Shown here: one piece after another, positions 1-64,000 of the stretch
How positions within the stretch are numbered: the stretch's first letter is position 1
Layout: each line of letters begins with the position of its first letter
Source: an uncultured Lachnospiraceae bacterium
Lineage (GTDB): Bacteria > Bacillota > Clostridia > Lachnospirales > Lachnospiraceae
DNA length: 64,000 bases
Assembly (NCBI GenBank): GCA_947577185.1
Contig: CANPUE010000006.1
Coordinates: 68,649 to 132,648 of the forward strand
Reading direction: 5' to 3'
Program-made: the position numbers and the translations under genes
The notes under the pieces: model-generated
What the model saw: only the letters and a program-made list of their open reading frames with translations
What the model was told of the DNA's origin: nothing
The model's database searches: none

Positions 1-418
1 CATCTACAGGATCCGGCAAAACGGCATCTATCTTACAATTCGTGTGAACGGATACCCCTAAACGCTCCAGCGTATAGCGCAGAAGATCCAGAACGGTGGA
101 TGCCTGTTCCGAAAACGGGTAAAGACCGCCTCGTTTTTCCGTAATCAGCATACCGTGTTGACTAAAAAAGTCAATTGTTTCCTGGAGACCAAAGATCGAG
201 TATAATCTGTCATAAAAAGAGACTGCGCTGCCATAATAGGCTTTTTTCCCCATTTCCAGATTGGAAAAATTGCATCTGCCGTTTCCGGTCGCCAGCAGTT
301 TCTTTCCGACTTTGTCATTTCTTTCATAAATTTCTACATGCGCACCCATTTGTGCTGCCGCTATGGCAGCCATCATCCCGGCTGGGCCGCCGCCGATCAC
401 TGCGATCTTCTTTTTCAT
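1..418 (-). CDS. NAD(P)/FAD-dependent oxidoreductase, HI0933/BaiN-like family (partial, C-terminus outside window)
   Basis: Reading down from an ATG at 418 gives MKKKIAVIGGGPAGMMAAIA, an FAD-binding Rossmann motif (GGGPAG). It is followed by the second family signature KVGKKLLATGNGRCNFSN around residues 40-57. This pair is typical of the HI0933/YhiN/BaiN flavoprotein family, which is normally about 400 residues. Only about 139 residues are present because the gene runs off the left edge. A purine-rich stretch (GGGAAGAGGGACAG) precedes the ATG. The substrate is unknown in most members; some gut clostridial homologues (BaiN) have been linked to bile acid reduction, which I would not assume here. 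It is preceded by its own candidate promoter and a palindrome. Confidence 0.85.
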   Translation of the reverse strand, partial: MKKKIAVIGGGPAGMMAAIAAAQMGAHVEIYERNDKVGKKLLATGNGRCNFSNLEMGKKAYYGSAVSFYDRLYSIFGLQETIDFFSQHGMLITEKRGGLYPFSEQASTVLDLLRYTLERLGVSVHTNCKIDAVLPDPVD

Positions 419-531
419 CTGTCCCTCTTCCCGCCGCACTGCCCGCCATGCCGGTACCGGACATCGCCTTCTCTCCTCACGAATCTTCCATTTCAGAGCA
501 GTGCATATCCCCGGCTCTGGCTCAAATTGCC

Positions 532-554
532 GGTTGAAAAATTATTTTTCAACC
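532..554. promoter_or_regulatory. Perfect 23-bp palindrome, candidate operator
   Basis: Arms GGTTGAAAAAT (532-542) and ATTTTTCAACC (544-554) are perfect inverted repeats around one central base. It lies in the gap between two minus-strand genes, 3 bp downstream of a candidate -10 box (558-563) as read on the minus strand, so it would cover the transcription start of the flavoprotein gene. No T-run follows, so an operator is more likely than a terminator. The regulator is unknown. Confidence 0.5.
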
Positions 555-557
555 TAC

Positions 558-586
558 ACTATAACACTAACTGGAATAAGACTCAA
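558..586 (-). promoter_or_regulatory. Candidate sigma-A promoter for the flavoprotein gene
   Basis: On the minus strand TTGAGT (581-586) and TATAGT (558-563) are separated by exactly 17 bp. The -35 box lies inside the 3' end of the upstream BofC-like gene and the palindrome at 532-554 follows immediately. Position and spacing are good; neither hexamer is perfect. Confidence 0.45.
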
Positions 587-1208
587 GAAAATTATAAAGC
601 GTCTGCTCGTTCTCGATGTATTTCCCCTGAATAATCTCTTTTTGGAGTTCGCTGCTCAAAGAGGAAAGCAGAATATCCGTATTCATGTAAATCGTCTTTC
701 TGTCCGCCTGATATACGATGACGTAATGATCAGCAACCATCAGATAATAGCCGTCATCTTCCTCCTCAGGCCTGTAGTATTTGCAGATCACGACCCGGTC
801 TTTGGAAAATCCGGACAGCTCAATGGTCTCGAATCCGAGTTCGAGATCCCGCAGTGCCGGGTTGCTGTCATAGGCTTTCAGTTCCTCGATCAGACTGTTT
901 CTGTCAAGTCCGATATATTTAACCGGAATCTGCTCTTCCTTTTCCTGTATGGTGCCGTCTGAGAGGTTCACTTCTTCGATCAGATAAGTTGTATCTGCTG
1001 TGATCACCGGTATTTCTTCCGCGGCTGCCGCGATGACCCGCTCTTTGGTCTCTGTTTCCGTCAGGGACTGCTGTGGTTCTTTTTCCTGCGGCTGTCCGTA
1101 TTTATTGGGATAAAAAAAACGGTCAGCTTTCAGGGTGACATAACTGCCTGCGCTGAACATGATTCCAGCCGTAATACAAAAAAGACCGATACGTTTTATG
1201 ATTTTCAT
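567..1208 (-). CDS. Membrane-anchored protein with BofC-like C-terminal domain
   Basis: The 213-residue product has an uncleaved-looking N-terminal hydrophobic segment (residues 5-25). A Glu/Gln-rich linker follows, then a C-terminal domain of about 60 residues (DGYYLMVADHYVIVYQ... through ...LYNFLESYSS). That ending resembles the BofC C-terminal domain, in which a short beta unit precedes a helix ending in a LESY-like motif. In Bacillus, BofC is a forespore-secreted inhibitor acting on the SigK checkpoint. Many clostridial proteins share only this domain and have no assigned role, so a sporulation function is inference. The gene lies between a flavoprotein gene and a SpoVB-like flippase. Confidence 0.6.
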   Translation of the reverse strand: MKIIKRIGLFCITAGIMFSAGSYVTLKADRFFYPNKYGQPQEKEPQQSLTETETKERVIAAAAEEIPVITADTTYLIEEVNLSDGTIQEKEEQIPVKYIGLDRNSLIEELKAYDSNPALRDLELGFETIELSGFSKDRVVICKYYRPEEEDDGYYLMVADHYVIVYQADRKTIYMNTDILLSSLSSELQKEIIQGKYIENEQTLYNFLESYSS

Positions 1209-1310
1209 TCTGGTTATGATTTCCTTTCCAAAATATCATATAATCAGTATCAGTCAATTTTTTTTATTTATTCAGGCGCATTTGCCGAAAACGGAAATTT
1301 TCTTCACAGA

Positions 1311-2975
1311 TCACAGGATACCAATCATGCGTCCGACCATAATCCAGAAACTGCCAAGCGGCAGCTCCTCCAGTTCCGCCTGATTCAGGACACGCAGGAT
1401 CATGAGCAGTAAGACATAAAGGACCATTCCAACAGTCAGACTGATAAAAACCGTAACGATGCCTCCGACTGTTGCTAACAGCAGTTTATTTAACAGCATG
1501 GCGACAAGTCCTGCAACGCATGCGGACACTGCCGGAAATGCAAAGGTATACAGCCCTTCCTGCCTGTAGCCAACCTTCCGCCCTGTTAAAAGAAACGTTA
1601 AGGCCGCCAGCACAACGATAAAGGCAATTACGGAATAGACGACACCGTTGATCCCCATCAAAGCTTTTCGTACAAGCAGATAAATCAGCAGAAAATGAAG
1701 GGCAAAAGAGACTGCGGCGGAAAACAGGAGTTCTTTGATCATATGCATTTTTAACATCAGCTGTCCAAACAGCCAGGCGATACCATAAAAAAAGATGATA
1801 ACGGTTCCCTGCCGTAACAGGCTGACCGTCTCAGGATCGGTTCCTTTGTAAAATCCGGTCACAAAGGCTTCCGCAAGGACTGCCAGGCAGACTGCGGCGG
1901 GAAACGCTGTAATACTGAGTTTTTTCACGGCGGAGCCAATCAGATCACGCATCGCATGATATTCCTTCCGATCATAGGCTGCGGCAATTTTGCCGGTCTG
2001 GCTGTTCACGCTCAGACATACGATGGCTGCTCCGATCCCTGTCAGTACCGCAAATTTCCCATAATAGGCACCCCATACCTGTGCTCTGGAGGCGGCGTTT
2101 TCTGTCCGGTTCATGCAATAATTAAAGAAACGCTGATCGATCAGCATAAAGAGATTCGTAAGTAGGGCGACAAAAGCTGACGGAACTGCATTGCCAAGCA
2201 GCATGGCGGTAAGCTGTGCGCTTCCTTCCAGCCTCCGGCCGGTATCACTGGCAAGCCCTTTTTTTCTTGTCGGTGAATAAATAATATAAAAAAGCAGCAG
2301 ATACAGCAATGCGATGATCTGTGAAAGCAGGACGCCGCACATCATGCCAAGCGCACCATAGGCATAGGATACGACATCATTTTGCTGCAAAGCTGCCGCC
2401 TTTTTGCCGTATTCAAAAAAGAATCTGCCGCTTAGCACCGCCAGAACCAACATGGAAATCTTTTCTATATACATAGACTGCACTACTAACCGTCCGAATC
2501 CATTCCCGTTAAAGTATCCTCTGAATACGCACACAAGCGCAGATAATATGACGGCGGGCGCGGCCGCTATGACCGCTTTTTTGCTCATCGCCTCCAAAAC
2601 GACCACATCGCACAGATATCCTGAACCCACTGCCAGGACGGCCGCGAAAATCAGGCTGAACAATAAGGCAGACTCAACGGCTATGTGAAACACCTTTCCG
2701 GCATTCCTGTGTTGTTCTCTTTTTGTCCGATAGCGGATCAGACCGGTCATCGTCCGGGAAATCCCGTATGAAAAAAAGAGTGTGCAAAGTGTAAATAATT
2801 CAAATGCCGGAGCGGCCATGCCGACTCCCGTATCCCCGATCACCCTCGAAAGAGGGATCCTGCATGCCAGACTGAGCATATATGTGATGATGCCTGCATA
2901 GATGACCGTATTGCCCTTTGCATTTTTTTGTGTGCCGCTTTTGCGGAGACCCGCATCCTTCCTTTGTAAGTTCAT
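1311..2975 (-). CDS. SpoVB/MurJ-like polysaccharide flippase (MOP superfamily)
   Basis: A polytopic protein of about 554 residues with around 14 hydrophobic segments and a short basic N-terminus. The order and spacing of segments, and motifs such as LACRIPLSRVIGDTGVGMAAPAF near the first segments, fit the SpoVB/MurJ/Wzx oligosaccharide flippases, which move lipid-linked sugars such as peptidoglycan or spore cortex precursors across the membrane. The frame is open further upstream to 3095, but that extension is Arg/Gly-rich and overlaps ybeY. I start at 2975, where GGAAGG precedes the ATG. It lies directly downstream of ybeY with a 26-bp gap, in the same direction. Confidence 0.8.
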   Translation of the reverse strand: MNLQRKDAGLRKSGTQKNAKGNTVIYAGIITYMLSLACRIPLSRVIGDTGVGMAAPAFELFTLCTLFFSYGISRTMTGLIRYRTKREQHRNAGKVFHIAVESALLFSLIFAAVLAVGSGYLCDVVVLEAMSKKAVIAAAPAVILSALVCVFRGYFNGNGFGRLVVQSMYIEKISMLVLAVLSGRFFFEYGKKAAALQQNDVVSYAYGALGMMCGVLLSQIIALLYLLLFYIIYSPTRKKGLASDTGRRLEGSAQLTAMLLGNAVPSAFVALLTNLFMLIDQRFFNYCMNRTENAASRAQVWGAYYGKFAVLTGIGAAIVCLSVNSQTGKIAAAYDRKEYHAMRDLIGSAVKKLSITAFPAAVCLAVLAEAFVTGFYKGTDPETVSLLRQGTVIIFFYGIAWLFGQLMLKMHMIKELLFSAAVSFALHFLLIYLLVRKALMGINGVVYSVIAFIVVLAALTFLLTGRKVGYRQEGLYTFAFPAVSACVAGLVAMLLNKLLLATVGGIVTVFISLTVGMVLYVLLLMILRVLNQAELEELPLGSFWIMVGRMIGIL

Positions 2976-3001
2976 GGTATCTGCCTTCCGTTTATTCTCC
3001 C

Positions 3002-3502
3002 TTATTCTCTCCCAATGCCAAGTCCGCGCAAAACGGCCTCCTGCTTTTGTTCCATGAGGGCTGCATCCTCTTCGGTCATATGGTCGTAGCCGCACAGATG
3101 AAACATGCTGTGCGCAACGAGAAACGCAAACTCCCTCAGCTGTCCGTGTCCGTATTCATCCGCCTGCGCTTCCAGTCTTTCTACAGAAATGATGATATCT
3201 CCGAGAACCAGCTCCCCGCTGTCCGGATCGAAACAATCGGCCTGCGTCTCTTCCGCCGCCGAAAAGTCCCCCGCCTGCCGGTAATCCAGATTGGGAAAGG
3301 AAAGGACATCGGTCTCTTTGTCAATCTGCCGGTACTCTTTGTTGAAGTCCCGTATTCCTTCGTTATCTGTGAGCAGCAGATTAACACATGCCTCATAGGG
3401 GCACTTTTCCATGGAGAGCACTGCTTCCATCACCTGTTCAAAAACTTCCTCGACTGCAAACGGAAATTGTCTATCAGTCTCATTCTCAACGTAAGAAGTC
3501 AT
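3002..3502 (-). CDS. ybeY: rRNA maturation endoribonuclease YbeY
   Basis: A 166-residue protein with the UPF0054 zinc site HSMFHLCGYDH (HxxxHxxxxxH) near residue 130 and the family motif DVLSFPN in the first half. YbeY processes the 3' end of 16S rRNA and takes part in ribosome quality control. I place the start at 3502, where GAGGAGA lies about 9 nt upstream, rather than at the in-frame codon at 3523. The gene overlaps the 3' end of the upstream HD protein gene by 17 nt, so the two are probably translationally coupled. The order phoH, HD protein, ybeY is the usual Firmicutes arrangement. Confidence 0.95.
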   Translation of the reverse strand: MTSYVENETDRQFPFAVEEVFEQVMEAVLSMEKCPYEACVNLLLTDNEGIRDFNKEYRQIDKETDVLSFPNLDYRQAGDFSAAEETQADCFDPDSGELVLGDIIISVERLEAQADEYGHGQLREFAFLVAHSMFHLCGYDHMTEEDAALMEQKQEAVLRGLGIGRE

Positions 3503-4715
3503 AATATAGTTTCTCCTCGGCAAATATTTTTCTCATTTCCCGCAGCTGCGCAATGGATATCTCGCTCTTTAACAGCTCCCCGGACCCCATTTTTTTGCGG
3601 TAAACAGACTCGATCACCTGATCATAGTCGATCTCAGCCTTTGGATTTTTGGAAAAGACCGAATAGATGGACGATACAATCGCATCGGCAAACAAAACAA
3701 CGACCGCTTCTCTGGCGACCAGAGGATGTTTTGGGTCAACGTATTGTCTGAGCACCTCTCTGGCTTCCGGCGGCATATGGTATGATTTTGCGATCGCCTC
3801 CACATGTTCCCATGTATTTTCACCCCGAAGCAGACCGATCCTGTGATAATATCCGCAGGATTTGGCGACCATCTCATCAAGCCCTAACCGTCTTGCGATC
3901 TTGTCGCTCAGATATGCCGTATGTATCGCATGGTAATATTCATCTTTGGACATTTCTTTCAGCTGCACGAGCAGCGGGCATTCCGGATCATTCAGATCCA
4001 TGTATTTTTCCTGATATCTGTGAATCATGCTGCTGCTGAATATCTTTAACACAATAAACAGTAAGATCACATTTACCATCAGATTGATTGCCACAAAAGT
4101 ATACTGCGAGATGGAAAGCCGCTCCTGCTCAAACAAAACGATGTTGGCAGAGAGGCAGATCGTCAGACAGGACAATGAAATAAAAATGGGAATGCCAACC
4201 TTAAACTCTTCGTCCAGCCTGCTAAACACCATAATGCCCACCAGTCCGCTGAAAAAATAGAGCATAAATTCGCGGTATGTCCCCACATCTGCGAGCGTAA
4301 CCGCAAGCATCAGACTGACGCTCCCGGCAATGAGGCCCGTTATGCTGTTGCTGAACAGACTTAAAATGACAAAGACGGTCAGAAACGGCCAGCCGGAAGC
4401 AGGAAGCAGCGGAAATACCAGCGCAAGCGCCAGGGAAAGCAGATAAAATAAAATAAATTTTCCGTATTTCCCCTGATTCTGATAAAAATACATTTGATTG
4501 ATTTCACTGGAAACAAGGGCAAATATGACGATGCCTGTCCCAAGCATAACCATTATGATATTGCAGATGATCTGTGCATCGTCCTGCTTATAAAAATAAC
4601 TTCCCGCGCCTGCGATGCCGCCTGCCGCAAAAAATAATATGATAAATTCGAGCATCCTTGATATCTTCTGAAGGAGAAGCTGTTTCCTGTTTTGTTCTTT
4701 TCTATTTTCTTCCAT
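3486..4715 (-). CDS. Shortened PgpH (YqfF)-like membrane protein with degenerate HD domain
   Basis: The 409-residue protein has about seven hydrophobic segments (residues 20-230) and a C-terminal HD-type domain (about 255-409). It sits where B. subtilis has yqfF/pgpH, the 7TM-HD phosphodiesterase of cyclic di-AMP (about 700 residues). The large extracellular 7TMR-HDED domain is missing. The HD domain has also lost ligands: the expected YYHDIG reads YYHRIG (His291-Arg292), and the later His-His pair appears to read Tyr-Val in LRQYVDPKHP. His262 and Asp344 (LFADAI) are kept. The fold is therefore recognisable but phosphodiesterase activity is doubtful. The gene overlaps phoH by 14 nt upstream and ybeY by 17 nt downstream. 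Confidence 0.8.
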   Translation of the reverse strand: MEENRKEQNRKQLLLQKISRMLEFIILFFAAGGIAGAGSYFYKQDDAQIICNIIMVMLGTGIVIFALVSSEINQMYFYQNQGKYGKFILFYLLSLALALVFPLLPASGWPFLTVFVILSLFSNSITGLIAGSVSLMLAVTLADVGTYREFMLYFFSGLVGIMVFSRLDEEFKVGIPIFISLSCLTICLSANIVLFEQERLSISQYTFVAINLMVNVILLFIVLKIFSSSMIHRYQEKYMDLNDPECPLLVQLKEMSKDEYYHAIHTAYLSDKIARRLGLDEMVAKSCGYYHRIGLLRGENTWEHVEAIAKSYHMPPEAREVLRQYVDPKHPLVAREAVVVLFADAIVSSIYSVFSKNPKAEIDYDQVIESVYRKKMGSGELLKSEISIAQLREMRKIFAEEKLYYDFLR

Positions 4716-5724
4716 ATTCTATATTCCTGTTCCTGCGTTTTTTCTCAAAGCTTTTACTGCCTTTATCTTCCTTTGCCTCGTATGTTTCGTAGGCTTTTAC
4801 GATTTTTTGGACTAACGGATGTCTGACCACGTCTTTGCTTGTCAGATTGCAAAATGCGATATCATTAATTTTAGAAAGTACTTTTACGGCGACATCCAGT
4901 CCCGATTTTTTCTCCGGCGCCAGATCCTTCTGGGACGCGTCGCCGGTAATGACCACTTTGGAGCCAAAACCGATCCTGGTCAGAAACATTTTCATCTGTG
5001 CGGGGGTTGTATTTTGTGCCTCATCGAGAATGATGTAGGCATTGTCCAATGTTCTGCCGCGCATATAGGCCAGGGGCGCGACTTCTATCAGCCCTTTTTC
5101 CATGTTTTTGGCAAAGCTTTCCGCGCCCATGATCTGATGCAGCGCATCATAGAGCGGCCGCAGATACGGATCTACTTTGCTTTGCAGATCACCGGGCAGA
5201 AATCCTAATTTTTCACCCGCCTCGATTGCAGGTCTCGTCAGAATGATCCGGCCCACTTCATTATTTTTAAAAGCAGTGATTGCCATCGCCATCGCCAGAT
5301 AGGTCTTGCCGGTTCCGGCAGGGCCGAGTCCAAATACGATCATATGATCTCTGATCGCATCCACATACTGTTTCTGACCAAGTGTCTTTGGCTTGACAGG
5401 CTTCCCGCTCGTCGTATGGCAGATACAGTCCTCGTCTATCTGCAAAAGAACTTCTTCTTTACTTTCTTTTCCCATTTCGATGGCATAATCAACATTCTGC
5501 TGCTGCAGATCATTTCCTCTTTCCGACAGGGCAATGAGTTCTTCTATTGTTTTCGCCGCCTTTTCCGCATTGGCTCTCTGACCGACGATCTTGACTGCGC
5601 CATCCCGGTTGATGACTGCCACATCAAAATCGTTCTCTATTTTTTTGACATACGTGTCACATTCTCCGAAGAGATTCCGCATATGTTCCATTGGAACATC
5701 CATTTTGATCATAAATTCATTCAT
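4702..5724 (-). CDS. phoH: PhoH family ATPase
   Basis: A 340-residue protein with an N-terminal KH-like segment (residues 1-65) and a C-terminal P-loop domain. Walker A is GPAGTGKT (134-141), and the Walker B/DEAQ region is ILDEAQNTTPAQMKMFLTRIG. This is the PhoH/YbeZ family, a cytoplasmic RNA-associated ATPase that works with YbeY in ribosome and RNA metabolism. Length and architecture are normal for the family. It follows yqfD by 3 bp and overlaps the HD gene by 14 nt, so it is part of one transcript. Confidence 0.95.
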   Translation of the reverse strand: MNEFMIKMDVPMEHMRNLFGECDTYVKKIENDFDVAVINRDGAVKIVGQRANAEKAAKTIEELIALSERGNDLQQQNVDYAIEMGKESKEEVLLQIDEDCICHTTSGKPVKPKTLGQKQYVDAIRDHMIVFGLGPAGTGKTYLAMAMAITAFKNNEVGRIILTRPAIEAGEKLGFLPGDLQSKVDPYLRPLYDALHQIMGAESFAKNMEKGLIEVAPLAYMRGRTLDNAYIILDEAQNTTPAQMKMFLTRIGFGSKVVITGDASQKDLAPEKKSGLDVAVKVLSKINDIAFCNLTSKDVVRHPLVQKIVKAYETYEAKEDKGSKSFEKKRRNRNIEYGRK

Positions 5725-5727
5725 TGA

Positions 5728-6993
5728 TTATTCTTCCGCTGCCTCTTGCACATCTTCCGCGACCGGAATCTGCTGTGTTGTATTTTTCACTTTTTTGACG
5801 GCCTGTTCGACCAGCTGCATTCTGGCATTCAGTGTCCAGCTTTGCCCGTTCTTTTTTATTGTAACATTTTTTTCGGAGATTTGTACCCCTTTTTCCTCTA
5901 AAGTCTGCATTATTTTATTCCATTCTTCTTCCATGATCTGTGTCATCTCTTCTTCTGTATGCGTTTTTTCGATCATCGTGTACTCTTTGGCATATTTTAT
6001 GCCATAGAAAGCGGGCAGAAATAAATGTTCGAGAAGCTGTACCTGCTTCTTCTCACCCAGAATATCATAAGTCTGAAAGGGCACTTTTCCCGCCGAAAGA
6101 TTCCACTCTTTTTCACGAAGCCCCAGAAGGAGAATCTTTTTTTCACGTCCGGAATATTCCTTTTCGAGATAGGCGGTGTCTTTTTTGACCGACAATGATT
6201 TTTCATAAGAGATCATGATATCCGCATCCGCTTCATAATATTGATACCTGCGGATGGTCATATCGTCATTATAGACGGGCACTGCGCCGCTTACAAGGAT
6301 CTGGCCCTTTTCTACCGTATCGCCCGGCGCGGCCAGCGGAACGCCTTTTCTGGTGATCATATACACGATCACGCCGTCTTTTGCGGCCGCAAGATCCGTC
6401 CCGCTTTCCGCCGGACTCTGTGGATCTCCCTTCTCTTCACCGGAATCGTCATAATCAGGCATCTCGTTTTCCCGCATTTGAATGATGAGCGTTGTCCCGT
6501 CGACCTTTAAGGAAATCCATGTAATTATATCATATTCTCCCCGGATCCGTCTTTCTAATTCTTCAATCTGCAGATCCCCTTTTTTCATGGCCGTATGAAC
6601 ACCCTGACTTTCCAGATAATCCATCAGCACATCTTCCGTCAGAGAATAGTTTCCTTCGATCTGAATATCCCAGATGAAAAGGGCTGTGACCATCCAGAAG
6701 ATCAGGCAGGCCGCCAGTCCGAGCACAAAGATCTTACGCCTTTTTATTTTGGGCACAAAAAAAGGCAGTCCATGTCTTTGCAAAACGGATGCCTTCGTCC
6801 CGGTTTTTTTAAGGAGTGTTTTCAGGGCAAAAAAACCCTGAATACTGACTTTCATCGTAACATGATCCCCATGGTCTTCAATATCCCAGACCAGAATATC
6901 ATGGTTTCCGCACAGATTTAAAAACCGTTCCATGGAATAGCCCCATACTTTGATGGTCACATATCCCTTTATGTATTGAATCCAATGAAGCAT
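5728..6993 (-). CDS. yqfD: Sporulation protein YqfD
   Basis: The 421-residue protein begins with the YqfD signature GYVTIKVWGYSMERFLNLC. It has one transmembrane segment (about 90-112, FVLGLAACLIFWMVTALFIW) followed by a large external domain. YqfD is a conserved SigE-dependent protein of the spore mother cell and is required for stage IV sporulation in Bacillus. The gene lies between yqfC and phoH, as in other spore formers. No clear Shine-Dalgarno is visible directly before the ATG at 6993, so a nearby alternative start is possible. Confidence 0.93.
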   Translation of the reverse strand: MLHWIQYIKGYVTIKVWGYSMERFLNLCGNHDILVWDIEDHGDHVTMKVSIQGFFALKTLLKKTGTKASVLQRHGLPFFVPKIKRRKIFVLGLAACLIFWMVTALFIWDIQIEGNYSLTEDVLMDYLESQGVHTAMKKGDLQIEELERRIRGEYDIITWISLKVDGTTLIIQMRENEMPDYDDSGEEKGDPQSPAESGTDLAAAKDGVIVYMITRKGVPLAAPGDTVEKGQILVSGAVPVYNDDMTIRRYQYYEADADIMISYEKSLSVKKDTAYLEKEYSGREKKILLLGLREKEWNLSAGKVPFQTYDILGEKKQVQLLEHLFLPAFYGIKYAKEYTMIEKTHTEEEMTQIMEEEWNKIMQTLEEKGVQISEKNVTIKKNGQSWTLNARMQLVEQAVKKVKNTTQQIPVAEDVQEAAEE

Positions 6994-7040
6994 ACAGCAG
7001 TTTCGCGCCTTTCTATATTTTCCTGAATTTTCTCCTGTTT

Positions 7041-7328
7041 TTAAAGATACCGGACGTTTTCCAGATAGCCTCCGATTTTCATATCTTCATTGGTATAGTA
7101 ATCAATTGACAGTTCTTTGCCCTGAAAACAGATCTTACAGTTTTTGCCCTGAAGGACTATGGATTCCTTAGTGTACTCCAGGATTCCCTTATAATTTTCT
7201 ATGAAAGCTTCCCGGTTTCCCGTGATGGTGACTATGGAGGCCCCCAGCATAGAGTCCTTGGGAAGCTTTAAAGATTCTACTATGATCTCTTTTTGCCTGT
7301 TGAATGATTTGCGCGTATTCTTTCTCAT
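7041..7328 (-). CDS. yqfC: Sporulation protein YqfC (YabP/YqfC family)
   Basis: A 95-residue protein of the YabP/YqfC family: a basic N-terminus, then a compact beta-rich core with the family pattern (SIVTITGNREAFIENYKGIL, followed by KNCKICFQGKELSIDYY). YqfC is a small SigE-controlled sporulation protein normally encoded immediately upstream of yqfD, as here (47-bp gap). It probably marks the start of the yqfC-yqfD-phoH-HD-ybeY transcript. Confidence 0.93.
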   Translation of the reverse strand: MRKNTRKSFNRQKEIIVESLKLPKDSMLGASIVTITGNREAFIENYKGILEYTKESIVLQGKNCKICFQGKELSIDYYTNEDMKIGGYLENVRYL

Positions 7329-7356
7329 GATAAACTATATGAAAAAAAATCCCGGT

Positions 7357-8682
7357 TCATGACTGTGAAATCTTATCTCCTTCAAGAATGCCCTTTATCA
7401 GTTTTTCACGCGTCACAGGGTTTTGCCCAAACGTATAGGCACGCACAAACCGCTCTTTTGCGGCGGTGAGTTTCTCTTTTGATCCGGCATGGATCGTGGC
7501 GAGGGACTCTCCTGCTTTTACATAATCGCCGACTTTTTTATGTAAGATTAACCCGACGGACAGATCGATCTGACTTTCTTTTGTCTCTCTGCCTCCGCCA
7601 AGAAGCAGGGAACAGACGCCGATCTCATCACAGATGATCTTTTCCACGTATCCTTCTTTTTCCGAGAAGATTTCTTCGACAATCGGTGCCTGCGGAAGCA
7701 GAGAGGTATCATAGACCGCGGCCGCGTCCCCTCCCTGTGCCTCTATGAACCGGGCAAGTTTGGAAAGCGCCGTTCCGTCTTCGATCACTTTTCCAAGCAT
7801 CTCCTGTGCCTGGCCGGCGCTCTCTGCCCTGCCGCCCGCAACAAGCATCTGCGCGCCGAGCGTCATACACAGTTCCATAAAATCCGCCGGGCCTTTTCCC
7901 TGCAGCGTTTCGATGGCTTCTTTTACCTCAAGCGCATTTCCGACCGCGTTTCCGAGCGGCTGGTCCATATCCGAAATGACAGCGGTTGTCTTTTTGCCCG
8001 CACGGGTTCCGAGCACTGCCATCTCTTTTGCCAGCGCAAAGGCATCGTCTTTGTTCTTCATAAATGCCCCGCTTCCCGTCTTGACATCGAGTACAATCGC
8101 GTCCGCCCCGGATGCCAGTTTCTTACTCATGATCGAGCTGGCGATCAGAGACATGTGATCCACGGTGGCCGTCACATCCCGCAGCGCATACAGCTTTTTA
8201 TCCGCCGGCGCAAGATCGGCTGTCTGCCCCATGATCGAAATGCCGATACGGTTCACCTGTTCGATAAAATGTTTCGTAGAGATCCCTGTGGAAAAACCGG
8301 GAAAACTTTCCAGTTTATCGATCGTTCCTCCCGTGTGGCCGAGTCCTCTGCCGCTCATCTTCGCGATCTTCACGCCGCAGGCCGCTACCATGGGCGCTAA
8401 CGCGATGGATGTTTTATCTCCCACGCCGCCGGTGGAATGTTTGTCGACTTTGACGCCTTCGATTCCGGACAGATCCAACATCTCTCCGCTTGCCGCCATC
8501 GCCATTGTCAGGTCACAGGTTTCTTCCTTTGTCATGCCCTGAAAATAGATGGCCATCATCATGGCCGACATCTGGTAATCGGGAATCCTGCCCGCGGTAT
8601 ATTCCGCGATCATGAAATTGATCTCTTCTTTACACAGCGCGGCTCCGTTTCTTTTTTTGATGATCAGATCATACATTCTCAT
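7357..8682 (-). CDS. pdp: Pyrimidine-nucleoside phosphorylase
   Basis: A 441-residue thymidine/pyrimidine-nucleoside phosphorylase, which cleaves pyrimidine (deoxy)nucleosides with phosphate to base and (deoxy)ribose-1-phosphate. The family signature SGRGLGHTGGTIDKLE is present, along with VDKHSTGGVGDKTS (phosphate site) and the C-terminal lipoyl-like domain. MYDLIIKKRNG is the usual N-terminus of Firmicutes Pdp. I start at 8682 (MRMYDLI) because AGAGGGG lies just upstream; the longer frame to 8718 adds only basic residues. The start lies 14 nt inside the 3' end of the upstream AAA-ATPase gene. The length fits the usual 433-440. Confidence 0.95.
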   Translation of the reverse strand: MRMYDLIIKKRNGAALCKEEINFMIAEYTAGRIPDYQMSAMMMAIYFQGMTKEETCDLTMAMAASGEMLDLSGIEGVKVDKHSTGGVGDKTSIALAPMVAACGVKIAKMSGRGLGHTGGTIDKLESFPGFSTGISTKHFIEQVNRIGISIMGQTADLAPADKKLYALRDVTATVDHMSLIASSIMSKKLASGADAIVLDVKTGSGAFMKNKDDAFALAKEMAVLGTRAGKKTTAVISDMDQPLGNAVGNALEVKEAIETLQGKGPADFMELCMTLGAQMLVAGGRAESAGQAQEMLGKVIEDGTALSKLARFIEAQGGDAAAVYDTSLLPQAPIVEEIFSEKEGYVEKIICDEIGVCSLLLGGGRETKESQIDLSVGLILHKKVGDYVKAGESLATIHAGSKEKLTAAKERFVRAYTFGQNPVTREKLIKGILEGDKISQS

Positions 8683-10273
8683 AAGAAAGCCCCTCTTCTT
8701 TTTTCTCCATGTTTTCAATTACACAACTGTGCGGCTTATCCGGACGATCTTTGTTATAGTTGATGCCCACAAGCAGGATTTCTCCGGTATAGCGCTCCAG
8801 TGCCTGTGTGTAATGTCGGTTTTTGATCTGTTGGATCGCTCCGTCTGCCGTCTTGCCATATTTTAATTCCACAACGAGCGCGGGGCCGCCTGTGTGGGGA
8901 AGCGGCAGAAACACAATATCCGCAAAGCCGCGCCCTGTCGGCAGTGCCCTGATGAGCATATAATTTTTTCTGGCACTGTAATATGCCAGTCCGATCGCGC
9001 ACCCCAGCGAGTTTTCATCATTATAAGTCAGGATAGAGGCGACTTCTGTGTGCGCCCTGTCCAATCCCGCCGCCACTTCTTTTTCCCGGCACAAAAGCGT
9101 GTCCTCGAGGAGTTTTTCGGAAGCCGTAATGACACGCATGACCTCTGACCATCCGCCAACGCTCATGGCATTTTCAAATTCTTCAATGATCTCTTTATTT
9201 GGTATCCAGGCCTTTCTTTCCATGGAATCATAGGCAAGATATCCAAGATGGATCAGGAGTGTCAGTACATCGTCCTTCGTTTTAAAACTGCGCATATCAT
9301 TCTGGAAACTGCGTGTATTGACCGCGATACGTCCGCCGCCGAGCATATGCACAATGGCCGTACGCATCCCGTCAAAATCCATATCCATATAGATTTTGAG
9401 TGCATCATAAACCTCCGTGGAAGCCCAGTAATTGGAAAATCTGCGGCAGGTCATCGCTTCGACGACAGATCTCGGATTATAAACATGTTTATAATTTATA
9501 AACTGGTATCCGTCGTACCAGCTGCCTGTCTCAGAAAAGTCCATGCCGTAGCGTCCGCACAGTTCTCTCACCTCATCCTCTGTAAAACCGGTGTACTCTT
9601 CCAGCGCTTTCTGGTCCGTCATCGAATATTCCCAGAACATATTTAATGCCGAATGTTCCCCATATTTCTTAACCGGCAGGATGCCTGTCATATAGGCCAG
9701 TGCAACATACGGCTGATCTTTTAAGAGATCTCTCAGAAAATTGAGATACTGTCTGTGTAAAGCTTCGGCCTCCTGCCGTTCCCGCATGATACAGTCCCAT
9801 TCGTCGATCAGAACGATAAACTGTTTGTCTGTTTTGGCATATATGCGTTCCAATACGGAAGCAAGAACCGTTTCTGTATCAGAAAATAATTCTCCGTACA
9901 CTTCACGTATTTCACCGATCACAGCCTGTTCCAGATATTCTATCACACTCTGTCCTCTGGATCTGATCAAAAACTGCTGCATATTCAGGAAAATCACATC
10001 ATATTGATTCAGATATTCCCGAAAAGTCTCCTGGCCGGCGATTTTAAATCCCTGAAACAGTTCCTCAGAATCACAGCCGCGGCTGTAGTAGGCCGCAAGC
10101 ATCCGCAGTGCCATGGATTTTCCAAACCGTCTCGGCCTGCTGACACAGATATACTTCTGTTCCGTACCAAGCAGTTCATTTGTGCATGAGATCAGGCCGG
10201 TTTTGTCTACATATATTTTAGAACGGACTGCCTGTAAGAAACCGCCGTTTCCCGGATTTAAATAGATGCCCAT
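8669..10273 (-). CDS. AAA-ATPase-like / PD-(D/E)XK nuclease-like protein (DUF1703 type)
   Basis: A 534-residue protein of a family abundant in Clostridia and Bacteroidetes. The N-terminal domain (AAA-ATPase_like) opens with IYVDKTGLI and an unusual P-loop, SRPRRFGKS. VLIDEWDCIM is a Walker B-like strand. The C-terminal region has a PD-(D/E)XK-type core: GFADIVFLP followed by ALVVELK, with Asp and Glu-X-Lys in place. The biochemical role is not established; mobile-element or defence functions have been suggested from copy number and context. The start at 10273 is set by AGGAGG 8 nt upstream. Its own promoter at 10304-10332 overlaps the possible longer start. Confidence 0.85.
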   Translation of the reverse strand: MGIYLNPGNGGFLQAVRSKIYVDKTGLISCTNELLGTEQKYICVSRPRRFGKSMALRMLAAYYSRGCDSEELFQGFKIAGQETFREYLNQYDVIFLNMQQFLIRSRGQSVIEYLEQAVIGEIREVYGELFSDTETVLASVLERIYAKTDKQFIVLIDEWDCIMRERQEAEALHRQYLNFLRDLLKDQPYVALAYMTGILPVKKYGEHSALNMFWEYSMTDQKALEEYTGFTEDEVRELCGRYGMDFSETGSWYDGYQFINYKHVYNPRSVVEAMTCRRFSNYWASTEVYDALKIYMDMDFDGMRTAIVHMLGGGRIAVNTRSFQNDMRSFKTKDDVLTLLIHLGYLAYDSMERKAWIPNKEIIEEFENAMSVGGWSEVMRVITASEKLLEDTLLCREKEVAAGLDRAHTEVASILTYNDENSLGCAIGLAYYSARKNYMLIRALPTGRGFADIVFLPLPHTGGPALVVELKYGKTADGAIQQIKNRHYTQALERYTGEILLVGINYNKDRPDKPHSCVIENMEKKEEGLSYENV

Positions 10274-10303
10274 ACAGTATGCCTCCTGCTTCGTGTTTAC
10301 AAT

Positions 10304-10332
10304 ATTATAATCAATCTCCATAGTAAACACAA
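10304..10332 (-). promoter_or_regulatory. Candidate promoter of the AAA-ATPase/PD-(D/E)XK gene
   Basis: On the minus strand TTGTGT (10327-10332) and a perfect TATAAT (10304-10309) are separated by 17 bp, about 30 bp before the start at 10273. It lies directly after the decayed GH3 gene, so this gene is probably transcribed alone and then into pdp. Confidence 0.55.
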
Positions 10333-10342
10333 CAAAATTATT

Positions 10343-11343
10343 TTACGCCGTCACCTCCCCCATACAGTAAAATACCCTGTCCGGTCCTTCCATGTATCTC
10401 GTATCCGTAATCTTTATTGTTTCTTCATAGCGGATATCTTCGCACGATGCGCCGATCATAACGTCCATTTCTCCCTGTTCGACCATCCACCTCATCTCCC
10501 TGTTCAGATACGCAATCTGACTGGGGGATACCCGGAAAGTGACATGCTTCGTCTCCCCCGGACGTAACGAAACTCTGGCAAATCCGGCCAGCTCCCGTTC
10601 CGGTCTGACCACACCCGCAAGACGGTCTCTCAGATATAACTGAACGATCTCAGTGCCTTCACAGTTCCCGGTATTCGTGACGTTAAGCGATATCTGTACC
10701 ACTCCGTCAGAGGCGGTTTCTTTTTTATCGCAGGCAAAGCCGTCATACCGGAATGTGGTATAGGAGAGTCCATATCCGAAAAAGCTGCGCGCAGGTCTGC
10801 CTCTCGGATCGCCGCCTGAAACGGTTTGCCGTACACTTCCTGTAAAAGCCTGGGCGGCGTGTGGCTCTCTGCACCGTGGATTCCGCCCTCAGAATTGTGA
10901 AATCCCATGAAATGCTTTGCCACGGCTTCGGCATACCGTTTACCGCCTGCCTCTGTCGACTGTACGGAACCGTCTGAAAGACATTCCACCGGGTAATTCT
11001 GGATTCCTTTTGTATAAGCGGTTCCCATCGCGGAGGCAAGTGTGGGATCTTCCCCATAAGTCTCCCCCTGCCGCCCCATCCGGGAATCTCTGGAGATATC
11101 GAGTACAGGCGCCAATACATGGGTAAAACCGACCGCGTTTTCCTCTTTTGTCCTGAAACGACGTACTTCCAGTGTCGACACCTCTCCTATGCCATGCGCG
11201 CAGATTGCTTTCATTGCTTCCCAGCGCTCCGGCATCGCGAATACGCACTGCGTCTGTGCCATCTTTTCTTCCAGACTCATTCTGGACAGTAAGTCCTGTG
11301 CCCGCTCTCCCGCAGACAGGTTTGCATTTTTATAATTTTCCAT
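10343..11343 (-). pseudogene. GH3 beta-glucosidase-type glycosidase, large internal deletion with frame change
   Basis: The 5' part (11343 to about 10790) encodes the N-terminus of a GH3 glycosidase: LLSRMSLEEKMAQTQCV, then GRQGETYGEDPTLASAMG, then AVAKHFMGFHNSEGGIHGAE. The 3' part (about 10785 to 10343, another frame) encodes the GH3 C-terminal end, FFGYGLSYTTFRYDGF, and the fibronectin-III-like domain. The segments meet at about 10783-10795, where READLRA runs straight into FFGYGL. About 400-500 residues of a normal 700-800 are missing, including the nucleophile region, and the frames do not match. A good ribosome binding site (AAGGAGG) and a promoter region remain, so the loss looks recent. 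The product cannot be an active glycosidase. Confidence 0.85.
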
Positions 11344-11432
11344 AGTTTTTATGTCCTCCTTATTTTTTCTGAAACGTTCATCCTGTTCGATCTGGTTTTT
11401 ATTTCAAAAAATTTTACTGCAAAAGTTTCTTC

Positions 11433-11461
11433 ATTATAACGATTTCGTCGTTTCCTGCACA
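11433..11461 (-). promoter_or_regulatory. Candidate activator-dependent promoter of the GH3 gene
   Basis: On the minus strand a perfect TATAAT (11433-11438) lies 17 bp from a poor -35 (TGTGCA, 11456-11461), about 90 bp before the GH3 start. Two direct repeats lie immediately upstream of the weak -35. This is the usual layout of a promoter that needs an AraC-type activator. Confidence 0.45.
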
Positions 11462-11468
11462 GGCACAG

Positions 11469-11499
11469 ATTCGTTTTTGTATGACAGAATTCGTTTTTG
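11469..11499 (-). promoter_or_regulatory. Two 11-bp direct repeats 20 bp apart, candidate AraC-type activator sites
   Basis: ATTCGTTTTTG occurs at 11469-11479 and again, identically, at 11489-11499, a period of exactly 20 bp (two helical turns). Both copies are preceded by CAGA. On the minus strand they lie 7 bp upstream of the -35 box of the GH3 promoter. Paired direct repeats with about 20-bp spacing are typical binding sites of AraC/YesN-type regulators, and a remnant of such a regulator is encoded next door (11584-11742). Confidence 0.5.
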
Positions 11500-11502
11500 A
11501 TC

Positions 11503-11545
11503 AAAAAACCGGAAGACTGAAACAGGATCGATTTCCCATTCCGGT
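11503..11545 (-). terminator. Rho-independent terminator after the response-regulator remnant
   Basis: Read on the minus strand, ACCGGAA (11539-11545) pairs with TTCCGGT (11508-11514), followed by a run of T (11507-11503). It lies downstream of the regulator remnant and upstream of the GH3 regulatory region. Confidence 0.55.
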
Positions 11546-11583
11546 TTTCCGGTTTTTCGCTTACATCATGTGTTCTGAACAGA

Positions 11584-11742
11584 TTACTGTGCCATAGCGA
11601 TTACAAGCTGTGCATCGATCTCGCTTCCGAAAGCGGACGCCGTTACTGCCACCGTGCCGTCATCATGCAGGATCTCCCAGTTCACACCATCCAAAATACC
11701 CTGAATCGCAAAATATTCGTCGTCCACGATCATCAAACGCAT
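11584..11742 (-). pseudogene. Remnant of a YesN/AraC-type response regulator (52 codons)
   Basis: A 52-codon frame begins with a strong ribosome binding site (AGGAGG, 7 nt before the ATG). The start MRLMIVDDEYFAIQGILDGV is the first strand and acidic pocket (DDE) of a receiver domain of the YesN/AraC response-regulator type. After NWEIL the sequence no longer looks like a receiver (HDDGTVAVTASAFGSEID) and the frame stops. It looks like an internal deletion that joined the first 25 codons to an unrelated or far-downstream 3' end. No phosphoacceptor Asp or DNA-binding domain remains. Whether the short peptide is made is unknown. Confidence 0.6.
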
Positions 11743-11874
11743 TTTTTATCCTCCTGTCAGCCGTGATTCTTATTATTTTACCGCATCCTGTCACAAAAAA
11801 ATCCTGCTATTTCGTTCAAAACTACCACAAATCCGACTGCTTAGTATCTTTTTAACCCGCTTATCCAAACCCAT

Positions 11875-11938
11875 TAAAAATAACAGGCCTGACCTTCACT
11901 GAACTGCTTAAAGTGAAATGATTGAATCAAGCCTGTTA
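11875..11938 (-). terminator. Nested-stem terminator after the sugar-binding protein gene
   Basis: On the minus strand TAACAGGC (11938-11931) pairs with GCCTGTTA (11888-11881), followed by TTTTTA. The loop holds a second inverted repeat (TTCACT/AGTGAA). It lies about 50 bp past the stop of the lipoprotein gene. Confidence 0.6.
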
Positions 11939-11987
11939 ATTGATTGGATCAGGAAATATTTCCGTCAAAGAAACTTATCCCAGATCA

Positions 11988-12968
11988 TTAATTACCGTAT
12001 TGAGACACATTTGTGCTGTCAACTTTTTCAAAGGGAACCCACACATATTTCCCATCCTCGCTGACACCCTCCAGTGAATCGACAGATTCTCCTCTGGCAA
12101 ACCGGATCGCCGCTTTTACCGCCGCTTCTCCCTGACCGGCGCCGGACTGACAAACGGTAAATGCCATCTCTCCGTTTTTAATCGCGGCACATCCGTCAGC
12201 TGTCGCATCCACCCCCAGCACCGGCAGGGTACTCAGATCGATATTTGCCTCTTTGCACGCTTCGATCACACCGATCGCCATAGAATCATTTTGACAAAGT
12301 ACACAGTCCACCGGTGATCCGGTTCTTAAAAATGTTTCAAACAGATACTTCGCCAGATCCTGATCCCAGTCGGCATAATCCTCAAACACGTAATTGATCG
12401 TCTTGCCGCTGCTCTCTAACGTCTGTTTCACGCCTTTGCTTCTCCCGTTTGTCGCAGAATGCGCTCTTTCCCCCTTTAACAGCACCACATTGATTTCCTG
12501 ACTGCCTGAGAGCCTGTTAAGCACGTATTCAGCCTGAAACTGTCCTGCCACATATTCATCAGATCCGGCATAAATATAATTCCCTTCTTTGAGATGCTTT
12601 TCATCCGGACAGCTATTGATAAAAACGATCGGTATGTCTCCCGCACTCGCCTTCAGCTCCACAACCGTCTCCGAAGATACGGGACTGCAGAGAATCACAT
12701 CGACGCCCTCTGCCTCGGCAGCTTTCAGGTAATTCACCTGCTTTTCAATCGAACCCTCCGCATCCTTAAATTCAAACTGCACGCCCTCTGCCTCGGCAGT
12801 GTCCCTCGCCGCCGCAACGAGTGTCTCACGAAAACTGTCCATTTGGTTTAAAACAAGAAGAAGCCTTATGTCCTTATTGGAAGCAGTACTGCCGCCGCTT
12901 CCGCATCCGGTAAACGTAAGCATTCCGAGCATCATTCCGACCAACAATATTCCCAGTCTCTTTTTCAT
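11988..12968 (-). CDS. Sugar-binding lipoprotein (periplasmic binding protein type 1, RbsB-like)
   Basis: A 326-residue protein with a lipoprotein signal peptide (lipobox FTGC, Cys22), so it is anchored outside the membrane. The mature part has the two-lobe PBP1 pattern: early strand IRLLLVLNQ, VDVILCSPVSS, PIVFINS, then CVLCQNDSMAIGVIEA and LPVLGVDATADG near the hinge. This family binds pentoses, galactose, autoinducer-2 and similar sugars; the ligand cannot be read from sequence. It starts 3 bp after the chemoreceptor gene and is followed by a terminator. No ABC permease or ATPase is encoded in the window, so a role in sensing through the receptor is a reasonable inference. Confidence 0.85.
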   Translation of the reverse strand: MKKRLGILLVGMMLGMLTFTGCGSGGSTASNKDIRLLLVLNQMDSFRETLVAAARDTAEAEGVQFEFKDAEGSIEKQVNYLKAAEAEGVDVILCSPVSSETVVELKASAGDIPIVFINSCPDEKHLKEGNYIYAGSDEYVAGQFQAEYVLNRLSGSQEINVVLLKGERAHSATNGRSKGVKQTLESSGKTINYVFEDYADWDQDLAKYLFETFLRTGSPVDCVLCQNDSMAIGVIEACKEANIDLSTLPVLGVDATADGCAAIKNGEMAFTVCQSGAGQGEAAVKAAIRFARGESVDSLEGVSEDGKYVWVPFEKVDSTNVSQYGN

Positions 12969-12971
12969 AAT

Positions 12972-14975
12972 TTATACCCCCTGCCTGCCTACTTTAAATT
13001 TGTTCATCTGATCCGCCAGCTCTACCGCCGACGCCGTCAGCTCTTTTGCACCGCAGGCAACCGTTTCGCTGTTGTCGGTGATGTTGTCTGCCTGCTCTAC
13101 CATCGTAGTCGATGTTGCCAGGATCTCCTCGGAACTTGCCGCCTGTTCCTCTGAAATTGCCGCCACATTGACCGCGACATTATCTACCTGTTCCACCTTT
13201 TCCATCATCTGCTGTACCAGATGATTAACCTCGTCAATATTATTGAAAATCACATCAAATGTCTTCAATGCGCTGCTTACCAGCACGCCGCTGCTCTGAA
13301 TATTGCCCACGCTGTCCTCCGCCTGACTCACCGCATCCTTTACGAGAACAATGATCTCAGAAATCAGGCTCTCGATATTATGTACGGAATCTGAACTGGT
13401 CTGTGCGAGCTTTCCGATCTCTGTCGCGACTACCGCGAAGCCTCTTCCTGCCTCGCCTGCCCGGGCCGCCTCAATCGAAGCATTGAGCGACAACAGATTT
13501 GTCTCGTCCGCGATCTCGCTGATCACACCCGTGATTTTTGTAATTTCCTCGGATGCGTTTCCCACCTTGTCGATCGCCTGCTGAAGCTTCGCTACCGATT
13601 CGTTGATGCTTTGCATCGCGACACCGACATTCTGCATGTCCGCTTTTCCCTGACGGGAAACCTCTACCGTCGCCTTCATCTTGAGGTCTACCTGTCCGGC
13701 ATCGCTCCTGGTATTTGCCACGACTGCCGCGAGTGTGGTCGCATTTTCCGCAATCTCATTCACCGAAAGAGAGAGCTGTTCCACCGTGTTGTTCAATTCC
13801 TGCATCGATTCGCTCTGCAGTCTGGAAGCATCATACATTTCCCCGGAGACACTATTGCTATTGTCCGCCTGGATATGCAGCTTGTCAGACACACCGTGAA
13901 TAGACATAATCATACCGCGCATGGACTGGATAAACTGCTCCACGCCCCGGCTCATAAGGCCGATCTCATCATTGCTCTTCGTTGTGACCTGAATCGTAAA
14001 ATCACCGTCGGTCATCGCCGTAATGATTTTTGTCAGTTCCCTGACCGGTCTGATCACTGCCTGGACAACACGCTCGATCAAAACAGCGAGCAGCAGCAGC
14101 GATACCAGACCGATCACCGCCATCAGGATTCTGACCCCGTTAATATCCGCGTAAATCGTTTCTGTCGGAATATAGGAAACCAGAATCCAGTCCGTTCCTT
14201 CTATTTCCGTAAATGCTGTCATTCTGTCATCTATCTCTGTCATCTGGTAATCATGCTGTCCCAGTTTTTCGCCCACATCCCGCATAAAGGCCTCATCGGC
14301 ATCCGCAAGCCGTGTTGAAATCAGGCTGTTATCCCGGTGGGCCAGAATCGTACCGTCCCTGGAATTGACCAGAAATGCCTGCGCATCTTCCATCTCAATA
14401 AAGCTGTTTACAATGATGCTGATACGCTGCAGAGACAAATCTGCTGAAATGACCTTCAAAACATCAGAATGATCATCCAGAATACCGGAAGCACTGACAA
14501 GCGCCTCTCCGTTCTCATCCGTATAGGCATCCGTAAATGCCATATTCAGCCTCGTGATACCGTCCTGATACCATACGGATTCCAATATATTGTTCTCTGT
14601 CTTGTCCGATTCCGCCGCCTTCATAAGCTTTCCGTTTTCATCCGCCACATACAGCCCTTCCGGATAATTATCATTAAACTGATAATAACTGTCAAGGATA
14701 CGCTGCAGAGCCTCTTCATCCGGCGCTGTTCCCTCGATCGCCCGCTTTACGGTCTGAAATGCAGACAGATTCTCATCCAGCCACGACTCAATCTCATTCG
14801 CCTGATTTGCAATGGACGAGCTCAGCAGATTCTGCGAATATTCTGTGATAATATTTTTGGATATCAGGTAAGAGGTAGTGGCAATGACCAATACCATGAC
14901 TGCAACGACCGGCAGAATCGTCCCTAACAGCTTTGCCTTAATCGGAGCTATCTTTTTGTTCGTGTTTTTCCCCAT
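12972..14975 (-). CDS. Methyl-accepting chemotaxis protein (Cache-HAMP-MA)
   Basis: A 667-residue receptor: a basic N-terminus, TM1 at about 18-40, an extracellular region to about 275 resembling a double Cache domain ([31 protein letters not shown]), TM2 at about 280-303, a HAMP linker, and a C-terminal signalling domain. The CheA/CheW-binding hairpin is present ([20 protein letters not shown], then [16 protein letters not shown]). It reports ligand binding to the flagellar motor through CheA. It has its own promoter (15037-15065) and is directly followed by the sugar-binding lipoprotein gene, which may feed it ligand. Confidence 0.93.
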
Positions 14976-15036
14976 TCTTCATTCTTCCCCATGTGTTAAT
15001 GTTGACAGGTTCCTTTCGTTAAATCTTATATGCATT

Positions 15037-15065
15037 ATTATACTCTTCTATTGCAAAACACACAA
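15037..15065 (-). promoter_or_regulatory. Candidate promoter of the chemoreceptor / sugar-binding protein operon
   Basis: On the minus strand TTGTGT (15060-15065) and TATAAT (15037-15042) are 17 bp apart, about 60 bp before the receptor start. It lies immediately after the terminator of the sugar operon, so the receptor pair is a separate transcription unit. Confidence 0.5.
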
Positions 15066-15110
15066 CGAAAAACAGCCATAACGGAAAACTAAATTTCCGC
15101 AATGGCTGTT
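15064..15110 (-). terminator. Rho-independent terminator of the sugar catabolic operon
   Basis: ATGGCTGTT (15102-15110) and AACAGCCAT (15071-15079) form a 9-bp stem with an inner CGGAAA/TTTCCG extension. Read on the minus strand it is followed by TTTTTCG. It lies 27 bp after the glycoside hydrolase stop codon. Confidence 0.75.
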
Positions 15111-15136
15111 TTGATGAATATTCTCTGCCCGACTGC

Positions 15137-16666
15137 CTAATCTGTTTTCAGCGAAAGGACCGCCATTCCTTCCCTTCCGGGAAGTGAAAGCTTTGTCTTA
15201 CCGCATGCTTTTTCAAACAGAACCGTCCTGGTCATCTCCCAGGTGTCGATCAACTCTACTTTGTAACAATGGGTCTTTGGAAGTTCCAGCATATCCTCCG
15301 CACAGGTGCGCCTGTCATAGAAAGTCAGGTAAGCGTCCTCGCCGCAATGTCCCTGATATACAAACTCACTGTTGCAAAAGTCAGAAATCTCATCGCCCAT
15401 ACGCAGTATCGCTTTCCCAAAGTGATCAGCCTGCTGCAAAAACTGCGCTTTCTCTTTGGCCGACATATTGACCAGCTGCATGATCCGGCTCTCAATCGGC
15501 TCGATCGGCCCCGGAAGCTGTTCAACAATCTTTTTCAGGAATGCAATGCGCGCCGGGCTTTCCCCTTTCAGCTGGCCGCCTCTGCTCCACCAGAGAATCT
15601 CATGTTCCGGATCCAGAAATGTTTCCCCATGCGTACAATAGCCGCCCATCGTGACCACGCGCCAGAACCGGTACGTCATCTCCCTGCCGGATATGCTTCC
15701 CCAGATGTGCTGAATATTTCCTTCATAACAGCACTCGTCGATCACCACCGGCTTCCGATACAGCCTGCGCCACCCGGCAACCTTATTGAGTACTTTGGAC
15801 TGGATCGATGCATGCGTTACGTTCGGGCGTGTAAAATCCCAGTTTTTAAAACAGTTATGATTAGAGAGCAGATGGTGATACGGGTCATGTTCCGCCACAA
15901 ATTCTTCAATCTGCTCCCAGTCTGTGATTGTCTTTGCCTCACACAGGTCATACTCGTTTGCCAGACTCCACCACACATTCGGAAAGGCCGCGATACGACG
16001 AAGCAGGTAGTCCAGGTAGATCAGGTTATCCGCCTGCGGCATCTTTGCAAAACCCCATCGGTCATAAGGGTGAAACAGGATCAGATCCGCCTGGACACCC
16101 ATCTTTCCAAACTGTATCAGAATTTTTTCCAGTCTCTCCCAGAAGGCAAAGCAGGGACGGTTTACATCCCAGCCGCCATCTTCCTTTTTCTCAAAAGCAA
16201 AATAAGGAGGTTCGTTATGGTTAAAATCATAATGCTTTGGAAATACACAGAAACGGACTTTATTAAAGGGTGTATCCTGCAGGCTCTCCATTGTCTGCGC
16301 GGTCAGCTGATCTTCCTGATGAAACAGCGCATAGACTGTTGTGCCAAACGGATAATAGGGTGTACCATCCGCATAGGTAAAATGCATGTCCGCTGTCCGC
16401 ACCGGGCCATGGATATTCTGCCTGCTGTCCGCGCACGCACAGTGTTCTGCTCCTTCCTGATCCAGAATGCCTGTTACCTTCCATGTATAGGTTCCCGCTT
16501 TCTCCGGCAGGAAACGTACTTTGTAAATACCGTTTCCGGCATAAAAGCCTTTCACGGCTTTGCACTCTCCTTCACAGGAAAATACCGCCTCCAGATCGAT
16601 GTCCACAAAAGATCCTTCCGGTTCTTTTCCTTTCAATTCCAGTTCAAACATTTCATATTGTCTCAT
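15137..16666 (-). CDS. DUF5060/DUF5605 glycoside hydrolase (apiosidase-like, clan A type)
   Basis: A 509-residue protein without a signal peptide, so it probably acts inside the cell on imported oligosaccharide. The N-terminal 80-90 residues form a DUF5060 beta-sandwich (VRFLPEKAGTYTWKVTG). A TIM-barrel-like catalytic region follows, with the likely acid/base in VWWSLANEYDL and the likely nucleophile in KPVVIDECCYEGN. WRVVTMGGYCTHGETFLDP is characteristic of the DUF5605 group. Relatives with DUF4038/DUF5060 include plant-cell-wall apiosidases, but the substrate here is unproven. It overlaps the kinase stop (ATGA) and has GGAGG 7 nt before the start. It is the last gene of the operon. Confidence 0.75.
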   Translation of the reverse strand: MRQYEMFELELKGKEPEGSFVDIDLEAVFSCEGECKAVKGFYAGNGIYKVRFLPEKAGTYTWKVTGILDQEGAEHCACADSRQNIHGPVRTADMHFTYADGTPYYPFGTTVYALFHQEDQLTAQTMESLQDTPFNKVRFCVFPKHYDFNHNEPPYFAFEKKEDGGWDVNRPCFAFWERLEKILIQFGKMGVQADLILFHPYDRWGFAKMPQADNLIYLDYLLRRIAAFPNVWWSLANEYDLCEAKTITDWEQIEEFVAEHDPYHHLLSNHNCFKNWDFTRPNVTHASIQSKVLNKVAGWRRLYRKPVVIDECCYEGNIQHIWGSISGREMTYRFWRVVTMGGYCTHGETFLDPEHEILWWSRGGQLKGESPARIAFLKKIVEQLPGPIEPIESRIMQLVNMSAKEKAQFLQQADHFGKAILRMGDEISDFCNSEFVYQGHCGEDAYLTFYDRRTCAEDMLELPKTHCYKVELIDTWEMTRTVLFEKACGKTKLSLPGREGMAVLSLKTD

Positions 16667-18132
16667 AATGCGCCTCCATTACAGATCATCCTGACGGCGC
16701 GCTTCCATCTGCCGCGGATGATTTCTTTTTCTTTGTGTTCCATTTTTGGTTTCAGACCGTGATATGTGATTTTGGAAAATATCGTCTCCTGATCCATGCA
16801 TCCTGCCGTGATCCCGGCCAGATAAGCCGCCCCTGCCGCAGACAGTTCCTCTGTATCGGATACCAGTACTTCCGCTCCTGTCAGATCGCTCTGAAACTGC
16901 ATCAGATACCCGTTTTTCGTCGCGCCGCCGTCTGTGCGAAGCTGGGTTATCTTCTGCCCGCAGTCTTCCTCCATCGCTTCAACCACATCCGCGATCTGTG
17001 ACGCGATGCTCTCCACGGCCGCTTTTATGATCTCTGCCTTCCCGGTCGTCCTCGTCATTCCGACGATAGCCGCCTGCACATCGTTTTCCCAGTAGGGCGC
17101 CGACAGGCCCGTAAAGGCCGGGACCAGTACTGTCGTATCGTTTTTGTCTGCCTTCGCGCTCCAGTCTTCCAGTTCTTTTGCAGAGCCGATCAGCTGCAGA
17201 TTGTTTTCCAGCCACTTTATCACCGCTCCGGTATAGTTGATGTTTCCTTCCAGAACATAGGATACATTTCCGTCGATTCCCCATGCAAGGGAAACTGCCA
17301 GGCCGTGTTTTCCCATGACGGGCTGATCTCCTGTATGCATCATGATGGAAGATCCGGTTCCATAAGTTGCCTTTATCATACTGCGTTCATGACATCCCTG
17401 ACCATACAGTGCCGCGTGGGAATCTCCCATAACGCCGCGGATCGGAACTTTCTTCCATAAGATCCCGTCAAAGTCCGTCATTCCGAAATCCGCGTTGCTG
17501 TCCCGCACTTCAGGCAGCATCCCGGTATCGATACCGAAACTCCTGCAGATCGTTTCATTCCAGCCAAGCGTGTGGATGTCAAAAAGCTGCGTCCTCGAAG
17601 CGTTGCTGTAATCTGTCGCAAATATCGCTCCTCCTGTCAGCCGGTATAGGAGATAGCTGTCCACGGTCCCAAGACAGATCTCATTTCTGTCAAGTCCTGA
17701 CAGTTCCTGTTCCATCAGCCATTGCATCTTTGCCGCCGGAAAAAAAGGTGACAGCACAAGCCCGGTGTGCGCTTTTATGTAATCTGCTTCCGACTGATGC
17801 CTTTTGGAAATCTCTGCCGCCCGGCTGCACTGCCACACCACCGCGTGCGTGTACGGTCTACCGTCTCTTGCCCACGCAGCCGTAGTCTCCCTCTGGTTGC
17901 TGATTCCCACTGCTGCAATCTCATCCGGCTCTGCTTCAAAATCTGTAAGAAGTTCTTTCACACCCTCAAGCAATTTTTGATAGATTTCTTCCATATCGTG
18001 GGAAACATAGCCTCGTTCGTCTATGATCTGCCTGTGGGGACGGTCCACCCGTTTTCTGATCATTCCTGCCTCATCAAAAAGAATGACTTTCGTCCCCTGC
18101 GTACTCTGGTCAATTCCGATCACATACTTCAT
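16663..18132 (-). CDS. FGGY-family carbohydrate kinase
   Basis: A 489-residue sugar kinase of the FGGY family (xylulokinase, glycerol kinase, fuculokinase and relatives). The N-terminal ATPase lobe begins YVIGIDQSTQGTKVILFDE. GISNQRETTAAW and the DSHAALYGQGC loop are present, and the C-terminal lobe has LRTDGGATKNGYLMQFQSDL with AAGAAYLAG. Overall it looks closest to glycerol kinase or xylulokinase, but context argues for a ketose. It overlaps the transketolase C-subunit stop (ATGA) and the hydrolase start (ATGA). It is expected to phosphorylate the ketose made by the isomerase at 20017-21414. Confidence 0.88.
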   Translation of the reverse strand: MKYVIGIDQSTQGTKVILFDEAGMIRKRVDRPHRQIIDERGYVSHDMEEIYQKLLEGVKELLTDFEAEPDEIAAVGISNQRETTAAWARDGRPYTHAVVWQCSRAAEISKRHQSEADYIKAHTGLVLSPFFPAAKMQWLMEQELSGLDRNEICLGTVDSYLLYRLTGGAIFATDYSNASRTQLFDIHTLGWNETICRSFGIDTGMLPEVRDSNADFGMTDFDGILWKKVPIRGVMGDSHAALYGQGCHERSMIKATYGTGSSIMMHTGDQPVMGKHGLAVSLAWGIDGNVSYVLEGNINYTGAVIKWLENNLQLIGSAKELEDWSAKADKNDTTVLVPAFTGLSAPYWENDVQAAIVGMTRTTGKAEIIKAAVESIASQIADVVEAMEEDCGQKITQLRTDGGATKNGYLMQFQSDLTGAEVLVSDTEELSAAGAAYLAGITAGCMDQETIFSKITYHGLKPKMEHKEKEIIRGRWKRAVRMICNGGAL

Positions 18133-19073
18133 ACGGCTGCCTCCGATGCAAACGCTTCTCTGATCCTGCGCGTCATTCCCTCCGCATCCAGTCCGTAATA
18201 TTGAAAGATCTCCCGGTTGGTTCCTTCTACCATATGGCCGTCCGGTAAAGAAAGGGTGATTACACGCATCGGGTGTTTCCGGCAGATCAGTTGTGAGACC
18301 ATGCTGCCCAGTCCGCCATAGGGAGAATGTTCCTCAGCCGTAACGATCAGTTTTGAAAGTAATGCCGCCTTGAGTACTGCCGCTTCATCAAGAGGTTTGA
18401 TACAGTACATATCAATCACGCCTGTATCGATCCCATCGGCACGTAACTGCTCCGCAGCCTTTAGCGCGAAAGGAACCAGTTCCCCGCAGGTAATGATTGT
18501 GACGTCTTTTCCGATCCCCAGTACATTCGCACGGTCAAGTATAAAATCTATCGTTTCATCGTATACATCTTCTGTTGCGGAACGGCTGACTCTGATATAA
18601 GCAGGTTTTTTATCTGCAAGCAGCGATTCGATCAGTTTCTTTGTCTGGAAACGGTCGCTCGGGAGATAAACCCGCATTCCCGGAAGTGCGGCAAAAGCCG
18701 CAATGTCTTGACAGGAATGGTGCGTCATTCCAAGCGCTCCATAGCTGACACCGCCGCTGATGCCGATCAATGTGACATTCGTGTCGGAATATGCCACATC
18801 CACCTTGGCCTGTTCATAGCTTCTGGTCGTCAGGAAACTGGCCGGAGATGCGGCAAAAACCTTTTTTCCACAGGCCGCAAGCCCGGCGGACACCGTGACC
18901 AGATTCTGTTCCGCGATCCCAAGCTCGATAAACTGTTCGGGAAACTGCTTTGCAAATGGCGCCAGCGACGCGGAGCCTCTGGAATCAGAACAGGTCACGA
19001 CAATGTCCTTATCTTCCTTTGCCGCCTGCAGCAGCGTATCACAGATTGCCTGTCTGTTGGTTATTTGATTCAT
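18129..19073 (-). CDS. Transketolase C-terminal subunit (split transketolase)
   Basis: A 314-residue C-terminal half of a split transketolase: the pyrimidine-binding domain (AGLAACGKKVFAASPASFLTT, with the catalytic Glu expected in ELGIAEQNLVTVSAG) and the C-terminal domain (IVTAEEHSPYGGLGSMV). With the N-terminal subunit it forms a thiamine-diphosphate enzyme that transfers two-carbon ketol units. The start is preceded by GGAGG inside the 3' end of the N-subunit gene (35-nt overlap). In the known D-apiose route a split transketolase of this kind (AptA/AptB) cleaves apulose-4-phosphate. Confidence 0.92.
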   Translation of the reverse strand: MNQITNRQAICDTLLQAAKEDKDIVVTCSDSRGSASLAPFAKQFPEQFIELGIAEQNLVTVSAGLAACGKKVFAASPASFLTTRSYEQAKVDVAYSDTNVTLIGISGGVSYGALGMTHHSCQDIAAFAALPGMRVYLPSDRFQTKKLIESLLADKKPAYIRVSRSATEDVYDETIDFILDRANVLGIGKDVTIITCGELVPFALKAAEQLRADGIDTGVIDMYCIKPLDEAAVLKAALLSKLIVTAEEHSPYGGLGSMVSQLICRKHPMRVITLSLPDGHMVEGTNREIFQYYGLDAEGMTRRIREAFASEAAV

Positions 19074-19908
19074 CGCATTCCGCCTCCTTCCATGATTCTA
19101 TCTTTTCTGTCAGTTCTTTTACCGCGCACTCATACTGCTCTTTACTCAATACGCCATGGTGCCACTCTTTCCTGTCTTCCATAAAAGAGACGCCCCTGCC
19201 TTTTTGCGTATTGGCGATCACTGCGGTCGGCTTTCCACGGTAAGAGGCGGCCAGACGATACGCCTCTTCCAGCTGGCCGCAGTCATTTCCGTCAGACACT
19301 TCGATGACATTCCAGCCAAACGTACGGAAACGTGCGCCCATATCGCCTCCGTCCATCACCTCTTTTGTCGTTCCGCTGATCTGCAGTCTGTTCACATCAA
19401 CTGTGGCACACAGATTATCCAGACGGTAATGACCTGCCGCCATCATCGCCTCATAATTAGAGCCTTCCGCCATCTCTCCGTCTCCAAGCACCACATAGGT
19501 ACGATACCTTTTGTGATCCATTTTGGCCGCGAGCGCCATCCCGACGCCCAGTGCCAGTCCATGCCCAAGAGAACCGGAATTGATCTCGATTCCCGGCACT
19601 TCCGTGTTGGGATGCCCAATATAACGGGACTGGTATGCGGAGAACGTATTTTTCGCCTCTTCCTTATCAAAAAATCCCTTTTCTCCAAGCACCATATACA
19701 ATGCGTCCACGCAATGTCCTTTACTCAATAAAAACCGGTCCCTTTCCCCGTCGGCAAAATTCTCCGGCGTCACATTCATCACCCTGAAATACAGCGTGGC
19801 CAGAATATCGATCACACTCAGATCTCCGCCCACATGTCCCGCGCCGGACCGGTATACCATGTCAATAATATCCCGGCGCAGTTCGTATGTTTTACTGGTC
19901 AGATTCAT
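19039..19908 (-). CDS. Transketolase N-terminal subunit (split transketolase)
   Basis: A 289-residue N-terminal, thiamine-diphosphate-binding half of a split transketolase. Family motifs are SGAGHVGGDLSVIDILATLY, SKGHCVDALY, GSLGHGLALGVGMALA and the TPP signature VLGDGEMAEGSNYEA, followed by NRLQISG. I start at 19908 because GGAGG lies 6 nt upstream. The in-frame ATG at 19920 has no ribosome binding site and its codons contain that GGAGG. It pairs with 18129-19073 and lies 108 bp downstream of the isomerase gene. Confidence 0.92.
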   Translation of the reverse strand: MNLTSKTYELRRDIIDMVYRSGAGHVGGDLSVIDILATLYFRVMNVTPENFADGERDRFLLSKGHCVDALYMVLGEKGFFDKEEAKNTFSAYQSRYIGHPNTEVPGIEINSGSLGHGLALGVGMALAAKMDHKRYRTYVVLGDGEMAEGSNYEAMMAAGHYRLDNLCATVDVNRLQISGTTKEVMDGGDMGARFRTFGWNVIEVSDGNDCGQLEEAYRLAASYRGKPTAVIANTQKGRGVSFMEDRKEWHHGVLSKEQYECAVKELTEKIESWKEAECDESNNQQTGNL

Positions 19909-20016
19909 TTTTTCCTCCATTCCAAAACGTCACAGATTTTCTGTATCCTGATTTTCTGATTCTTCTCATCAAAATTTCATTTCGCAAAATCTCCGAATCA
20001 AAAGACACGTTTCGCG

Positions 20017-21414
20017 TTAACCGCGGATATACGCTTTTATTTCTTCTTCATTGTCATCATACAGATCCGGTGTTACGCCAATATACTTGCATGCTTCGTA
20101 AAGCACCGGTACCACATCTTTATGGATTCCCACACAGTGATGGATGTAAGGCCCTTCCACGATCTTTGCTTCCAGCCGTTTCCAGTTTTGTACCTCAACC
20201 CACACATACGTGCCTTTTGTGTAAGGGCCGTCTATTCCTTTCGCGTTTCCAAGGAGAAGGGAATATTCTCCATTGTCTCCGTCAAACCGGCAAAGCGTCA
20301 TCTCCCCGTGCTTTGCCTCCGCTTCCACGGCACCCGGATGATCAAAAGCAAGCGGATAGCCGATGGCCGGCTTACAGGATGCACAGGAAAGCGGCCACGG
20401 CCCGCAGTGTTGCAGCAGTTCCCCGTTCTCATTATCCGGGTGGCGTACCGTCCAGTCCGCAAAGAAAGTCCGCGCCTCATCCATACCCGCCGCCTCACAC
20501 AGAACCGCTGTGATCGCACCGTGGATGTCCGTCTCACACACGAGCGGAAGTCCCTCTTCATTTAACAGGCTGTTTGCGGCACAGGGCATGATTCCAAGCT
20601 GTCCCTGTAGAGCATTCCAGCACTGGATCGCTGCGGCATTGCATCCGTACCGGTCCGCCAGCCTGCGTATTGCCACTTTTAACGCCGCCACATTTTCCAG
20701 TTCCTCTTCTCGGATGTGGATATCAAAATGTTCCTTACAGTAAGTAATCACATTTTGTACTTCGCTTTTTTCCTCTTTTGCGCGCGTTACCTCTTCTGTC
20801 AGTTCCGGCAGCGGGATCGGAGAAAGCTGGATATTGAACCGCTCTAACAACTCTCCTTCATTGCACATCGTAGACCAGAAGTCAAACGGCCTCGGTCCGA
20901 TCTGTAAAATACGGATCCTGCGGAATGCTTTGACCACATTGCACACTGCGAGAAAATTTTTGATCCCCCGCGAAAAAGCTTCGTCTTCCAGACGGCAGTT
21001 TCCCAGATAAGTAAACGGAATCCGGAACCTGCGCAGTACCTTTCCTGTCGCAAACAGACCGCACTGGCTGTCCCGCAGACGCACGCCGTTCTCATCCGGC
21101 CGCTCATCCCGCGGCCCCCATAAAAGAACCGGTACGTTTAAGGCCTTTGCCAGTCTGGCGACTTCATATTCTGTCCCGAAATTACCATGTGGGAAAAAGA
21201 GACCGTCCACTCCGGCTTTTTTAAATTTTTCCGCGATGCGTATCCGGTCCTGCTCGTTATGAAGCAGGCCGTCCTGCGCGATATCATCGATATCGACGAA
21301 ATTTACGCCAAGGCTTCTTAGTTTTTCCCTCGTAAGATCTGCATATTTGACTGCATCCGGCGCAGAAAAAATGCTTCTTCTGGTCGGCGCCATCCCCAAA
21401 ATGATTTGTGCCAT
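20017..21414 (-). CDS. L-fucose/L-arabinose isomerase-family sugar isomerase
   Basis: A 465-residue protein of the L-fucose isomerase-like superfamily, which interconverts aldoses and ketoses with a divalent metal. Visible features are the N-terminal Rossmann-like lobe (DGLFFPHGNFGTEYEVARLA), IGPRPFDFWSTMCNEGEL, the middle region AAAIQCWNALQ followed by CETDIHGAITA (candidate metal ligands Glu and Asp), and a C-terminal beta domain ending EGPYIHHCVG. Members of this group are often of unknown substrate. It is the first gene of the operon (GGGGAGG, 6 nt before the ATG), under a promoter covered by a palindrome and divergent from a LacI regulator. Confidence 0.85.
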   Translation of the reverse strand: MAQIILGMAPTRRSIFSAPDAVKYADLTREKLRSLGVNFVDIDDIAQDGLLHNEQDRIRIAEKFKKAGVDGLFFPHGNFGTEYEVARLAKALNVPVLLWGPRDERPDENGVRLRDSQCGLFATGKVLRRFRIPFTYLGNCRLEDEAFSRGIKNFLAVCNVVKAFRRIRILQIGPRPFDFWSTMCNEGELLERFNIQLSPIPLPELTEEVTRAKEEKSEVQNVITYCKEHFDIHIREEELENVAALKVAIRRLADRYGCNAAAIQCWNALQGQLGIMPCAANSLLNEEGLPLVCETDIHGAITAVLCEAAGMDEARTFFADWTVRHPDNENGELLQHCGPWPLSCASCKPAIGYPLAFDHPGAVEAEAKHGEMTLCRFDGDNGEYSLLLGNAKGIDGPYTKGTYVWVEVQNWKRLEAKIVEGPYIHHCVGIHKDVVPVLYEACKYIGVTPDLYDDNEEEIKAYIRG

Positions 21415-21479
21415 ATTCTACCTCCCCAATCGCTTGTTTCATAGGTTCTGCTTGTTTTACCCAGTATAAAAAGAAAAAA

Positions 21480-21504
21480 ACTCAATTAAAATACATAATT
21501 GAGT
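21480..21504. promoter_or_regulatory. Palindrome over the sugar-operon promoter, candidate LacI-family operator
   Basis: ACTCAATTA (21480-21488) and TAATTGAGT (21496-21504) are perfect 9-bp inverted repeats around a 7-bp spacer. The -10 box of the isomerase promoter begins in the right-hand edge of this spacer on the minus strand. A T-run follows on the minus strand, so an AT-rich attenuator is an alternative, but overlap with a well-spaced promoter favours an operator. Confidence 0.5.
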
Positions 21505-21516
21505 AATCTTTTTCAA
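21488..21516 (-). promoter_or_regulatory. Candidate promoter of the isomerase-transketolase-kinase-hydrolase operon
   Basis: On the minus strand TTGAAA (21511-21516) and TATTTT (21488-21493) are 17 bp apart, about 75 bp before the isomerase start. The palindrome 21480-21504 straddles the -10 box, so bound repressor would block RNA polymerase. Confidence 0.5.
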
Positions 21517-21596
21517 AATATTTACTAAATTTATTAAATTTTATGGTATCATGGTGATGAAGAAAACAGTCGATACGAACAGAAGGGAGTACCTTT

Positions 21597-22610
21597 ATGA
21601 CGATCACAGCAAAAGAACTGGCTAAAAAACTGAATCTCTCGGAATCAGCGGTCTCACTGGCGCTCAATCATAAACCGGGCGTCAGCACCAGAACCAGAAA
21701 TCTCGTACTGGAAACCGCCAAAGCATGCGGATACGATTTTTCCCGATTAAAAGAGAGCGACAAAAGTATCACGCCAAACGGCTCCATCTATTTTGTCATT
21801 TACCGCAAACATGGGGCTGTCGTAACCGATACACCTTTTTTTTCACAGCTTTCTGAGGGAATCGATGCGGAATGCAAGAAGTGTCATTATTATTTGAATG
21901 TGCATTATCTGTATGAGGAAGATCCTGTTGAAAAACAGTTAAGCGACTGGCAGAGCGCGGGGGCAAAAGGCATCCTGCTGCTTGGCACGGAAATGTCACA
22001 GCGTGACCTGACACCGTTTGCACAAAGCAGTCTTCCCCTTGTCCTGCTTGATAATTATTTTGAAGAACTCGATCTTGACAGTGTGCTGATCAATAATATC
22101 AGGGGCGCTTTTACTGCCGCAAACTATCTGATCCGCAAATACAAATGCCAGCCCGGTTATCTGCATTCTTCCTGCCCGATCAATAATTTCGACGAGCGGG
22201 CCGACGGATTTTATAAGGCACTGCGCAAAAACGGCATGTCCACCTCTCTCTCCGTTGTGCATCGTCTCACACCTTCCGTGGAAGGCGCCTGCTGCGATAT
22301 GAGAGAAGTACTTCTGGCAAAGGAACCGCTGGCCAGATGCTACTTTGCCGACAACGACCTGATCGCCGCCGGTGCAGTCAAAGCCTGCCGCGAAGCCGGT
22401 TACCGGATTCCACAGGATATTGCAGTCATAGGTTTTGACAATATGCCGCTGTGCACTTATATCGATCCCACGCTCAGCACCATCCATGTGCCCAAACAAT
22501 ATATGGGAAAAATCGCCGTCAGACGTCTCCATGAGCTGATCTCAGACCCGGACAGCAGTCCGTTAAAAATTGAAATTTCCACCTCACTGGTCAAACGGAA
22601 AAGCGGCTGA
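21597..22610 (+). CDS. LacI-family transcriptional regulator
   Basis: A 337-residue LacI/GalR repressor. The N-terminal helix-turn-helix and hinge read TAKELAKKLNLSESAVSLAL then NHKPGVSTRTRNLVLETAKACGY. The ligand-binding core has the PBP1 pattern (KGILLLGTEMSQ, LVLLDNYFEELDLDSVLINN) and the C-terminal IAVIGFDNMPLCTYIDPTLSTI. AAGGGAG precedes the ATG. It is transcribed away from the isomerase operon with a 182-bp shared intergenic region, so it is very likely the operon's sugar-responsive repressor. Confidence 0.92.
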   Translation: MTITAKELAKKLNLSESAVSLALNHKPGVSTRTRNLVLETAKACGYDFSRLKESDKSITPNGSIYFVIYRKHGAVVTDTPFFSQLSEGIDAECKKCHYYLNVHYLYEEDPVEKQLSDWQSAGAKGILLLGTEMSQRDLTPFAQSSLPLVLLDNYFEELDLDSVLINNIRGAFTAANYLIRKYKCQPGYLHSSCPINNFDERADGFYKALRKNGMSTSLSVVHRLTPSVEGACCDMREVLLAKEPLARCYFADNDLIAAGAVKACREAGYRIPQDIAVIGFDNMPLCTYIDPTLSTIHVPKQYMGKIAVRRLHELISDPDSSPLKIEISTSLVKRKSG

Positions 22611-22651
22611 CGTGATGGTTCCGTCTGCCGGAGTATTGTCTGCCGGCAGAA

Positions 22652-24571
22652 TTACTCCGCCTGTATTTCACCAGTGTCGTCATTTAACAGATAAACCGTA
22701 TTTTCTTTTTTCGTACGATAGCAAATGACATGATAAAGCTGTCCGTCCCTGTCCGTCAGACCGTCATAGTAAATAAAATCTCCCTCCCATGTATTTGTCT
22801 GAATTTCACTGCCTGTTCCTTCCTGCGAAACTTCCTCTGTTCCCGGAACCGTATAGTAATACCCCGGCAGTTCCACTCCTTTGAGCAGTTCATATCCGGT
22901 CTTCTGCCACACCGCATAAGGCAGATCTGCCTGTTCTCCATTTCCGTCCACGGTATTTATGAACTGATCCAAAGCCTCCCAGGCGGTTATGTTCGTATCC
23001 GTTTTTTCATCATATATGCAATAAGACACATCATACAAATTCATGCGTGGAAACGCCTTATGAAAAGGATATTCAGCGTTTGCGAGATCAACTCTCACCA
23101 TGCGGAAACCATCCATGGCAATGGCGTATGCATACCATGTGTCATTTTCCATATCTGTTACGATTACATCATAACCGTCGGCAAATTGGCTGTCTCCCAC
23201 ACTGATATTCTTTGTCTGTTCCAGCTTCCCATTCCGGTATCCATAAATCTGCGTAGCTGTCGTACCGGTACTGCTTCCCCCTCCTTCTTTCAGCATCAGG
23301 TAACCGTCTCCCATAAAAATGCCAAAATAAGGATCTCCCCGCATTCCGCCGGCGTCTTTGCCATTCACATAAGGTACTTCGTTAATTTCCTGCATGGAAC
23401 CGTCTTTTTGCTGTATCAGGACATACAGACGCCGGGTCTCCGCATACAGATCGTCGAACTTTTTATCCCCAAATGTCCCGTCTATCACAAAGGCGATATC
23501 CTGCCTGCCGTCTCGGTTCAAATCCCCTTCCACGTAATCGATGCATGCATATTCTGTTACATCGGGGTGATTTTTTCTAATCCATTCTTCGGCATATTCT
23601 GTTTTCTCTGTCGAGGCACCGCCGCTGTTCCAGGAAAGCAAAGGTACCTCCCATACAGGCTGTAAATCTGTACAGGGATTTCCGAACACAGATGCAAACA
23701 TCAGTTCCTGTTTCCCTGCAAGCGGTGACATATCCGAAATCCTGTTATCCGAAAGGCCTGCCTGATTCAAATGTGGCAGGTCGCTGAGTGCAGAAATATC
23801 ACTGATCTCATTTCCGTCCAGGGATACATCAAACAGATTGGTCAGGCTCACCAATGGCGAAATATCCGTTATATGATTTTCAGCCAGCTCCAGTCGTTCC
23901 AATTTCGTAAGGCCTGTTAACGGCGTCAGGTCTGTAATCAGATTATCATTCAGGTTGATACTCCTAAGCTCTGTTAATTCACTTAAAAAACGGATTTCTC
24001 TGATTCCGCAGTTTTGCAGATCCAGTTCCGTAACCTGTTTCATTTCTGCCAGAAAGGAAAGATCCGTCTCTTCTTTGGTATGATTCTCTATACAGAGCCT
24101 TTTCAGCCTTGACAGCCCGGCAATTGGAGTCAAATCCGCAGGCGCGGAACTCTCCCAGGCATCCAGATCAATTACCAGACTTTTCAGATTCGGCAGATAA
24201 GAAAGATCCTCCAGCGAATGCAGTGAGCCGTCGCCGGCAGGCTCCTTTAATACCAGTTCTTCACATTGATTCAGCCTGTGCAGAATCATTTCCTGCGTAT
24301 CTTCACTCTCTATACCCGCATCCTGCCATACACAGGCCCGAAAACCCTCATCCCCGATCAGACGGGCCAGTATCCGTTCTGCACTGTTTTCTTCTGTTGT
24401 TTCCGGTGTAAATGCATCGTTTTTCGGGGCCTCATCCTTTGGCGTATCTCTTTGTTCCCGTTCTGCTTCCCGGGTCGGAACAGGCTGACTGCACCCTGTC
24501 AGGAATAAAATGCACAGCAACATAAAGATTACAATTTTACGGATATTTTTTCTGTTTCGATCTCTGTTCAT
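22652..24571 (-). CDS. Leucine-rich-repeat lipoprotein
   Basis: A 639-residue lipoprotein (lipobox LTGC, Cys27). After a charged low-complexity linker (to about residue 60) come about eight 22-residue SDS22/internalin-type leucine-rich repeats (about 95-310), for example LNDNLITDLTPLTGLTKLER and LAENHITDISPLVSLTNLFD. The C-terminal half (about 340-639) contains a VCBS/FG-GAP-like DGRQDIAFVIDG segment and an uncharacterised beta-rich domain. LRR lipoproteins usually bind other proteins at the cell surface; the target here is unknown. Its ATG overlaps the stop of a small upstream gene (ATGA). Confidence 0.85.
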   Translation of the reverse strand: MNRDRNRKNIRKIVIFMLLCILFLTGCSQPVPTREAEREQRDTPKDEAPKNDAFTPETTEENSAERILARLIGDEGFRACVWQDAGIESEDTQEMILHRLNQCEELVLKEPAGDGSLHSLEDLSYLPNLKSLVIDLDAWESSAPADLTPIAGLSRLKRLCIENHTKEETDLSFLAEMKQVTELDLQNCGIREIRFLSELTELRSINLNDNLITDLTPLTGLTKLERLELAENHITDISPLVSLTNLFDVSLDGNEISDISALSDLPHLNQAGLSDNRISDMSPLAGKQELMFASVFGNPCTDLQPVWEVPLLSWNSGGASTEKTEYAEEWIRKNHPDVTEYACIDYVEGDLNRDGRQDIAFVIDGTFGDKKFDDLYAETRRLYVLIQQKDGSMQEINEVPYVNGKDAGGMRGDPYFGIFMGDGYLMLKEGGGSSTGTTATQIYGYRNGKLEQTKNISVGDSQFADGYDVIVTDMENDTWYAYAIAMDGFRMVRVDLANAEYPFHKAFPRMNLYDVSYCIYDEKTDTNITAWEALDQFINTVDGNGEQADLPYAVWQKTGYELLKGVELPGYYYTVPGTEEVSQEGTGSEIQTNTWEGDFIYYDGLTDRDGQLYHVICYRTKKENTVYLLNDDTGEIQAE

Positions 24572-24744
24572 GCATTATCCCTTTCGACAAACGTTATCAC
24601 TCTGACCACTCCCTCTTCTGCGTCAGAAACCGGCCGGATAATATACCTTTCAGCTGTTTCCTGCGCCAAATGAAACATATGATAATCTTCCTCAAATATC
24701 CGGCACTTATCCTGTGAGCCTGTCTCCGGGGACAGGCTTCTCAT
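24568..24744 (-). CDS. Possible 58-residue protein translationally coupled to the LRR lipoprotein
   Basis: An open frame of 58 codons (start MRSLSPETGSQDK, end VVRVITFVERDNA) ends in a TGA that overlaps the ATG of the LRR lipoprotein gene as ATGA. The internal part (FEEDYHMFHLAQETAERYII) has normal protein-like composition. There is no clear Shine-Dalgarno before the ATG at 24744, so translation could start at an internal Met or this may be the 3' remnant of a longer gene. I do not recognise a family. Confidence 0.35.
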   Translation of the reverse strand: MRSLSPETGSQDKCRIFEEDYHMFHLAQETAERYIIRPVSDAEEGVVRVITFVERDNA

Positions 24745-24792
24745 AAGAGGGCCGTATTATTATCAATATACTGTTTTAGAAAATTCATTATT

Positions 24793-24999
24793 TCAATGGT
24801 GCAATCCACCACCCGATTGTGTCTGATACATTTCCTCCACAATATCGCTTTTCAAAAAATCTTTCCGTAAAAGGGACAGTTCGCGATCCTCATAAGGAAT
24901 ATCCAAAATAGAAAATTTTACTTTGTATTGTACGGCAGGATACTCACAAAATTCAAGAAGGGCCTTCGCATTCTGACTGATATCTTCACAGGTAATCAT
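24793..24999 (-). CDS. Small protein, possibly the N-terminal fragment of a prenyltransferase/squalene-cyclase-repeat protein
   Basis: A 68-residue frame with a good ribosome binding site (AAGGGAG before the ATG). The pattern, a helix with YPAVQYKVKFSILDIPYEDRE, then LRKDFLKSDIVEEMYQTQSGGG, resembles the start of clostridial proteins with terpene-cyclase-like alpha/alpha repeats, where RYR...LL..P.ddpev...r..l...s.v..ll..Q...GGW is common. Here the frame ends four residues after the Gly-rich turn (SGGGLHH), and another frame reads Trp-Trp-Ile at that point, so this may be a frameshifted or truncated remnant. Weak assignment. Confidence 0.4.
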   Translation of the reverse strand: MITCEDISQNAKALLEFCEYPAVQYKVKFSILDIPYEDRELSLLRKDFLKSDIVEEMYQTQSGGGLHH

Positions 25000-25080
25000 C
25001 TCTTTCTCCCTTATTCCGCAATTTTGGCTGCATAGTCTAAATGCAAAAATAAACTGAATGCAAAAATTACTCGTATGAAA

Positions 25081-25827
25081 TCACAATATATTCATATCGA
25101 TATACCGTGCCACTCCATCCAGATCATTACTATCGGTTATATAATCCGCTGTATCAAGAACCCTTTTGATGGCATTGGAAACGGCGACACCCACACCGCA
25201 ATTCTTAATCGGCTCAACATCATCATTATCATCACCAAAATATACAGCATCACTTTGATCAATGCCAAAAGCCTTCAGCATAGCCTTGATTCCATTCCAT
25301 TTTGTCGCTGCAGTACTCATGATCTGTACTAACTTTCCTTCTGCTACCGTCATGTATGTATCTGCCGTTAATGCCTTTTCCACTTCCATCTGTATCTTAG
25401 TTTCTTTGCTGCTCAGTAAAATCTTATATATCATACCATCTGTAGGTAAGGCGGGAAATCCACTGAAAACCGTGGTATTCCATTCCTCAATTGGAACATT
25501 TGAAAAAATACCGTTTCCCGTTTCCATAGACAAAACGATGTCAGGTATTGTAATCACCTTTTTTAATATGGACTCTGCGCTGGATGGCATAATCCCATTC
25601 TCAATCGAACCATCCGGTAAAATAATCTTCGCTCCATTCAATGTTGTTATCGCATGAAAGCCGATTTGTTTCTGATAAGTCATAATCGCTCTCTCTGGTC
25701 TTGCGGTTGCCGCCATAAGAAGGATTCCTCTGTCATGGCACTTTTTTAGAATAGTACATGTATATTCCGACAACGACTTATCCGTACGAAGCAAAGTTCT
25801 GTCTAAATCCGTTATAATCACTTTCAT
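25081..25827 (-). CDS. HAD-superfamily hydrolase, Cof type (IIB)
   Basis: A 248-residue HAD phosphatase. Motif I is ITDLDRTLLRTDKSLS with both catalytic Asp residues. Motif II falls in LLMAATARPE. Motif IV is VYFGDDNDDVEPIKNCGVGV followed by VSNAI, typical of Cof/YbiV-like enzymes with a C2B cap. Such enzymes dephosphorylate small sugar phosphates or cofactor precursors; the substrate is unknown. I start at 25827 because a strong GGGAGGGGG lies 7 nt upstream and motif I is then at the N-terminus. The frame continues to 25935 without recognisable content. Confidence 0.88.
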   Translation of the reverse strand: MKVIITDLDRTLLRTDKSLSEYTCTILKKCHDRGILLMAATARPERAIMTYQKQIGFHAITTLNGAKIILPDGSIENGIMPSSAESILKKVITIPDIVLSMETGNGIFSNVPIEEWNTTVFSGFPALPTDGMIYKILLSSKETKIQMEVEKALTADTYMTVAEGKLVQIMSTAATKWNGIKAMLKAFGIDQSDAVYFGDDNDDVEPIKNCGVGVAVSNAIKRVLDTADYITDSNDLDGVARYIDMNIL

Positions 25828-26047
25828 TCTATTTCCCCCTCCCTGTATTACAGAAACACGATTCGATTCATCCGGGGCGACTGCCGCTTCCCGGAAAACG
25901 CTGTCTGTCTCAAAAGCTTTCTTATCTGTTTTCATTATACAAAGCCTTCCGACAAATTACAAGAAGCACAGAACCTGCCGCCGCAAACATTTTCTATTAA
26001 ATAATTGTTATTTTATATTCGTTATTTCGCTTCAAATCCATAATAGT

Positions 26048-26131
26048 AACCCCATGGAAGCCGACTCCCATGGGGTTTCAATACTGAACTCTTATTCTCT
26101 TTTATTTCCGGGACTTCTGTTCCCTTTCTCC
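26048..26131. repeat. Intergenic repeat copy 1 (CCCCATGG hairpin plus pyrimidine-rich tail)
   Basis: A hairpin with arms AACCCCATGG (26048-26057) and CCATGGGGTT (26068-26077) is followed by a pyrimidine-rich tail at 26091-26131. The tail matches 29180-29220 at 31 of 41 positions without gaps. Both copies lie just past the stop codon of a minus-strand gene and have a CCCC/GGGG hairpin on the far side. The hairpin may also act as a weak terminator. Confidence 0.45.
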
Positions 26132-26171
26132 TTTATCCTGCCGTGATCAAAAGTCTGAGTTATGGTAATGC

Positions 26172-27548
26172 TCACTCTCCGGGAGATTTCTTTTCCCCCC
26201 TGAAAAACCGGTCAATCTCCTCTTTTATCAAATCCGGTTTAAGCATCTTGGACAGATAACCGTCCGGTTTAAAATCAATCACCTTTTTTATACTCTCCCT
26301 GTCCGCCCTGTCGGTCAGAAAGATAACCGGAATATCTGCAAATTCCGGCTCGGAACGAATCATCTCCAATATCTGGCTGCCCTTGCAGACAGGCATCTCA
26401 TAATCCAAAAGTACAAGATCCGGTCTGTTCAGAGCAATGCTTCGAAACGCCGAAAGCCCCGACGTCGCAGTCTGCACTTCATAATCATTCCCCAGCAGTT
26501 TCTGCAGCATCTGCAGCATAAAGTTGGAATCATCCACCATCAGAATCCTTTTCTTCTTCTCCGCCTCTGTTTTTTCCGCTTTATTCTGTGACAGATATTT
26601 TTCAACCTTTGCCATCGCATTTTGTATCATAATGGAACTCCCGTTCTCTTTATCCGGAAGCATATCGATAGTGGTCATACAATACGCAAAATATCCTTTT
26701 CCTGTGTCAAACAAAAGGCTGTATTGGGGACTGTGTTTCTCAAATACTTTCTCAAACTGATCATAGGTCAGAAGCTGTTCATCTTTTACCTCCGCATCCT
26801 CCAATGCAGGGAAAAATCCCTTCATATGTCCTACAAACTGTCGTGCTGTATATCTTGAGGCATTCATCAGCAAAACGCTTATGGCGTTGGACTGCGCCTC
26901 AAGCACGCTGCCGATCGTGTTAATAATCAGCCGTTCCTCAAAAATCAGAAAAAACTCCCATCTTTTTTTCTCTCTTGTACTGTAGATCAGACGGTAATAG
27001 ATACCATCCCCGAACTTTTCCCCACCATAACAATTACTGATCATCCGGGGTTCAAGCTGAAACATGCTATGTAACTGGCTGACGATTGCCTGCCCCATCA
27101 CCGCCTGTTCTTCCTCCGGCAGCAGGTTTTCCCACTGCTTTACCGCTTCTCCGCTGACGATCGCCTGATCCTCTATCAGCGTATGTCCAATCAGCCAGCC
27201 GGCACAAACGCCAAGAAAATGATTGACCGCCTCCTCCGAATAGCCCGCCAGTTCCAGTTCCTTCTCAAGGGCCGGCAGCGTTGTTTCACGAAAGTTTTTA
27301 TGAATGCGCATATGTGTTTTAAGTCCAGTGTACCCGACAGATGCCATATATTCTTCTTCGTCCTGAAAATGTCTCAGCGCATGATCCTTAAAATATTTCA
27401 CCGTCTCCTGACAAACCCAGGGCCTTTTTGTCTCCTGCTGTCCGAATGCAAACAGCTTATTGAGTATACGGAACAACTTTTTATGCTCTTTATCAATAAC
27501 ATCCACCCCGACATTATACCGGTTGTTCCATAACAGTTGATTTTCCAT
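26172..27548 (-). CDS. Hemerythrin-domain / response-regulator receiver fusion protein
   Basis: A 458-residue protein. Residues 1-135 form a bacteriohemerythrin domain with the expected di-iron ligands: His22 (DKEHKKLF), His56/His60/Glu64 region (HALRHFQDEEEYM), His79/His83 (HMRIHKNF) and His122/Asp127 (GHTLIEDQ). Residues 140-320 are a middle domain I cannot assign. Residues 332-450 are a CheY-like receiver (ILMVDDSNFM, phosphoacceptor Asp382 in LLDYEMP, PVIFLTD). Hemerythrins bind O2 or NO; fusion to a receiver suggests oxygen-linked signalling or taxis in an anaerobe. No DNA-binding domain is present. It is probably monocistronic. Confidence 0.85.
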   Translation of the reverse strand: MENQLLWNNRYNVGVDVIDKEHKKLFRILNKLFAFGQQETKRPWVCQETVKYFKDHALRHFQDEEEYMASVGYTGLKTHMRIHKNFRETTLPALEKELELAGYSEEAVNHFLGVCAGWLIGHTLIEDQAIVSGEAVKQWENLLPEEEQAVMGQAIVSQLHSMFQLEPRMISNCYGGEKFGDGIYYRLIYSTREKKRWEFFLIFEERLIINTIGSVLEAQSNAISVLLMNASRYTARQFVGHMKGFFPALEDAEVKDEQLLTYDQFEKVFEKHSPQYSLLFDTGKGYFAYCMTTIDMLPDKENGSSIMIQNAMAKVEKYLSQNKAEKTEAEKKKRILMVDDSNFMLQMLQKLLGNDYEVQTATSGLSAFRSIALNRPDLVLLDYEMPVCKGSQILEMIRSEPEFADIPVIFLTDRADRESIKKVIDFKPDGYLSKMLKPDLIKEEIDRFFRGEKKSPGE

Positions 27549-27703
27549 AGATCTTCTTTCCTCCTGTCATTACATTAACCCTTTTACCGGAATATCTTTT
27601 TCATTATAGCAAAAATAACAACGCTTTCATTTCCTATTTTACGCATACGCAGTACAGTTCTTCGCATGTGCCGTAAACAGGGCTTTTGTGAGCAGAATAC
27701 CGG

Positions 27704-27731
27704 TTTACAATTCTCTAAAATAGTGTATAAT
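27704..27731 (+). promoter_or_regulatory. Candidate promoter of the AgrC-like sensor kinase gene
   Basis: TTTACA (27704-27709) and a perfect TATAAT (27726-27731) are 16 bp apart, about 100 bp before the kinase start. The leader between promoter and gene is unusually long for this window, but I see no strong conserved structure in it. Confidence 0.55.
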
Positions 27732-27832
27732 ACTCATTTAGGGCATTTTCAGTCTGTGGTTCCCTGTAAAGGCAAAAGCGGGGCTAAAATATCTGTCATT
27801 TATATTCGGAACAATACAACTAAGGAGTCATC

Positions 27833-29122
27833 ATGAATTATTTTACAACCCTGTCATATACCATAAGCCATATTTTCCTGATACTGTTTATTTATCTGTT
27901 TATTATACAACGCTATTCCAAAATCATAACCGGCATAATATGCTTTGTTTTGTTTTTGCTGTTAAGCGCACTTGATTATTTCAGACTGCTCCTGTTTCCC
28001 GACAGTGACCTCTGCTATGTTATCATAACAATTCTGCAGATTCTCTTAATCCAGGCAACGCCTTTTCTTATCTCCGGGAAAAAAAGCAGCCAGATCCTGT
28101 TTGTGGGGCTTTCCGCGTCGAGTTACGTCATTGCGGGCGCCATCTCTGCGGCAATTTTAAAAATATATACGAACAGTACGCTCCTTGCCCTGGCGGGAAG
28201 TTTCCTGATACATCTCGCCATTTTAATATTCTTATCCCTGACAATCAGGGAAGTGTGTCTGAAATCTCAGAAAGAGAAATCCGATAAAAGCTGGGGAGAA
28301 TTATGTCTGATCCCGGTATTTTTTTATTGCAGCTTTTCCTTTATCGCGTTTTTTCCAAATACCATCTATGACAATCCTGATAACATTCCGGGAATCCTGT
28401 TCATCATCATCACCATGTTTGTATCCTATGCCGTTGTGATACGCTATCTCGAAAGCGAATCCAGGAGAGTCGATGCCTACTGGCAAAACATGATACAGGA
28501 ATCCTATATCAAAGGGCTGGAAAACCGATACTATTTCGTGGAACAGGCAGAACAGAACCTGAAAATATTACACCATGATATTCGGCATTACTCCGGAATC
28601 ATTGATTCCCTGCTGGAACAGAAAAAATACGAAGAAATCAGAGAAGTAAACGAACATATCATCCATATAGCAGATGAAAACAAAATAAAGGAATACTGCA
28701 GCAACCTTATTGTAAACACCATCCTCGCCAAAATGATGGCGAAAGCGCTCTACTTTGATATCAAAGTAGACCTTGATGCCAGAATTCCTAAAAAAATACC
28801 AATCAACGATTATGAACTTACTCTTGTTATCGCGAATCTGTTTGAAAATGCCATTCACTGTGTCAGGGATTATACAAAAGAAAAAAGATACATTGAAGTA
28901 AAAATACACTGTCTGAAAGACTACTTATTAATTGAGACAAAAAATGAATATGAAGGGGAACTTATACTGGATTCCATTACCGGACTGCCCAAAAGTCAAA
29001 AAAGCGGAAATCACGGGCTGGGGATGCAGAGCATACTGGCCTTTTCGGAAAAAACAGGAGGTACGATCGGCTGCTATCCGGACAACGGGATTTTTCGGAT
29101 TATGATGTTTGCAAGATTTTAG
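27833..29122 (+). CDS. Orphan AgrC-like (GHKL/SPOB-type) sensor histidine kinase
   Basis: A 429-residue kinase with six to seven transmembrane segments (residues 10-205) and no large external domain. A cytoplasmic coiled region follows, with the phosphoacceptor box LKILHHDIRHYSG (His247/His248). The GHKL ATPase has an N box in ANLFENAIHC and a G box in GNHGLGMQSI. This architecture matches AgrC-type peptide receptors and related kinases that usually pair with a LytTR response regulator. No response regulator or peptide precursor is encoded nearby, so the partner is elsewhere. AAGGAG lies 7 nt before the ATG. Confidence 0.88.
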   Translation: MNYFTTLSYTISHIFLILFIYLFIIQRYSKIITGIICFVLFLLLSALDYFRLLLFPDSDLCYVIITILQILLIQATPFLISGKKSSQILFVGLSASSYVIAGAISAAILKIYTNSTLLALAGSFLIHLAILIFLSLTIREVCLKSQKEKSDKSWGELCLIPVFFYCSFSFIAFFPNTIYDNPDNIPGILFIIITMFVSYAVVIRYLESESRRVDAYWQNMIQESYIKGLENRYYFVEQAEQNLKILHHDIRHYSGIIDSLLEQKKYEEIREVNEHIIHIADENKIKEYCSNLIVNTILAKMMAKALYFDIKVDLDARIPKKIPINDYELTLVIANLFENAIHCVRDYTKEKRYIEVKIHCLKDYLLIETKNEYEGELILDSITGLPKSQKSGNHGLGMQSILAFSEKTGGTIGCYPDNGIFRIMMFARF

Positions 29123-29133
29123 ACGGCAGGCAG

Positions 29134-29181
29134 AGCGTTTTTATTGTCATGAACAGCCCCCATTGGGGTTAAAATAACGCT
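29134..29181. terminator. Bidirectional hairpin between convergent kinase and rlmH genes
   Basis: AGCGTT (29134-29139) pairs with AACGCT (29176-29181), enclosing a CCCC-ATT-GGGG hairpin (29158-29168). The structure lies between the plus-strand kinase end (29122) and the minus-strand rlmH end (29222), with T-rich sequence after it on the plus strand. Confidence 0.5.
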
Positions 29182-29220
29182 TATTCTTCTTTACTTCCAG
29201 AACATTCGTTCCCTTCCGCC
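29150..29220. repeat. Intergenic repeat copy 2 (CCCC/GGGG hairpin plus pyrimidine-rich tail)
   Basis: The tail at 29180-29220 matches 26091-26131 at 31 of 41 ungapped positions. As in copy 1, a CCCC/GGGG hairpin lies next to it and the tail abuts the stop codon of a minus-strand gene (rlmH). I found no open frame in it. Confidence 0.45.
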
Positions 29221-29221
29221 C

Positions 29222-29701
29222 TTACTTATGATATGGCTCCTTATTAATGATACGGTATGCCCGGTAAATCTGTTCCAGTAAAATAACCCGCATCAACTGA
29301 TGCGGAAATGTCATGTTGGAAAAGCTGAGCGCCATATCAGCCTGTCTGCATATGGTATCATGCAGTCCCAGCGAACCGCCGATCACAAACTGGATATGGC
29401 TGATCCCCTGTACGGCAAGCGTCTCAATCTTTGCGGCAAGTTCCACGGAGTCGGGTTGTTTTCCTGCAATCTCCAACGTGATCACATAAGCATCCTCTTT
29501 GATATTTTTTAAGAGCCGCTCTGCTTCACGTTGTCTGATTCGCTCTTCTTCCGTTTTGGAGGCTTTGTCGGGTGTCTTTTCATCTTCTACCTCAATAACC
29601 GACAGCTTACAGTAACGTCCAAGCCGCTTCGTATATTCTGCTATGGCATCACGGAAATATTTTTCCTTGATCTTTCCTACGGACAAAATGGTAATTTTCA
29701 T
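29222..29701 (-). CDS. rlmH: 23S rRNA (pseudouridine-1915-N3)-methyltransferase
   Basis: A 159-residue SPOUT-class methyltransferase, exactly the common Firmicutes RlmH length. The N-terminus MKITILSVGKIKEKYF, the knot loop IQFVIGGSLGLHD and the C-terminal LSFSNMTFPHQLMRVILLEQ with YRAYRIINKEPYHK are diagnostic. It methylates pseudouridine 1915 in helix 69 of 23S rRNA, in assembled ribosomes. I start at 29701; a TTG four codons upstream has its AGGA directly abutting and would exceed the family length. Confidence 0.97.
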   Translation of the reverse strand: MKITILSVGKIKEKYFRDAIAEYTKRLGRYCKLSVIEVEDEKTPDKASKTEEERIRQREAERLLKNIKEDAYVITLEIAGKQPDSVELAAKIETLAVQGISHIQFVIGGSLGLHDTICRQADMALSFSNMTFPHQLMRVILLEQIYRAYRIINKEPYHK

Positions 29702-29719
29702 ATCGGCCGCCAATCCTGA

Positions 29720-30373
29720 TCAGAACAGATTCTGGTAATAATCATCTACAAAATGATCTAAAAATGATTCCTCAAGGTTCATGTATTTACCCTGTATCAT
29801 CTGTTTCATCTTATCTGCACGCTTAAAATATTTCTGTTCTTCAGCAATCTCTTCTCCTTCGAACAGTCCCTCATCGACCGACTGTGCACTCATATTTTCC
29901 GCACACCATTTTGAGAGTTCCTTCAAAAGAGAATCTTCTGATTTTGCCTGAATGGAAAGCACTTTAAACGTTTTCATGGATACGACTCCCAATACGATAA
30001 AAAGAAGAAACATGGCCCCCATAACGCCGCAGGCAAAATATCTTGCGGTAGGAGAATTTTGGTATAACGGAATCACACCCGTCAGGATCAGCGCTGATGC
30101 GGCCAGACCCATTCCTCCCACGACTAACAGCGTATAGGCGGAGGATTTATTCTCCTCGGCTTTTTGTGCACTGTTCTGATAAGGCGCACTCCAGGAAGTT
30201 TTTTGAGGTTCCGAATCGGCCGCGTCTGCAAACAGTTCGTCTGCACTGACTGATGCTTTATCAGGATTTCTTTTCTCTGCATCTTCCAGATTTTCCACCA
30301 GTTTAGAACCGCAGTCTGCACACACTGTGATTCCTTCAACATATTCATTTTTACATACAGGACACCATGACAT
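29720..30373 (-). CDS. Zinc-ribbon membrane protein, function unknown
   Basis: A 217-residue protein starting with a zinc ribbon (MSWCPVCKNEYVEGITVCAD and one more CxxC half, Cys4/Cys7 and Cys18/Cys21). An acidic disordered linker follows, then two transmembrane segments (about 80-102 and 110-135) and a cytoplasmic helical tail ending DYYQNLF. No enzyme motif is visible. It lies 18 bp upstream of rlmH on the same strand and is likely co-transcribed. A cre-like box lies upstream at 30414-30427. Confidence 0.75.
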   Translation of the reverse strand: MSWCPVCKNEYVEGITVCADCGSKLVENLEDAEKRNPDKASVSADELFADAADSEPQKTSWSAPYQNSAQKAEENKSSAYTLLVVGGMGLAASALILTGVIPLYQNSPTARYFACGVMGAMFLLFIVLGVVSMKTFKVLSIQAKSEDSLLKELSKWCAENMSAQSVDEGLFEGEEIAEEQKYFKRADKMKQMIQGKYMNLEESFLDHFVDDYYQNLF

Positions 30374-30413
30374 AACAGTTTCTCCTTAGAAAAAGTGATC
30401 GACATAAAATAAC

Positions 30414-30427
30414 TGGAAACGCTTTTA
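30414..30427 (-). promoter_or_regulatory. cre-like site upstream of the zinc-ribbon membrane protein gene
   Basis: On the minus strand TAAAAGCGTTTCCA matches the Firmicutes cre consensus TGWAARCGYTWNCW at 13 of 14 positions (only the second base differs). It lies 41-54 bp before the start codon, a position where CcpA would affect transcription. Short motif, so chance is possible. Confidence 0.3.
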
Positions 30428-30472
30428 TTATATATGATCACGGACAACGTTTCAAGAGCGGTGTTTTCCCAT

Positions 30473-31837
30473 TTATTTTCCGGGCTGAATAACATACCGC
30501 TTCGATGGTTTGACAAACAGTGTCACGATCAGAATGACCGCCGCTGTGATCCCCAGACTGAGCGGATAAACCTGCATGATCGTTGGAAAGGACGGTGAAT
30601 GCCTGAACACTGTAAAGATCCATGTGAGCCGCACGCCGCAGATCCCCACGACCGCACAGGCCGCCGGAATGAATGAAACGCCGAACCCTCTTAAATAGCC
30701 GGAAAGCGCCTCCTGTGCAAAACTAAACAGATAGGCAAAGAAAATATATTTTAACCGGATCTGTCCTGTCGCGATTACCTGAGGGTCGGTGTTAAAAAGG
30801 GCAAGCAGCCATTTGCTGAACAGCAGGATCAGGGCACAGATCGACGCAGTGCTCATGATACTCTGCAGCAAACATAATTTTAGTGTTTTCAGGCAGCGCT
30901 CTCCCTTCCCGGCTCCGTAATTTTGACCAACAAAGGTGGTGCAGGCCTGCCCAAAAGAGTTCATGATATAAAAAGCAAAAATCTCCAGATTGTAAGCCGC
31001 CGAAGAGGCCGCCATCACAGTTGTTCCAAGGCTGTTTACGGCCGACTGGATGATCAGATTGGCGAATGAAAAGATCATGCCCTGTATGCCCGCCGGGATC
31101 CCGATCTTGAGGATCTGCCACAGGATATCTCTGTGCACGCGCAGTCTCCGGGGATTGATGCGGATCGCCAGTTCCGTCCTGGTCAATGCCCGGAACAGGA
31201 TAACCGAACTGATGAGATTCGCAAGTACCGTGGCCGTCGCAACACCGTCTACGTCCATGCCGAGTCCGAGGACAAAAAACAGATTAAAGAGCACATTTAA
31301 AATACCGGAAATGACCAGCGCAGTTAACGGTGTCCGGGTATTCCCGCAGCTTCTGAAGATTGCCGATTCAAAATTATAGAGCAGGATCACCGGCATACCG
31401 GCCAGATAGATACGCAGATATTTCACCGCAAGCGGATATACGTCCTGCGGGACATCCAGCAGCTTTACAACCTCCGGCGCCAGAAACTCACCAAATACTG
31501 TGAGAAACAGGCCTCCGAGCAAAGCCACAAGCACCGATGTATGTACTGCCTTTGAAATGCTCTCATCATCTTTTTGACCGATCGCTCTCGCGATCATGAC
31601 GTTGCTTCCCAGCGAAATACCAACGAAAAGATTGACGAGCAGTCCGATGACAGGCGCGTTACTCCCAACCGCGGCCATCGCCTCCTTACCGGAAAAATGT
31701 CCGACTACTGCCAGATCCGCCGCGTTGAACAACTGCTGTAGTACCCCTGTTACCGCAAGCGGTATCGCATATTTGATGATCTTATCTCCCAGAGAACCGC
31801 TTATCATGTCCATCTGCTTCTCCGTATGATGCTCCAT
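30473..31837 (-). CDS. MATE family multidrug/toxin efflux transporter
   Basis: A 454-residue polytopic protein with 12 hydrophobic segments in two six-helix halves and typical MATE features: an N-terminal GSLGDKIIKYAIPLAVTGVL, AVVGHFSGKEAMAAVG in the first half, and the matching second-half loop CTTFVGQNYGAGKGER. MATE proteins export cationic compounds driven by Na+ or H+. Closest in look to the NorM/DinF-like proteins common in Clostridia. It is divergent from the DUF6020-like gene, with a 191-bp intergenic region. Confidence 0.93.
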   Translation of the reverse strand: MEHHTEKQMDMISGSLGDKIIKYAIPLAVTGVLQQLFNAADLAVVGHFSGKEAMAAVGSNAPVIGLLVNLFVGISLGSNVMIARAIGQKDDESISKAVHTSVLVALLGGLFLTVFGEFLAPEVVKLLDVPQDVYPLAVKYLRIYLAGMPVILLYNFESAIFRSCGNTRTPLTALVISGILNVLFNLFFVLGLGMDVDGVATATVLANLISSVILFRALTRTELAIRINPRRLRVHRDILWQILKIGIPAGIQGMIFSFANLIIQSAVNSLGTTVMAASSAAYNLEIFAFYIMNSFGQACTTFVGQNYGAGKGERCLKTLKLCLLQSIMSTASICALILLFSKWLLALFNTDPQVIATGQIRLKYIFFAYLFSFAQEALSGYLRGFGVSFIPAACAVVGICGVRLTWIFTVFRHSPSFPTIMQVYPLSLGITAAVILIVTLFVKPSKRYVIQPGK

Positions 31838-31967
31838 TTCAATTCCTTCTTTCTTTCATTTGATACCGTTACTATCATACCACGGGCGTGCACATTTTTC
31901 CATGTCTCATTTTGCGTCTCTTATCGTACTCTTATCGTATCGTATTCTGCCGCACTTTCAAATAAAA

Positions 31968-31996
31968 TTTACTTCCCCCTGTCAATCAGATATGAT
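31968..31996 (+). promoter_or_regulatory. Candidate promoter of the DUF6020-like gene
   Basis: TTTACT (31968-31973) and TATGAT (31991-31996) are 17 bp apart, 33 bp before the start at 32029. Spacing is ideal and the hexamers are moderate. Confidence 0.4.
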
Positions 31997-32028
31997 ACAA
32001 TAATAGAAATAAATGATCCGAGGCCTGC

Positions 32029-33786
32029 ATGAATACAAATACCAAACTTCTCATCCTATTAAATTCCGTTGAAAGCTTTTTTACAACATGGGCTTTCATG
32101 AAAGCCGGCAGAATGGAGCCCGGAAATATTCTGACAGGCGCTGTTTTTCTGTTATCTTTTTTTCTTTACCGGCATATCAGCATACGTCTTTCGGTAAAAC
32201 CTTTTGTATACACCAAAAACGGCAGGCGGACAGCCATCTTCTTATCTGCCCTGTTCACTTTCCTTTATGTGATCGTGGATTATCCGCATTATATCGAAAC
32301 CCTGACAAACCATTTCTTCCAGGCGATTGTTCTGTCTGCCGTTTTTCTTGGTTTCTTTGTCTGTTTTTATAAACTGCTTTTGCTTCTCTTTTCCTACAGC
32401 GGCGATAAAGAGACGCTGAAGGTGCTTCTGTATGCGCCGGAAGGCAGACGAAAGATCAGACACCTTCCCATGCTTTGTTTTTTTCTCTGTCTGTTATGCT
32501 GGCTGCCGTATTTTCTGTACCAGTATCCGGGTATCATGACCCCTGACAGCATCAATCAGTTCGAGCAGGTGCTCGGGATGATCCCCTACAGCAACCACCA
32601 TCCATTTGTGCACACAATGCTGATCAGACTATGTTACCGGATCGGTTTTCTGTTCACTTCGGATATGGTCACGGCCATTTCTTTTTATACTTTTTTCCAG
32701 ATGTGTTTTCTCGCATTCAGTGTATTTTATCTCGTTGAGACACTGGATCTGTATCAGATCCGGCAGGAAATTCTGCTTCTCGTGACTGCGTTTTATGCAT
32801 TTGTACCATATCACGCCGTTTTTTCCGTCACTTTATGGAAGGATATCCCGTTTGCCGCAGCTCTGCTGATCTTTAGCTGCTCCATGCTGCGCATGGGCAG
32901 ACAGGTTCAGCGCGCTGCTGTCGCAGCATTTGTTCTATCCGGTATCATACTCTGTCTGTTTCGTTCGAACGGCTGGTATGGTTTTCTTTTCTGCGTTCCC
33001 TTTCTACTGTATTATTACCGAGGACGAAAAAAGATCATGTATCCGGCAGTCATCGGAATCGTGCTCGTTTCCTCGATCGTGCGGTATCCTGTGATGAATT
33101 CTCTTCATGTCACACAGCCGGATCTGATCGAATCTCTTTCTGTCCCCACACAGCAGATCGCCAAAGTGATCTGCTCTGACAGAGAACTGGCGCCGGAGGA
33201 CATTTCTCTGATCGAAAGCGTCGTTGATATGAGCCATATTAAAAATTTATATAACCCGACGTTTGCCGACAATATGAAAGAACTCGTGCGGGCAGGCAAT
33301 CCGGATTATCTGGCTGCACATAAAGGGGATTTTTTCAGATTATGGCTGAAACTGGGGATTCAGTACCCGGCAGATTATCTGGACGCCTATGTCAATCAGA
33401 CATACGGTTACTGGTATCCTGATTCGTTCTATCCGGTCGCAGACGGGGAAGGCATCAGTGCATCCGATCTCGGAGTCTCCCACACGCCCCTGATCGGCGG
33501 ACCCGTTATTGTCAAATTTAAAGAGATCTCCTTAAAACTCGGCAGCATGGTTCCTCTCTACAGCCTGCTCTGGAGCATGGGAATCGCTTTCTGGTTCCTG
33601 CTTTTCTGCGTCGGAAATGCGTTTGTGCGCAGGGAAAAGGCGAAGCTTGTCTATTATCTTCCAAGCCTCGCCCTGTTTCTTACTGTCATGCTCGCGACTC
33701 CGGTCGCAACGGATTTCCGCTATGTTTATTTTATGGTCTTCTCCATACCGTTTTATCTGATGACCGCTGTCATTGTTCCGGAGTGA
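32029..33786 (+). CDS. DUF6020-like multi-spanning membrane protein (GT-C-like)
   Basis: A 585-residue protein with 12 or more hydrophobic segments. A loop with YPGIMTPDSINQFEQVLG and NHHPFVHTMLIRL resembles the conserved external loop of the DUF6020 family; a large soluble loop lies around residues 360-470 (LIESLSVPTQQIAKVIC, QTYGYWYPDSFYP). The layout is like GT-C-type glycosyltransferases that use lipid-linked donors, which would fit decoration of the cell wall or surface polymers, but the activity is not established. GAGG lies just before the ATG. Its 3' end overlaps the convergent MORN gene by 17 bp. Confidence 0.7.
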   Translation: MNTNTKLLILLNSVESFFTTWAFMKAGRMEPGNILTGAVFLLSFFLYRHISIRLSVKPFVYTKNGRRTAIFLSALFTFLYVIVDYPHYIETLTNHFFQAIVLSAVFLGFFVCFYKLLLLLFSYSGDKETLKVLLYAPEGRRKIRHLPMLCFFLCLLCWLPYFLYQYPGIMTPDSINQFEQVLGMIPYSNHHPFVHTMLIRLCYRIGFLFTSDMVTAISFYTFFQMCFLAFSVFYLVETLDLYQIRQEILLLVTAFYAFVPYHAVFSVTLWKDIPFAAALLIFSCSMLRMGRQVQRAAVAAFVLSGIILCLFRSNGWYGFLFCVPFLLYYYRGRKKIMYPAVIGIVLVSSIVRYPVMNSLHVTQPDLIESLSVPTQQIAKVICSDRELAPEDISLIESVVDMSHIKNLYNPTFADNMKELVRAGNPDYLAAHKGDFFRLWLKLGIQYPADYLDAYVNQTYGYWYPDSFYPVADGEGISASDLGVSHTPLIGGPVIVKFKEISLKLGSMVPLYSLLWSMGIAFWFLLFCVGNAFVRREKAKLVYYLPSLALFLTVMLATPVATDFRYVYFMVFSIPFYLMTAVIVPE

Positions 33787-34999
33787 TCTTTAGCAGTTCC
33801 CGCATCCCCTGATTCTTATTCTCGGACTGGTCGATATCCATCCAGGAATTTTCATCCATCTTGTTCTGCCAAACGGAACACTCACCGATACTGCTCATAT
33901 CCCGCCAGAGATCAAAGACTCCGCCCCAGGCTGTCCCGCTCCATTCCTCCACGGTGCCCTGATAGTTGACAGAATTGGCATACAGCTCGCCGTCATAGAG
34001 CCCGTCCGTGAAATTACCGATCACATTCTGGATCACTCTCTCATAAGGCTCAAGCTGGCTGATATCTACATCATAGTGCTCCGCCCCGTCGCCGTTTGGA
34101 AGATCATTACGCCACTGTCCCGCATAACTGTGTGCCTGATATTTTTTCTTCGTCGTCCGGGAACCGATCTCATCAATATAAAAACGATACCATCTGCCGT
34201 TGCCTTCCCGCATGCCATGTACCCACGCACCATAATAGTATGTATTTTTTTCATAGATGGCCAGTCCGATTCCGTCAGGCTTGCCGGCATCATCGACATC
34301 TCCCAGATAATAATATGAATTGGTATTTTTCAATTCTGCCGAAAGTTTCACGTAACGCTTTAAATGCGCCAGATCCCACACTGCTTCCAGATTATTGTCC
34401 GCAAAATAGGGTTCCATTTCATTTAAGATAAATTCTTTTGTGTAGGCAACGTCATTCTCATCCTCAATATCCACAATGATTGCCGTCTTGTCAATGGTTT
34501 CTGACTCTATGACATAATCGGGATCTTCCGCAGCAGGCTGTTGTGTCTCGTCCGGCTGTGATTCCGATGACTGCTCTGGCCGCTCGATATCGGAAGGTTC
34601 CACCACCACCGCTTCACTGGCCGCACTGTCTGATGTCCTGTCGTTTTCTTTCTGCTGACTGGCGTAATCTGTGATGCTTTGCTGTAAAGCCTCCTGGCTG
34701 TCCGTACTGACGCCCGTCTTTTTGTTGGACAATAAAAAGAGCAGTGCAAAAACAACAATCAGCAGGATCACGATGACGCCAAGCAAAATAACTGTCATAG
34801 ACTGATTGGGACTGTGTTTTGGCCGAAGCGGCACATCCGACAGATCCAGTTCTTCCAGATCCTGCATTTCCTCTGCATCGTCGATGATGTCTGTATTTTC
34901 TGCCCTGTCTCTGTCTTCCGCTCTCTCATCATCCTGTCTGCGCGATGCGCGTCTTTTATCTGTATCCTGATCCTTTTCATTTCTTTCCAGTAAATTCAT
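33770..34999 (-). CDS. Single-pass membrane protein with MORN-like repeats
   Basis: A protein of about 409 residues. The cytoplasmic N-terminus is highly charged (DQDTDKRRASRRQDDERAED). One transmembrane helix follows (VILLGVIVILLIVVFALLFL), then an acidic Ser/Gln-rich linker and a C-terminal region with MORN-like units (YYYGAWVHGMREGNGRWYRF, YAGQWRNDLPNGDGAEHYD, DGLYDGELY). MORN repeats bind lipids or act as scaffolds. I start at 34999 because GGAGG is 6 nt upstream; the adjacent ATG at 35002 is also possible. Convergent with the DUF6020-like gene. Function unknown. Confidence 0.7.
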   Translation of the reverse strand: MNLLERNEKDQDTDKRRASRRQDDERAEDRDRAENTDIIDDAEEMQDLEELDLSDVPLRPKHSPNQSMTVILLGVIVILLIVVFALLFLLSNKKTGVSTDSQEALQQSITDYASQQKENDRTSDSAASEAVVVEPSDIERPEQSSESQPDETQQPAAEDPDYVIESETIDKTAIIVDIEDENDVAYTKEFILNEMEPYFADNNLEAVWDLAHLKRYVKLSAELKNTNSYYYLGDVDDAGKPDGIGLAIYEKNTYYYGAWVHGMREGNGRWYRFYIDEIGSRTTKKKYQAHSYAGQWRNDLPNGDGAEHYDVDISQLEPYERVIQNVIGNFTDGLYDGELYANSVNYQGTVEEWSGTAWGGVFDLWRDMSSIGECSVWQNKMDENSWMDIDQSENKNQGMRELLKITPEQ

Positions 35000-35148
35000 C
35001 ATTGTCCTCCATTTACCCGCATCCGGTAAGTTTCTGTTCACACAAACCTGCAGGCTCGCTGCTTCTTACTTCTGTCATTTATTATACAATCCTTCCTTAA
35101 AGAAAAAGGATAGAATTTATTAATTTTTTCTTATTTTTGAAACAAAAG

Positions 35149-35186
35149 AAGCATGGCAGTCAGATATCTTACCTTGCCGCCATGCT
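35149..35186 (-). terminator. Terminator hairpin after nfnB
   Basis: AGCATGGC (35150-35157) and GCCATGCT (35179-35186) form an 8-bp stem about 50 bp past the nfnB stop. On the minus strand it is followed by TCTTTTGTTT; on the plus strand a T6 run follows after a few bases. Confidence 0.5.
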
Positions 35187-35232
35187 GTCTGTATTTTTTA
35201 ATGGATCGCTGCCTGTCCGGATCATTCCCGAA

Positions 35233-36615
35233 TCAGGATAAATATTCATCGATTCCTTTTGCGGCCGCTTTACCGGCGCCCATCGCCAGAATTACAGTCG
35301 CTGCTCCTGTCACTGCATCACCGCCGGCATAAACGCCTTCCTTCGTTGTCCTGCCGTGTTCCTCGTCCGCAATGATACATTTCCACTTATTAACCTCGAG
35401 CCCTTCCGTGGTAGAAGAAATCAGCGGATTCGGGGAAGTTCCAAGCGACATGATCACGGTATCCACATCCATGGTGAACTCAGAACCGGGAACCTCTACC
35501 GGACGTCTTCTGCCGGAAGCATCTGGCTCTCCGAGTTCCATTCTGATACATTTCATTCCGCAGACCCATGCGTTCTCGTCCGTGAGAATTTCGACCGGAT
35601 TAGTCAATAAATCGAAGATAATCCCTTCCTCTTTGGCATGGTGCACTTCTTCTACTCTCGCAGGAAGTTCTTCTTCACTTCTCCGGTAGACGATATGCAC
35701 TTCAGCGCCCAGTCGAAGCGCCGTTCTCGCGGCATCCATTGCCACATTGCCGCCGCCCACAACCGCGACTTTCTTCCCTCTCATGATCGGCGTTTCGCAG
35801 TCTGTCCGGAACGCTTTCATCAGATTGCTTCTCGTCAGATATTCATTCGCGGAAAAGACACCGTTTGCCTGTTCTCCGGGAATCCCCATGAATTTGGGAA
35901 GTCCTGCCCCGGAACCGATGAAAACAGCATCGAAGCCCTCTTCTTTCATCAGCTCATCAATGGTGACAGATTTACCGATCACGACATTTGTTTCTATTTT
36001 GACGCCAAGCGATTTGACGTTTTCAATCTCTTTTTCCACAACAGCCTGTTTCGGAAGACGAAATTCCGGAATGCCGTAGACCAAAACACCGCCTGCCTCA
36101 TGAAGTGCTTCAAAGATCGTCACGTCATATCCCATTCTGGCCAAATCGCCTGCACAGGTAAGTCCTGCCGGACCGGAACCGATCACGGCAACTTTTTTTC
36201 CTTTTTTCTCCTTTGCGCCGGCTGGCTTTATCCCGTTTTCTCTTGCCCAGTCAGCGGCAAAACGCTCCAGTTTGCCGATCGAGACAGGTTCTCCTTTGAT
36301 CCCGCGGATACATTTGCCCTCACACTGGCTTTCCTGCGGACACACACGGCCGCAGACAGCCGGAAGTGAAGAATCTTCGCTGATGATCTGATAGGCGGCC
36401 TCAATGTCGCCGTCCTTTACTTTCTCGATAAAACCCGGAATGTTGATCGATACCGGACAGCCCTTAATACATTGTGCATTCTTGCAGTTAATGCATCTTG
36501 CCGCTTCCTCCATCGCCTCTTCTTTATTATATCCCAGGCAGACTTCTTCAAAATTCGCCGCACGCACTTTTGCATCCTGTTCGCGGACAGGCACCTTCTT
36601 TAATACATCCATCAT
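35233..36615 (-). CDS. nfnB: NADPH-binding subunit NfnB of electron-bifurcating transhydrogenase (GltA-like)
   Basis: A 460-residue iron-sulfur flavoprotein of the glutamate-synthase-small-subunit family. N-terminal [4Fe-4S] cysteines lie in CINCKNAQCIKGCP and CGRVCPQESQCEGKC. An FAD site is KKVAVIGSGPAGLTCAGDLA and an NADP site is GKKVAVVGGGNVAMDAARTA. Usually annotated gltA, but the partner gene directly upstream is an NfnA-type FNR subunit rather than a glutamate synthase large subunit, so the pair is most likely NfnAB. That enzyme couples reduction of NADP+ by ferredoxin and NADH. The start at 36615 avoids overlap with nfnA; AAGGAG precedes it. Confidence 0.88.
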   Translation of the reverse strand: MMDVLKKVPVREQDAKVRAANFEEVCLGYNKEEAMEEAARCINCKNAQCIKGCPVSINIPGFIEKVKDGDIEAAYQIISEDSSLPAVCGRVCPQESQCEGKCIRGIKGEPVSIGKLERFAADWARENGIKPAGAKEKKGKKVAVIGSGPAGLTCAGDLARMGYDVTIFEALHEAGGVLVYGIPEFRLPKQAVVEKEIENVKSLGVKIETNVVIGKSVTIDELMKEEGFDAVFIGSGAGLPKFMGIPGEQANGVFSANEYLTRSNLMKAFRTDCETPIMRGKKVAVVGGGNVAMDAARTALRLGAEVHIVYRRSEEELPARVEEVHHAKEEGIIFDLLTNPVEILTDENAWVCGMKCIRMELGEPDASGRRRPVEVPGSEFTMDVDTVIMSLGTSPNPLISSTTEGLEVNKWKCIIADEEHGRTTKEGVYAGGDAVTGAATVILAMGAGKAAAKGIDEYLS

Positions 36616-36622
36616 GATATCC

Positions 36623-37516
36623 TTACTCCTTTCCCCCGTCTGTGCAGTTTCCACAGCCGCCGTGGTGAGTATTTCCTTCCTTCGCTCTCAGGAATGCTCT
36701 TCCTTCTTCCGTTTTATAAATCTGCTGGCGCTTCATCGCCTGATCAAAATCCACCTGATGTCCGTCAAACTCCGGGCCGTCAACGCAGGCAAATTTCACT
36801 TCACCGCCTACCGTCACACGACAGGCACCGCACATGCCTGTTCCGTCCACCATGATAGGATTGAGGCTCACGATCGTAGGGATCTTCAGTTCTTTCGTCA
36901 TTTTGCAGACAAACTTCATCATGATCATCGGTCCGATTGCTACACAGGTATCATAATTCTTTCCCTCATCCACAAGGTCTTTGATCGTCTGTGTCACCAT
37001 ACCGCTTCTTCCATAAGAGCCGTCGTCTGTGGTGACGTAAAGATTTCCTGCGACTTCTTCCATCTCTTTTTCCAGAATCAGCAGATCTTTTGTCTTTGCT
37101 CCCACAATGACATCCGCTTCGATTCCCTGCTCATGAAGCCACTTTACCTGCGGATATACAGGCGCTGTTCCCACGCCACCCGCGACAAAGAGCATCCGTT
37201 TCTTCTTTAATGTATCTATGTCCTGTGTCACAAATTCTGAAGGACAGCCAAGCGGCCCTACAAAATCGTGAAAAGCGTCACCCTCTTTTAACCATGCCAT
37301 TTTCTGTGTCGCCGCTCCGACTGTCTGAAAGACAATCGTTACAAATCCTTTGTCCCTGTCATAATCGCAGATGGTAAGCGGAATCCGCTCTCCTTCTTCG
37401 TCCGTCCTGACGATCACAAACTGTCCCGGCTGGCAGGACTTCGCAACACGCTTCGCTTCCACTACCATAAGATAAATGTTTGTAGTCAGTTCCTTTGCCT
37501 GTACTATTTTATACAT
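36623..37516 (-). CDS. nfnA: NADH/ferredoxin-binding subunit NfnA (FNR-like, [2Fe-2S])
   Basis: A 297-residue ferredoxin-NADP reductase-like protein, of the dihydroorotate dehydrogenase K / sulfide dehydrogenase family. An FAD-binding barrel at the N-terminus (QPGQFVIVRTDEEGERIPLT) is followed by an NAD domain (MLFVAGGVGTAPVYPQVKWL) and a C-terminal cysteine cluster (GTGMCGACRV, then FACVDGPEFDGHQVDFD, and GGCGNCTDGG at the very end). This matches NfnA, which with NfnB moves electrons between NADH, ferredoxin and NADP+. It is 7 bp upstream of nfnB. Confidence 0.88.
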   Translation of the reverse strand: MYKIVQAKELTTNIYLMVVEAKRVAKSCQPGQFVIVRTDEEGERIPLTICDYDRDKGFVTIVFQTVGAATQKMAWLKEGDAFHDFVGPLGCPSEFVTQDIDTLKKKRMLFVAGGVGTAPVYPQVKWLHEQGIEADVIVGAKTKDLLILEKEMEEVAGNLYVTTDDGSYGRSGMVTQTIKDLVDEGKNYDTCVAIGPMIMMKFVCKMTKELKIPTIVSLNPIMVDGTGMCGACRVTVGGEVKFACVDGPEFDGHQVDFDQAMKRQQIYKTEEGRAFLRAKEGNTHHGGCGNCTDGGKE

Positions 37517-37636
37517 TACTTTTATCCTCCTGAAACTTACATCCTTTTTATGATAAAGGAAGTCCTGTCATTTTGCAACAATCTTTTAAAACTTTTTACG
37601 CTTAACCTGGTCCGACAAAGGGACCGGTATAACGGT

Positions 37637-39097
37637 TTAGATCGGCACAGCCGCAAAATTTCCGTCCTCATCGTATCCGAGTCTGGCCGGAGCACCGGTG
37701 TAGACCTGGATCAGGAATACTTTGTCGGTTCTGGTCGAAAGACCGGTTCCGTCATTTGAATATTCATTGATGGTAAAGTAAATATCCTCACCGATCATCA
37801 GTACCGAGCTGAACTGATAGCTGTATGTACCGCTCTGCTGTTCCAGCCTGCCCTCCGTGTCTTTCAGGTAACCGATTTCCACCAGTCTGTCTATCAGTCT
37901 CTGAACCGCCTCATCTGTCGAGATGGTGCTGTGCAAAGACAGGGTATAGGTACGCTGTGTTACTTCACTGTATACACCGGCCTCACTGACGTTGATAAAT
38001 CTGAAATTCGTCGTTCCAAGCGGCATCGGGATCGGCCCGGTATAGGGAACGGAGTCTCTTGTAGGCTCTGATTCATCCGTTGTATAAAAAGTCTGACATC
38101 CTTCCTGCGGTACAACAGTTATCATGACAGGCTGTGTATATTCTCCGCTGTAAAGACTCACTTCCGGTGCATTCGGAACATCGAGGCTGATATGATATGT
38201 TTTTGTCACAATGTTGCTTTTAATTCCATAATCATTGACAAAAAAAGCACTGATCGTATACTCTCCGTCTTCTAAAAAGAGCGGAGCCGTGTAAATCTGA
38301 CTGTTTTCGTCCGGCTCGGAGCCGTCCATCGTATAATAAATGGTTCCCGATGTATTGGAACTTAATTTTAACGGAATGATCTCTGCGTAATCCCCTTCCA
38401 CATAGTTAAATTCCGGTTCTTTGGCCAGGTAGCCCTGAAACATATTTACGATCGTATCTTCTTTACAGGAGCGCAAAAGCGCATTGATATCCTCGTAACG
38501 TTTCTGTTTTGTATAGATCGTAATCATTTTATCATAAGCTTCTTCGATATCTTCATAAGGATAGATGCCTTTATCGATGATCTGCTTCAGTGTCATGAGC
38601 GCAGATTCGTTATCGGAGAGCAGATAATAATAATCAGCTTTTAAAAACAGGAGTTCCGACTGTGTTTCATCCTGGGCAAAAGCGCTGTCCAGAAAGGCAA
38701 TCGCCTGTTGATAATTTTCATCTGCCGCATATTCCTGTGCTTTTTTGACCTGATAGGATATCGTCTGCAGATGATGGGTATACAGAAAATAGCAGGCGCA
38801 GCAAATGACGGTTACCATGACCATGGTGATCGTAAAGCCAATTTTTCGGCCGATCCCCATGCGCTCTTCTTCTTCGTACTCCGGCGGCTCCTGTACCGGA
38901 TCGGAATCCGGCCTTTCCTGCCTTTGTTCCTCCTGCGCCGTTTCTTCTTTTTGCATGGCGGCAAGTGTAGAAAGCGTTTCCGTTATGCTGTTTTCAAGTT
39001 CCGGCTCAAAATCGGGTACGATACGGATCTCGTTTCCACAGGTTTCACAGATCAGATGGCCTTCTTCTATCTCATTCCCACAATTAGGGCATTTCAT
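37637..39097 (-). CDS. Zinc-ribbon, TPR and chitobiase-C-terminal-like domain membrane protein
   Basis: A 486-residue protein. It starts with a zinc ribbon (MKCPNCGNEIEEGHLICETC). An acidic linker is followed by one transmembrane helix (IGFTITMVMVTVICCACYFL, about 105-125), TPR-like helices (QQAIAFLDSAFAQDETQSEL, SALMTLKQIIDKG), and two CHB_HEX_C_1-type beta modules with GTIYYTMDGSEPDENSQIYT and CQTFYTTDESEPTRDSVPYT. The C-terminal domain is unassigned. I start at 39097, where AAGGAAG lies upstream and the zinc ribbon becomes N-terminal. Function unknown; a topology with extracytoplasmic beta modules is inferred. It follows folD by 14 bp. Confidence 0.75.
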   Translation of the reverse strand: MKCPNCGNEIEEGHLICETCGNEIRIVPDFEPELENSITETLSTLAAMQKEETAQEEQRQERPDSDPVQEPPEYEEEERMGIGRKIGFTITMVMVTVICCACYFLYTHHLQTISYQVKKAQEYAADENYQQAIAFLDSAFAQDETQSELLFLKADYYYLLSDNESALMTLKQIIDKGIYPYEDIEEAYDKMITIYTKQKRYEDINALLRSCKEDTIVNMFQGYLAKEPEFNYVEGDYAEIIPLKLSSNTSGTIYYTMDGSEPDENSQIYTAPLFLEDGEYTISAFFVNDYGIKSNIVTKTYHISLDVPNAPEVSLYSGEYTQPVMITVVPQEGCQTFYTTDESEPTRDSVPYTGPIPMPLGTTNFRFINVSEAGVYSEVTQRTYTLSLHSTISTDEAVQRLIDRLVEIGYLKDTEGRLEQQSGTYSYQFSSVLMIGEDIYFTINEYSNDGTGLSTRTDKVFLIQVYTGAPARLGYDEDGNFAAVPI

Positions 39098-39111
39098 AGG
39101 CAGCTTCCTTT

Positions 39112-39957
39112 CTAAAGATTTAAGGCAGCCGACTCCACACAATTATGCATTAACATAGCAATCGTCATCGGTCCGACACCTCCCGGAACCGGCGTGATCG
39201 CACTGCTGACAGGAGCGACATCCTCAAAATCGACATCTCCACATAACTTATTATTTTCATTTCTGTGTATTCCGACATCAATGACAACAGCGCCCTCTTT
39301 GACGTATTCTCTCGTTATCATCTTTGGTTTTCCAACAGCCGCGATCAGGATGTCTGCCCTTTTGGTAACTTCTTTAAGATTCCTGGTTCTGGAATGTGTC
39401 ACGGTAACGGTACCGTTTTCCCGCAGCAATAAGATCGCCATCGGTTTTCCGACGATATTGCTTCTCCCGATCACCACACATTCTTTTCCTTCAATCTCGA
39501 TACCAGAGCGCCTGAGAAGTTCAATGATCCCGGCCGGCGTACAGGAAACAAAACCGGGCTGACCGATACAGAGTGCACCTACGCTCGCCGGGTGAAATCC
39601 GTCCACGTCTTTTTTCGGGTCAATGGCCCGGATGACTGCGTCCTCGTCAATATGTTCCGGGACAGGAAGCTGTACCAAGATCCCGTCTACATCCTTTCTG
39701 GCGTTGAGTTCAGCGATGAGCGCCAATAATTCTTCCTGCGTAACTTCCTCTGGCAGTTCGTAGGAAACTGACTCAATCCCGATATAGGCGCATGCCTTTT
39801 TCTTATTTGCGACATAAACGCTGGATGCCGGATCGTTCCCTGCCTGGATCACGGCAAGACAGACTGTCCTGCCATCCTGCTTCATGCGTGATACTTTTTC
39901 TTTCAATTCCTCTTTAATCTGTGCCGAAATGGCTTTTCCATCTATGATCTGCGGCAT
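39112..39957 (-). CDS. folD: Bifunctional methylene-THF dehydrogenase / methenyl-THF cyclohydrolase
   Basis: A 281-residue FolD. Family motifs: the catalytic region SSVYVANKKKACAYIGIES (with the Lys in VANKKK), LPVPEHIDEDAVIRAIDPKK with DVDGFH, VIGRSNIVGKP of the NADP-binding domain, and the C-terminal PVPGGVGPMTIAML. It interconverts methylene-, methenyl- and formyl-THF. It lies downstream of fhs with a 50-bp gap on the same strand, so the two steps of one-carbon metabolism are co-transcribed. Confidence 0.97.
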   Translation of the reverse strand: MPQIIDGKAISAQIKEELKEKVSRMKQDGRTVCLAVIQAGNDPASSVYVANKKKACAYIGIESVSYELPEEVTQEELLALIAELNARKDVDGILVQLPVPEHIDEDAVIRAIDPKKDVDGFHPASVGALCIGQPGFVSCTPAGIIELLRRSGIEIEGKECVVIGRSNIVGKPMAILLLRENGTVTVTHSRTRNLKEVTKRADILIAAVGKPKMITREYVKEGAVVIDVGIHRNENNKLCGDVDFEDVAPVSSAITPVPGGVGPMTIAMLMHNCVESAALNL

Positions 39958-40007
39958 TTTTACCTTTTTCCTTTCTGTTTGCTGATCGGCTCCTGTCTGC
40001 AGACAGG

Positions 40008-41678
40008 TTAGAACAGCCCTGTTATGACACCATCGTCATTTACATCAATCCCATATGCTGCCGGTTTCTTCGGAAGTCCGGGCATGGTCATCACATTGCC
40101 TGTCAGCACGACGACAAATCCGGCGCCGGCTGAGACATAAGCCTCTCTAACCGTGATCTTAAATCCCTCCGGTCTGCCAAGGCGGGCGGCATCATCGGAC
40201 AGAGAATACTGCGTTTTGGCCATGCAGACCGGCAGATCGCCAAATCCCTGTTTTTCCAGCCTGTCTAGCTGTGCCGCGGCCGCAGGCGTATAGACTACCC
40301 CTTCCGCTCCATAGATTTCCTCCGACACGGTCTGAATCTTTTCTTTCAAAGAAAGGGCCGATTCATAGAGCAGCCGGAAACCGGACGGTTTTGTATCAAG
40401 TGTATGTAATACTTTCTTTGCCAGATCAATGCCGCCTTCTCCTCCCATTTCCCATACTCTGGAAAGTGCAAACTCACAGTCTCTCTCTTCACAGAAGGTT
40501 CTCACATAATCGATTTCCGCATCGGTATCCGTGATAAAAGAATTCAGCGTTACAATGATCGGAACGCCGTATTTTTGCAGATTCTCAATGTGCTTCTCCA
40601 GATTCACAATACCTTTTTGCAGTGCTTCCAGATTTTCATCCTGCAGCTGGTCTTTTGGTACAGAACCATTATATTTCAGCGCCCTGACAGTTGCCACTAA
40701 AACGACGGCATCAGGATGCAGACCTGCAATCCGGCATTTGATATCAAAAAACTTCTCAGCGCCAAGATCTGCTCCAAACCCTGCCTCCGTAATCACATAA
40801 TCTGCCATCTTCAGGGCCGCTTTCGTTGCTCTGACAGAGTTACATCCGTGCGCGATATTGGCAAACGGTCCGCCATGGACCAATGCGGCCGTATGTTCCA
40901 GCGTCTGAATCAGGTTCGGCTTCATGGCGTCTTTTAACAGTGCCGCCATAGAGCCTACAGCCCCCAGATCGGCGGCCGTTACAGGTTTTCCCTCATAGTT
41001 ATAGGCTATGATAATCTTTCCGATACGTTCTTTGAGGTCACGCATGTCCGATGCCAGACATAAAATCGCCATGATCTCAGAAGCGACCGTGATCACGAAG
41101 TGGTCTTCCCGTACCGTGCCGTCAGCCTTTGCACCGAGTCCGACTACAACATTGCGCAGTACCCGGTCGTTCATATCCAGACACCGTTTCCATACAATCT
41201 GTCTCGTATCGATTCCAAGTTCATTTCCCTGCTGAATGTGATTATCCAGGAGCGCCGCCAGCAGATTATTGGCAGAAGTGACCGCATGGAAATCACCTGT
41301 AAAATGCAGATTCAGATCTTCCATGGGTACGACCTGCGCGTAACCGCCGCCTGCCGCTCCGCCCTTTATGCCAAAGCATGGGCCGAGAGAAGGCTCCCGC
41401 AGTGCCAAAACCGCATCTTTTTCCAGTTTGTGAAATGCCTGCGCCAGACCAATACTGGTCGTCGTCTTTCCCTCCCCTGCCGGGGTCGGATTGATCGCTG
41501 TCACAAGGATCAGCTTTCCGTCCGGATTCTCTTTCATCCGTTCCATATATTCTTCCGAAATCTTTGCTTTATACTTTCCGTATAATTCAAGATCGTCCTC
41601 CTGCATTCCAAGACGTCCGGCAACCGTCACAACAGGTTCTAAGACTGCTTCCTGTGCAATTTCAATATCTGACTTCAT
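40008..41678 (-). CDS. fhs: Formate-tetrahydrofolate ligase
   Basis: A 556-residue ATP-dependent formyl-THF synthetase, the normal length for the family. Motifs: the P-loop region [40 protein letters not shown] then [27 protein letters not shown], and a C-terminal [12 protein letters not shown]. It makes 10-formyl-THF from formate, ATP and THF, for purine synthesis or the methyl branch of the acetyl-CoA pathway. Located between ftsK (24-bp gap) and folD. Confidence 0.97.
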
Positions 41679-41702
41679 AATCGGTTCCTTTCAATTTTTA
41701 TT

Positions 41703-44429
41703 TTAAACGTTGAGTTCTTCGGCCAACTGTTCAAATTCCTCTATCGACATCAGAACTTTACGGGGCTTTGTCCCTTCCTCTTCCCCGACAACCCCCACAT
41801 CACACAGCTGATCCATGATCCTTGCGGCTCTGTTAAAGCCGATTTTGAACATTCTTTGCAGCATGCCGATCGAAGCCTTGTCCTTCTCGATAATGAATTT
41901 TCCTGCTTCTACAAAGTACTGGTCAAATTCTGATCCGCCTTCTGAGGCACCGCCGCCGGCGCCGGAAGAAGCGCTTCCCATATTCTGAATTTTTTCTTCA
42001 ATATCCTCACTGTATACGTTACCGATCGCCTGATTTTTCAAAAAATCCACAACATCCGATACTTCTTTATCCGAAACAAATGCGCCCTGTACCCTCGCAG
42101 GCTTCGGATAGCCCTGTGGATAAAAGAGCATATCGCCTTTGCCAAGAAGTTTCTCGGCTCCGACCATGTCCAGAATCGTTCTCGAATCCACACCGCTTGA
42201 TACGGCAAACGCAATACGGCTTGGCATATTGGCTTTGATCAGGCCGGTGATAACATCCACGGAAGGTCTCTGGGTAGCGATGATCAGATGAATGCCGCAG
42301 GCTCTGGCAAGCTGTGCCAGACGGCAGATCGACTCTTCCACTTCTCCGGGCGAGACCATCATCAGATCGGCCAGTTCGTCCACAATGATCAGGATCTGCG
42401 GCAGCTTTGCGGGCGCATCCGCATCGCCCTGTTCCCGCATGCTCTCAACTTTTTTGTTGTAGCCCTTGAGATCCCGTACATTATAATCGGCAAATTTCTG
42501 GTATCTGTCGGTCATCTCCGCCACGCCCCAGTGCAGCGCTCCGGCCGCCTTCTTGGGATCCGTCACAACAGGAATCAGAAGATGCGGGATGCCGTTATAG
42601 ACACTCAGCTCCACCACTTTGGGATCTATCATGATGAGTTTCACATCATCCGGGTGCGCTTTATAGAGAATTCCCATAATAATCGTATTAATACAGACCG
42701 ACTTACCGGAACCGGTCGCTCCCGCAATCAGCATATGCGGCATTTTGGCGATATCGGCCACTACGGTTTTGCCGGCAATATCTTTTCCGACAGCAAATGC
42801 CAGATTGGACGGAAACTCCCTGAACTCTTTGGTTTCCAGAAGATCCCGCAGGGCAACCGCAGCGTTTTCCTTATTCGGCACTTCGATACCGACTGCCGCT
42901 TTTCCGGGAATCGGTGCCTCGATACGGATGTCCGTAGCCGCAAGATTGAGCTTAATGTCATCTGCAAGCCCGACGATCTTACTGACTTTCACGCCCTGTT
43001 CCGGCTGAAGTTCATAGCGGGTAACGGCAGGCCCCTGACTGATATCCGTGATTGATACTTTCACGCCGAATGTTGCCAGCGTATTTTGCAGACGAAGCGC
43101 AGTCTCTTTTAATTCCCGCTCGGCGCCCGCATTGTTTTTTGCTTTTCCCTTCGCCAGTCTGTTAAACGGCGGGAAATGGTATTCACGCGGCTCTTTGCGC
43201 TCCGCCATATGGTTTCCTGATTTATGTAAATCACTCACCGCGTCTGACGCTGCCTGAGGTTCCTTCTCGCCTGCAGCGACAGATGCCACGGGACGGACCC
43301 TGGCAGCTCCGCTTCCCGCAGACATGGTATTACCCATAACCGGCGTATAGGATTCTTCCGCCGGTTTTCCCTCCGGAAATGGATCCTCCGGCATTTTTAT
43401 TTCATCCAGTTCATCCGACCGGTCGGGTTCCGGTTCGATCAGATGGCTGGAATCCGCATCCCTGCGTGCAGATTCCATAGTTTCATCTTCATAGTCGTCC
43501 TCATACGCATAGTCTTCTTCCGGATCCGTTCCGTCATGGATCATGATCTCATGGATATCGTCACGCATGGACGCCTCTTCTTTGTGCTCTGCTATGGAAT
43601 CTCTGGCGCTTCCTAACGCTGTATCGAGCATGACGCCGGAAACTTTCTTATCCATCCGAAGGATCTTTTCGTTCTCCTTCTCTTCTTCTAAGAGTCTTTT
43701 GCGCTCTTCCTCTCTGGCGCGCCGCTCTTCCATCGCCTCGCGCCTTTCTCTGGCACGCTCCCGCCTGTAGGCAGCATCTTCCATAGACCGTTCATAGACT
43801 TTTCGTCCATGTGTCTTTACACCGCCGATAAAAGACTTATCCGTAATCACCACCGCACAGATGATCGCTGCGACGATCATTGCCAGGATCGTCCCGACGA
43901 TCCCAAGCAGTTTATGAAGCGCGAAAGCCGCCGAACCGGCAAGAATCCCGCCGCCGCCGCGGTTTTCACTGCATCGTTTATAGATTTCCCCGATCTGGTA
44001 AGTGTCTGTCTCCGCATAATGAACATTCAGCAGTTCACACACAATGCCGATGATCACAAAAAGAACAATGCCTGCGATCAGTTTCCGCGTTGCGATATGA
44101 TTCCCAAGATTGGAAATGCCAAAAGCGATAAACAGGAAGATGATCACCGGCGCAATGTAAGCTAACAGCCCGAAAATGCCAAACATAAAAGTGCTGACTG
44201 CATCACCGATCTTGCCGACAATGCCAAAATTGCATAAGAACAAAATAACAGCAAGAGCAAGTGAAGCGATCAGAAAAATCTCACTGCGGATCGCGGCGTC
44301 CATTGGTTCACTGCGTCTGTCTGTGCCTGCCCTTCCTGCTCTTGTACTGTTTCTGCTGTTCGTTGTTTTTTTCCCTGCGGAAGTTTTAGACGCGCTTTTG
44401 CGCGTTCCCTTTCCCTGATTTGATGCCAC
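41703..44429 (-). CDS. ftsK: DNA translocase FtsK/SpoIIIE
   Basis: A protein of about 908 residues: four N-terminal transmembrane segments (about 45-190), a long charged linker (210-440), the alpha-beta motor with Walker A in [15 protein letters not shown] and Walker B in [13 protein letters not shown], and a C-terminal winged-helix gamma domain ([20 protein letters not shown]). It pumps DNA across the division or sporulation septum. I place the start at the GTG at 44429, preceded 10 nt upstream by GGAGG. The longer frame (from another GTG at 44453) would include that GGAGG inside the coding sequence. tepA lies directly upstream, as in Bacillus. Confidence 0.95.
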
Positions 44430-44520
44430 TGTTCTACAACCTCCAAAAAACACAAAGAAATTTCAACATTTGATTGATGTCCCACACTAGTATAGCATTT
44501 TCAAATTTAGTTGTCATCTT

Positions 44521-45270
44521 TTATTTTGTACCCGTTTTTTTTCGTTCTACCATATCATGAAGATGACTGATCGCATCCCTGATTCCGCCTACTTCGTTGA
44601 TAATTCCCTCTTCTACAGCCTCTTTTCCGACAAGCACTGTCCCGACGTCTTTGGTCAGCATCCCGGTTTCCATCATCAGTTCCTCAAGGCGTGTCTTGGA
44701 AATCTTGCAGTGTCCGCACACGAATCCGGTAATGCGGTTCTGGATCTGCTTAAAATAGTCAAAGGTCTGCTGAACCCCGATCACCATGCCGTTTAATCTG
44801 ACCGGATGGATGACCATCGTTCCCGTCGGTACAATGTAAGAATAATCTGTGCTGACTGCAATCGGCACGCCGATCGAATGACTGCCGCCCAGTACCAGAG
44901 ACACGGTCGGTTTGCTGATAGAAGCAATCATTTCCGCGATCGCCAGCCCGGCCTCCACATCACCGCCCATTGTATTTAAAAGGATCAGCACGCCCTCGAT
45001 CTTTTTGCTGTCCTCAATGGCTGCAAGCTGCGGCAGAATATGCTCGTATTTCGTCGTCTTGGAAGAACTCCCCAGATTGTCATGTCCTTCTATTTCTCCG
45101 ATGATGGTGATCAGATGCAGATTGTGCGCCGATTCATTATCATCCAGTGAAAGCTGTCCTGTCGATTCAATCCGTTCATCCCTGTGCTGTTCCGCCTCCG
45201 CTTTGGCATCTTTTCTCTGCTCGTCTTTGTCCTTTTCCTTTTCTTTTCCGCTGCTTTCTTTCTTTCCCAT
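44521..45270 (-). CDS. tepA: TepA/YmfB-like ClpP-family serine protease
   Basis: A 249-residue protein with a highly charged N-terminal 30 residues (KKESSGKEKEKDKDEQRKD) and a ClpP/crotonase-fold domain. GVLILLNTMGGDVEAGLAIA, SLVLGGSHSIGVPIAVS (candidate nucleophile Ser) and GTMVIHPVRLNGMVIGVQQ (candidate His) are typical of the TepA group. In B. subtilis tepA lies next to spoIIIE as here. A role in protein translocation or signal-peptide degradation has been proposed. GGAGG precedes the ATG. Confidence 0.88.
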   Translation of the reverse strand: MGKKESSGKEKEKDKDEQRKDAKAEAEQHRDERIESTGQLSLDDNESAHNLHLITIIGEIEGHDNLGSSSKTTKYEHILPQLAAIEDSKKIEGVLILLNTMGGDVEAGLAIAEMIASISKPTVSLVLGGSHSIGVPIAVSTDYSYIVPTGTMVIHPVRLNGMVIGVQQTFDYFKQIQNRITGFVCGHCKISKTRLEELMMETGMLTKDVGTVLVGKEAVEEGIINEVGGIRDAISHLHDMVERKKTGTK

Positions 45271-45368
45271 AAAAATCCTCCATTCTCGCTCGAACGCTTT
45301 CTAATTAAAATGCTCTCAGACAGCGACGCCTCCGCGTTTGGTCCGTCACCGCTTACGAACACAATGAA

Positions 45369-45395
45369 AAGGGAACCGCAAACTGCAATTCCCTT
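45369..45395 (-). terminator. Terminator hairpin after the GT39-like gene
   Basis: AAGGGAA (45369-45375) and TTCCCTT (45389-45395) enclose an inner GCA/TGC pairing. On the minus strand it is followed by TTTCATT. It lies between the GT39-like stop (45428) and tepA. Confidence 0.5.
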
Positions 45396-45427
45396 CTAGT
45401 CTTTGTCATATTCGGATTTTTATGCAT

Positions 45428-46891
45428 TTATTCCTTTAGATCAAAATCGTCCTCTTCCGTGCAGTCCAGATCAAATTTCATTTTTTCTTCCGGAACCTCA
45501 TGTTCATAATCCATAACCCGTTTCTCATGTTTCTTTGGAAGCGGGAGCGGATTTTCCAAAAATCTGGGCGCCGGCTTTGGAGATTCGGGTTCTGTCTCAG
45601 CATCCACCGGCTCCTCCGCCTTCGTCTGTATCTGCTCATTTTCCATGACAAGGCTCTGCTGTAATCCGATTCCGGCAAGAACGCCCCACAAAAAGAAGGC
45701 ATACACCTGATAAGGCAGTACGCCCACAAGGGCAAGCGGCGTCGGGGCAAGCAGAAACAGCAGCAGAATCCATGGCGAAACATTCTCTTTCCTTTTACGG
45801 TTCCAGAATGCCATGATATACCAGGACGACAGGACCACCGGAATAAAACATTCCCAGAGGGGGCGTTCTGCCCGGTAAAGCAAAAGTTCAACCGGAAGAT
45901 GCTGCGCATACAGCGTAAACCATGACCTTGTCACCTCACCCATAGGCAGCTGGCAGATAACCGCATCCAGCACAAACATTCCCATAAGGGCCAAAACCGT
46001 AAACAAAAGCGAGGAGATAAACAAAAAGAGCCTCAGTGAAAAAGAGGTATTTTCCGCCTCTTCTTCCCCACAGACACCGCACAGTAAGGGCAAAAACCAT
46101 ACCGCTAACGTGACTGCGGACGCATCCAGATAGATCAGAATCCCCGTCGTAAGACCTGAAACAAGCGCTCCGCATACGGCGGAGCCAATGCCGCGAAAAT
46201 GAAGGTTAAAATTCCTGACATAGCTGACTGTGATCAAAAATCCTGTTAAATACAAAAGAAAGAACATACATTCCGGCGTAATTGTAAAAATCAGCTCAGC
46301 ATACCCTGAAAAAAAGGCGAGGACAGCCATCACTGTACATGCGGGGATCTTTCCCGCTGTTCTTCTGACTGAAAACCAGGCAAGTAAAATAGCCGCCATC
46401 TGTAAAAAGATCTGCAGCCAGACCGCCGCCTCCGCCTTATTGCCAAGAAAGGAAAAGACGAAAGACAGACAAACGGTATACAGATACGATGCACCATGCA
46501 GCATCGGCTCCACCGACTCTCCCGCTTTCACCATCGCAAGTTCATAATATGGCGTCACTCTGATCAGGTGGGTTCCCTGCATGCACAGATAAATGCGGTA
46601 GAGAAATGCCATGCTGAACATACCGGCCACGATGAAAATTTCCCATAGAAGCGCCGTATGTTCTCTGATCTCTATCCTGTCCCTAACCTGACAAAGCAGC
46701 TTCCGAAACAGGAAATATCCGCCCGCCGTAAGGGCAAAGACGAGAAAGACAAAGACCACGGTGGGATAGCTTACCGTGACATTTATTTCCTTTTTCCACA
46801 ACAGAATTGTGTAATTTGCCAGCATCACACCCATGATACAGGTATAGATGGCCCAGAGTATGTAACTGAACCATGTTTTTTTATACGTCAT
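45428..46891 (-). CDS. Multi-spanning membrane protein, GT39-like glycosyltransferase family
   Basis: A 487-residue protein with about ten hydrophobic segments (residues 10-410) and a hydrophilic cytoplasmic tail. The first-loop pattern VTPYYELAMVKAGESVEPML, just after a transmembrane segment, resembles the acidic first loop of GT-C enzymes. The tail, rich in Glu/Pro/Lys, ends RVMDYEHEVPEEKMKFDLD and an acidic DDFDL motif. I recall similar tails in Lachnospiraceae GT39-like proteins, so the end may be a conserved docking motif. I start at 46891 (MTYKKTWF); the upstream extension from a TTG has no support. It follows the sulfhydrylase gene by 26 bp. Confidence 0.65.
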   Translation of the reverse strand: MTYKKTWFSYILWAIYTCIMGVMLANYTILLWKKEINVTVSYPTVVFVFLVFALTAGGYFLFRKLLCQVRDRIEIREHTALLWEIFIVAGMFSMAFLYRIYLCMQGTHLIRVTPYYELAMVKAGESVEPMLHGASYLYTVCLSFVFSFLGNKAEAAVWLQIFLQMAAILLAWFSVRRTAGKIPACTVMAVLAFFSGYAELIFTITPECMFFLLYLTGFLITVSYVRNFNLHFRGIGSAVCGALVSGLTTGILIYLDASAVTLAVWFLPLLCGVCGEEEAENTSFSLRLFLFISSLLFTVLALMGMFVLDAVICQLPMGEVTRSWFTLYAQHLPVELLLYRAERPLWECFIPVVLSSWYIMAFWNRKRKENVSPWILLLFLLAPTPLALVGVLPYQVYAFFLWGVLAGIGLQQSLVMENEQIQTKAEEPVDAETEPESPKPAPRFLENPLPLPKKHEKRVMDYEHEVPEEKMKFDLDCTEEDDFDLKE

Positions 46892-46917
46892 TTGTAAATA
46901 TAGTCCTTTCCCGCAGG

Positions 46918-48204
46918 TCAGTCTGCCTGGCAAAGTGCCTGCTCCAGATCGGCAATGATATCCCTGACATTTTCGATTCCGACCGATAAACGGATCAGGT
47001 CAGGGGCCACACCGGCCTCTATCAGCTGTTCGTCGCTCATCTGCCTGTGCGTGTGGCTCGCCGGATGCAGAATACAGGTTCTGGCATCTGCTACATGGGT
47101 CACAATCGCGGCAAGATTCAGATGATCCATCATGGAAGCCGCCGCGCTTCTTCCTCCCTTTAATCCAAACGAGATCACACCGCAGGTACCGCCCGGCATA
47201 TATTTTTTCGCCAGTTCATAATACCGGCTGCTCTTTAACCCCGGATAATTTACCCATGCGACTTTCTCATGCGCTTCCAGATATTCCGCCACCCGCTGCG
47301 CATTGTAACAGTGTCTCTCCATACGAAGCGGCAACGTCTCCAGCCCGATGTTTAACAAAAAGGCATTCTGCGGTGACTGTATGGAGCCAAGATCGCGCAT
47401 CAGCTGGCTGGTGGCCTTGGTGATGTAAGCGGCCTTTCCAAATTTTTCCGTATAAATAATCCCGTGATAAGATTCATCCGGCGTACATAGTCCGGGAAAT
47501 TTATCAGGATATTCTGCCCAGTCAAAATTACCGGAATCCACAATGCATCCGCCGACCGAGACGGCATGTCCGTCCATATACTTCGTCGTGGAATGTGTCA
47601 CGATGTCGGCACCCCACCGGAAGGGATTGCAGTTGATGGGTGTGGCAAACGTGTTGTCTACGATAAGCGGGACCTGATGACCGTGTGCAAGGTACGCAAA
47701 TTTTTCAATGTCAAGCACAACAAGCGCCGGATTGGCAATCGTCTCGGCAAATACACATTTGGTGTTTTCGCGGAATGCCTTTTCAATTTCTTCTGCCGGT
47801 GCATCCGGATCCACCACAGTACAGGAAATGCCCATTTTTTTCATCGTACAGGTCAGGAGATTGAACGTTCCGCCATATACTGTGGAAGATAAAACAACAT
47901 GGTCTCCCGCCTCACAGATATTGAATACGGCATAATATGTCGCAGCCTGTCCGGATGAGGTGAGCATAGCCGCCGTACCGCCTTCCAGTTCACAGATTTT
48001 GGCTGCCACGCATTCATTGGTAGGGTTCTGCAGTCTGGTATAAAAAAATCCTTCTTCTTCCAGATCGAACAACCGTCCCATCTGTTCCGAAGAATCATAT
48101 TTAAACGTAGTACTCTGGCAGATCGGCAGGACGCGCGGCTCTCCGTTTTTCGGCTTCCACCCGGACTGGATGCAGATCGTTTCTTTTTCATATTGTCTGT
48201 TCAT
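46918..48204 (-). CDS. metY: O-acetylhomoserine sulfhydrylase / aminocarboxypropyltransferase (Cys/Met PLP family)
   Basis: A 428-residue fold-type I PLP enzyme of the Cys/Met metabolism family. The PLP lysine is in DIVTHSTTKYMDGHAVSVGG, the cofactor Asp in VPLIVDNTFATPI, and the N-terminal TRLQNPTNECVAAKI is present. The C-terminal VTHVADARTCILHPASHTHR is characteristic of O-acetylhomoserine sulfhydrylases rather than cystathionine gamma-synthases. It would make homocysteine from O-acetylhomoserine and sulfide. The exact substrate is inferred. Confidence 0.9.
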   Translation of the reverse strand: MNRQYEKETICIQSGWKPKNGEPRVLPICQSTTFKYDSSEQMGRLFDLEEEGFFYTRLQNPTNECVAAKICELEGGTAAMLTSSGQAATYYAVFNICEAGDHVVLSSTVYGGTFNLLTCTMKKMGISCTVVDPDAPAEEIEKAFRENTKCVFAETIANPALVVLDIEKFAYLAHGHQVPLIVDNTFATPINCNPFRWGADIVTHSTTKYMDGHAVSVGGCIVDSGNFDWAEYPDKFPGLCTPDESYHGIIYTEKFGKAAYITKATSQLMRDLGSIQSPQNAFLLNIGLETLPLRMERHCYNAQRVAEYLEAHEKVAWVNYPGLKSSRYYELAKKYMPGGTCGVISFGLKGGRSAAASMMDHLNLAAIVTHVADARTCILHPASHTHRQMSDEQLIEAGVAPDLIRLSVGIENVRDIIADLEQALCQAD

Positions 48205-48236
48205 TATAATCTGTCTCCCTTTCTGACCCGGCCCGC

Positions 48237-48965
48237 TTATTCGGCCCAGTTGTGATACACGGCCTGTACATCGTCATCCTCTTCCAGAAGATCTAATGTT
48301 CTCTGCAGATTTTTGACTGCCGTCTCATCCGTCAGTTCCACCCAGTTTTGCGGAATCATCGTGACTTCTGACGATACCATGATAACCCCGGCGGCCTTGA
48401 GCGCTTCTGACACTTTCTCCCAGTCATCCGGCTCCGTATAGATCTCATAGCTGTCCTCTTCCTCCGAGAAATCCGCCGCGCCGGAATCCAGTGCGAGCAT
48501 CATCAGATCGTCGGCTTCCATATCACACTCTTCTTTATCAACGATGATCTGGCCTTTTTTATCAAACATAAAAGAGACACATCCGGGAGTCCCGACATTT
48601 CCCTGTCCTTTTGTGAACGCGCTCCTGACATTGGCCGCTGTGCGGTTGCCATTGTCCGTGAGGGCATCCACAATGATTGCAATGCCGTTTGGCCCGTATC
48701 CCTCGTAAGTTACATATTTGTATGTCACATTGCCATTATCACCGGATGCTTTTTTAATGCCTCTCTCGATCGTGTCATTGGGCATATTATTGGCCTTGGC
48801 TTTGGCAATCACCTGTGCCAGCTTGAAATTATTGGCCGGATCCGGGCCGCCTTCTTTGACGGCAACTGCGATCTCACGCCCGATGATGGTAAAAATCTTG
48901 CCCTTTGCGGCATCGTTTTTTTCTTTCTTATGTTTTATGTTTGCAAATTTTGAATGTCCTGACAT
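48237..48965 (-). CDS. YebC/PmpR family protein
   Basis: A 242-residue member of the YebC family, with the diagnostic start MSGHSKFANIKHKKEKNDAA, the middle YEGYGPNGIAIIVDALTDN and NRTAANVRSAFTKGQGN, and an acidic C-terminal domain. Members have been described as transcription regulators (PmpR) and more recently as factors helping ribosomes through difficult sequences. Length and motifs are normal. It is an independent gene between metY and a CNNM protein gene. Confidence 0.95.
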   Translation of the reverse strand: MSGHSKFANIKHKKEKNDAAKGKIFTIIGREIAVAVKEGGPDPANNFKLAQVIAKAKANNMPNDTIERGIKKASGDNGNVTYKYVTYEGYGPNGIAIIVDALTDNGNRTAANVRSAFTKGQGNVGTPGCVSFMFDKKGQIIVDKEECDMEADDLMMLALDSGAADFSEEEDSYEIYTEPDDWEKVSEALKAAGVIMVSSEVTMIPQNWVELTDETAVKNLQRTLDLLEEDDDVQAVYHNWAE

Positions 48966-49019
48966 GATATCTCTCCTTTGTTCTCACTGATGCTACTCAA
49001 TTTTTCTTACGTTATCTTA

Positions 49020-50435
49020 TCATTTTTCTTTCGTCTCTTCAACCGGTTGCGGATTTTTTTCTTCCGCGCCGCCTTCCTCAGGCAGCTTGACCGCGAGCAC
49101 GCTCTGTATCATCCGGTCTTTCACTTCCAGAATTTTAAAGCGGTAACCCTCATGGATAAACTCAAATTCCTCACCTTCCTGAGGGATATGTTCCAGACGC
49201 GAAATAACAAAGCCATTGACGGTATCAAAGTTTTCTTCTTTCAGATCCACACTGAGCTGCTCTTCCAGTTCATCAAGCGGCATCATCCCGTCAATGATAT
49301 ACTCATCCTGGCCTTTTTCCGTGATATAGCTTTCCTCTTCATCGTATTCATCCTGAATATTGCCTACGATCTCTTCGAGGATATCCTCGAGCGCCAGCAG
49401 TCCCGCCGTCTGTCCATATTCGTCAATGACAATCGCCATCTGGATCTTTTCACTCTGCATCGATCGCAGCAAATCGTCTATTTTTCTCGTCTCCGTGATA
49501 AAAAGCGGCTCTCTGAGCAGCCCCTTTATCTTTTCGATCGGTTTCCCCGCCATCTTCTCATTCATCTGCATCCGCATTACGTCTTTCAAATGCAGTATTC
49601 CTACAATGTGATCGATAGAGCCGTGGTAGACCGGAAAACGGCTGTTGTGTGCTTCTACGATGAACGCGGCCGCTTCCTGCAGCGTCATGCTGCCGTCAAT
49701 GGAGATCATATTATTGCGGTTGATCATAATATCTTTGACTTCTTTTTCCCCATATTCAAAGATATTGGTTATCATCTTCGCCTCGCTCGCAGGCAGAACC
49801 CCCTGTTCATGACCAACGTTAATCAAAGACAGAATTTCTTCCTCTGTCACGTCGGCTGTCGCATCGAGTCCTCTGATGCCAAGCAGCATCAGGATCCCTT
49901 TTGCGGACATGGATACCACGCCGGCAAAGGGGCCTACCAGACGTACATAATAATAGATCGGGGTAATAAAAACACGCATCCATGCATCCGGATATCTGGA
50001 CGCGATCTTTCTGGGGATCGACACCCCAAAAGTAAGCACTATGTAAAGCAGGCAGATCGTCACAATAACCGCGGTCACCGTAGCAAAAAGCCGGATCTCC
50101 AGCTCATTTAACCCGCCGATATAGTTCATCGCAAATGCATATACGGTGCGTCCGAAATAATGATTCAGACGATACAGGAAAAAGGCGCCAAACAGCATGT
50201 TGATCGTCACGATGCTAAGCTGAATCGCATTAGAATATTTGGCAGGGTTATCCGCCATATACTGCAGCCGTATTCTCTTTTTTTCCGGCACTTCACGCGT
50301 CTCGTCCTGTTCTCCCTCCCGTCTGTTCTGGATCGCAGCGCCAAAGCCATAAACCGCCATTTCCATAAACAGAAGGGCCAGAAACAACACAATACTGCCG
50401 ATATTCACACCACCATCATCCATATTAATAACCAT
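49020..50435 (-). CDS. CNNM-domain/CBS-pair/CorC_HlyC membrane protein (hemolysin-C-like)
   Basis: A 471-residue protein: an N-terminal DUF21/CNNM membrane domain with four segments (residues 10-190, including SIVLFLALLFMEMAVYGFGA), a CBS pair (MINRNNMISIDGSMTLQEAA; KIQMAIVIDEYGQTAGLLAL), and a C-terminal CorC_HlyC domain (YIIDGMMPLDELEEQL, VNGFVISRLEHIPQEGEEF). This family is linked to Mg2+ or Co2+ handling. I start at 50435 (AGG upstream), not at the possible 50483 that overlaps mazF. It follows mazF by 37 bp. Confidence 0.9.
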   Translation of the reverse strand: MVINMDDGGVNIGSIVLFLALLFMEMAVYGFGAAIQNRREGEQDETREVPEKKRIRLQYMADNPAKYSNAIQLSIVTINMLFGAFFLYRLNHYFGRTVYAFAMNYIGGLNELEIRLFATVTAVIVTICLLYIVLTFGVSIPRKIASRYPDAWMRVFITPIYYYVRLVGPFAGVVSMSAKGILMLLGIRGLDATADVTEEEILSLINVGHEQGVLPASEAKMITNIFEYGEKEVKDIMINRNNMISIDGSMTLQEAAAFIVEAHNSRFPVYHGSIDHIVGILHLKDVMRMQMNEKMAGKPIEKIKGLLREPLFITETRKIDDLLRSMQSEKIQMAIVIDEYGQTAGLLALEDILEEIVGNIQDEYDEEESYITEKGQDEYIIDGMMPLDELEEQLSVDLKEENFDTVNGFVISRLEHIPQEGEEFEFIHEGYRFKILEVKDRMIQSVLAVKLPEEGGAEEKNPQPVEETKEK

Positions 50436-50472
50436 ACCTTTCTTCCTTTTTCTGCGGTAATCCATACACCTC

Positions 50473-50814
50473 TTATGTATCAAGTTCCAGACTGACCATC
50501 AAACCCGTATTGACTTCCTTCATGATCTCCTGATCAAGATGACAGACTCTGTCCTTCAGACGCTTCTTGTCAATGGTCCTTAACTGTTCTAACAAAATAA
50601 CAGAATCTTTCACCATATCGTATTTATTGGCATTCAGTTCAATATGAGTCGGCAGTTTTGCCTTGTTCATCTTCGATGTGATCGCCGCACAGATCACTGT
50701 CGGGCTGTGCTTATTCCCTATATCATTTTGTATAATCAATACCGGCCTTACACCGCCCTGTTCCGAGCCGATGACCGGTCTTAGATCCGCATAATAAATA
50801 TCTCCTCGTTTCAT
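50473..50814 (-). CDS. mazF: MazF/PemK-family endoribonuclease toxin (NdoA-like)
   Basis: A 113-residue protein typical of the B. subtilis EndoA/MazF group: [48 protein letters not shown], and the C-terminal [14 protein letters not shown]. It cleaves RNA at short single-stranded sites. AAGGAAG lies 8 nt before the ATG at 50814. The frame is open upstream to the codon just after the alr stop (50922), but that extension is not toxin-like. The alr-mazF neighbourhood is standard in Firmicutes, but the expected antitoxin gene between them is absent. Confidence 0.93.
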
Positions 50815-50922
50815 ATCACACACTTCCTTCAATCGAGCAATTCTAACTGACAGCAATAGTATTGCCAATTTCTCCGAAGGTATACGCAAAAAAACATTCT
50901 GAAATTTTACATCCGCAATCAT

Positions 50923-52116
50923 TTATCCGTGATAATCTTTGATCCCGGTCACAATGCCGTCTTTGAGATACACTCTGGGAATCCTCCAGCCCAACGTACA
51001 GGCAAGTTCATAATTGAAACGTCCGGACAGTTCGCCCAGCTGCTCCATTGTGATTTCTTCCGCGCCGTCTGTTCCGATCAGTGTGACTGCGGAACCGTTT
51101 TGTGCCTCCGGAATCTCATCGATATCTACCATAAACTGATCCATGCAGATCCGTCCAAGAATCGGTGCCTTTTTCCCATGAATCAGGACATATCCTTTGC
51201 CGGAGAGCCCTCGCGGGTAGCCATCCCCATAACCCACCGGCACCGTTGCGATCCGCATATCCTTATGCGCGGTATAGATACCGCCATAGCTGACCGGAGA
51301 TCCCTTTTTCACCTGCTTGCAATAAATGATACGGCTTTTTAACGACAAAACGGGATGAAGCGAGATCCTGCAATGATCAACTTCCTCTGAGGGCCAGAGT
51401 CCATACAGGATGATGCCGGCACGAACCGCATTCATGCCGGCCTCCGGCATCGCAATGATCCCTGCACTGTTAGAACAGTGTTTCATGGGAATCCGATATC
51501 CCGTCTCCGCTTCGATCCGGGACCAGAAATGACTGATTTGGTCAAACTGTTCTTTTGCAGAAAGAAGATCCGCTTCATCGGCTCTTGCAAAATGGGTGTA
51601 AACCCCCTCGACTTCCAGTTCCTGATAAGACAAAGCCGCCTTCACAAAGTCCAGACCGCTCTCATCCGGACGGACACCGATTCTCGACATGCCGGTATCT
51701 ATCTTTAAGTGGATCCGGGCCTTTTTCCCGATCCGGGCCGCACACGCTGCAAGTTCCTCTAACATATCATACCGGAAAACGGTAGGCCTGATCTCTTTTC
51801 GGATCAGTTCTTCATAACAATAAGGAAACGTATAGCCGAGGATCAGAATGGGTTTCCTGATTCCGGCATCCCGCAGGATATATGCCTCCTCAGCCGTTGC
51901 CACCGCATAGCCGCCCACACACGAAATCCGTTCCATCTCTTTTGCAAGCGGTACGGCGCCATGGCCATACCCGTCTGTCTTGATCACGCTGATGATCGTG
52001 GTATCCTTGCCAATATGTTCTTTGATCTGTTCCAGATTGTAGCAGACTGCGTCCAGATCGACAGCTGCGTATACTCTCTGACAGTTATTTAAATTTTCAA
52101 TATATGCGTCTTTCAT
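50923..52116 (-). CDS. alr: Alanine racemase
   Basis: A 397-residue fold-type III PLP enzyme. The cofactor lysine is in ISVIKTDGYGHG near the N-terminus; the catalytic Tyr of the second domain is in SPVSYGGIYTAHKDMRIATV. PVGYGDGYPRGLSGKGYVLI and CMDQFMVDID are conserved. It supplies D-alanine for peptidoglycan. It is 67 bp downstream of nnr and directly upstream of mazF. Confidence 0.96.
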   Translation of the reverse strand: MKDAYIENLNNCQRVYAAVDLDAVCYNLEQIKEHIGKDTTIISVIKTDGYGHGAVPLAKEMERISCVGGYAVATAEEAYILRDAGIRKPILILGYTFPYCYEELIRKEIRPTVFRYDMLEELAACAARIGKKARIHLKIDTGMSRIGVRPDESGLDFVKAALSYQELEVEGVYTHFARADEADLLSAKEQFDQISHFWSRIEAETGYRIPMKHCSNSAGIIAMPEAGMNAVRAGIILYGLWPSEEVDHCRISLHPVLSLKSRIIYCKQVKKGSPVSYGGIYTAHKDMRIATVPVGYGDGYPRGLSGKGYVLIHGKKAPILGRICMDQFMVDIDEIPEAQNGSAVTLIGTDGAEEITMEQLGELSGRFNYELACTLGWRIPRVYLKDGIVTGIKDYHG

Positions 52117-52183
52117 TCCAGTTACCCCGCCGGTTTTTCCGGCCCTTCATGTCTGTCACGCGTTTTTACACGCTCTTTATTTT

Positions 52184-53761
52184 TTAAGGTGCATCCGCCG
52201 TGCGGAGCAGTTCTGTTACCTGTTCGATCAGATCGGAGGCCGTCAGGCTGCGCTTCCCAAGCCGGGCTGCGGCCATATCCCCCGCCAGGCCATGCAGATA
52301 TACGCCGGATACGGCAGCTTCGCCGGCTTTTGCCCCGGATTTCACGCCCTGTGCGAGAAGGCCCGTGATCATGCCTGCCAGCACGTCGCCGCTTCCTGCC
52401 GTCGCCATTCCCTCGTTGCCGGAGAGATTGATATAAGTCTGTTCCCTGTCATGTCTGGCCACTACCGTCCGCGCGTCTTTACAGACAATCGTACATTGCA
52501 GCTTCCCGGCAAGCTGCCGCGGATAGACCGTGATATTCTCCGATGCTTCCCTTACCGTACAGCCGTACAGCCTGGCAAACTCTCCAAGATGCGGAGTCAG
52601 AATGAATTCCCGCCCCGGATAAGCGCCGACTGCACTCTGTATCCTCTCAGGACAAAATCTCACTTTCTGTTCTGAAAGCAGGTTTAATCCGTCCGCATCG
52701 ATCACCGTAGGCAGACTGGATGCATAAAGACATTGTTCGAGAAGCCATACCGCTTCTTTCCCCGTCCCGATACCCGGACCGATCAGGATACAGTCAGCCC
52801 ACTCCAGCGCTTTTTTAAACGCTTCCGCAAAAGACTTCTCCGGCTTTTTCGACTTCCATGTATCCGTATCATAAAATGTATCCATTGCCTCTGGAATCGC
52901 CTGCTGTATCACATTCCGGTTGTGAAGGGACGTTACGACCCGTACCATGCCTGCGCCCATGCGGAAAACACTCCGGGCGGCCAGCACCGCGGCGCCGCAT
53001 ATGCCGTCACTTCCCGCGATCACAAGCACCTTGCCGAATGTCCCCTTATTGCCGTCCCGTCTGCGCTCCGGCAGTCTCACATCTGACAGATCACGATAAG
53101 CATACCAGCGCGGTAATTCACCAGCGCAGGCAAAAACATGCTCATCAATTCCCATCTGCCCGCATACGATCTTACCACAGCAGCCTGCTCCCGGATAGAG
53201 CCATTCTCCCAATTTATGAAATCCATATGCAACCGTCAGATCTGCCTGCACCGCGCATCCCATGATCTGTCCGGAATCCGTATGGACACCGGAAGGAATA
53301 TCGACAGCACAGACAAAAGCCTGCATCCGGTTGATCCGCAGGATTGCCTCTTTGTAACTACCTTCCACATTTCTTGTCAGACCGATTCCGAAAATGGCAT
53401 CGATTACTATATCATATTCATCTGCCGGAATTGTGTCATAAGGCGTATGCCCGTACTGTGCAAGAATTTCAAGCTGCAAGGCCGTCTGCTCACTGCATTT
53501 TTCACGATTTCCCAGCAATACATAATCCGTATGGCATCCCTGAAGCATCATGAGCCTGCCGATGGCAAACCCGTCGCCCCCGTTATTGCCGCATCCGGAA
53601 ACGACCAGAACCCGGAACGGCCCATAGCCCTTCTCCTGTCTGATTGCTTCCACAGTCACAAGCGCCGCCCGCTCCATCAAAACGACAGCTGGAATCCTGA
53701 AATGCGATATCGTTTTCTGATCATACAGTTTCATTTCCGCCTGCGTCACAAGATATTCCAT
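52184..53761 (-). CDS. nnr: Bifunctional NAD(P)HX epimerase / ADP-dependent dehydratase
   Basis: A 525-residue fusion of the YjeF_N epimerase (residues 1-215, with VLVVSGCGNNGGDGFAIGRL and DIVIDAIFGIGLTRNVEG) and the YjeF_C/CARKD kinase-like dehydratase (235-520, with GKVLVIAGSDGICGAAVLAA, LTPHLGEFARL and the nucleotide loop GNEGMATAGSGDVLAGMITG). It repairs hydrated NAD(P)H. Length is normal for the bifunctional enzyme. It lies 1 bp downstream of rex and upstream of alr. Confidence 0.95.
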   Translation of the reverse strand: MEYLVTQAEMKLYDQKTISHFRIPAVVLMERAALVTVEAIRQEKGYGPFRVLVVSGCGNNGGDGFAIGRLMMLQGCHTDYVLLGNREKCSEQTALQLEILAQYGHTPYDTIPADEYDIVIDAIFGIGLTRNVEGSYKEAILRINRMQAFVCAVDIPSGVHTDSGQIMGCAVQADLTVAYGFHKLGEWLYPGAGCCGKIVCGQMGIDEHVFACAGELPRWYAYRDLSDVRLPERRRDGNKGTFGKVLVIAGSDGICGAAVLAARSVFRMGAGMVRVVTSLHNRNVIQQAIPEAMDTFYDTDTWKSKKPEKSFAEAFKKALEWADCILIGPGIGTGKEAVWLLEQCLYASSLPTVIDADGLNLLSEQKVRFCPERIQSAVGAYPGREFILTPHLGEFARLYGCTVREASENITVYPRQLAGKLQCTIVCKDARTVVARHDREQTYINLSGNEGMATAGSGDVLAGMITGLLAQGVKSGAKAGEAAVSGVYLHGLAGDMAAARLGKRSLTASDLIEQVTELLRTADAP

Positions 53762-53762
53762 G

Positions 53763-54404
53763 TCAGCTCCTATCCTCGCTGTGCGAAGCCAGATTATAGG
53801 ATAATTTCATCAGACTGTCCAATAAATGAACATTTTCCACCTGAATCTCTTTTGAGAGCTGCAGATCCACATGTGCAAAATTCCAGATTGCTTTAATCCC
53901 ACAGGAAGCCAGCTGCTCCGCGATTGCGGCGGCGTTATCCCTGGGCACGGTCAGCACAGCGATATCAATATCGTTCTCACGCATAAAAGTCTCTAATTCT
54001 TCCATTGGGCGCACGGCGATATTTCTGATCTTCATCCCACAAATTGCCGGGTTATTGTCAAAGATCCCTTTGAAAATAAACCCTCTGCGTTCAAAGTTCA
54101 TATAATTTGCAAGGGCCTGTCCCAGATGACCTGCGCCGATAATGATCAGATTGTATTCCTTATCCAGACCTAATATCCTGCCGATCTCTTCATATAAATG
54201 CTCTACATTATACCCGTATCCCTGCTGTCCGAAACCGCCGAAATGGTTTAAGTCCTGACGGATCTGAGATGCCGTCACCTGCATGATATCACTCAGCTCC
54301 TGTGAGGATACTCTTTCGATGCCTTCATCTTTCAGAACTCCCAGATATCTGAAATATCTGGGCAGACGGCCGATCACTGCCTGTGAGATTTCTCTTTCTT
54401 CCAC
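53763..54404 (-). CDS. rex: Redox-sensing transcriptional repressor Rex
   Basis: A 213-residue Rex repressor that senses the NADH/NAD+ ratio. The N-terminal winged helix reads EEREISQAVIGRLPRYFRYL then MQVTASQIRQDLNHFGGFGQ, and the NAD-binding Rossmann motif is LIIIGAGHLGQALANYMNFE. The start is a GTG at 54404: AGGAGG lies 8 nt upstream and the protein then begins at the conserved EEREISQAV. The longer frame to 54494 adds residues not typical of Rex. The nnr gene starts 2 bp after its stop. Confidence 0.96.
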   Translation of the reverse strand: MEEREISQAVIGRLPRYFRYLGVLKDEGIERVSSQELSDIMQVTASQIRQDLNHFGGFGQQGYGYNVEHLYEEIGRILGLDKEYNLIIIGAGHLGQALANYMNFERRGFIFKGIFDNNPAICGMKIRNIAVRPMEELETFMRENDIDIAVLTVPRDNAAAIAEQLASCGIKAIWNFAHVDLQLSKEIQVENVHLLDSLMKLSYNLASHSEDRS

Positions 54405-54480
54405 TGCTGATGCCTCCTGTAACATTTCATACCTGAAGTTAACATTTTTATTATATGCCATTTGCTGAAATGATGTCAAA

Positions 54481-56406
54481 TTATGATTCCGCAAGGCGGT
54501 CAGACAGTTCTTCCCATTTTACATACAGAGTTTCCAGTTCTGTCACGTTCTGTTCTTTTTCCTGTGCCAGTTTTTGAAGTTTTGCAACGTCTGTACATAC
54601 TTCCGGAAGCACCATCGTCTCATCAATTTCTTTATTTCGCTCTTCCAGTTTCTGGATGGTCTCTTCGCACCGTTTCAGTTCATTTTCCTTTTTGCGCCGC
54701 ATGGCCTGCTGTTCCTTGCGCGCCTTCCAGTCCTGTTTATTTTCCGAATCACTCTGCACGGCCAAAGTATCGTTGGCCGCCGCATCTGTCAGGGCCTGCC
54801 TCTGCTCTTTCTTTTCAAGATAATATTCATAATTCCCCAGATATTCTGTAAGTTCCCTGTGGCTCAGATCCAAAATCCGCTCCGCCGTCTTATTGATAAA
54901 ATATCTGTCATGCGAGACATAGAGCACCGTTCCGGTATAAGCATTAATAGCATCCTCCAGGATCTCCTTGGACATAATATCCAGGTGATTGGTCGGCTCG
55001 TCGAGGATGAGAAAATTTGATTCCGAAAGCATAAGCTTTGCCAGGGAAACACGGCCGCGCTCTCCGCCGCTCAGAGATTCTATTTTTTTAAAGACATCCT
55101 CTCCGGTGAATAAAAATGCCGCAAGCGTATTGCGTATCCGGGTGTTGTTTAAAGTCGGATATGCATCCGAAATTTCCTCAAACAATGTCTTTTCAGGATG
55201 CAATACATGATGCTCCTGATCGTAATAACCGACTTCCACATTCGTTCCAAGACGAATAGAACCGCTATCGGGTAAGAGCAGTTCATTGATCATCTTTAAG
55301 ATCGTCGTCTTGCCAGTCCCGTTATCGCCAATGATCGCAACGTGTTCACCGCGTTTTATATCAAAGCAGAGACCTTCAAACAAAGTCAGTTCCCCAAAAG
55401 ATTTGGAAATATTCTCCACGTGGAGCACGTCATTCCCGCTCTGGATGCGCGGTTCCAGATGCAGGTGCATGTCTGCCCGCACCTCGGCCGGCTTTTCCAG
55501 CACCTCCACTTTATCTAACATCTTCTCCCGGCTTTCCGCCCGCCTGATCGACTTTTCCCGGTTAAAAGACTTTAATTTCTCAATGACCGCTTCCTGATGT
55601 CTGATCTCCCGCTGTTGATTGAGATAAGCATGATACGCAGCAGCACGCAGCATTTCCTTTTTGGCCGCATAATCCGAATAATTCCCTGTAAAGACGGTCG
55701 CTTTCGTATTGTCTAATTCAATAATTTTGCCTGCGATCCGGTCAAGAAAATATCGGTCGTGGGATACGATGATCACCGCGCCTTTATAATTGAGCAGATA
55801 CGTCTCCAGCCAGGCGATCGAAGCCATATCCAGATGGTTGGTCGGCTCATCGAGAATGATCAGATCCGGTTTCAGGAGCAGAAGCTTCCCCAACGCCACG
55901 CGTGTCTTCTGTCCTCCGGATAGCGTATTGATCTCTTTGGAAAACTCTTCCTGTGTAAACCCCAGTCCTTTCAGTACGCCGGTCAGCTCACTCTTATAAG
56001 CGTATCCGTTCGCTGCCTCAAACGCATGCGTCAGATTCGCATATGTCTCCATCAGACCGGAAAGCCGCTCTTCGGAGGCGTTTTTCATCTGTAGTTCCAC
56101 GGACCGGATTCGGGATTCGAGATCCACGATATCCTGCTTGACGGACAGCAGTTCATCATAGATCGTATTCTCACTGGATACAGCCTGATGCTGCGAAAGG
56201 TAGCCCAGGCTTCTTCCTTTTGAAAGTGCAACGATCCCCTCATCAGCCGCCATTTCTCCAACGATGATACGCAGCAGAGTCGTCTTTCCTGCACCGTTGA
56301 TGCCGACGATCGCCGCTTTCTCATAATCTTCAATATGAAAGGATACGTTTTGCAGAACAGGGACTTCCTTAAAGGATTTATTGATATTGGAAACGGAAAG
56401 TATCAT
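54481..56406 (-). CDS. ABC-F family ATPase
   Basis: A 641-residue soluble protein with two ABC ATPase domains. Walker A motifs: GINGAGKTTLLRIIVGE and GDNGTGKTTILKMINEL. Signature and Walker B: LSGGQKTRVALGKLLLLKPD then LIILDEPTNHLDM, and LSGGERGRVSLAKLMLSESN then FLILDEPTNHLDI. A linker (about 250-320) separates the domains and a charged coiled coil forms the C-terminus. There are no membrane segments, so it is an ABC-F protein acting on ribosomes, of the YdiF/Uup-like type. I start at 56406, where AAGGAG is 7 nt upstream. Confidence 0.95.
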   Translation of the reverse strand: MILSVSNINKSFKEVPVLQNVSFHIEDYEKAAIVGINGAGKTTLLRIIVGEMAADEGIVALSKGRSLGYLSQHQAVSSENTIYDELLSVKQDIVDLESRIRSVELQMKNASEERLSGLMETYANLTHAFEAANGYAYKSELTGVLKGLGFTQEEFSKEINTLSGGQKTRVALGKLLLLKPDLIILDEPTNHLDMASIAWLETYLLNYKGAVIIVSHDRYFLDRIAGKIIELDNTKATVFTGNYSDYAAKKEMLRAAAYHAYLNQQREIRHQEAVIEKLKSFNREKSIRRAESREKMLDKVEVLEKPAEVRADMHLHLEPRIQSGNDVLHVENISKSFGELTLFEGLCFDIKRGEHVAIIGDNGTGKTTILKMINELLLPDSGSIRLGTNVEVGYYDQEHHVLHPEKTLFEEISDAYPTLNNTRIRNTLAAFLFTGEDVFKKIESLSGGERGRVSLAKLMLSESNFLILDEPTNHLDIMSKEILEDAINAYTGTVLYVSHDRYFINKTAERILDLSHRELTEYLGNYEYYLEKKEQRQALTDAAANDTLAVQSDSENKQDWKARKEQQAMRRKKENELKRCEETIQKLEERNKEIDETMVLPEVCTDVAKLQKLAQEKEQNVTELETLYVKWEELSDRLAES

Positions 56407-56507
56407 GGAAACACTCCTTGTCATTTCATTAGAAATCGCTATTTTTCAGTTTACAGGGCTTAAATGAAACTGTCAATATTTAACATCCGGCTGAAGAAAA
56501 GAATCAC

Positions 56508-56538
56508 AAAAAGCATCTGGATCTGCTCCGGATGCTTT
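56508..56538 (-). terminator. Rho-independent terminator after icd
   Basis: On the minus strand AAAGCATCCGG (56538-56528) pairs with CCAGATGCTTT (56520-56510) with one G-T pair and a 7-nt loop, then a T-run. It lies 41 bp after the icd stop. Confidence 0.75.
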
Positions 56539-56578
56539 AGGGAATCAATCATGATTTTTATAAAACCGCCATGCAGGA

Positions 56579-57793
56579 TCAGCCCTGATCCATACTCTCG
56601 TAACGCTCCCGCACTGCCTTGATAAATTCCTCACTGTTCAGCACAGTGACATCTTTTAACGACGTGATCAGTGCCAGATCTTTTGTCATCTTTCCGCTCT
56701 CGATCGTCTGGAGGACTGCTTTTTCCAGCCTGTCCGCAAAATCAGCCAGTTCCTGATTGTGATCCAGCTCTCCTCTCTTTCTGAGTGCGCCGGTCCATGC
56801 AAAAATGGTCGCGACCGAGTTGGTGGAAGTCTCTTCTCCTTTGAGATGTTTATAATAATGTCTCTGTACGGTTCCGTGTGCGGCTTCATATTCATAGACA
56901 CCGGATGGTGATACCAGCACGGAAGTCATCATGGCAAGGGAGCCAAATGCAGACGAAACCATATCGCTCATGACATCACCGTCATAATTCTTGCACGCCC
57001 AGATAAAGCCGCCCTTCGCTTTCATGACACGTGCAACCGCGTCATCAATCAGCGTGTAAAAATATTCAATCCCGGCTTCTTCAAATTTTTTCTCATATTC
57101 TTTCTCATAAATTTCCTGAAAAATATCTTTGAAATTATGGTCGTATTTTTTTGAGATCGTGTCTTTTGTGGCAAACCACAGATCCTGCTTTGTATCTAAT
57201 GCATAATTAAAGCATGCTCTGGCAAAGCTTGTGATGGATTCGTCCGTGTTATGTATCCCCTGCAGGATGCCCGGTCCGTTAAACTGATGGATCGTTTCTC
57301 TGATCTGTGTGCCGTCCTCCGATGTAAAGACCAGTTCCGCCTTTCCGGCTCCCGGCACTTTGATCTCTGTGTTCTTATAAACGTCGCCGTACGCATGACG
57401 GGCAAGTGTAATCGGTTTTTCCCAGTTTTTGACACAGGGTTCTATGCCCTTTACCACGATCGGAGCGCGGAATACCGTACCGTCCAGAGCAGCCCGGATC
57501 GTTCCGTTCGGGCTTTTCCACATTTCCTTGAGATGATACTCTGTCATTCTTGCAGCATTGGGCGTAATGGTTGCACATTTTACGGCAACACCATACTTTT
57601 TCGTGGCTTCTGCGGAATCGATCGTGACCTGGTCATCCGTAGCATTGCGGTTTTCCAGTCCGAGATCATAATATTCTGTCTTCAAATCAATATAAGGCAG
57701 CAGCAATTCTTCCCTGATCATTTTCCAGAGAATCCTTGTCATCTCGTCTCCGTCCATCTCCACCAATGGCGTCGTCATTTTGATTTTTTCCAT
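56579..57793 (-). CDS. icd: NADP-dependent isocitrate dehydrogenase (eukaryotic-like type)
   Basis: A 404-residue isocitrate dehydrogenase of the group shared with eukaryotic NADP enzymes. [20 protein letters not shown] near the N-terminus, [20 protein letters not shown] with the substrate-binding Ser-Asn pair, [19 protein letters not shown] (metal Asp residues) and [20 protein letters not shown] are diagnostic. It converts isocitrate to 2-oxoglutarate, probably for glutamate synthesis. Its gene lies 36 bp after the GntR-type regulator gene, on the same strand, so it is probably co-transcribed with and controlled by it. Confidence 0.96.
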
Positions 57794-57829
57794 CTGTTAT
57801 CCTCCTTGCTCCTTGCTTTTTCTCAGTTT

Positions 57830-58519
57830 CTAATTCTCCGGGTACATGCCGAACAGACCGTTTTTAACCATATTATCATAAGCGTTGCTGATATGCTGAT
57901 TGGCAAGTTCCTCCGCCTTTTTGGCGTCTTTGTCCCTGATCGCCTCCATGATCTGCCTGTGCTCGTCATTAGAAGCGCGTCCGCGTGAATTCGTTGAGAG
58001 CGTCTTGCGCCGAATGCGCAGAACGTACTCATGAAAGTCTTTTAGAAGATGTTCCAACATTTTCGAATCACAGGCCGCATAAAGAATATCGTGAAAACGG
58101 TTGTCCAGTTCTGCCATCTGCTCCATATGTCCCTTATCCGCATGAAACTGGGCAAGATAGATATTTTCCTCCATCTCTTCCATCTGTTCTGTGGTGATCT
58201 TTTCTGTCGCCATCCTTGCGCATAGTCCCTCTAACAGAGAGCGGATCATATAAATGTCCTTCACATCCTTCGCCGTGATCCCTGTCACATAGGCGCCCTT
58301 ATTGGGCACCATCCGGATCAGTCCCTCCAGTTCAAGCTGTCGGAAGGCCTCCCTGACAGGGGTTCTGCTGACTCCCAGTTCCTCTCCGATCGCAACTTCT
58401 TTTAGTTCCTCGTGTTCTTTATATTTACCGCTCAGGATATCTTCTCTGATCTTCTGAAATACCCTGCCCCGCAGGGAATATTTATCATTTACGGTATTTT
58501 TAATATCATAACTGCTCAT
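57830..58519 (-). CDS. GntR-family regulator (FadR/FCD subfamily)
   Basis: A 229-residue regulator. The N-terminal winged helix reads LRGRVFQKIREDILSGKYKE with VSRTPVREAFRQLELEGLIR. The C-terminal FCD domain has metal-ligand-like residues in FHDILYAACDSKMLEHLL and in DEHRQIMEAIRDKDAKKAEE, the latter with the HRQIMEAI pattern typical of FCD. FCD proteins bind carboxylic acids. I start at 58519 (AAGG upstream); the frame to 58588 would overlap the promoter. It leads the operon with icd and probably represses itself through the palindrome at 58550-58561. Confidence 0.92.
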   Translation of the reverse strand: MSSYDIKNTVNDKYSLRGRVFQKIREDILSGKYKEHEELKEVAIGEELGVSRTPVREAFRQLELEGLIRMVPNKGAYVTGITAKDVKDIYMIRSLLEGLCARMATEKITTEQMEEMEENIYLAQFHADKGHMEQMAELDNRFHDILYAACDSKMLEHLLKDFHEYVLRIRRKTLSTNSRGRASNDEHRQIMEAIRDKDAKKAEELANQHISNAYDNMVKNGLFGMYPEN

Positions 58520-58549
58520 TCTGTGCTCACACCTTTTCTTTCTCGTATT

Positions 58550-58578
58550 ATTGTATACAATCATACAGATTGTGTCAA
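58550..58578 (-). promoter_or_regulatory. Strong promoter with GntR-type operator over the -10 box
   Basis: On the minus strand a perfect TTGACA (58573-58578) and TACAAT (58550-58555) are 17 bp apart, about 30 bp before the GntR gene. A perfect 12-bp palindrome, ATTGTATACAAT (58550-58561), covers the -10 box and the spacer end. Palindromes of the form TTGTATACAA are typical FCD-type GntR operators, so autoregulation of the regulator and icd is likely. Confidence 0.7.
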
Positions 58579-58590
58579 GGTGTGGCAATC

Positions 58591-59484
58591 TTAATTTTCC
58601 AGCAATAATTTTTCAATGTCAAGCATCCCCCATCCCTGCTTGTTCCAGGAATCTCCCAGATCTCTTGCTGTGTAGACCATTTTTCGCTTCACCTGTTCAT
58701 TATTCAGATAAGGCGCTTTTTGCAAAAGAAGTGCTGCGGCCCCCGACACAATCGGCGTTGCCATGGAAGTGCCGCTTTTTATTGCATAACCGCCCCCGCG
58801 GCTGCCGCACGATTTAATATCGGTTCCCGGAGCGACAAGGTCAGGTTTACGATACAGATACGAATCATCTCCTCTGCCTGAGTAATTCTCACACAGACTG
58901 CCGCGCATACCGAAATAACCATCTTCATGGCAGCCTACCGTGATCACTTTACGGCTGTTTCCAAGAGGAGATATGGTCCCTTCTTCCGGACCGGCATTTC
59001 CTGCGGCACACACGACCACAATTCCGGCATTCCACACCGCCTCCAAAAGCCCAATCACTTCTTCTATTCTGTTCTTTTCACTGGGCTGACCGATACCGAC
59101 CGATATATTTAAGATGCGGATATGATGACGCAGACGATTGTGCAGCACCCACAAAAGGGCATGATACATACTCTCAATAGAACCTTCTCCATTCCGGTCC
59201 AGTACTTTTCCGATGCAAAAAAGGCAGCGCGGCGCAATCCCTTTATATCTGCCGTTTGACATCAGACCGTTCCCACCGATACACCCGGCCACATGTGTTC
59301 CATGTCCGCTGTCATCATAACTTCTGCTCCTGTAATTAACAAAATCCTGAAAATCCACGATCCTGCCCGCCAGATCGGGATGGGTGTAAATACCCGTATC
59401 CAACACCGCAACGGTAACCGGGCTGCCTTTGCAGGACTGCTGTAATAAATCACTGCAGCCCAGTTGGTTTCTGACGCGATACAT
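58591..59484 (-). CDS. Subtilisin-like (S8) serine protease without signal peptide or prodomain
   Basis: A 297-residue protein consisting only of the S8 catalytic domain. The triad is visible: Asp in VTVAVLDTGIYTHPDLAGRI, His in DDSGHGTHVAGCIGGNG and Ser in IKSGTSMATPIVSGAAALL. There is no signal peptide and no I9 propeptide, so it resembles intracellular subtilisins, yet it follows a surface-protein gene. The only in-frame ATG is at 59484; its ribosome binding site (GGGAG) is part of the terminator hairpin of the upstream gene. Confidence 0.92.
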   Translation of the reverse strand: MYRVRNQLGCSDLLQQSCKGSPVTVAVLDTGIYTHPDLAGRIVDFQDFVNYRSRSYDDSGHGTHVAGCIGGNGLMSNGRYKGIAPRCLFCIGKVLDRNGEGSIESMYHALLWVLHNRLRHHIRILNISVGIGQPSEKNRIEEVIGLLEAVWNAGIVVVCAAGNAGPEEGTISPLGNSRKVITVGCHEDGYFGMRGSLCENYSGRGDDSYLYRKPDLVAPGTDIKSCGSRGGGYAIKSGTSMATPIVSGAAALLLQKAPYLNNEQVKRKMVYTARDLGDSWNKQGWGMLDIEKLLLEN

Positions 59485-59520
59485 AAAAAACTCCCGGCTT
59501 TTTCCTTATCTTATGCCGGG
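59485..59520 (-). terminator. Terminator of the BspA-like gene that contains the protease ribosome binding site
   Basis: On the minus strand CCCGGC (59520-59515) pairs with GCCGGG (59498-59493), followed by AG and six T. The GGGAG at the end of the 3' arm lies 6 nt before the ATG of the protease at 59484. The same hairpin therefore ends the surface-protein transcript and can bury the protease Shine-Dalgarno in any read-through RNA. Confidence 0.65.
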
Positions 59521-59535
59521 AATTTTTAATGGTTC

Positions 59536-62460
59536 CTATCTCGCTTTCCTGTGCTTCCCCCGATAAAAGAATAAGGAAATCCCTGTAAAAAGGAGTCCGA
59601 TCCCAAGAAAATATTTGGGATGAATGCTGTTGTCTCCAGTATCGGGTGAAATATCTTTTCTGGCAGAAAGGTTTGAAAAAACCGCCTGTCCGTTACTTAC
59701 CACCGCCGTATTGCCGGAAAGATAATTATAAATCGCATATGGTGAAAAATGATTCGTCCGGAAAACAATACAGTCTGTACCATTCACAGAAACGACCCTG
59801 CTCGTTGTTTCTTCCAACTGTCCATTGGCATCCAGGCAGACAACATGCAGGTTTTCCTGCACGATTCCATCAGGAAGCGGTATTGAAATCTCAATCTCCT
59901 GCCTGCCGAGTCCCGTGATGGGAATGGATGTATCTGCCTCCTGCAGCGTGATTTCATAAGCCAGCAGATTCTTCGGCATCTGTCTGCCATAAACCTCACG
60001 ACAGGCCTCCAAAACAGCATCCAAAGCTGCTTCACTGTCAACGATCTTTAACAGGTAATTGTTCTCAGAGCCGTCCAAAACAGCTGTCGCCGTCCCGTTA
60101 TCTTCAATAGAGCGGCTGCTGATCCGGACCGTAACACCTGTCTGTGCCAGATCCGTTTCTCCTGTATCAGCTTCCATATCTATCAGTTCCCGTTCTTTCG
60201 GGAGATTTACTTTATCAACCTCATAAACTGCATTTCCTGCCGTAACGGTATCCGGGTAACTGGAAAGAGGCATACCCTCCGTCCGGATCTGTCTGATCTT
60301 CAGCGACCTGGAATCCCCCTGTCCGCTTTCTGTCTGTTCCGTTTCCGTCTGATCGCTTTGCGCCTGTTCGTTTTCCGTCTTTTCTGTCTTTTCGTCCACA
60401 GTACAAACAATGCCCTTAAAGCCGGAAAGCTTTCGGTCTAAAACCGTGCCGTCAAGAGGCATCTCACTGTTTCGCACAACTGCCAGCCCAATGCCGTCGA
60501 AAGCGAACCCTCTGTGTTCTTCATTGTACAGCTTGCCCGATGAAGGCTCACAGGATATCTCCGGCAGCGAATCCCCGTCAAAAATGACAACGCCGTTTCC
60601 GGCAGCTTTCACGGAATCCGCCACATCAAATGCCCTGAGCCCAATCGCCTCCACGGAAGCCGGAATTCTGATCATCTGCAGCGGACATCCCTGGTATGCT
60701 CTGTCCCTGATCTGTCTGACAAAAGATCCTCCTTCGATATCAGTAAGATTACCGCAGTCCGCAAACGCACCCTCTCCGATCACTTCCACACTGTCCGGAA
60801 GAATTATCTTTGTAATGCCGGAATGTCCTGCAAAAGCATCCGCTCCGATTGTTTTTATCCCCTCCGGTATTGCCACAATACTGTTGCCGCCGCGATATCC
60901 GAGTAAGATCCCGTCGCCCACGATCAGGAAATCACCATTTCCATTCTGCACCCAGTCCGTAAACCAGGGTGTGCCGGCAAATGCCGAAGGCGCAATTTCC
61001 TCTACCGTATCGGGAATAATTACGTTCGTCAGATTGTTGCAATGGTAAAAAGCGGCATAGCCGATCTTTCTGACGCCTTCCGGAATCACCGCCTCGGTCA
61101 GTCCTGACCGTGCAAAAGCAAAATCTCCGATCTCTGTAATCGTATCCGGTATCGTGATCGCACTTCTGCTGTCATTGTAATATGCCTGATTCGCAATGAT
61201 TGTATCCTTCACAACTGCATACTTGGGAAACGTACCGCCCTTCTCATTCCTGTTGCCTGAAATGGCAGCAATCGTCTCTCCTGTCTCTCCAGTAACGACA
61301 CCTTCAAACTGCTTCGATGTAATGGCATTTCCGGAATTTACTGTTGCACTTGCATTGTCCATGAAAACGATAACTTCATTCCCGACAACCCTCGACTTAC
61401 CCATGACAGATTCGTCTTCCTCGGTTTCCAGTGGATTAATATGCGTCACTTCATGATAATAATCGGCAGACCCGGCTGTTTCTGCCGTCTCCCCAGATTC
61501 TCCCGTAGCTCCTTCGTTCCCATCCTGCGCTGTTCCGATCGTATCGATTGACGTATCTTCGTACTCCGCGACATCAATGTCTTCCAGAACAAGCTGATCT
61601 GCAAATCTTCTTGCAGTACTTCCGGGCTCCGCCTCGATCGTAAGTCTTGTACAGCCATCAAAAGCCGTACTGTGGATCGTATTCACAGAAATCGGGATCG
61701 AAATGCTGCGCAGACGGACACAATCCTCAAACGCCTTTAACCCGATCGCATTTACCGAATAGGGAATCTCCACAGTCTGCAGATTACAGCAGTTAGAAAA
61801 AGCATATGCAGAGATTTCTTTGACATTACCACTGACTGCAACACCCCGCAGGTTTTTATCTCCCCAAAAAGCATACGGACTGATCTTGCTCACCGTAGAA
61901 GGCATCACATAATCGGGATTCCTCCTGCCGGATAATACCGCGTAAAGTACATCCCCGCCTTTACTGTAAATGGCTCCATCTTTGCATGTAAAACAGGGGT
62001 TGCTGCCGCTGACAGCCACGGTCTCGAGACATTCATCCCCGGCAAAGACACCATTTCCCAAAATCTTCAGGCCTTCTCCGATTCTGACATTTGAAAGACG
62101 CGGACAGTCTGCAAAAACCGCCTGTTCGATCGTCTCTACCGAATCCGGTATCGTGACTGACTCTAAATTCGGACAATCTTTAAAAGCGCCCGAGCCGATA
62201 CTTACCACACTGTTTCCGACCCTAACGCTTTTAATATATTCGTTGCCTGCAAAGGCCCCTGATTCAATTTTTTTAACATCATTTGAAACAGACACGTCCT
62301 GTGCCGTGCCATTATACTTTACAAGTGTTGTTCCATCAATCTGGAAATCAGAAGCAGAAGCGGTATTTTCCGCTTCCACATCTGATACCGGTATCTGTGT
62401 GACGGCGATCGCCACCGCCACAAACAGAGCACCTATTGCTTTTCTGATTTTTCTGCCCAT
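59536..62460 (-). CDS. BspA-like leucine-rich-repeat cell-surface protein with PxTGD anchor
   Basis: A 974-residue secreted protein with a signal peptide (ending near VSDVEA). About a dozen BspA/LRR_5-type repeats fall in two blocks (about 40-290 and 400-640), such as VVSIGSGAFKDCPNLESVTI and TIEQAVFADCPRLSNVRIGE. A linker with Glu/Thr/Gln repeats follows, then a C-terminal module (about 790-920) with IPLPDGIVQENLHVVCLDA and HFSPYAIY, and a wall-anchor tail: SPDTGD, hydrophobic segment, RGKHRKAR. SPxTG-type motifs are used by some clostridial class B sortases. BspA-like proteins bind host proteins or other bacteria; the target is unknown. Confidence 0.88.
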   Translation of the reverse strand: MGRKIRKAIGALFVAVAIAVTQIPVSDVEAENTASASDFQIDGTTLVKYNGTAQDVSVSNDVKKIESGAFAGNEYIKSVRVGNSVVSIGSGAFKDCPNLESVTIPDSVETIEQAVFADCPRLSNVRIGEGLKILGNGVFAGDECLETVAVSGSNPCFTCKDGAIYSKGGDVLYAVLSGRRNPDYVMPSTVSKISPYAFWGDKNLRGVAVSGNVKEISAYAFSNCCNLQTVEIPYSVNAIGLKAFEDCVRLRSISIPISVNTIHSTAFDGCTRLTIEAEPGSTARRFADQLVLEDIDVAEYEDTSIDTIGTAQDGNEGATGESGETAETAGSADYYHEVTHINPLETEEDESVMGKSRVVGNEVIVFMDNASATVNSGNAITSKQFEGVVTGETGETIAAISGNRNEKGGTFPKYAVVKDTIIANQAYYNDSRSAITIPDTITEIGDFAFARSGLTEAVIPEGVRKIGYAAFYHCNNLTNVIIPDTVEEIAPSAFAGTPWFTDWVQNGNGDFLIVGDGILLGYRGGNSIVAIPEGIKTIGADAFAGHSGITKIILPDSVEVIGEGAFADCGNLTDIEGGSFVRQIRDRAYQGCPLQMIRIPASVEAIGLRAFDVADSVKAAGNGVVIFDGDSLPEISCEPSSGKLYNEEHRGFAFDGIGLAVVRNSEMPLDGTVLDRKLSGFKGIVCTVDEKTEKTENEQAQSDQTETEQTESGQGDSRSLKIRQIRTEGMPLSSYPDTVTAGNAVYEVDKVNLPKERELIDMEADTGETDLAQTGVTVRISSRSIEDNGTATAVLDGSENNYLLKIVDSEAALDAVLEACREVYGRQMPKNLLAYEITLQEADTSIPITGLGRQEIEISIPLPDGIVQENLHVVCLDANGQLEETTSRVVSVNGTDCIVFRTNHFSPYAIYNYLSGNTAVVSNGQAVFSNLSARKDISPDTGDNSIHPKYFLGIGLLFTGISLFFYRGKHRKAR

Positions 62461-62482
62461 AGGAATCCCCCACGGAATTATT

Positions 62483-64000
62483 CTACTGCGCTTTTGCCTT
62501 TACTTTTATCTTCTTATCCTTTTTCATAAACAGGATGACCGATACACATGCCAAGCCAAGTGACAGGAACCACTTAGGATGAATCGGATCTCCGGTCTTT
62601 GGCGTAATATCCAACAGACCTTCCGACAGATTCTGCGTATTGACATAAATCGTATACGGCGAGAAGTGCGTCGCTGTAAAGCTGATACAAGGCACTCCAT
62701 TAATCGTAGTAAATCTCTGGCTCAGATCTTCAACCTGATTCGATACAACAGCTCCCATCATATTATTACCGCCATAGGTTACGAGCGCATCCGGAAGCGG
62801 GATCGTGATATCGACAGTCAATCCTGTCGTGTTCGTGATCTTTGTCGTACCCGTAGAATCATACAGGCTGATATCCATTGCATAATACAGGATATTTTCA
62901 AGATTGCCGTATTTATTCGTCAGAGCATTCATAACTGCCATCGTTGCTTCATCTGTCTCGGAAATCTTCACAATAAAGTTATCTGTAGAACCGTTAACAT
63001 TTGCCGTCGCCAGATCTTTGTTACTGATACCCGGTTTCGTGATATCCACTCTTGTATTGCTGCTGTCAGCGGCAGGTACCCTCGTCGAGCCTCCGGTCGA
63101 AGTACTTGTCGGAGTCGTGGCAACCGTTCCGTTTGTCGGCGTTGACGCATCGTCTGTATACTCAGCGGTTACTGTAACATTCGCTGCCGGCATGACAAAT
63201 GTCGTCGCAGGCAGACTCACACTCGCCAGTGTCACGCCCTGAGTCTCTGTCGTCCACCGCAGGAACTTCTTGCCTGTAGCTGGTGTATTGGCCGCAATAA
63301 TAACTGTAGAACCTGCATCATACGAACCGCTTCCGCTTCCGTTCACCACAACAACTGTATATTTACCGGCCGCCTGTGCCGATGTGGAAGTCGTCGATGT
63401 TGAACTTCCGGAAGTACTGGTTGAAGTACCGCTTGTGCTCGTCGTACGGTTGCTGGTCGTATTACCGCCTGATCCGCCAGGTGTGTTCGTCGTTCCGCCA
63501 CTGGTCGTACCAGTGCCGCCGCCAGTACCATTTCCTCCACTGTACATTGCAAGGATCGTCAGGTTCTCCGTAACATTCAGGTAAGCATCACTGCTCCACT
63601 TTAAGAACGTATAACCCTGATGCACAGGTGCCTGCGGTGCCAGTGCTTCGCCTCCGGGTGCTACAAGCTGTGTAGCTCCGATCTTCGAACCATCTATCTG
63701 GTCATAGAACTCGACTTTATACTTGCCATCTACCATTCCATTCGTATAATAACCCTGTGCAATGAAGATCGTGTCTTCATGGATCTTATCCGTGAGCTTC
63801 GTATTATTTGTTCCCAGCCAGCCTTCAAATGTCCAGCCTTCTTTTACGGGATCCTCCGGTGCATCCGCATAGGAATCATCCGGTACATACTGCGTCTCAC
63901 CGACCTGCTGACCGTCTGCATCCAGGAAAATAACACGCCACTCATCCGTAATAGGATCCAGATACAGGTTGTAATCCGTACCATACGTATCAACATATCG
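62483..64000 (-). CDS. InlB-repeat surface protein with PKTGD wall anchor (partial, N-terminus outside window)
   Basis: The frame is open to the right edge, so the N-terminus is missing; at least 505 residues are present. From the N-side come InlB B-repeats (Listeria-Bacteroides type) with GWTFEGWLGTNNTKL and VHQGYTFLKWSSDAYLN, then a Gly/Ser/Thr linker (about 63325-63540), a divergent repeat (GKKFLRWTTETQGVTL) and a second Thr-rich linker. The pre-anchor module has VDITIPLPDALVTYGGN and HFSPYTIYV. It ends TPKTGD, a hydrophobic segment and a Lys-rich tail, the layout of a sortase-anchored protein. The C-terminal module is homologous to that of the neighbouring BspA-like protein. The genes are 22 bp apart and probably one operon. 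Confidence 0.88.
   Translation of the reverse strand, partial: RYVDTYGTDYNLYLDPITDEWRVIFLDADGQQVGETQYVPDDSYADAPEDPVKEGWTFEGWLGTNNTKLTDKIHEDTIFIAQGYYTNGMVDGKYKVEFYDQIDGSKIGATQLVAPGGEALAPQAPVHQGYTFLKWSSDAYLNVTENLTILAMYSGGNGTGGGTGTTSGGTTNTPGGSGGNTTSNRTTSTSGTSTSTSGSSTSTTSTSAQAAGKYTVVVVNGSGSGSYDAGSTVIIAANTPATGKKFLRWTTETQGVTLASVSLPATTFVMPAANVTVTAEYTDDASTPTNGTVATTPTSTSTGGSTRVPAADSSNTRVDITKPGISNKDLATANVNGSTDNFIVKISETDEATMAVMNALTNKYGNLENILYYAMDISLYDSTGTTKITNTTGLTVDITIPLPDALVTYGGNNMMGAVVSNQVEDLSQRFTTINGVPCISFTATHFSPYTIYVNTQNLSEGLLDITPKTGDPIHPKWFLSLGLACVSVILFMKKDKKIKVKAKAQ

Follow-up and report, generated by a model that had tools for sequence, protein, structure and literature searches.

Apiose is a rare branched sugar of plant cell walls and flavonoids, and a transketolase route for its catabolism is already known; the reaction scheme of that route is reportedly the one given by Carter et al. 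2018. Apiose clusters of Escherichia and Pectobacterium are described in PMC13001218, which also records growth on D-apiose for P. carotovorum and for E. coli strains bearing the cluster. Here we analyse a 64,000-nucleotide stretch of DNA from an uncultured Lachnospiraceae bacterium (hereafter, the window), which we interpret, at a probability of about 0.82, as containing a LacI-regulated D-apiose catabolic operon; we infer the substrate and every reaction from the observed gene content, conservation, phylogenetic clades, protein fold and genomic associations. The initial annotation had favoured the D-apiose transketolase route, and the transketolase clade, kinase motifs, transporter linkage and apiosidase-type genes described below agree with it; its accompanying suggestion of a candidate new pathway falls away, the route itself being known. 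Very probably, the operon follows the known pathway but begins it with another enzyme; it is present in many relatives as well as in Monoglobus and Listeria, and D-apiose is the predicted sugar.

Gene layout, proposed reactions and distribution

All six genes, the divergent regulator included, are present in the window, at positions 15137..22610:

15137..16666, minus strand: GH, a hydrolase with DUF5060, apiosidase-like (PF13204) and DUF5605 domains; proposed intracellular apiosidase
16663..18132, minus strand: KIN, an FGGY kinase (FGGY_N/C) on a glycerol-kinase-like scaffold, with the apulose-kinase motifs GDSH and TYGTGSS
18129..19073, minus strand: TKC, the transketolase pyrimidine/C-terminal subunit, AptB-like (PF02779 and PF02780, Transket_pyr and Transketolase_C; AptA/AptB clade)
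19039..19908, minus strand: TKN, the transketolase N-terminal (ThDP-binding) subunit, AptA-like (PF00456, 162 bits; AptA/AptB clade)
20017..21414, minus strand: ISO, a sugar isomerase of the AraA/FucI fold (by fold and a sub-threshold Pfam match); proposed to convert D-apiose to D-apulose
21415..21596, no strand: divergent intergenic region, presumed to hold promoters and operator
21597..22610, plus strand: divergent LacI-family regulator (LacI-type binding domains)

ISO, TKN, TKC, KIN and GH, with the divergent LacI gene, are one operon: GH and KIN overlap by 4 nt, KIN and TKC by 4 nt, and TKC and TKN by 35 nt. These positions, overlaps and domains bear out the earlier description of a tightly coupled five-gene minus-strand set opposite a LacI regulator. 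The first in-frame ATG of TKN lies at 19920 and the second at 19908; we set the start at 19908 on account of a GGAGG just upstream of it. The ISO-TKN gap is 96 bp counted from the first ATG and 108 bp from the second, so that the 108-bp gap reported initially holds for the second, presumably the start used there.

In the pathway that we propose, GH would act within the cell on an imported plant apioside and free its D-apiose; ISO, a presumably metal-dependent enzyme with the arabinose/fucose isomerase fold, would convert D-apiose to D-apulose; KIN, an FGGY enzyme apparently derived from glycerol kinase, would phosphorylate D-apulose to D-apulose 4-phosphate; and TKN/TKC would transfer a two-carbon ketol unit to glyceraldehyde 3-phosphate, yielding dihydroxyacetone phosphate and xylulose 5-phosphate. 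A Rhizobium cluster (L187) comprises ABC and DUF2291 genes, a TIM barrel, two transketolase subunits, a kinase and TpiA, the last of which fits a dihydroxyacetone phosphate product.

The grouping of these genes is not a matter of chance, because ISO, TKN, TKC and KIN recur within the same stretch at 29 of 30 orthologous loci and KIN tracks ISO across 200 sampled genomes of the family (199 genera): about one genome in six (33) is ISO-positive, and a KIN ortholog occurs in all 33 of these vs 1 of the other 167. The operon is also found in Monoglobus and in Listeria, under the annotations glycerol kinase, transketolase and hypothetical protein.

A LacI homolog lies within the same stretch at 25 of the 30 orthologous loci, and 13 of 14 divergent intergenic regions contain the 7-mer ACTTAAT (at most 11 in 200 shuffles); the window's own region is the single one without this 7-mer, and no LacI operator was established there. 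A gene for an apiose-type ABC substrate-binding protein (SBP) accompanies 9/30 of the loci. Compared with their E. coli SE15 counterparts, the ABC proteins adjoining ISO operons show identities of 41-46% for the SBP, 46-49% for the ATPase and 50-55% for the permease, and the best sequence match of the linked SBP is PDB 5ibq, which we take to be a structure holding D-apiose as ligand. The window and the rest of its genome, which is 67% complete, yielded no close SBP of this type (best, 25% identity).

The split transketolase and the order of reactions

In a tree rooted on four full-length transketolases, 15 rows of the ISO-operon type and nine AptAB rows form one clade (support 100/99.9), outside which six ordinary split transketolases fall; TKN/TKC thus group with AptA/AptB, as the initial annotation had foreseen. 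Eight of the AptAB rows come from Pseudomonadota and one (L180) from a Bryobacteraceae MAG, two of the 15 ISO-operon-type rows (L208 and L210) have no ISO beside them, and L183 was omitted, as were six near-copies of ordinary split transketolases. A first, unrooted tree could not place AptAB; its topology test (p-AU 0.03) was confounded by row L183. That row combines a Rahnella-type isomerase with a transketolase that, in the unrooted tree, nonetheless grouped with those of ISO operons.

By sequence, KIN is closer to glycerol kinase than to xylulokinase. It scores 510.9 bits against the GlpK equivalog model TIGR01311, under the cut-off of 590, and 513.6 bits against the broader subfamily model PRK00047, over the cut-off of 498. 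It falls far below the models for ribulokinase (PRK04123, 53 bits vs 428), fuculokinase (TIGR02628, 81 vs 471) and xylulokinase (TIGR01312, 174 vs 380), and a xylulokinase identity was rejected on the last of these scores. In a tree built from 40 of 82 collected rows, with the misframed row L274 omitted, KIN lies outside the GlpK clade, and its grouping with AplK has a support of 56/0; KIN is thus neither a xylulokinase by its model scores nor a member of the GlpK clade by this tree, an outcome that favours the initial annotation, but a firm grouping with the apulose kinases was not recovered. Among 40 KIN-type rows, 37 carry GDSH, as do 27 of 28 AplK rows; no row of either group has GDQQ, which is the form in 10 of 11 GlpK rows, the eleventh being misframed.

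The closest competitor to our reading keeps the sugar and reverses the reactions: the transketolase would act on unphosphorylated apulose, releasing free dihydroxyacetone that KIN then phosphorylates, in a manner resembling the sulfo-transketolase (sulfo-TK) pathway. The glycerol-kinase-like scaffold of KIN could accept a triose, and a split transketolase working on a free ketose has a precedent in SqwGH, which acts on unphosphorylated 6-deoxy-6-sulfofructose according to PMC11659671. However, KIN and AplK carry GDSH/GSS where GlpK has GDQQ/GCF, a substitution that suggests a rebuilt, roomier site. Moreover, the counterparts of KIN in AptAB clusters are members of the kinase-first apulose route. 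We consider the reversed order unlikely.

The isomerase, the hydrolase and the identity of the sugar

Across its full length ISO has the L-arabinose/L-fucose isomerase fold, and its best Pfam match, Fucose_iso_C, is sub-threshold (27.4 bits vs a cut-off of 29.3). Its residues E294, H336 and H426 align with E306, H350 and H450 of AraA; these, together with E333, we take to be the metal ligands of AraA. AraA E333 is opposite an alanine in ISO, with D320 one residue on. Elsewhere a TIM-barrel protein, a pair of SDR proteins or another isomerase of the AraA/FucI fold fills the ISO slot, and no two of these three were found together in any of 12 apt-positive genomes. The TIM barrel, a PF01261 protein, occupies the slot in the Rhizobium cluster and is presumably the D-apiose isomerase ApsI; ISO is not of this type. 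The prediction of a different isomerase solution accordingly stands with respect to the TIM barrel, but ISO's fold is also used in this slot by many Enterobacterales, albeit on another branch. Among the papers listed in a literature search, to which Carter et al. 2018 did not belong, there was none on this isomerase.

GH contains the PF13204 apiosidase-like domain (47.2 bits vs a cut-off of 26.5), and E238 and E311, its proposed catalytic residues, are invariant among nine relatives. Its nearest solved structure, and its sole significant structure match, is 4n0r (phmmer, E 1e-94); there was no phmmer match at E up to 1 to 3kzs, 5msy or 8t9w. The first two of these we take to be the GH140 apiosidase BT1012. 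In an operon whose ISO is 83% identical to that of the window (L034), a gene between TKC and KIN matches 3kzs/5msy at 1.6e-100 and 8t9w, named 'Apiosidase', at 7e-66, and GH of the window type lies in or near apiose clusters in both Kluyvera (L124) and Citrobacter (L125). The earlier assignment of GH as an apiosidase-type hydrolase is thus upheld by its domain and by these two neighbourhoods, though not by any sequence match to GH140 structures; we propose that it is an intracellular apiosidase.

Strong PF13204 matches were found in 17/33 ISO-positive vs 2/167 ISO-negative family genomes (p 9e-14). Since GH43 is also commoner in ISO-positive genomes (32/33 vs 106/167), the association of ISO with glycan enzymes is partly general; among GH43-positive genomes, strong PF13204 matches nevertheless occur in 17/32 with ISO vs 2/106 others (p 3e-11). 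The window GH itself falls in the weaker PF13204 class, of which 7/15 genomes have no ISO, and 12/33 ISO-positive genomes have no match of either class. Neither class includes the ISO-negative genome G036, whose strong-type match (E 3e-38) is broken, or six genomes in which the match fell short of 1e-6.

The sugar could instead be a different pentose or a deoxyhexose (L-arabinose, D-arabinose, D-xylose, L-lyxose or L-fucose), used through an isomerase, a ketose kinase and an ordinary transketolase; such an operon would account for the fold of ISO and for the GH78 and GH127 genes next to one scanned operon (L033). However, the usual routes for these sugars depend either on an epimerase or an aldolase or on a xylulokinase, and the operon is without any of them; KIN is far below the pentulose and fuculose kinase models, and the transketolase clade, the ABC transporter and the GH140 evidence all favour apiose, making such an operon improbable. 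We dismiss almost entirely a housekeeping role, in which KIN would be the organism's glycerol kinase and TKN/TKC its sole transketolase. The window genome does show no close GlpK-type kinase besides KIN (other matches, 24%) and no Transketolase_N match besides TKN. However, it is 67% complete; a split transketolase 45-47% identical to TKN is carried by all 24 other sampled genomes of the genus; a close GlpK-type kinase occurs in 165/200 family genomes (38-43% identity among those listed, KIN orthologs excepted); and the trees set KIN apart from GlpK, and TKN/TKC from ordinary split transketolases.

If the D-apiose reading is correct, it assigns a substrate to an operon of 33 of the 200 sampled family genomes, Monoglobus and Listeria; it provides an example, open to experiment, of a pathway in which one step can be taken by any of several enzymes and the other steps are constant; and GH draws attention to a family of hydrolases whose substrates may include apiin and other dietary apiosides. 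We also advance, tentatively and at slightly under even odds, a broader proposal: that D-apiose isomerase has arisen three or more times, with ISO founding a Firmicutes family of such enzymes, drawn from the arabinose/fucose isomerase fold separately from the same-fold enterobacterial enzyme and from the TIM-barrel ApsI; that GH, lying outside GH140, represents a new family of intracellular apiosidases; and that the operon reaches Listeria, where lmo1034, annotated as a glycerol kinase, would be an apulose kinase. The case for separate recruitment of ISO is weakened by two rows of the isomerase tree (L237 and L238), which a scan identified as unassigned Fucose_iso_C proteins, not arabinose isomerases.

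Comparison with known systems

With the sulfo-TK pathway (SqvD and SqwGH; PMC11659671) the operon shares a split transketolase and an isomerase that weakly matches the SftI model, but it has a kinase and is without a second isomerase or a sulfoacetaldehyde gene. A sulfoquinovose substrate was rejected: ISO scores 106 bits against the SftI model NF048012, with a cut-off of 700, and the operon includes no second isomerase or sulfonate gene. GH has in common with GH140 BT1012 a PF13204 catalytic domain, and strong PF13204 genes co-occur with the operon; unlike BT1012, it is flanked by DUF5060 and DUF5605 and is unmatched to 3kzs/5msy. The apiose clusters with a FucI-like isomerase, mostly from Enterobacterales and Pasteurellaceae (L097-L099, L104-L178), place a same-fold enzyme in the slot of ISO, yet that enzyme and its relatives are 25-30% identical to ISO and lie on a different main branch of the isomerase family tree; all three of AptA, AptB and AplK are present in 72 of 80 loci scanned (L104-L183). 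The D-apiose transketolase route has in common with the operon an AptA/AptB-type split transketolase, a GlpK-like FGGY kinase, in the window a putative apulose kinase, and, in some relatives (9/30 loci), the same type of ABC transporter and DUF2291. The window operon differs in its LacI-type regulator, in the hydrolase within the operon, and in an isomerase of the AraA/FucI fold in place of ApsI, a TIM barrel, or the Escherichia SDR pair.

The window operon and its distribution

The five minus-strand genes and divergent lacI described in the initial annotation were confirmed at 15137..22610, with the couplings as stated (two ATGA overlaps, a 35-nt overlap and a 108-bp gap), and the D-apiose operon that it proposed stands up on comparative evidence. 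The genes are ISO (a sugar isomerase of the AraA/FucI fold), TKN and TKC (N- and C-terminal subunits of a split transketolase), KIN (an FGGY kinase) and GH (a hydrolase). No complete transporter lies beside the operon; the source genome is 2.49 Mb in 34 contigs and 67% complete.

15137..22610, minus strand, lacI plus strand: the operon and its regulator gene
11988-14975, minus strand: sugar-binding lipoprotein and chemoreceptor (MCP), just downstream of the operon
10630-11343: GH3 ORF of 237 aa with only part of the N-terminal domain; it looks truncated

Sugar chemotaxis via this MCP is possible; two Kosakonia loci, L114 and L117, likewise have MCP-like ORFs in their apiose clusters.

Across a sample of 200 family genomes, representing 199 genera, an ISO ortholog was found in 33 (at least 69% identity; next lower match 59%) and a KIN ortholog in 34 (at least 51%; next lower 43%). 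All 33 ISO genomes carry KIN (Fisher p = 6e-37), and the only genome with KIN and no ISO, G170, has its KIN on a contig of just 8.7 kb, which breaks off behind TKC. We fetched 30 of the 32 orthologous loci besides the window (L032-L061): the stretch around ISO contains TKN, TKC and KIN together at 29 of them and a LacI homolog at 25. The exception is L059, for which the transketolase and kinase genes sit at a separate locus of the same genome, L212. The operon occurs in at least two of 24 sampled same-genus genomes (G900 and G914); G060, of that genus, has no ISO ortholog.

Second TKN-TKC-KIN operons, 52-65% identical, were observed at L209:7251-10488, L210:7225-10469, L211:9044-12360 and L212:7920-11158, adjoined by a different RbsABC-type transporter and with no isomerase found there; they may serve direct uptake of a ketose such as apulose, or an ISO elsewhere (L059 and L212 share genome G084). 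Three paralogous loci, L062, L063 and L064, in which ISO is 56-58% identical to the window's and is accompanied by two other FGGY kinases, probably represent another rare-sugar pathway; L062 and L064 also hold a second isomerase, 44% identical to that of Rahnella.

Relation to the E. coli D-apiose cluster

PMC13001218 names the E. coli SE15 D-apiose genes as aplK (apulose kinase, ECSF_RS02700), aptA (ECSF_RS02710) and aptB (ECSF_RS02715; with AptA, a split transketolase), and states that cluster-bearing Escherichia strains, as well as Pectobacterium carotovorum, grow on D-apiose. The order at the SE15 locus, L076, is SDR, SDR, permease, ATPase, DUF2291, substrate-binding protein (SBP), AplK, regulator, AptA, AptB. 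Window TKN is 44% identical to its AptA, TKC 34% to AptB, and KIN 37% to AplK. A split transketolase by itself means little, because each of 24 further genomes sampled from the genus encodes one that is 45-47% identical to TKN. In a tree rooted with four full-length transketolases, 15 transketolases of ISO-operon type (13 from ISO-bearing operons, plus L208 and L210, which lack ISO) form one clade with nine AptAB rows (100/99.9), and six other split transketolases, which we term housekeeping, fall outside it.

KIN is glycerol-kinase-like: it scores 513.6 bits against the NCBIfam subfamily model PRK00047, above the cut-off of 498, and 510.9 bits against the equivalog TIGR01311, under its cut-off of 590. 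A 40-row kinase tree gives three groups, GlpK (glycerol kinase), AplK and Firmicutes KIN, the order among which is not settled. Two active-site motifs tell them apart. Among loci that we selected, GDSH is present in 37 of 40 KIN-type rows (not L090, L091 and L101) and 27 of 28 AplK rows; GDQQ is in no KIN-type or AplK row and in 10 of 11 GlpK rows, the 11th being misframed.

Next to ISO operons lie genes for proteins 41-55% identical to the apiose SBP, ATPase and permease, found in 9, 8 and 7 of the 30 orthologous loci, respectively, and a family of roughly 221-aa genes, called DUF2291 by Pfam where scanned (L049), occurs in nine loci. In the PDB, the L049 SBP matches 5ibq and 4ry0 best (1e-108), followed by a ribose-binding protein (8e-53); the E. 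coli SBP has the same top matches. The title of 4ry0 is RHE_PF00037 of Rhizobium etli, a ribose transporter SBP, and 5ibq is an entry that we take to contain D-apiose. Transporter type varies by operon: RbsABC, MalEFG (L048 and L059, judged by eye), or PTS in Listeria.

The Listeria operon (L. monocytogenes NCTC7974, L101:4004-13086) encodes LacI, ISO, TKN, TKC, KIN, a beta-glucoside PTS and a DUF4038 apiosidase-like protein, and presumably corresponds to lmo1030-1036 of EGD-e. PMC2996996 describes lmo1031-1036 as one operon for transketolase, glycerol kinase, PTS and hypothetical proteins.

Hydrolases and the proposed route

GH consists of DUF5060, a PF13204 apiosidase-like domain and DUF5605, and matches structure 4n0r, a 'putative glycoside hydrolase'; it is likely to represent an apiosidase family. 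Genes of this GH type are found within or close to the operon at L048, L056, L058, L059 and L091, and also in Monoglobus pectinilyticus L100, where the gene immediately follows that of the kinase, like in the window. Citrobacter L125 has one inside its apiose cluster, and in Kluyvera L124 one precedes the isomerase gene by 7 kb. GH140-type genes occur in 3 of 30 Firmicutes loci and 4 of 80 scanned loci (L104-L183); the one between TKC and KIN in L034 matches 3kzs/5msy (1.6e-100) and an 'Apiosidase' entry (7e-66), the latter entry also being matched by that of Listeria L101 (2.5e-25).

Strong PF13204 matches (E below 1e-50; 19 of the 200 genomes) fall in 17 ISO-positive genomes and 2 that lack ISO (p = 9e-14). 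A weaker class (1e-21 to 1e-12; 15 genomes including the window, for which alone domains were checked) divides 8 to 7 (p = 7e-4); the ISO-negative genome G036, with a broken match at 3e-38, and six genomes whose matches are weaker than 1e-6 lie outside both. A control family, GH43, is also enriched (32/33 ISO-positive versus 106/167 others, p = 2e-5), and the strong PF13204 link persists within GH43-positive genomes (17/32 versus 2/106, p = 3e-11). At L033:14036-18837 the kinase gene is immediately followed by genes for a GH78 rhamnosidase and a GH127 beta-L-arabinofuranosidase, and the annotation of Rhizobium L187 has a GH127 gene close to the apiose cluster; these may reflect breakdown of pectin RG-II side chains.

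Substrate would first be imported, by transporters of varying type, and then hydrolysed by GH inside the cell, since its first residues contain no evident signal peptide. Isomerisation to apulose would follow, then phosphorylation, and transketolase cleavage would yield DHAP and xylulose 5-phosphate. Apiosyl-glucosides as substrates would fit the ROK-family and GH1 genes of L059 and the beta-glucoside PTS of Listeria.

An interchangeable first step

The first step of the pathway, D-apiose to D-apulose, is interchangeable. A FucI-like isomerase gene adjoins that of AplK in Rahnella, Klebsiella and Sodalis clusters (plasmid-collection records); in Rhizobium the same slot is occupied by a PF01261 TIM-barrel protein, and genes for two transketolase subunits, a kinase and TpiA come next. 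When named genomes were scanned with the Rahnella isomerase, AptA, AptB and AplK were found together in 72 of the best 80 of 157 loci, and a TIM barrel or SDR pair (at least 60% identity) in none of those 80. An independent, AptA-based draw from the order of Yersinia frederiksenii gave 12 of 295 genomes: six have a FucI-like gene in the cluster, two an SDR pair, two a TIM barrel, one a close TIM barrel elsewhere in the genome, and one no recognised type. None of the 12 combines two types (TIM barrel searched genome-wide, FucI-like and SDR pair in the fetched stretches); four also have TIM-barrel paralogs at 35-38%. The AptA-AptB-AplK cluster L215:9163-12420 (G695) has no adjoining transporter and no recognised first-step enzyme in its stretch, the sole genome-wide TIM-barrel match being 35% identical.

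In a 53-row isomerase tree, the clades of the window ISO and the enterobacterial isomerase stand across a 95/90 branch with several groups between, from which four scanned rows are Fucose_iso_C proteins of no assigned function. This topology points to one fold having been recruited twice, separately, though it does not prove it, because some of the in-between groups could also act on apiose and the tree has long branches. The operon very probably represents a known pathway in which another type of enzyme takes the first step, and it is widespread in Firmicutes relatives.
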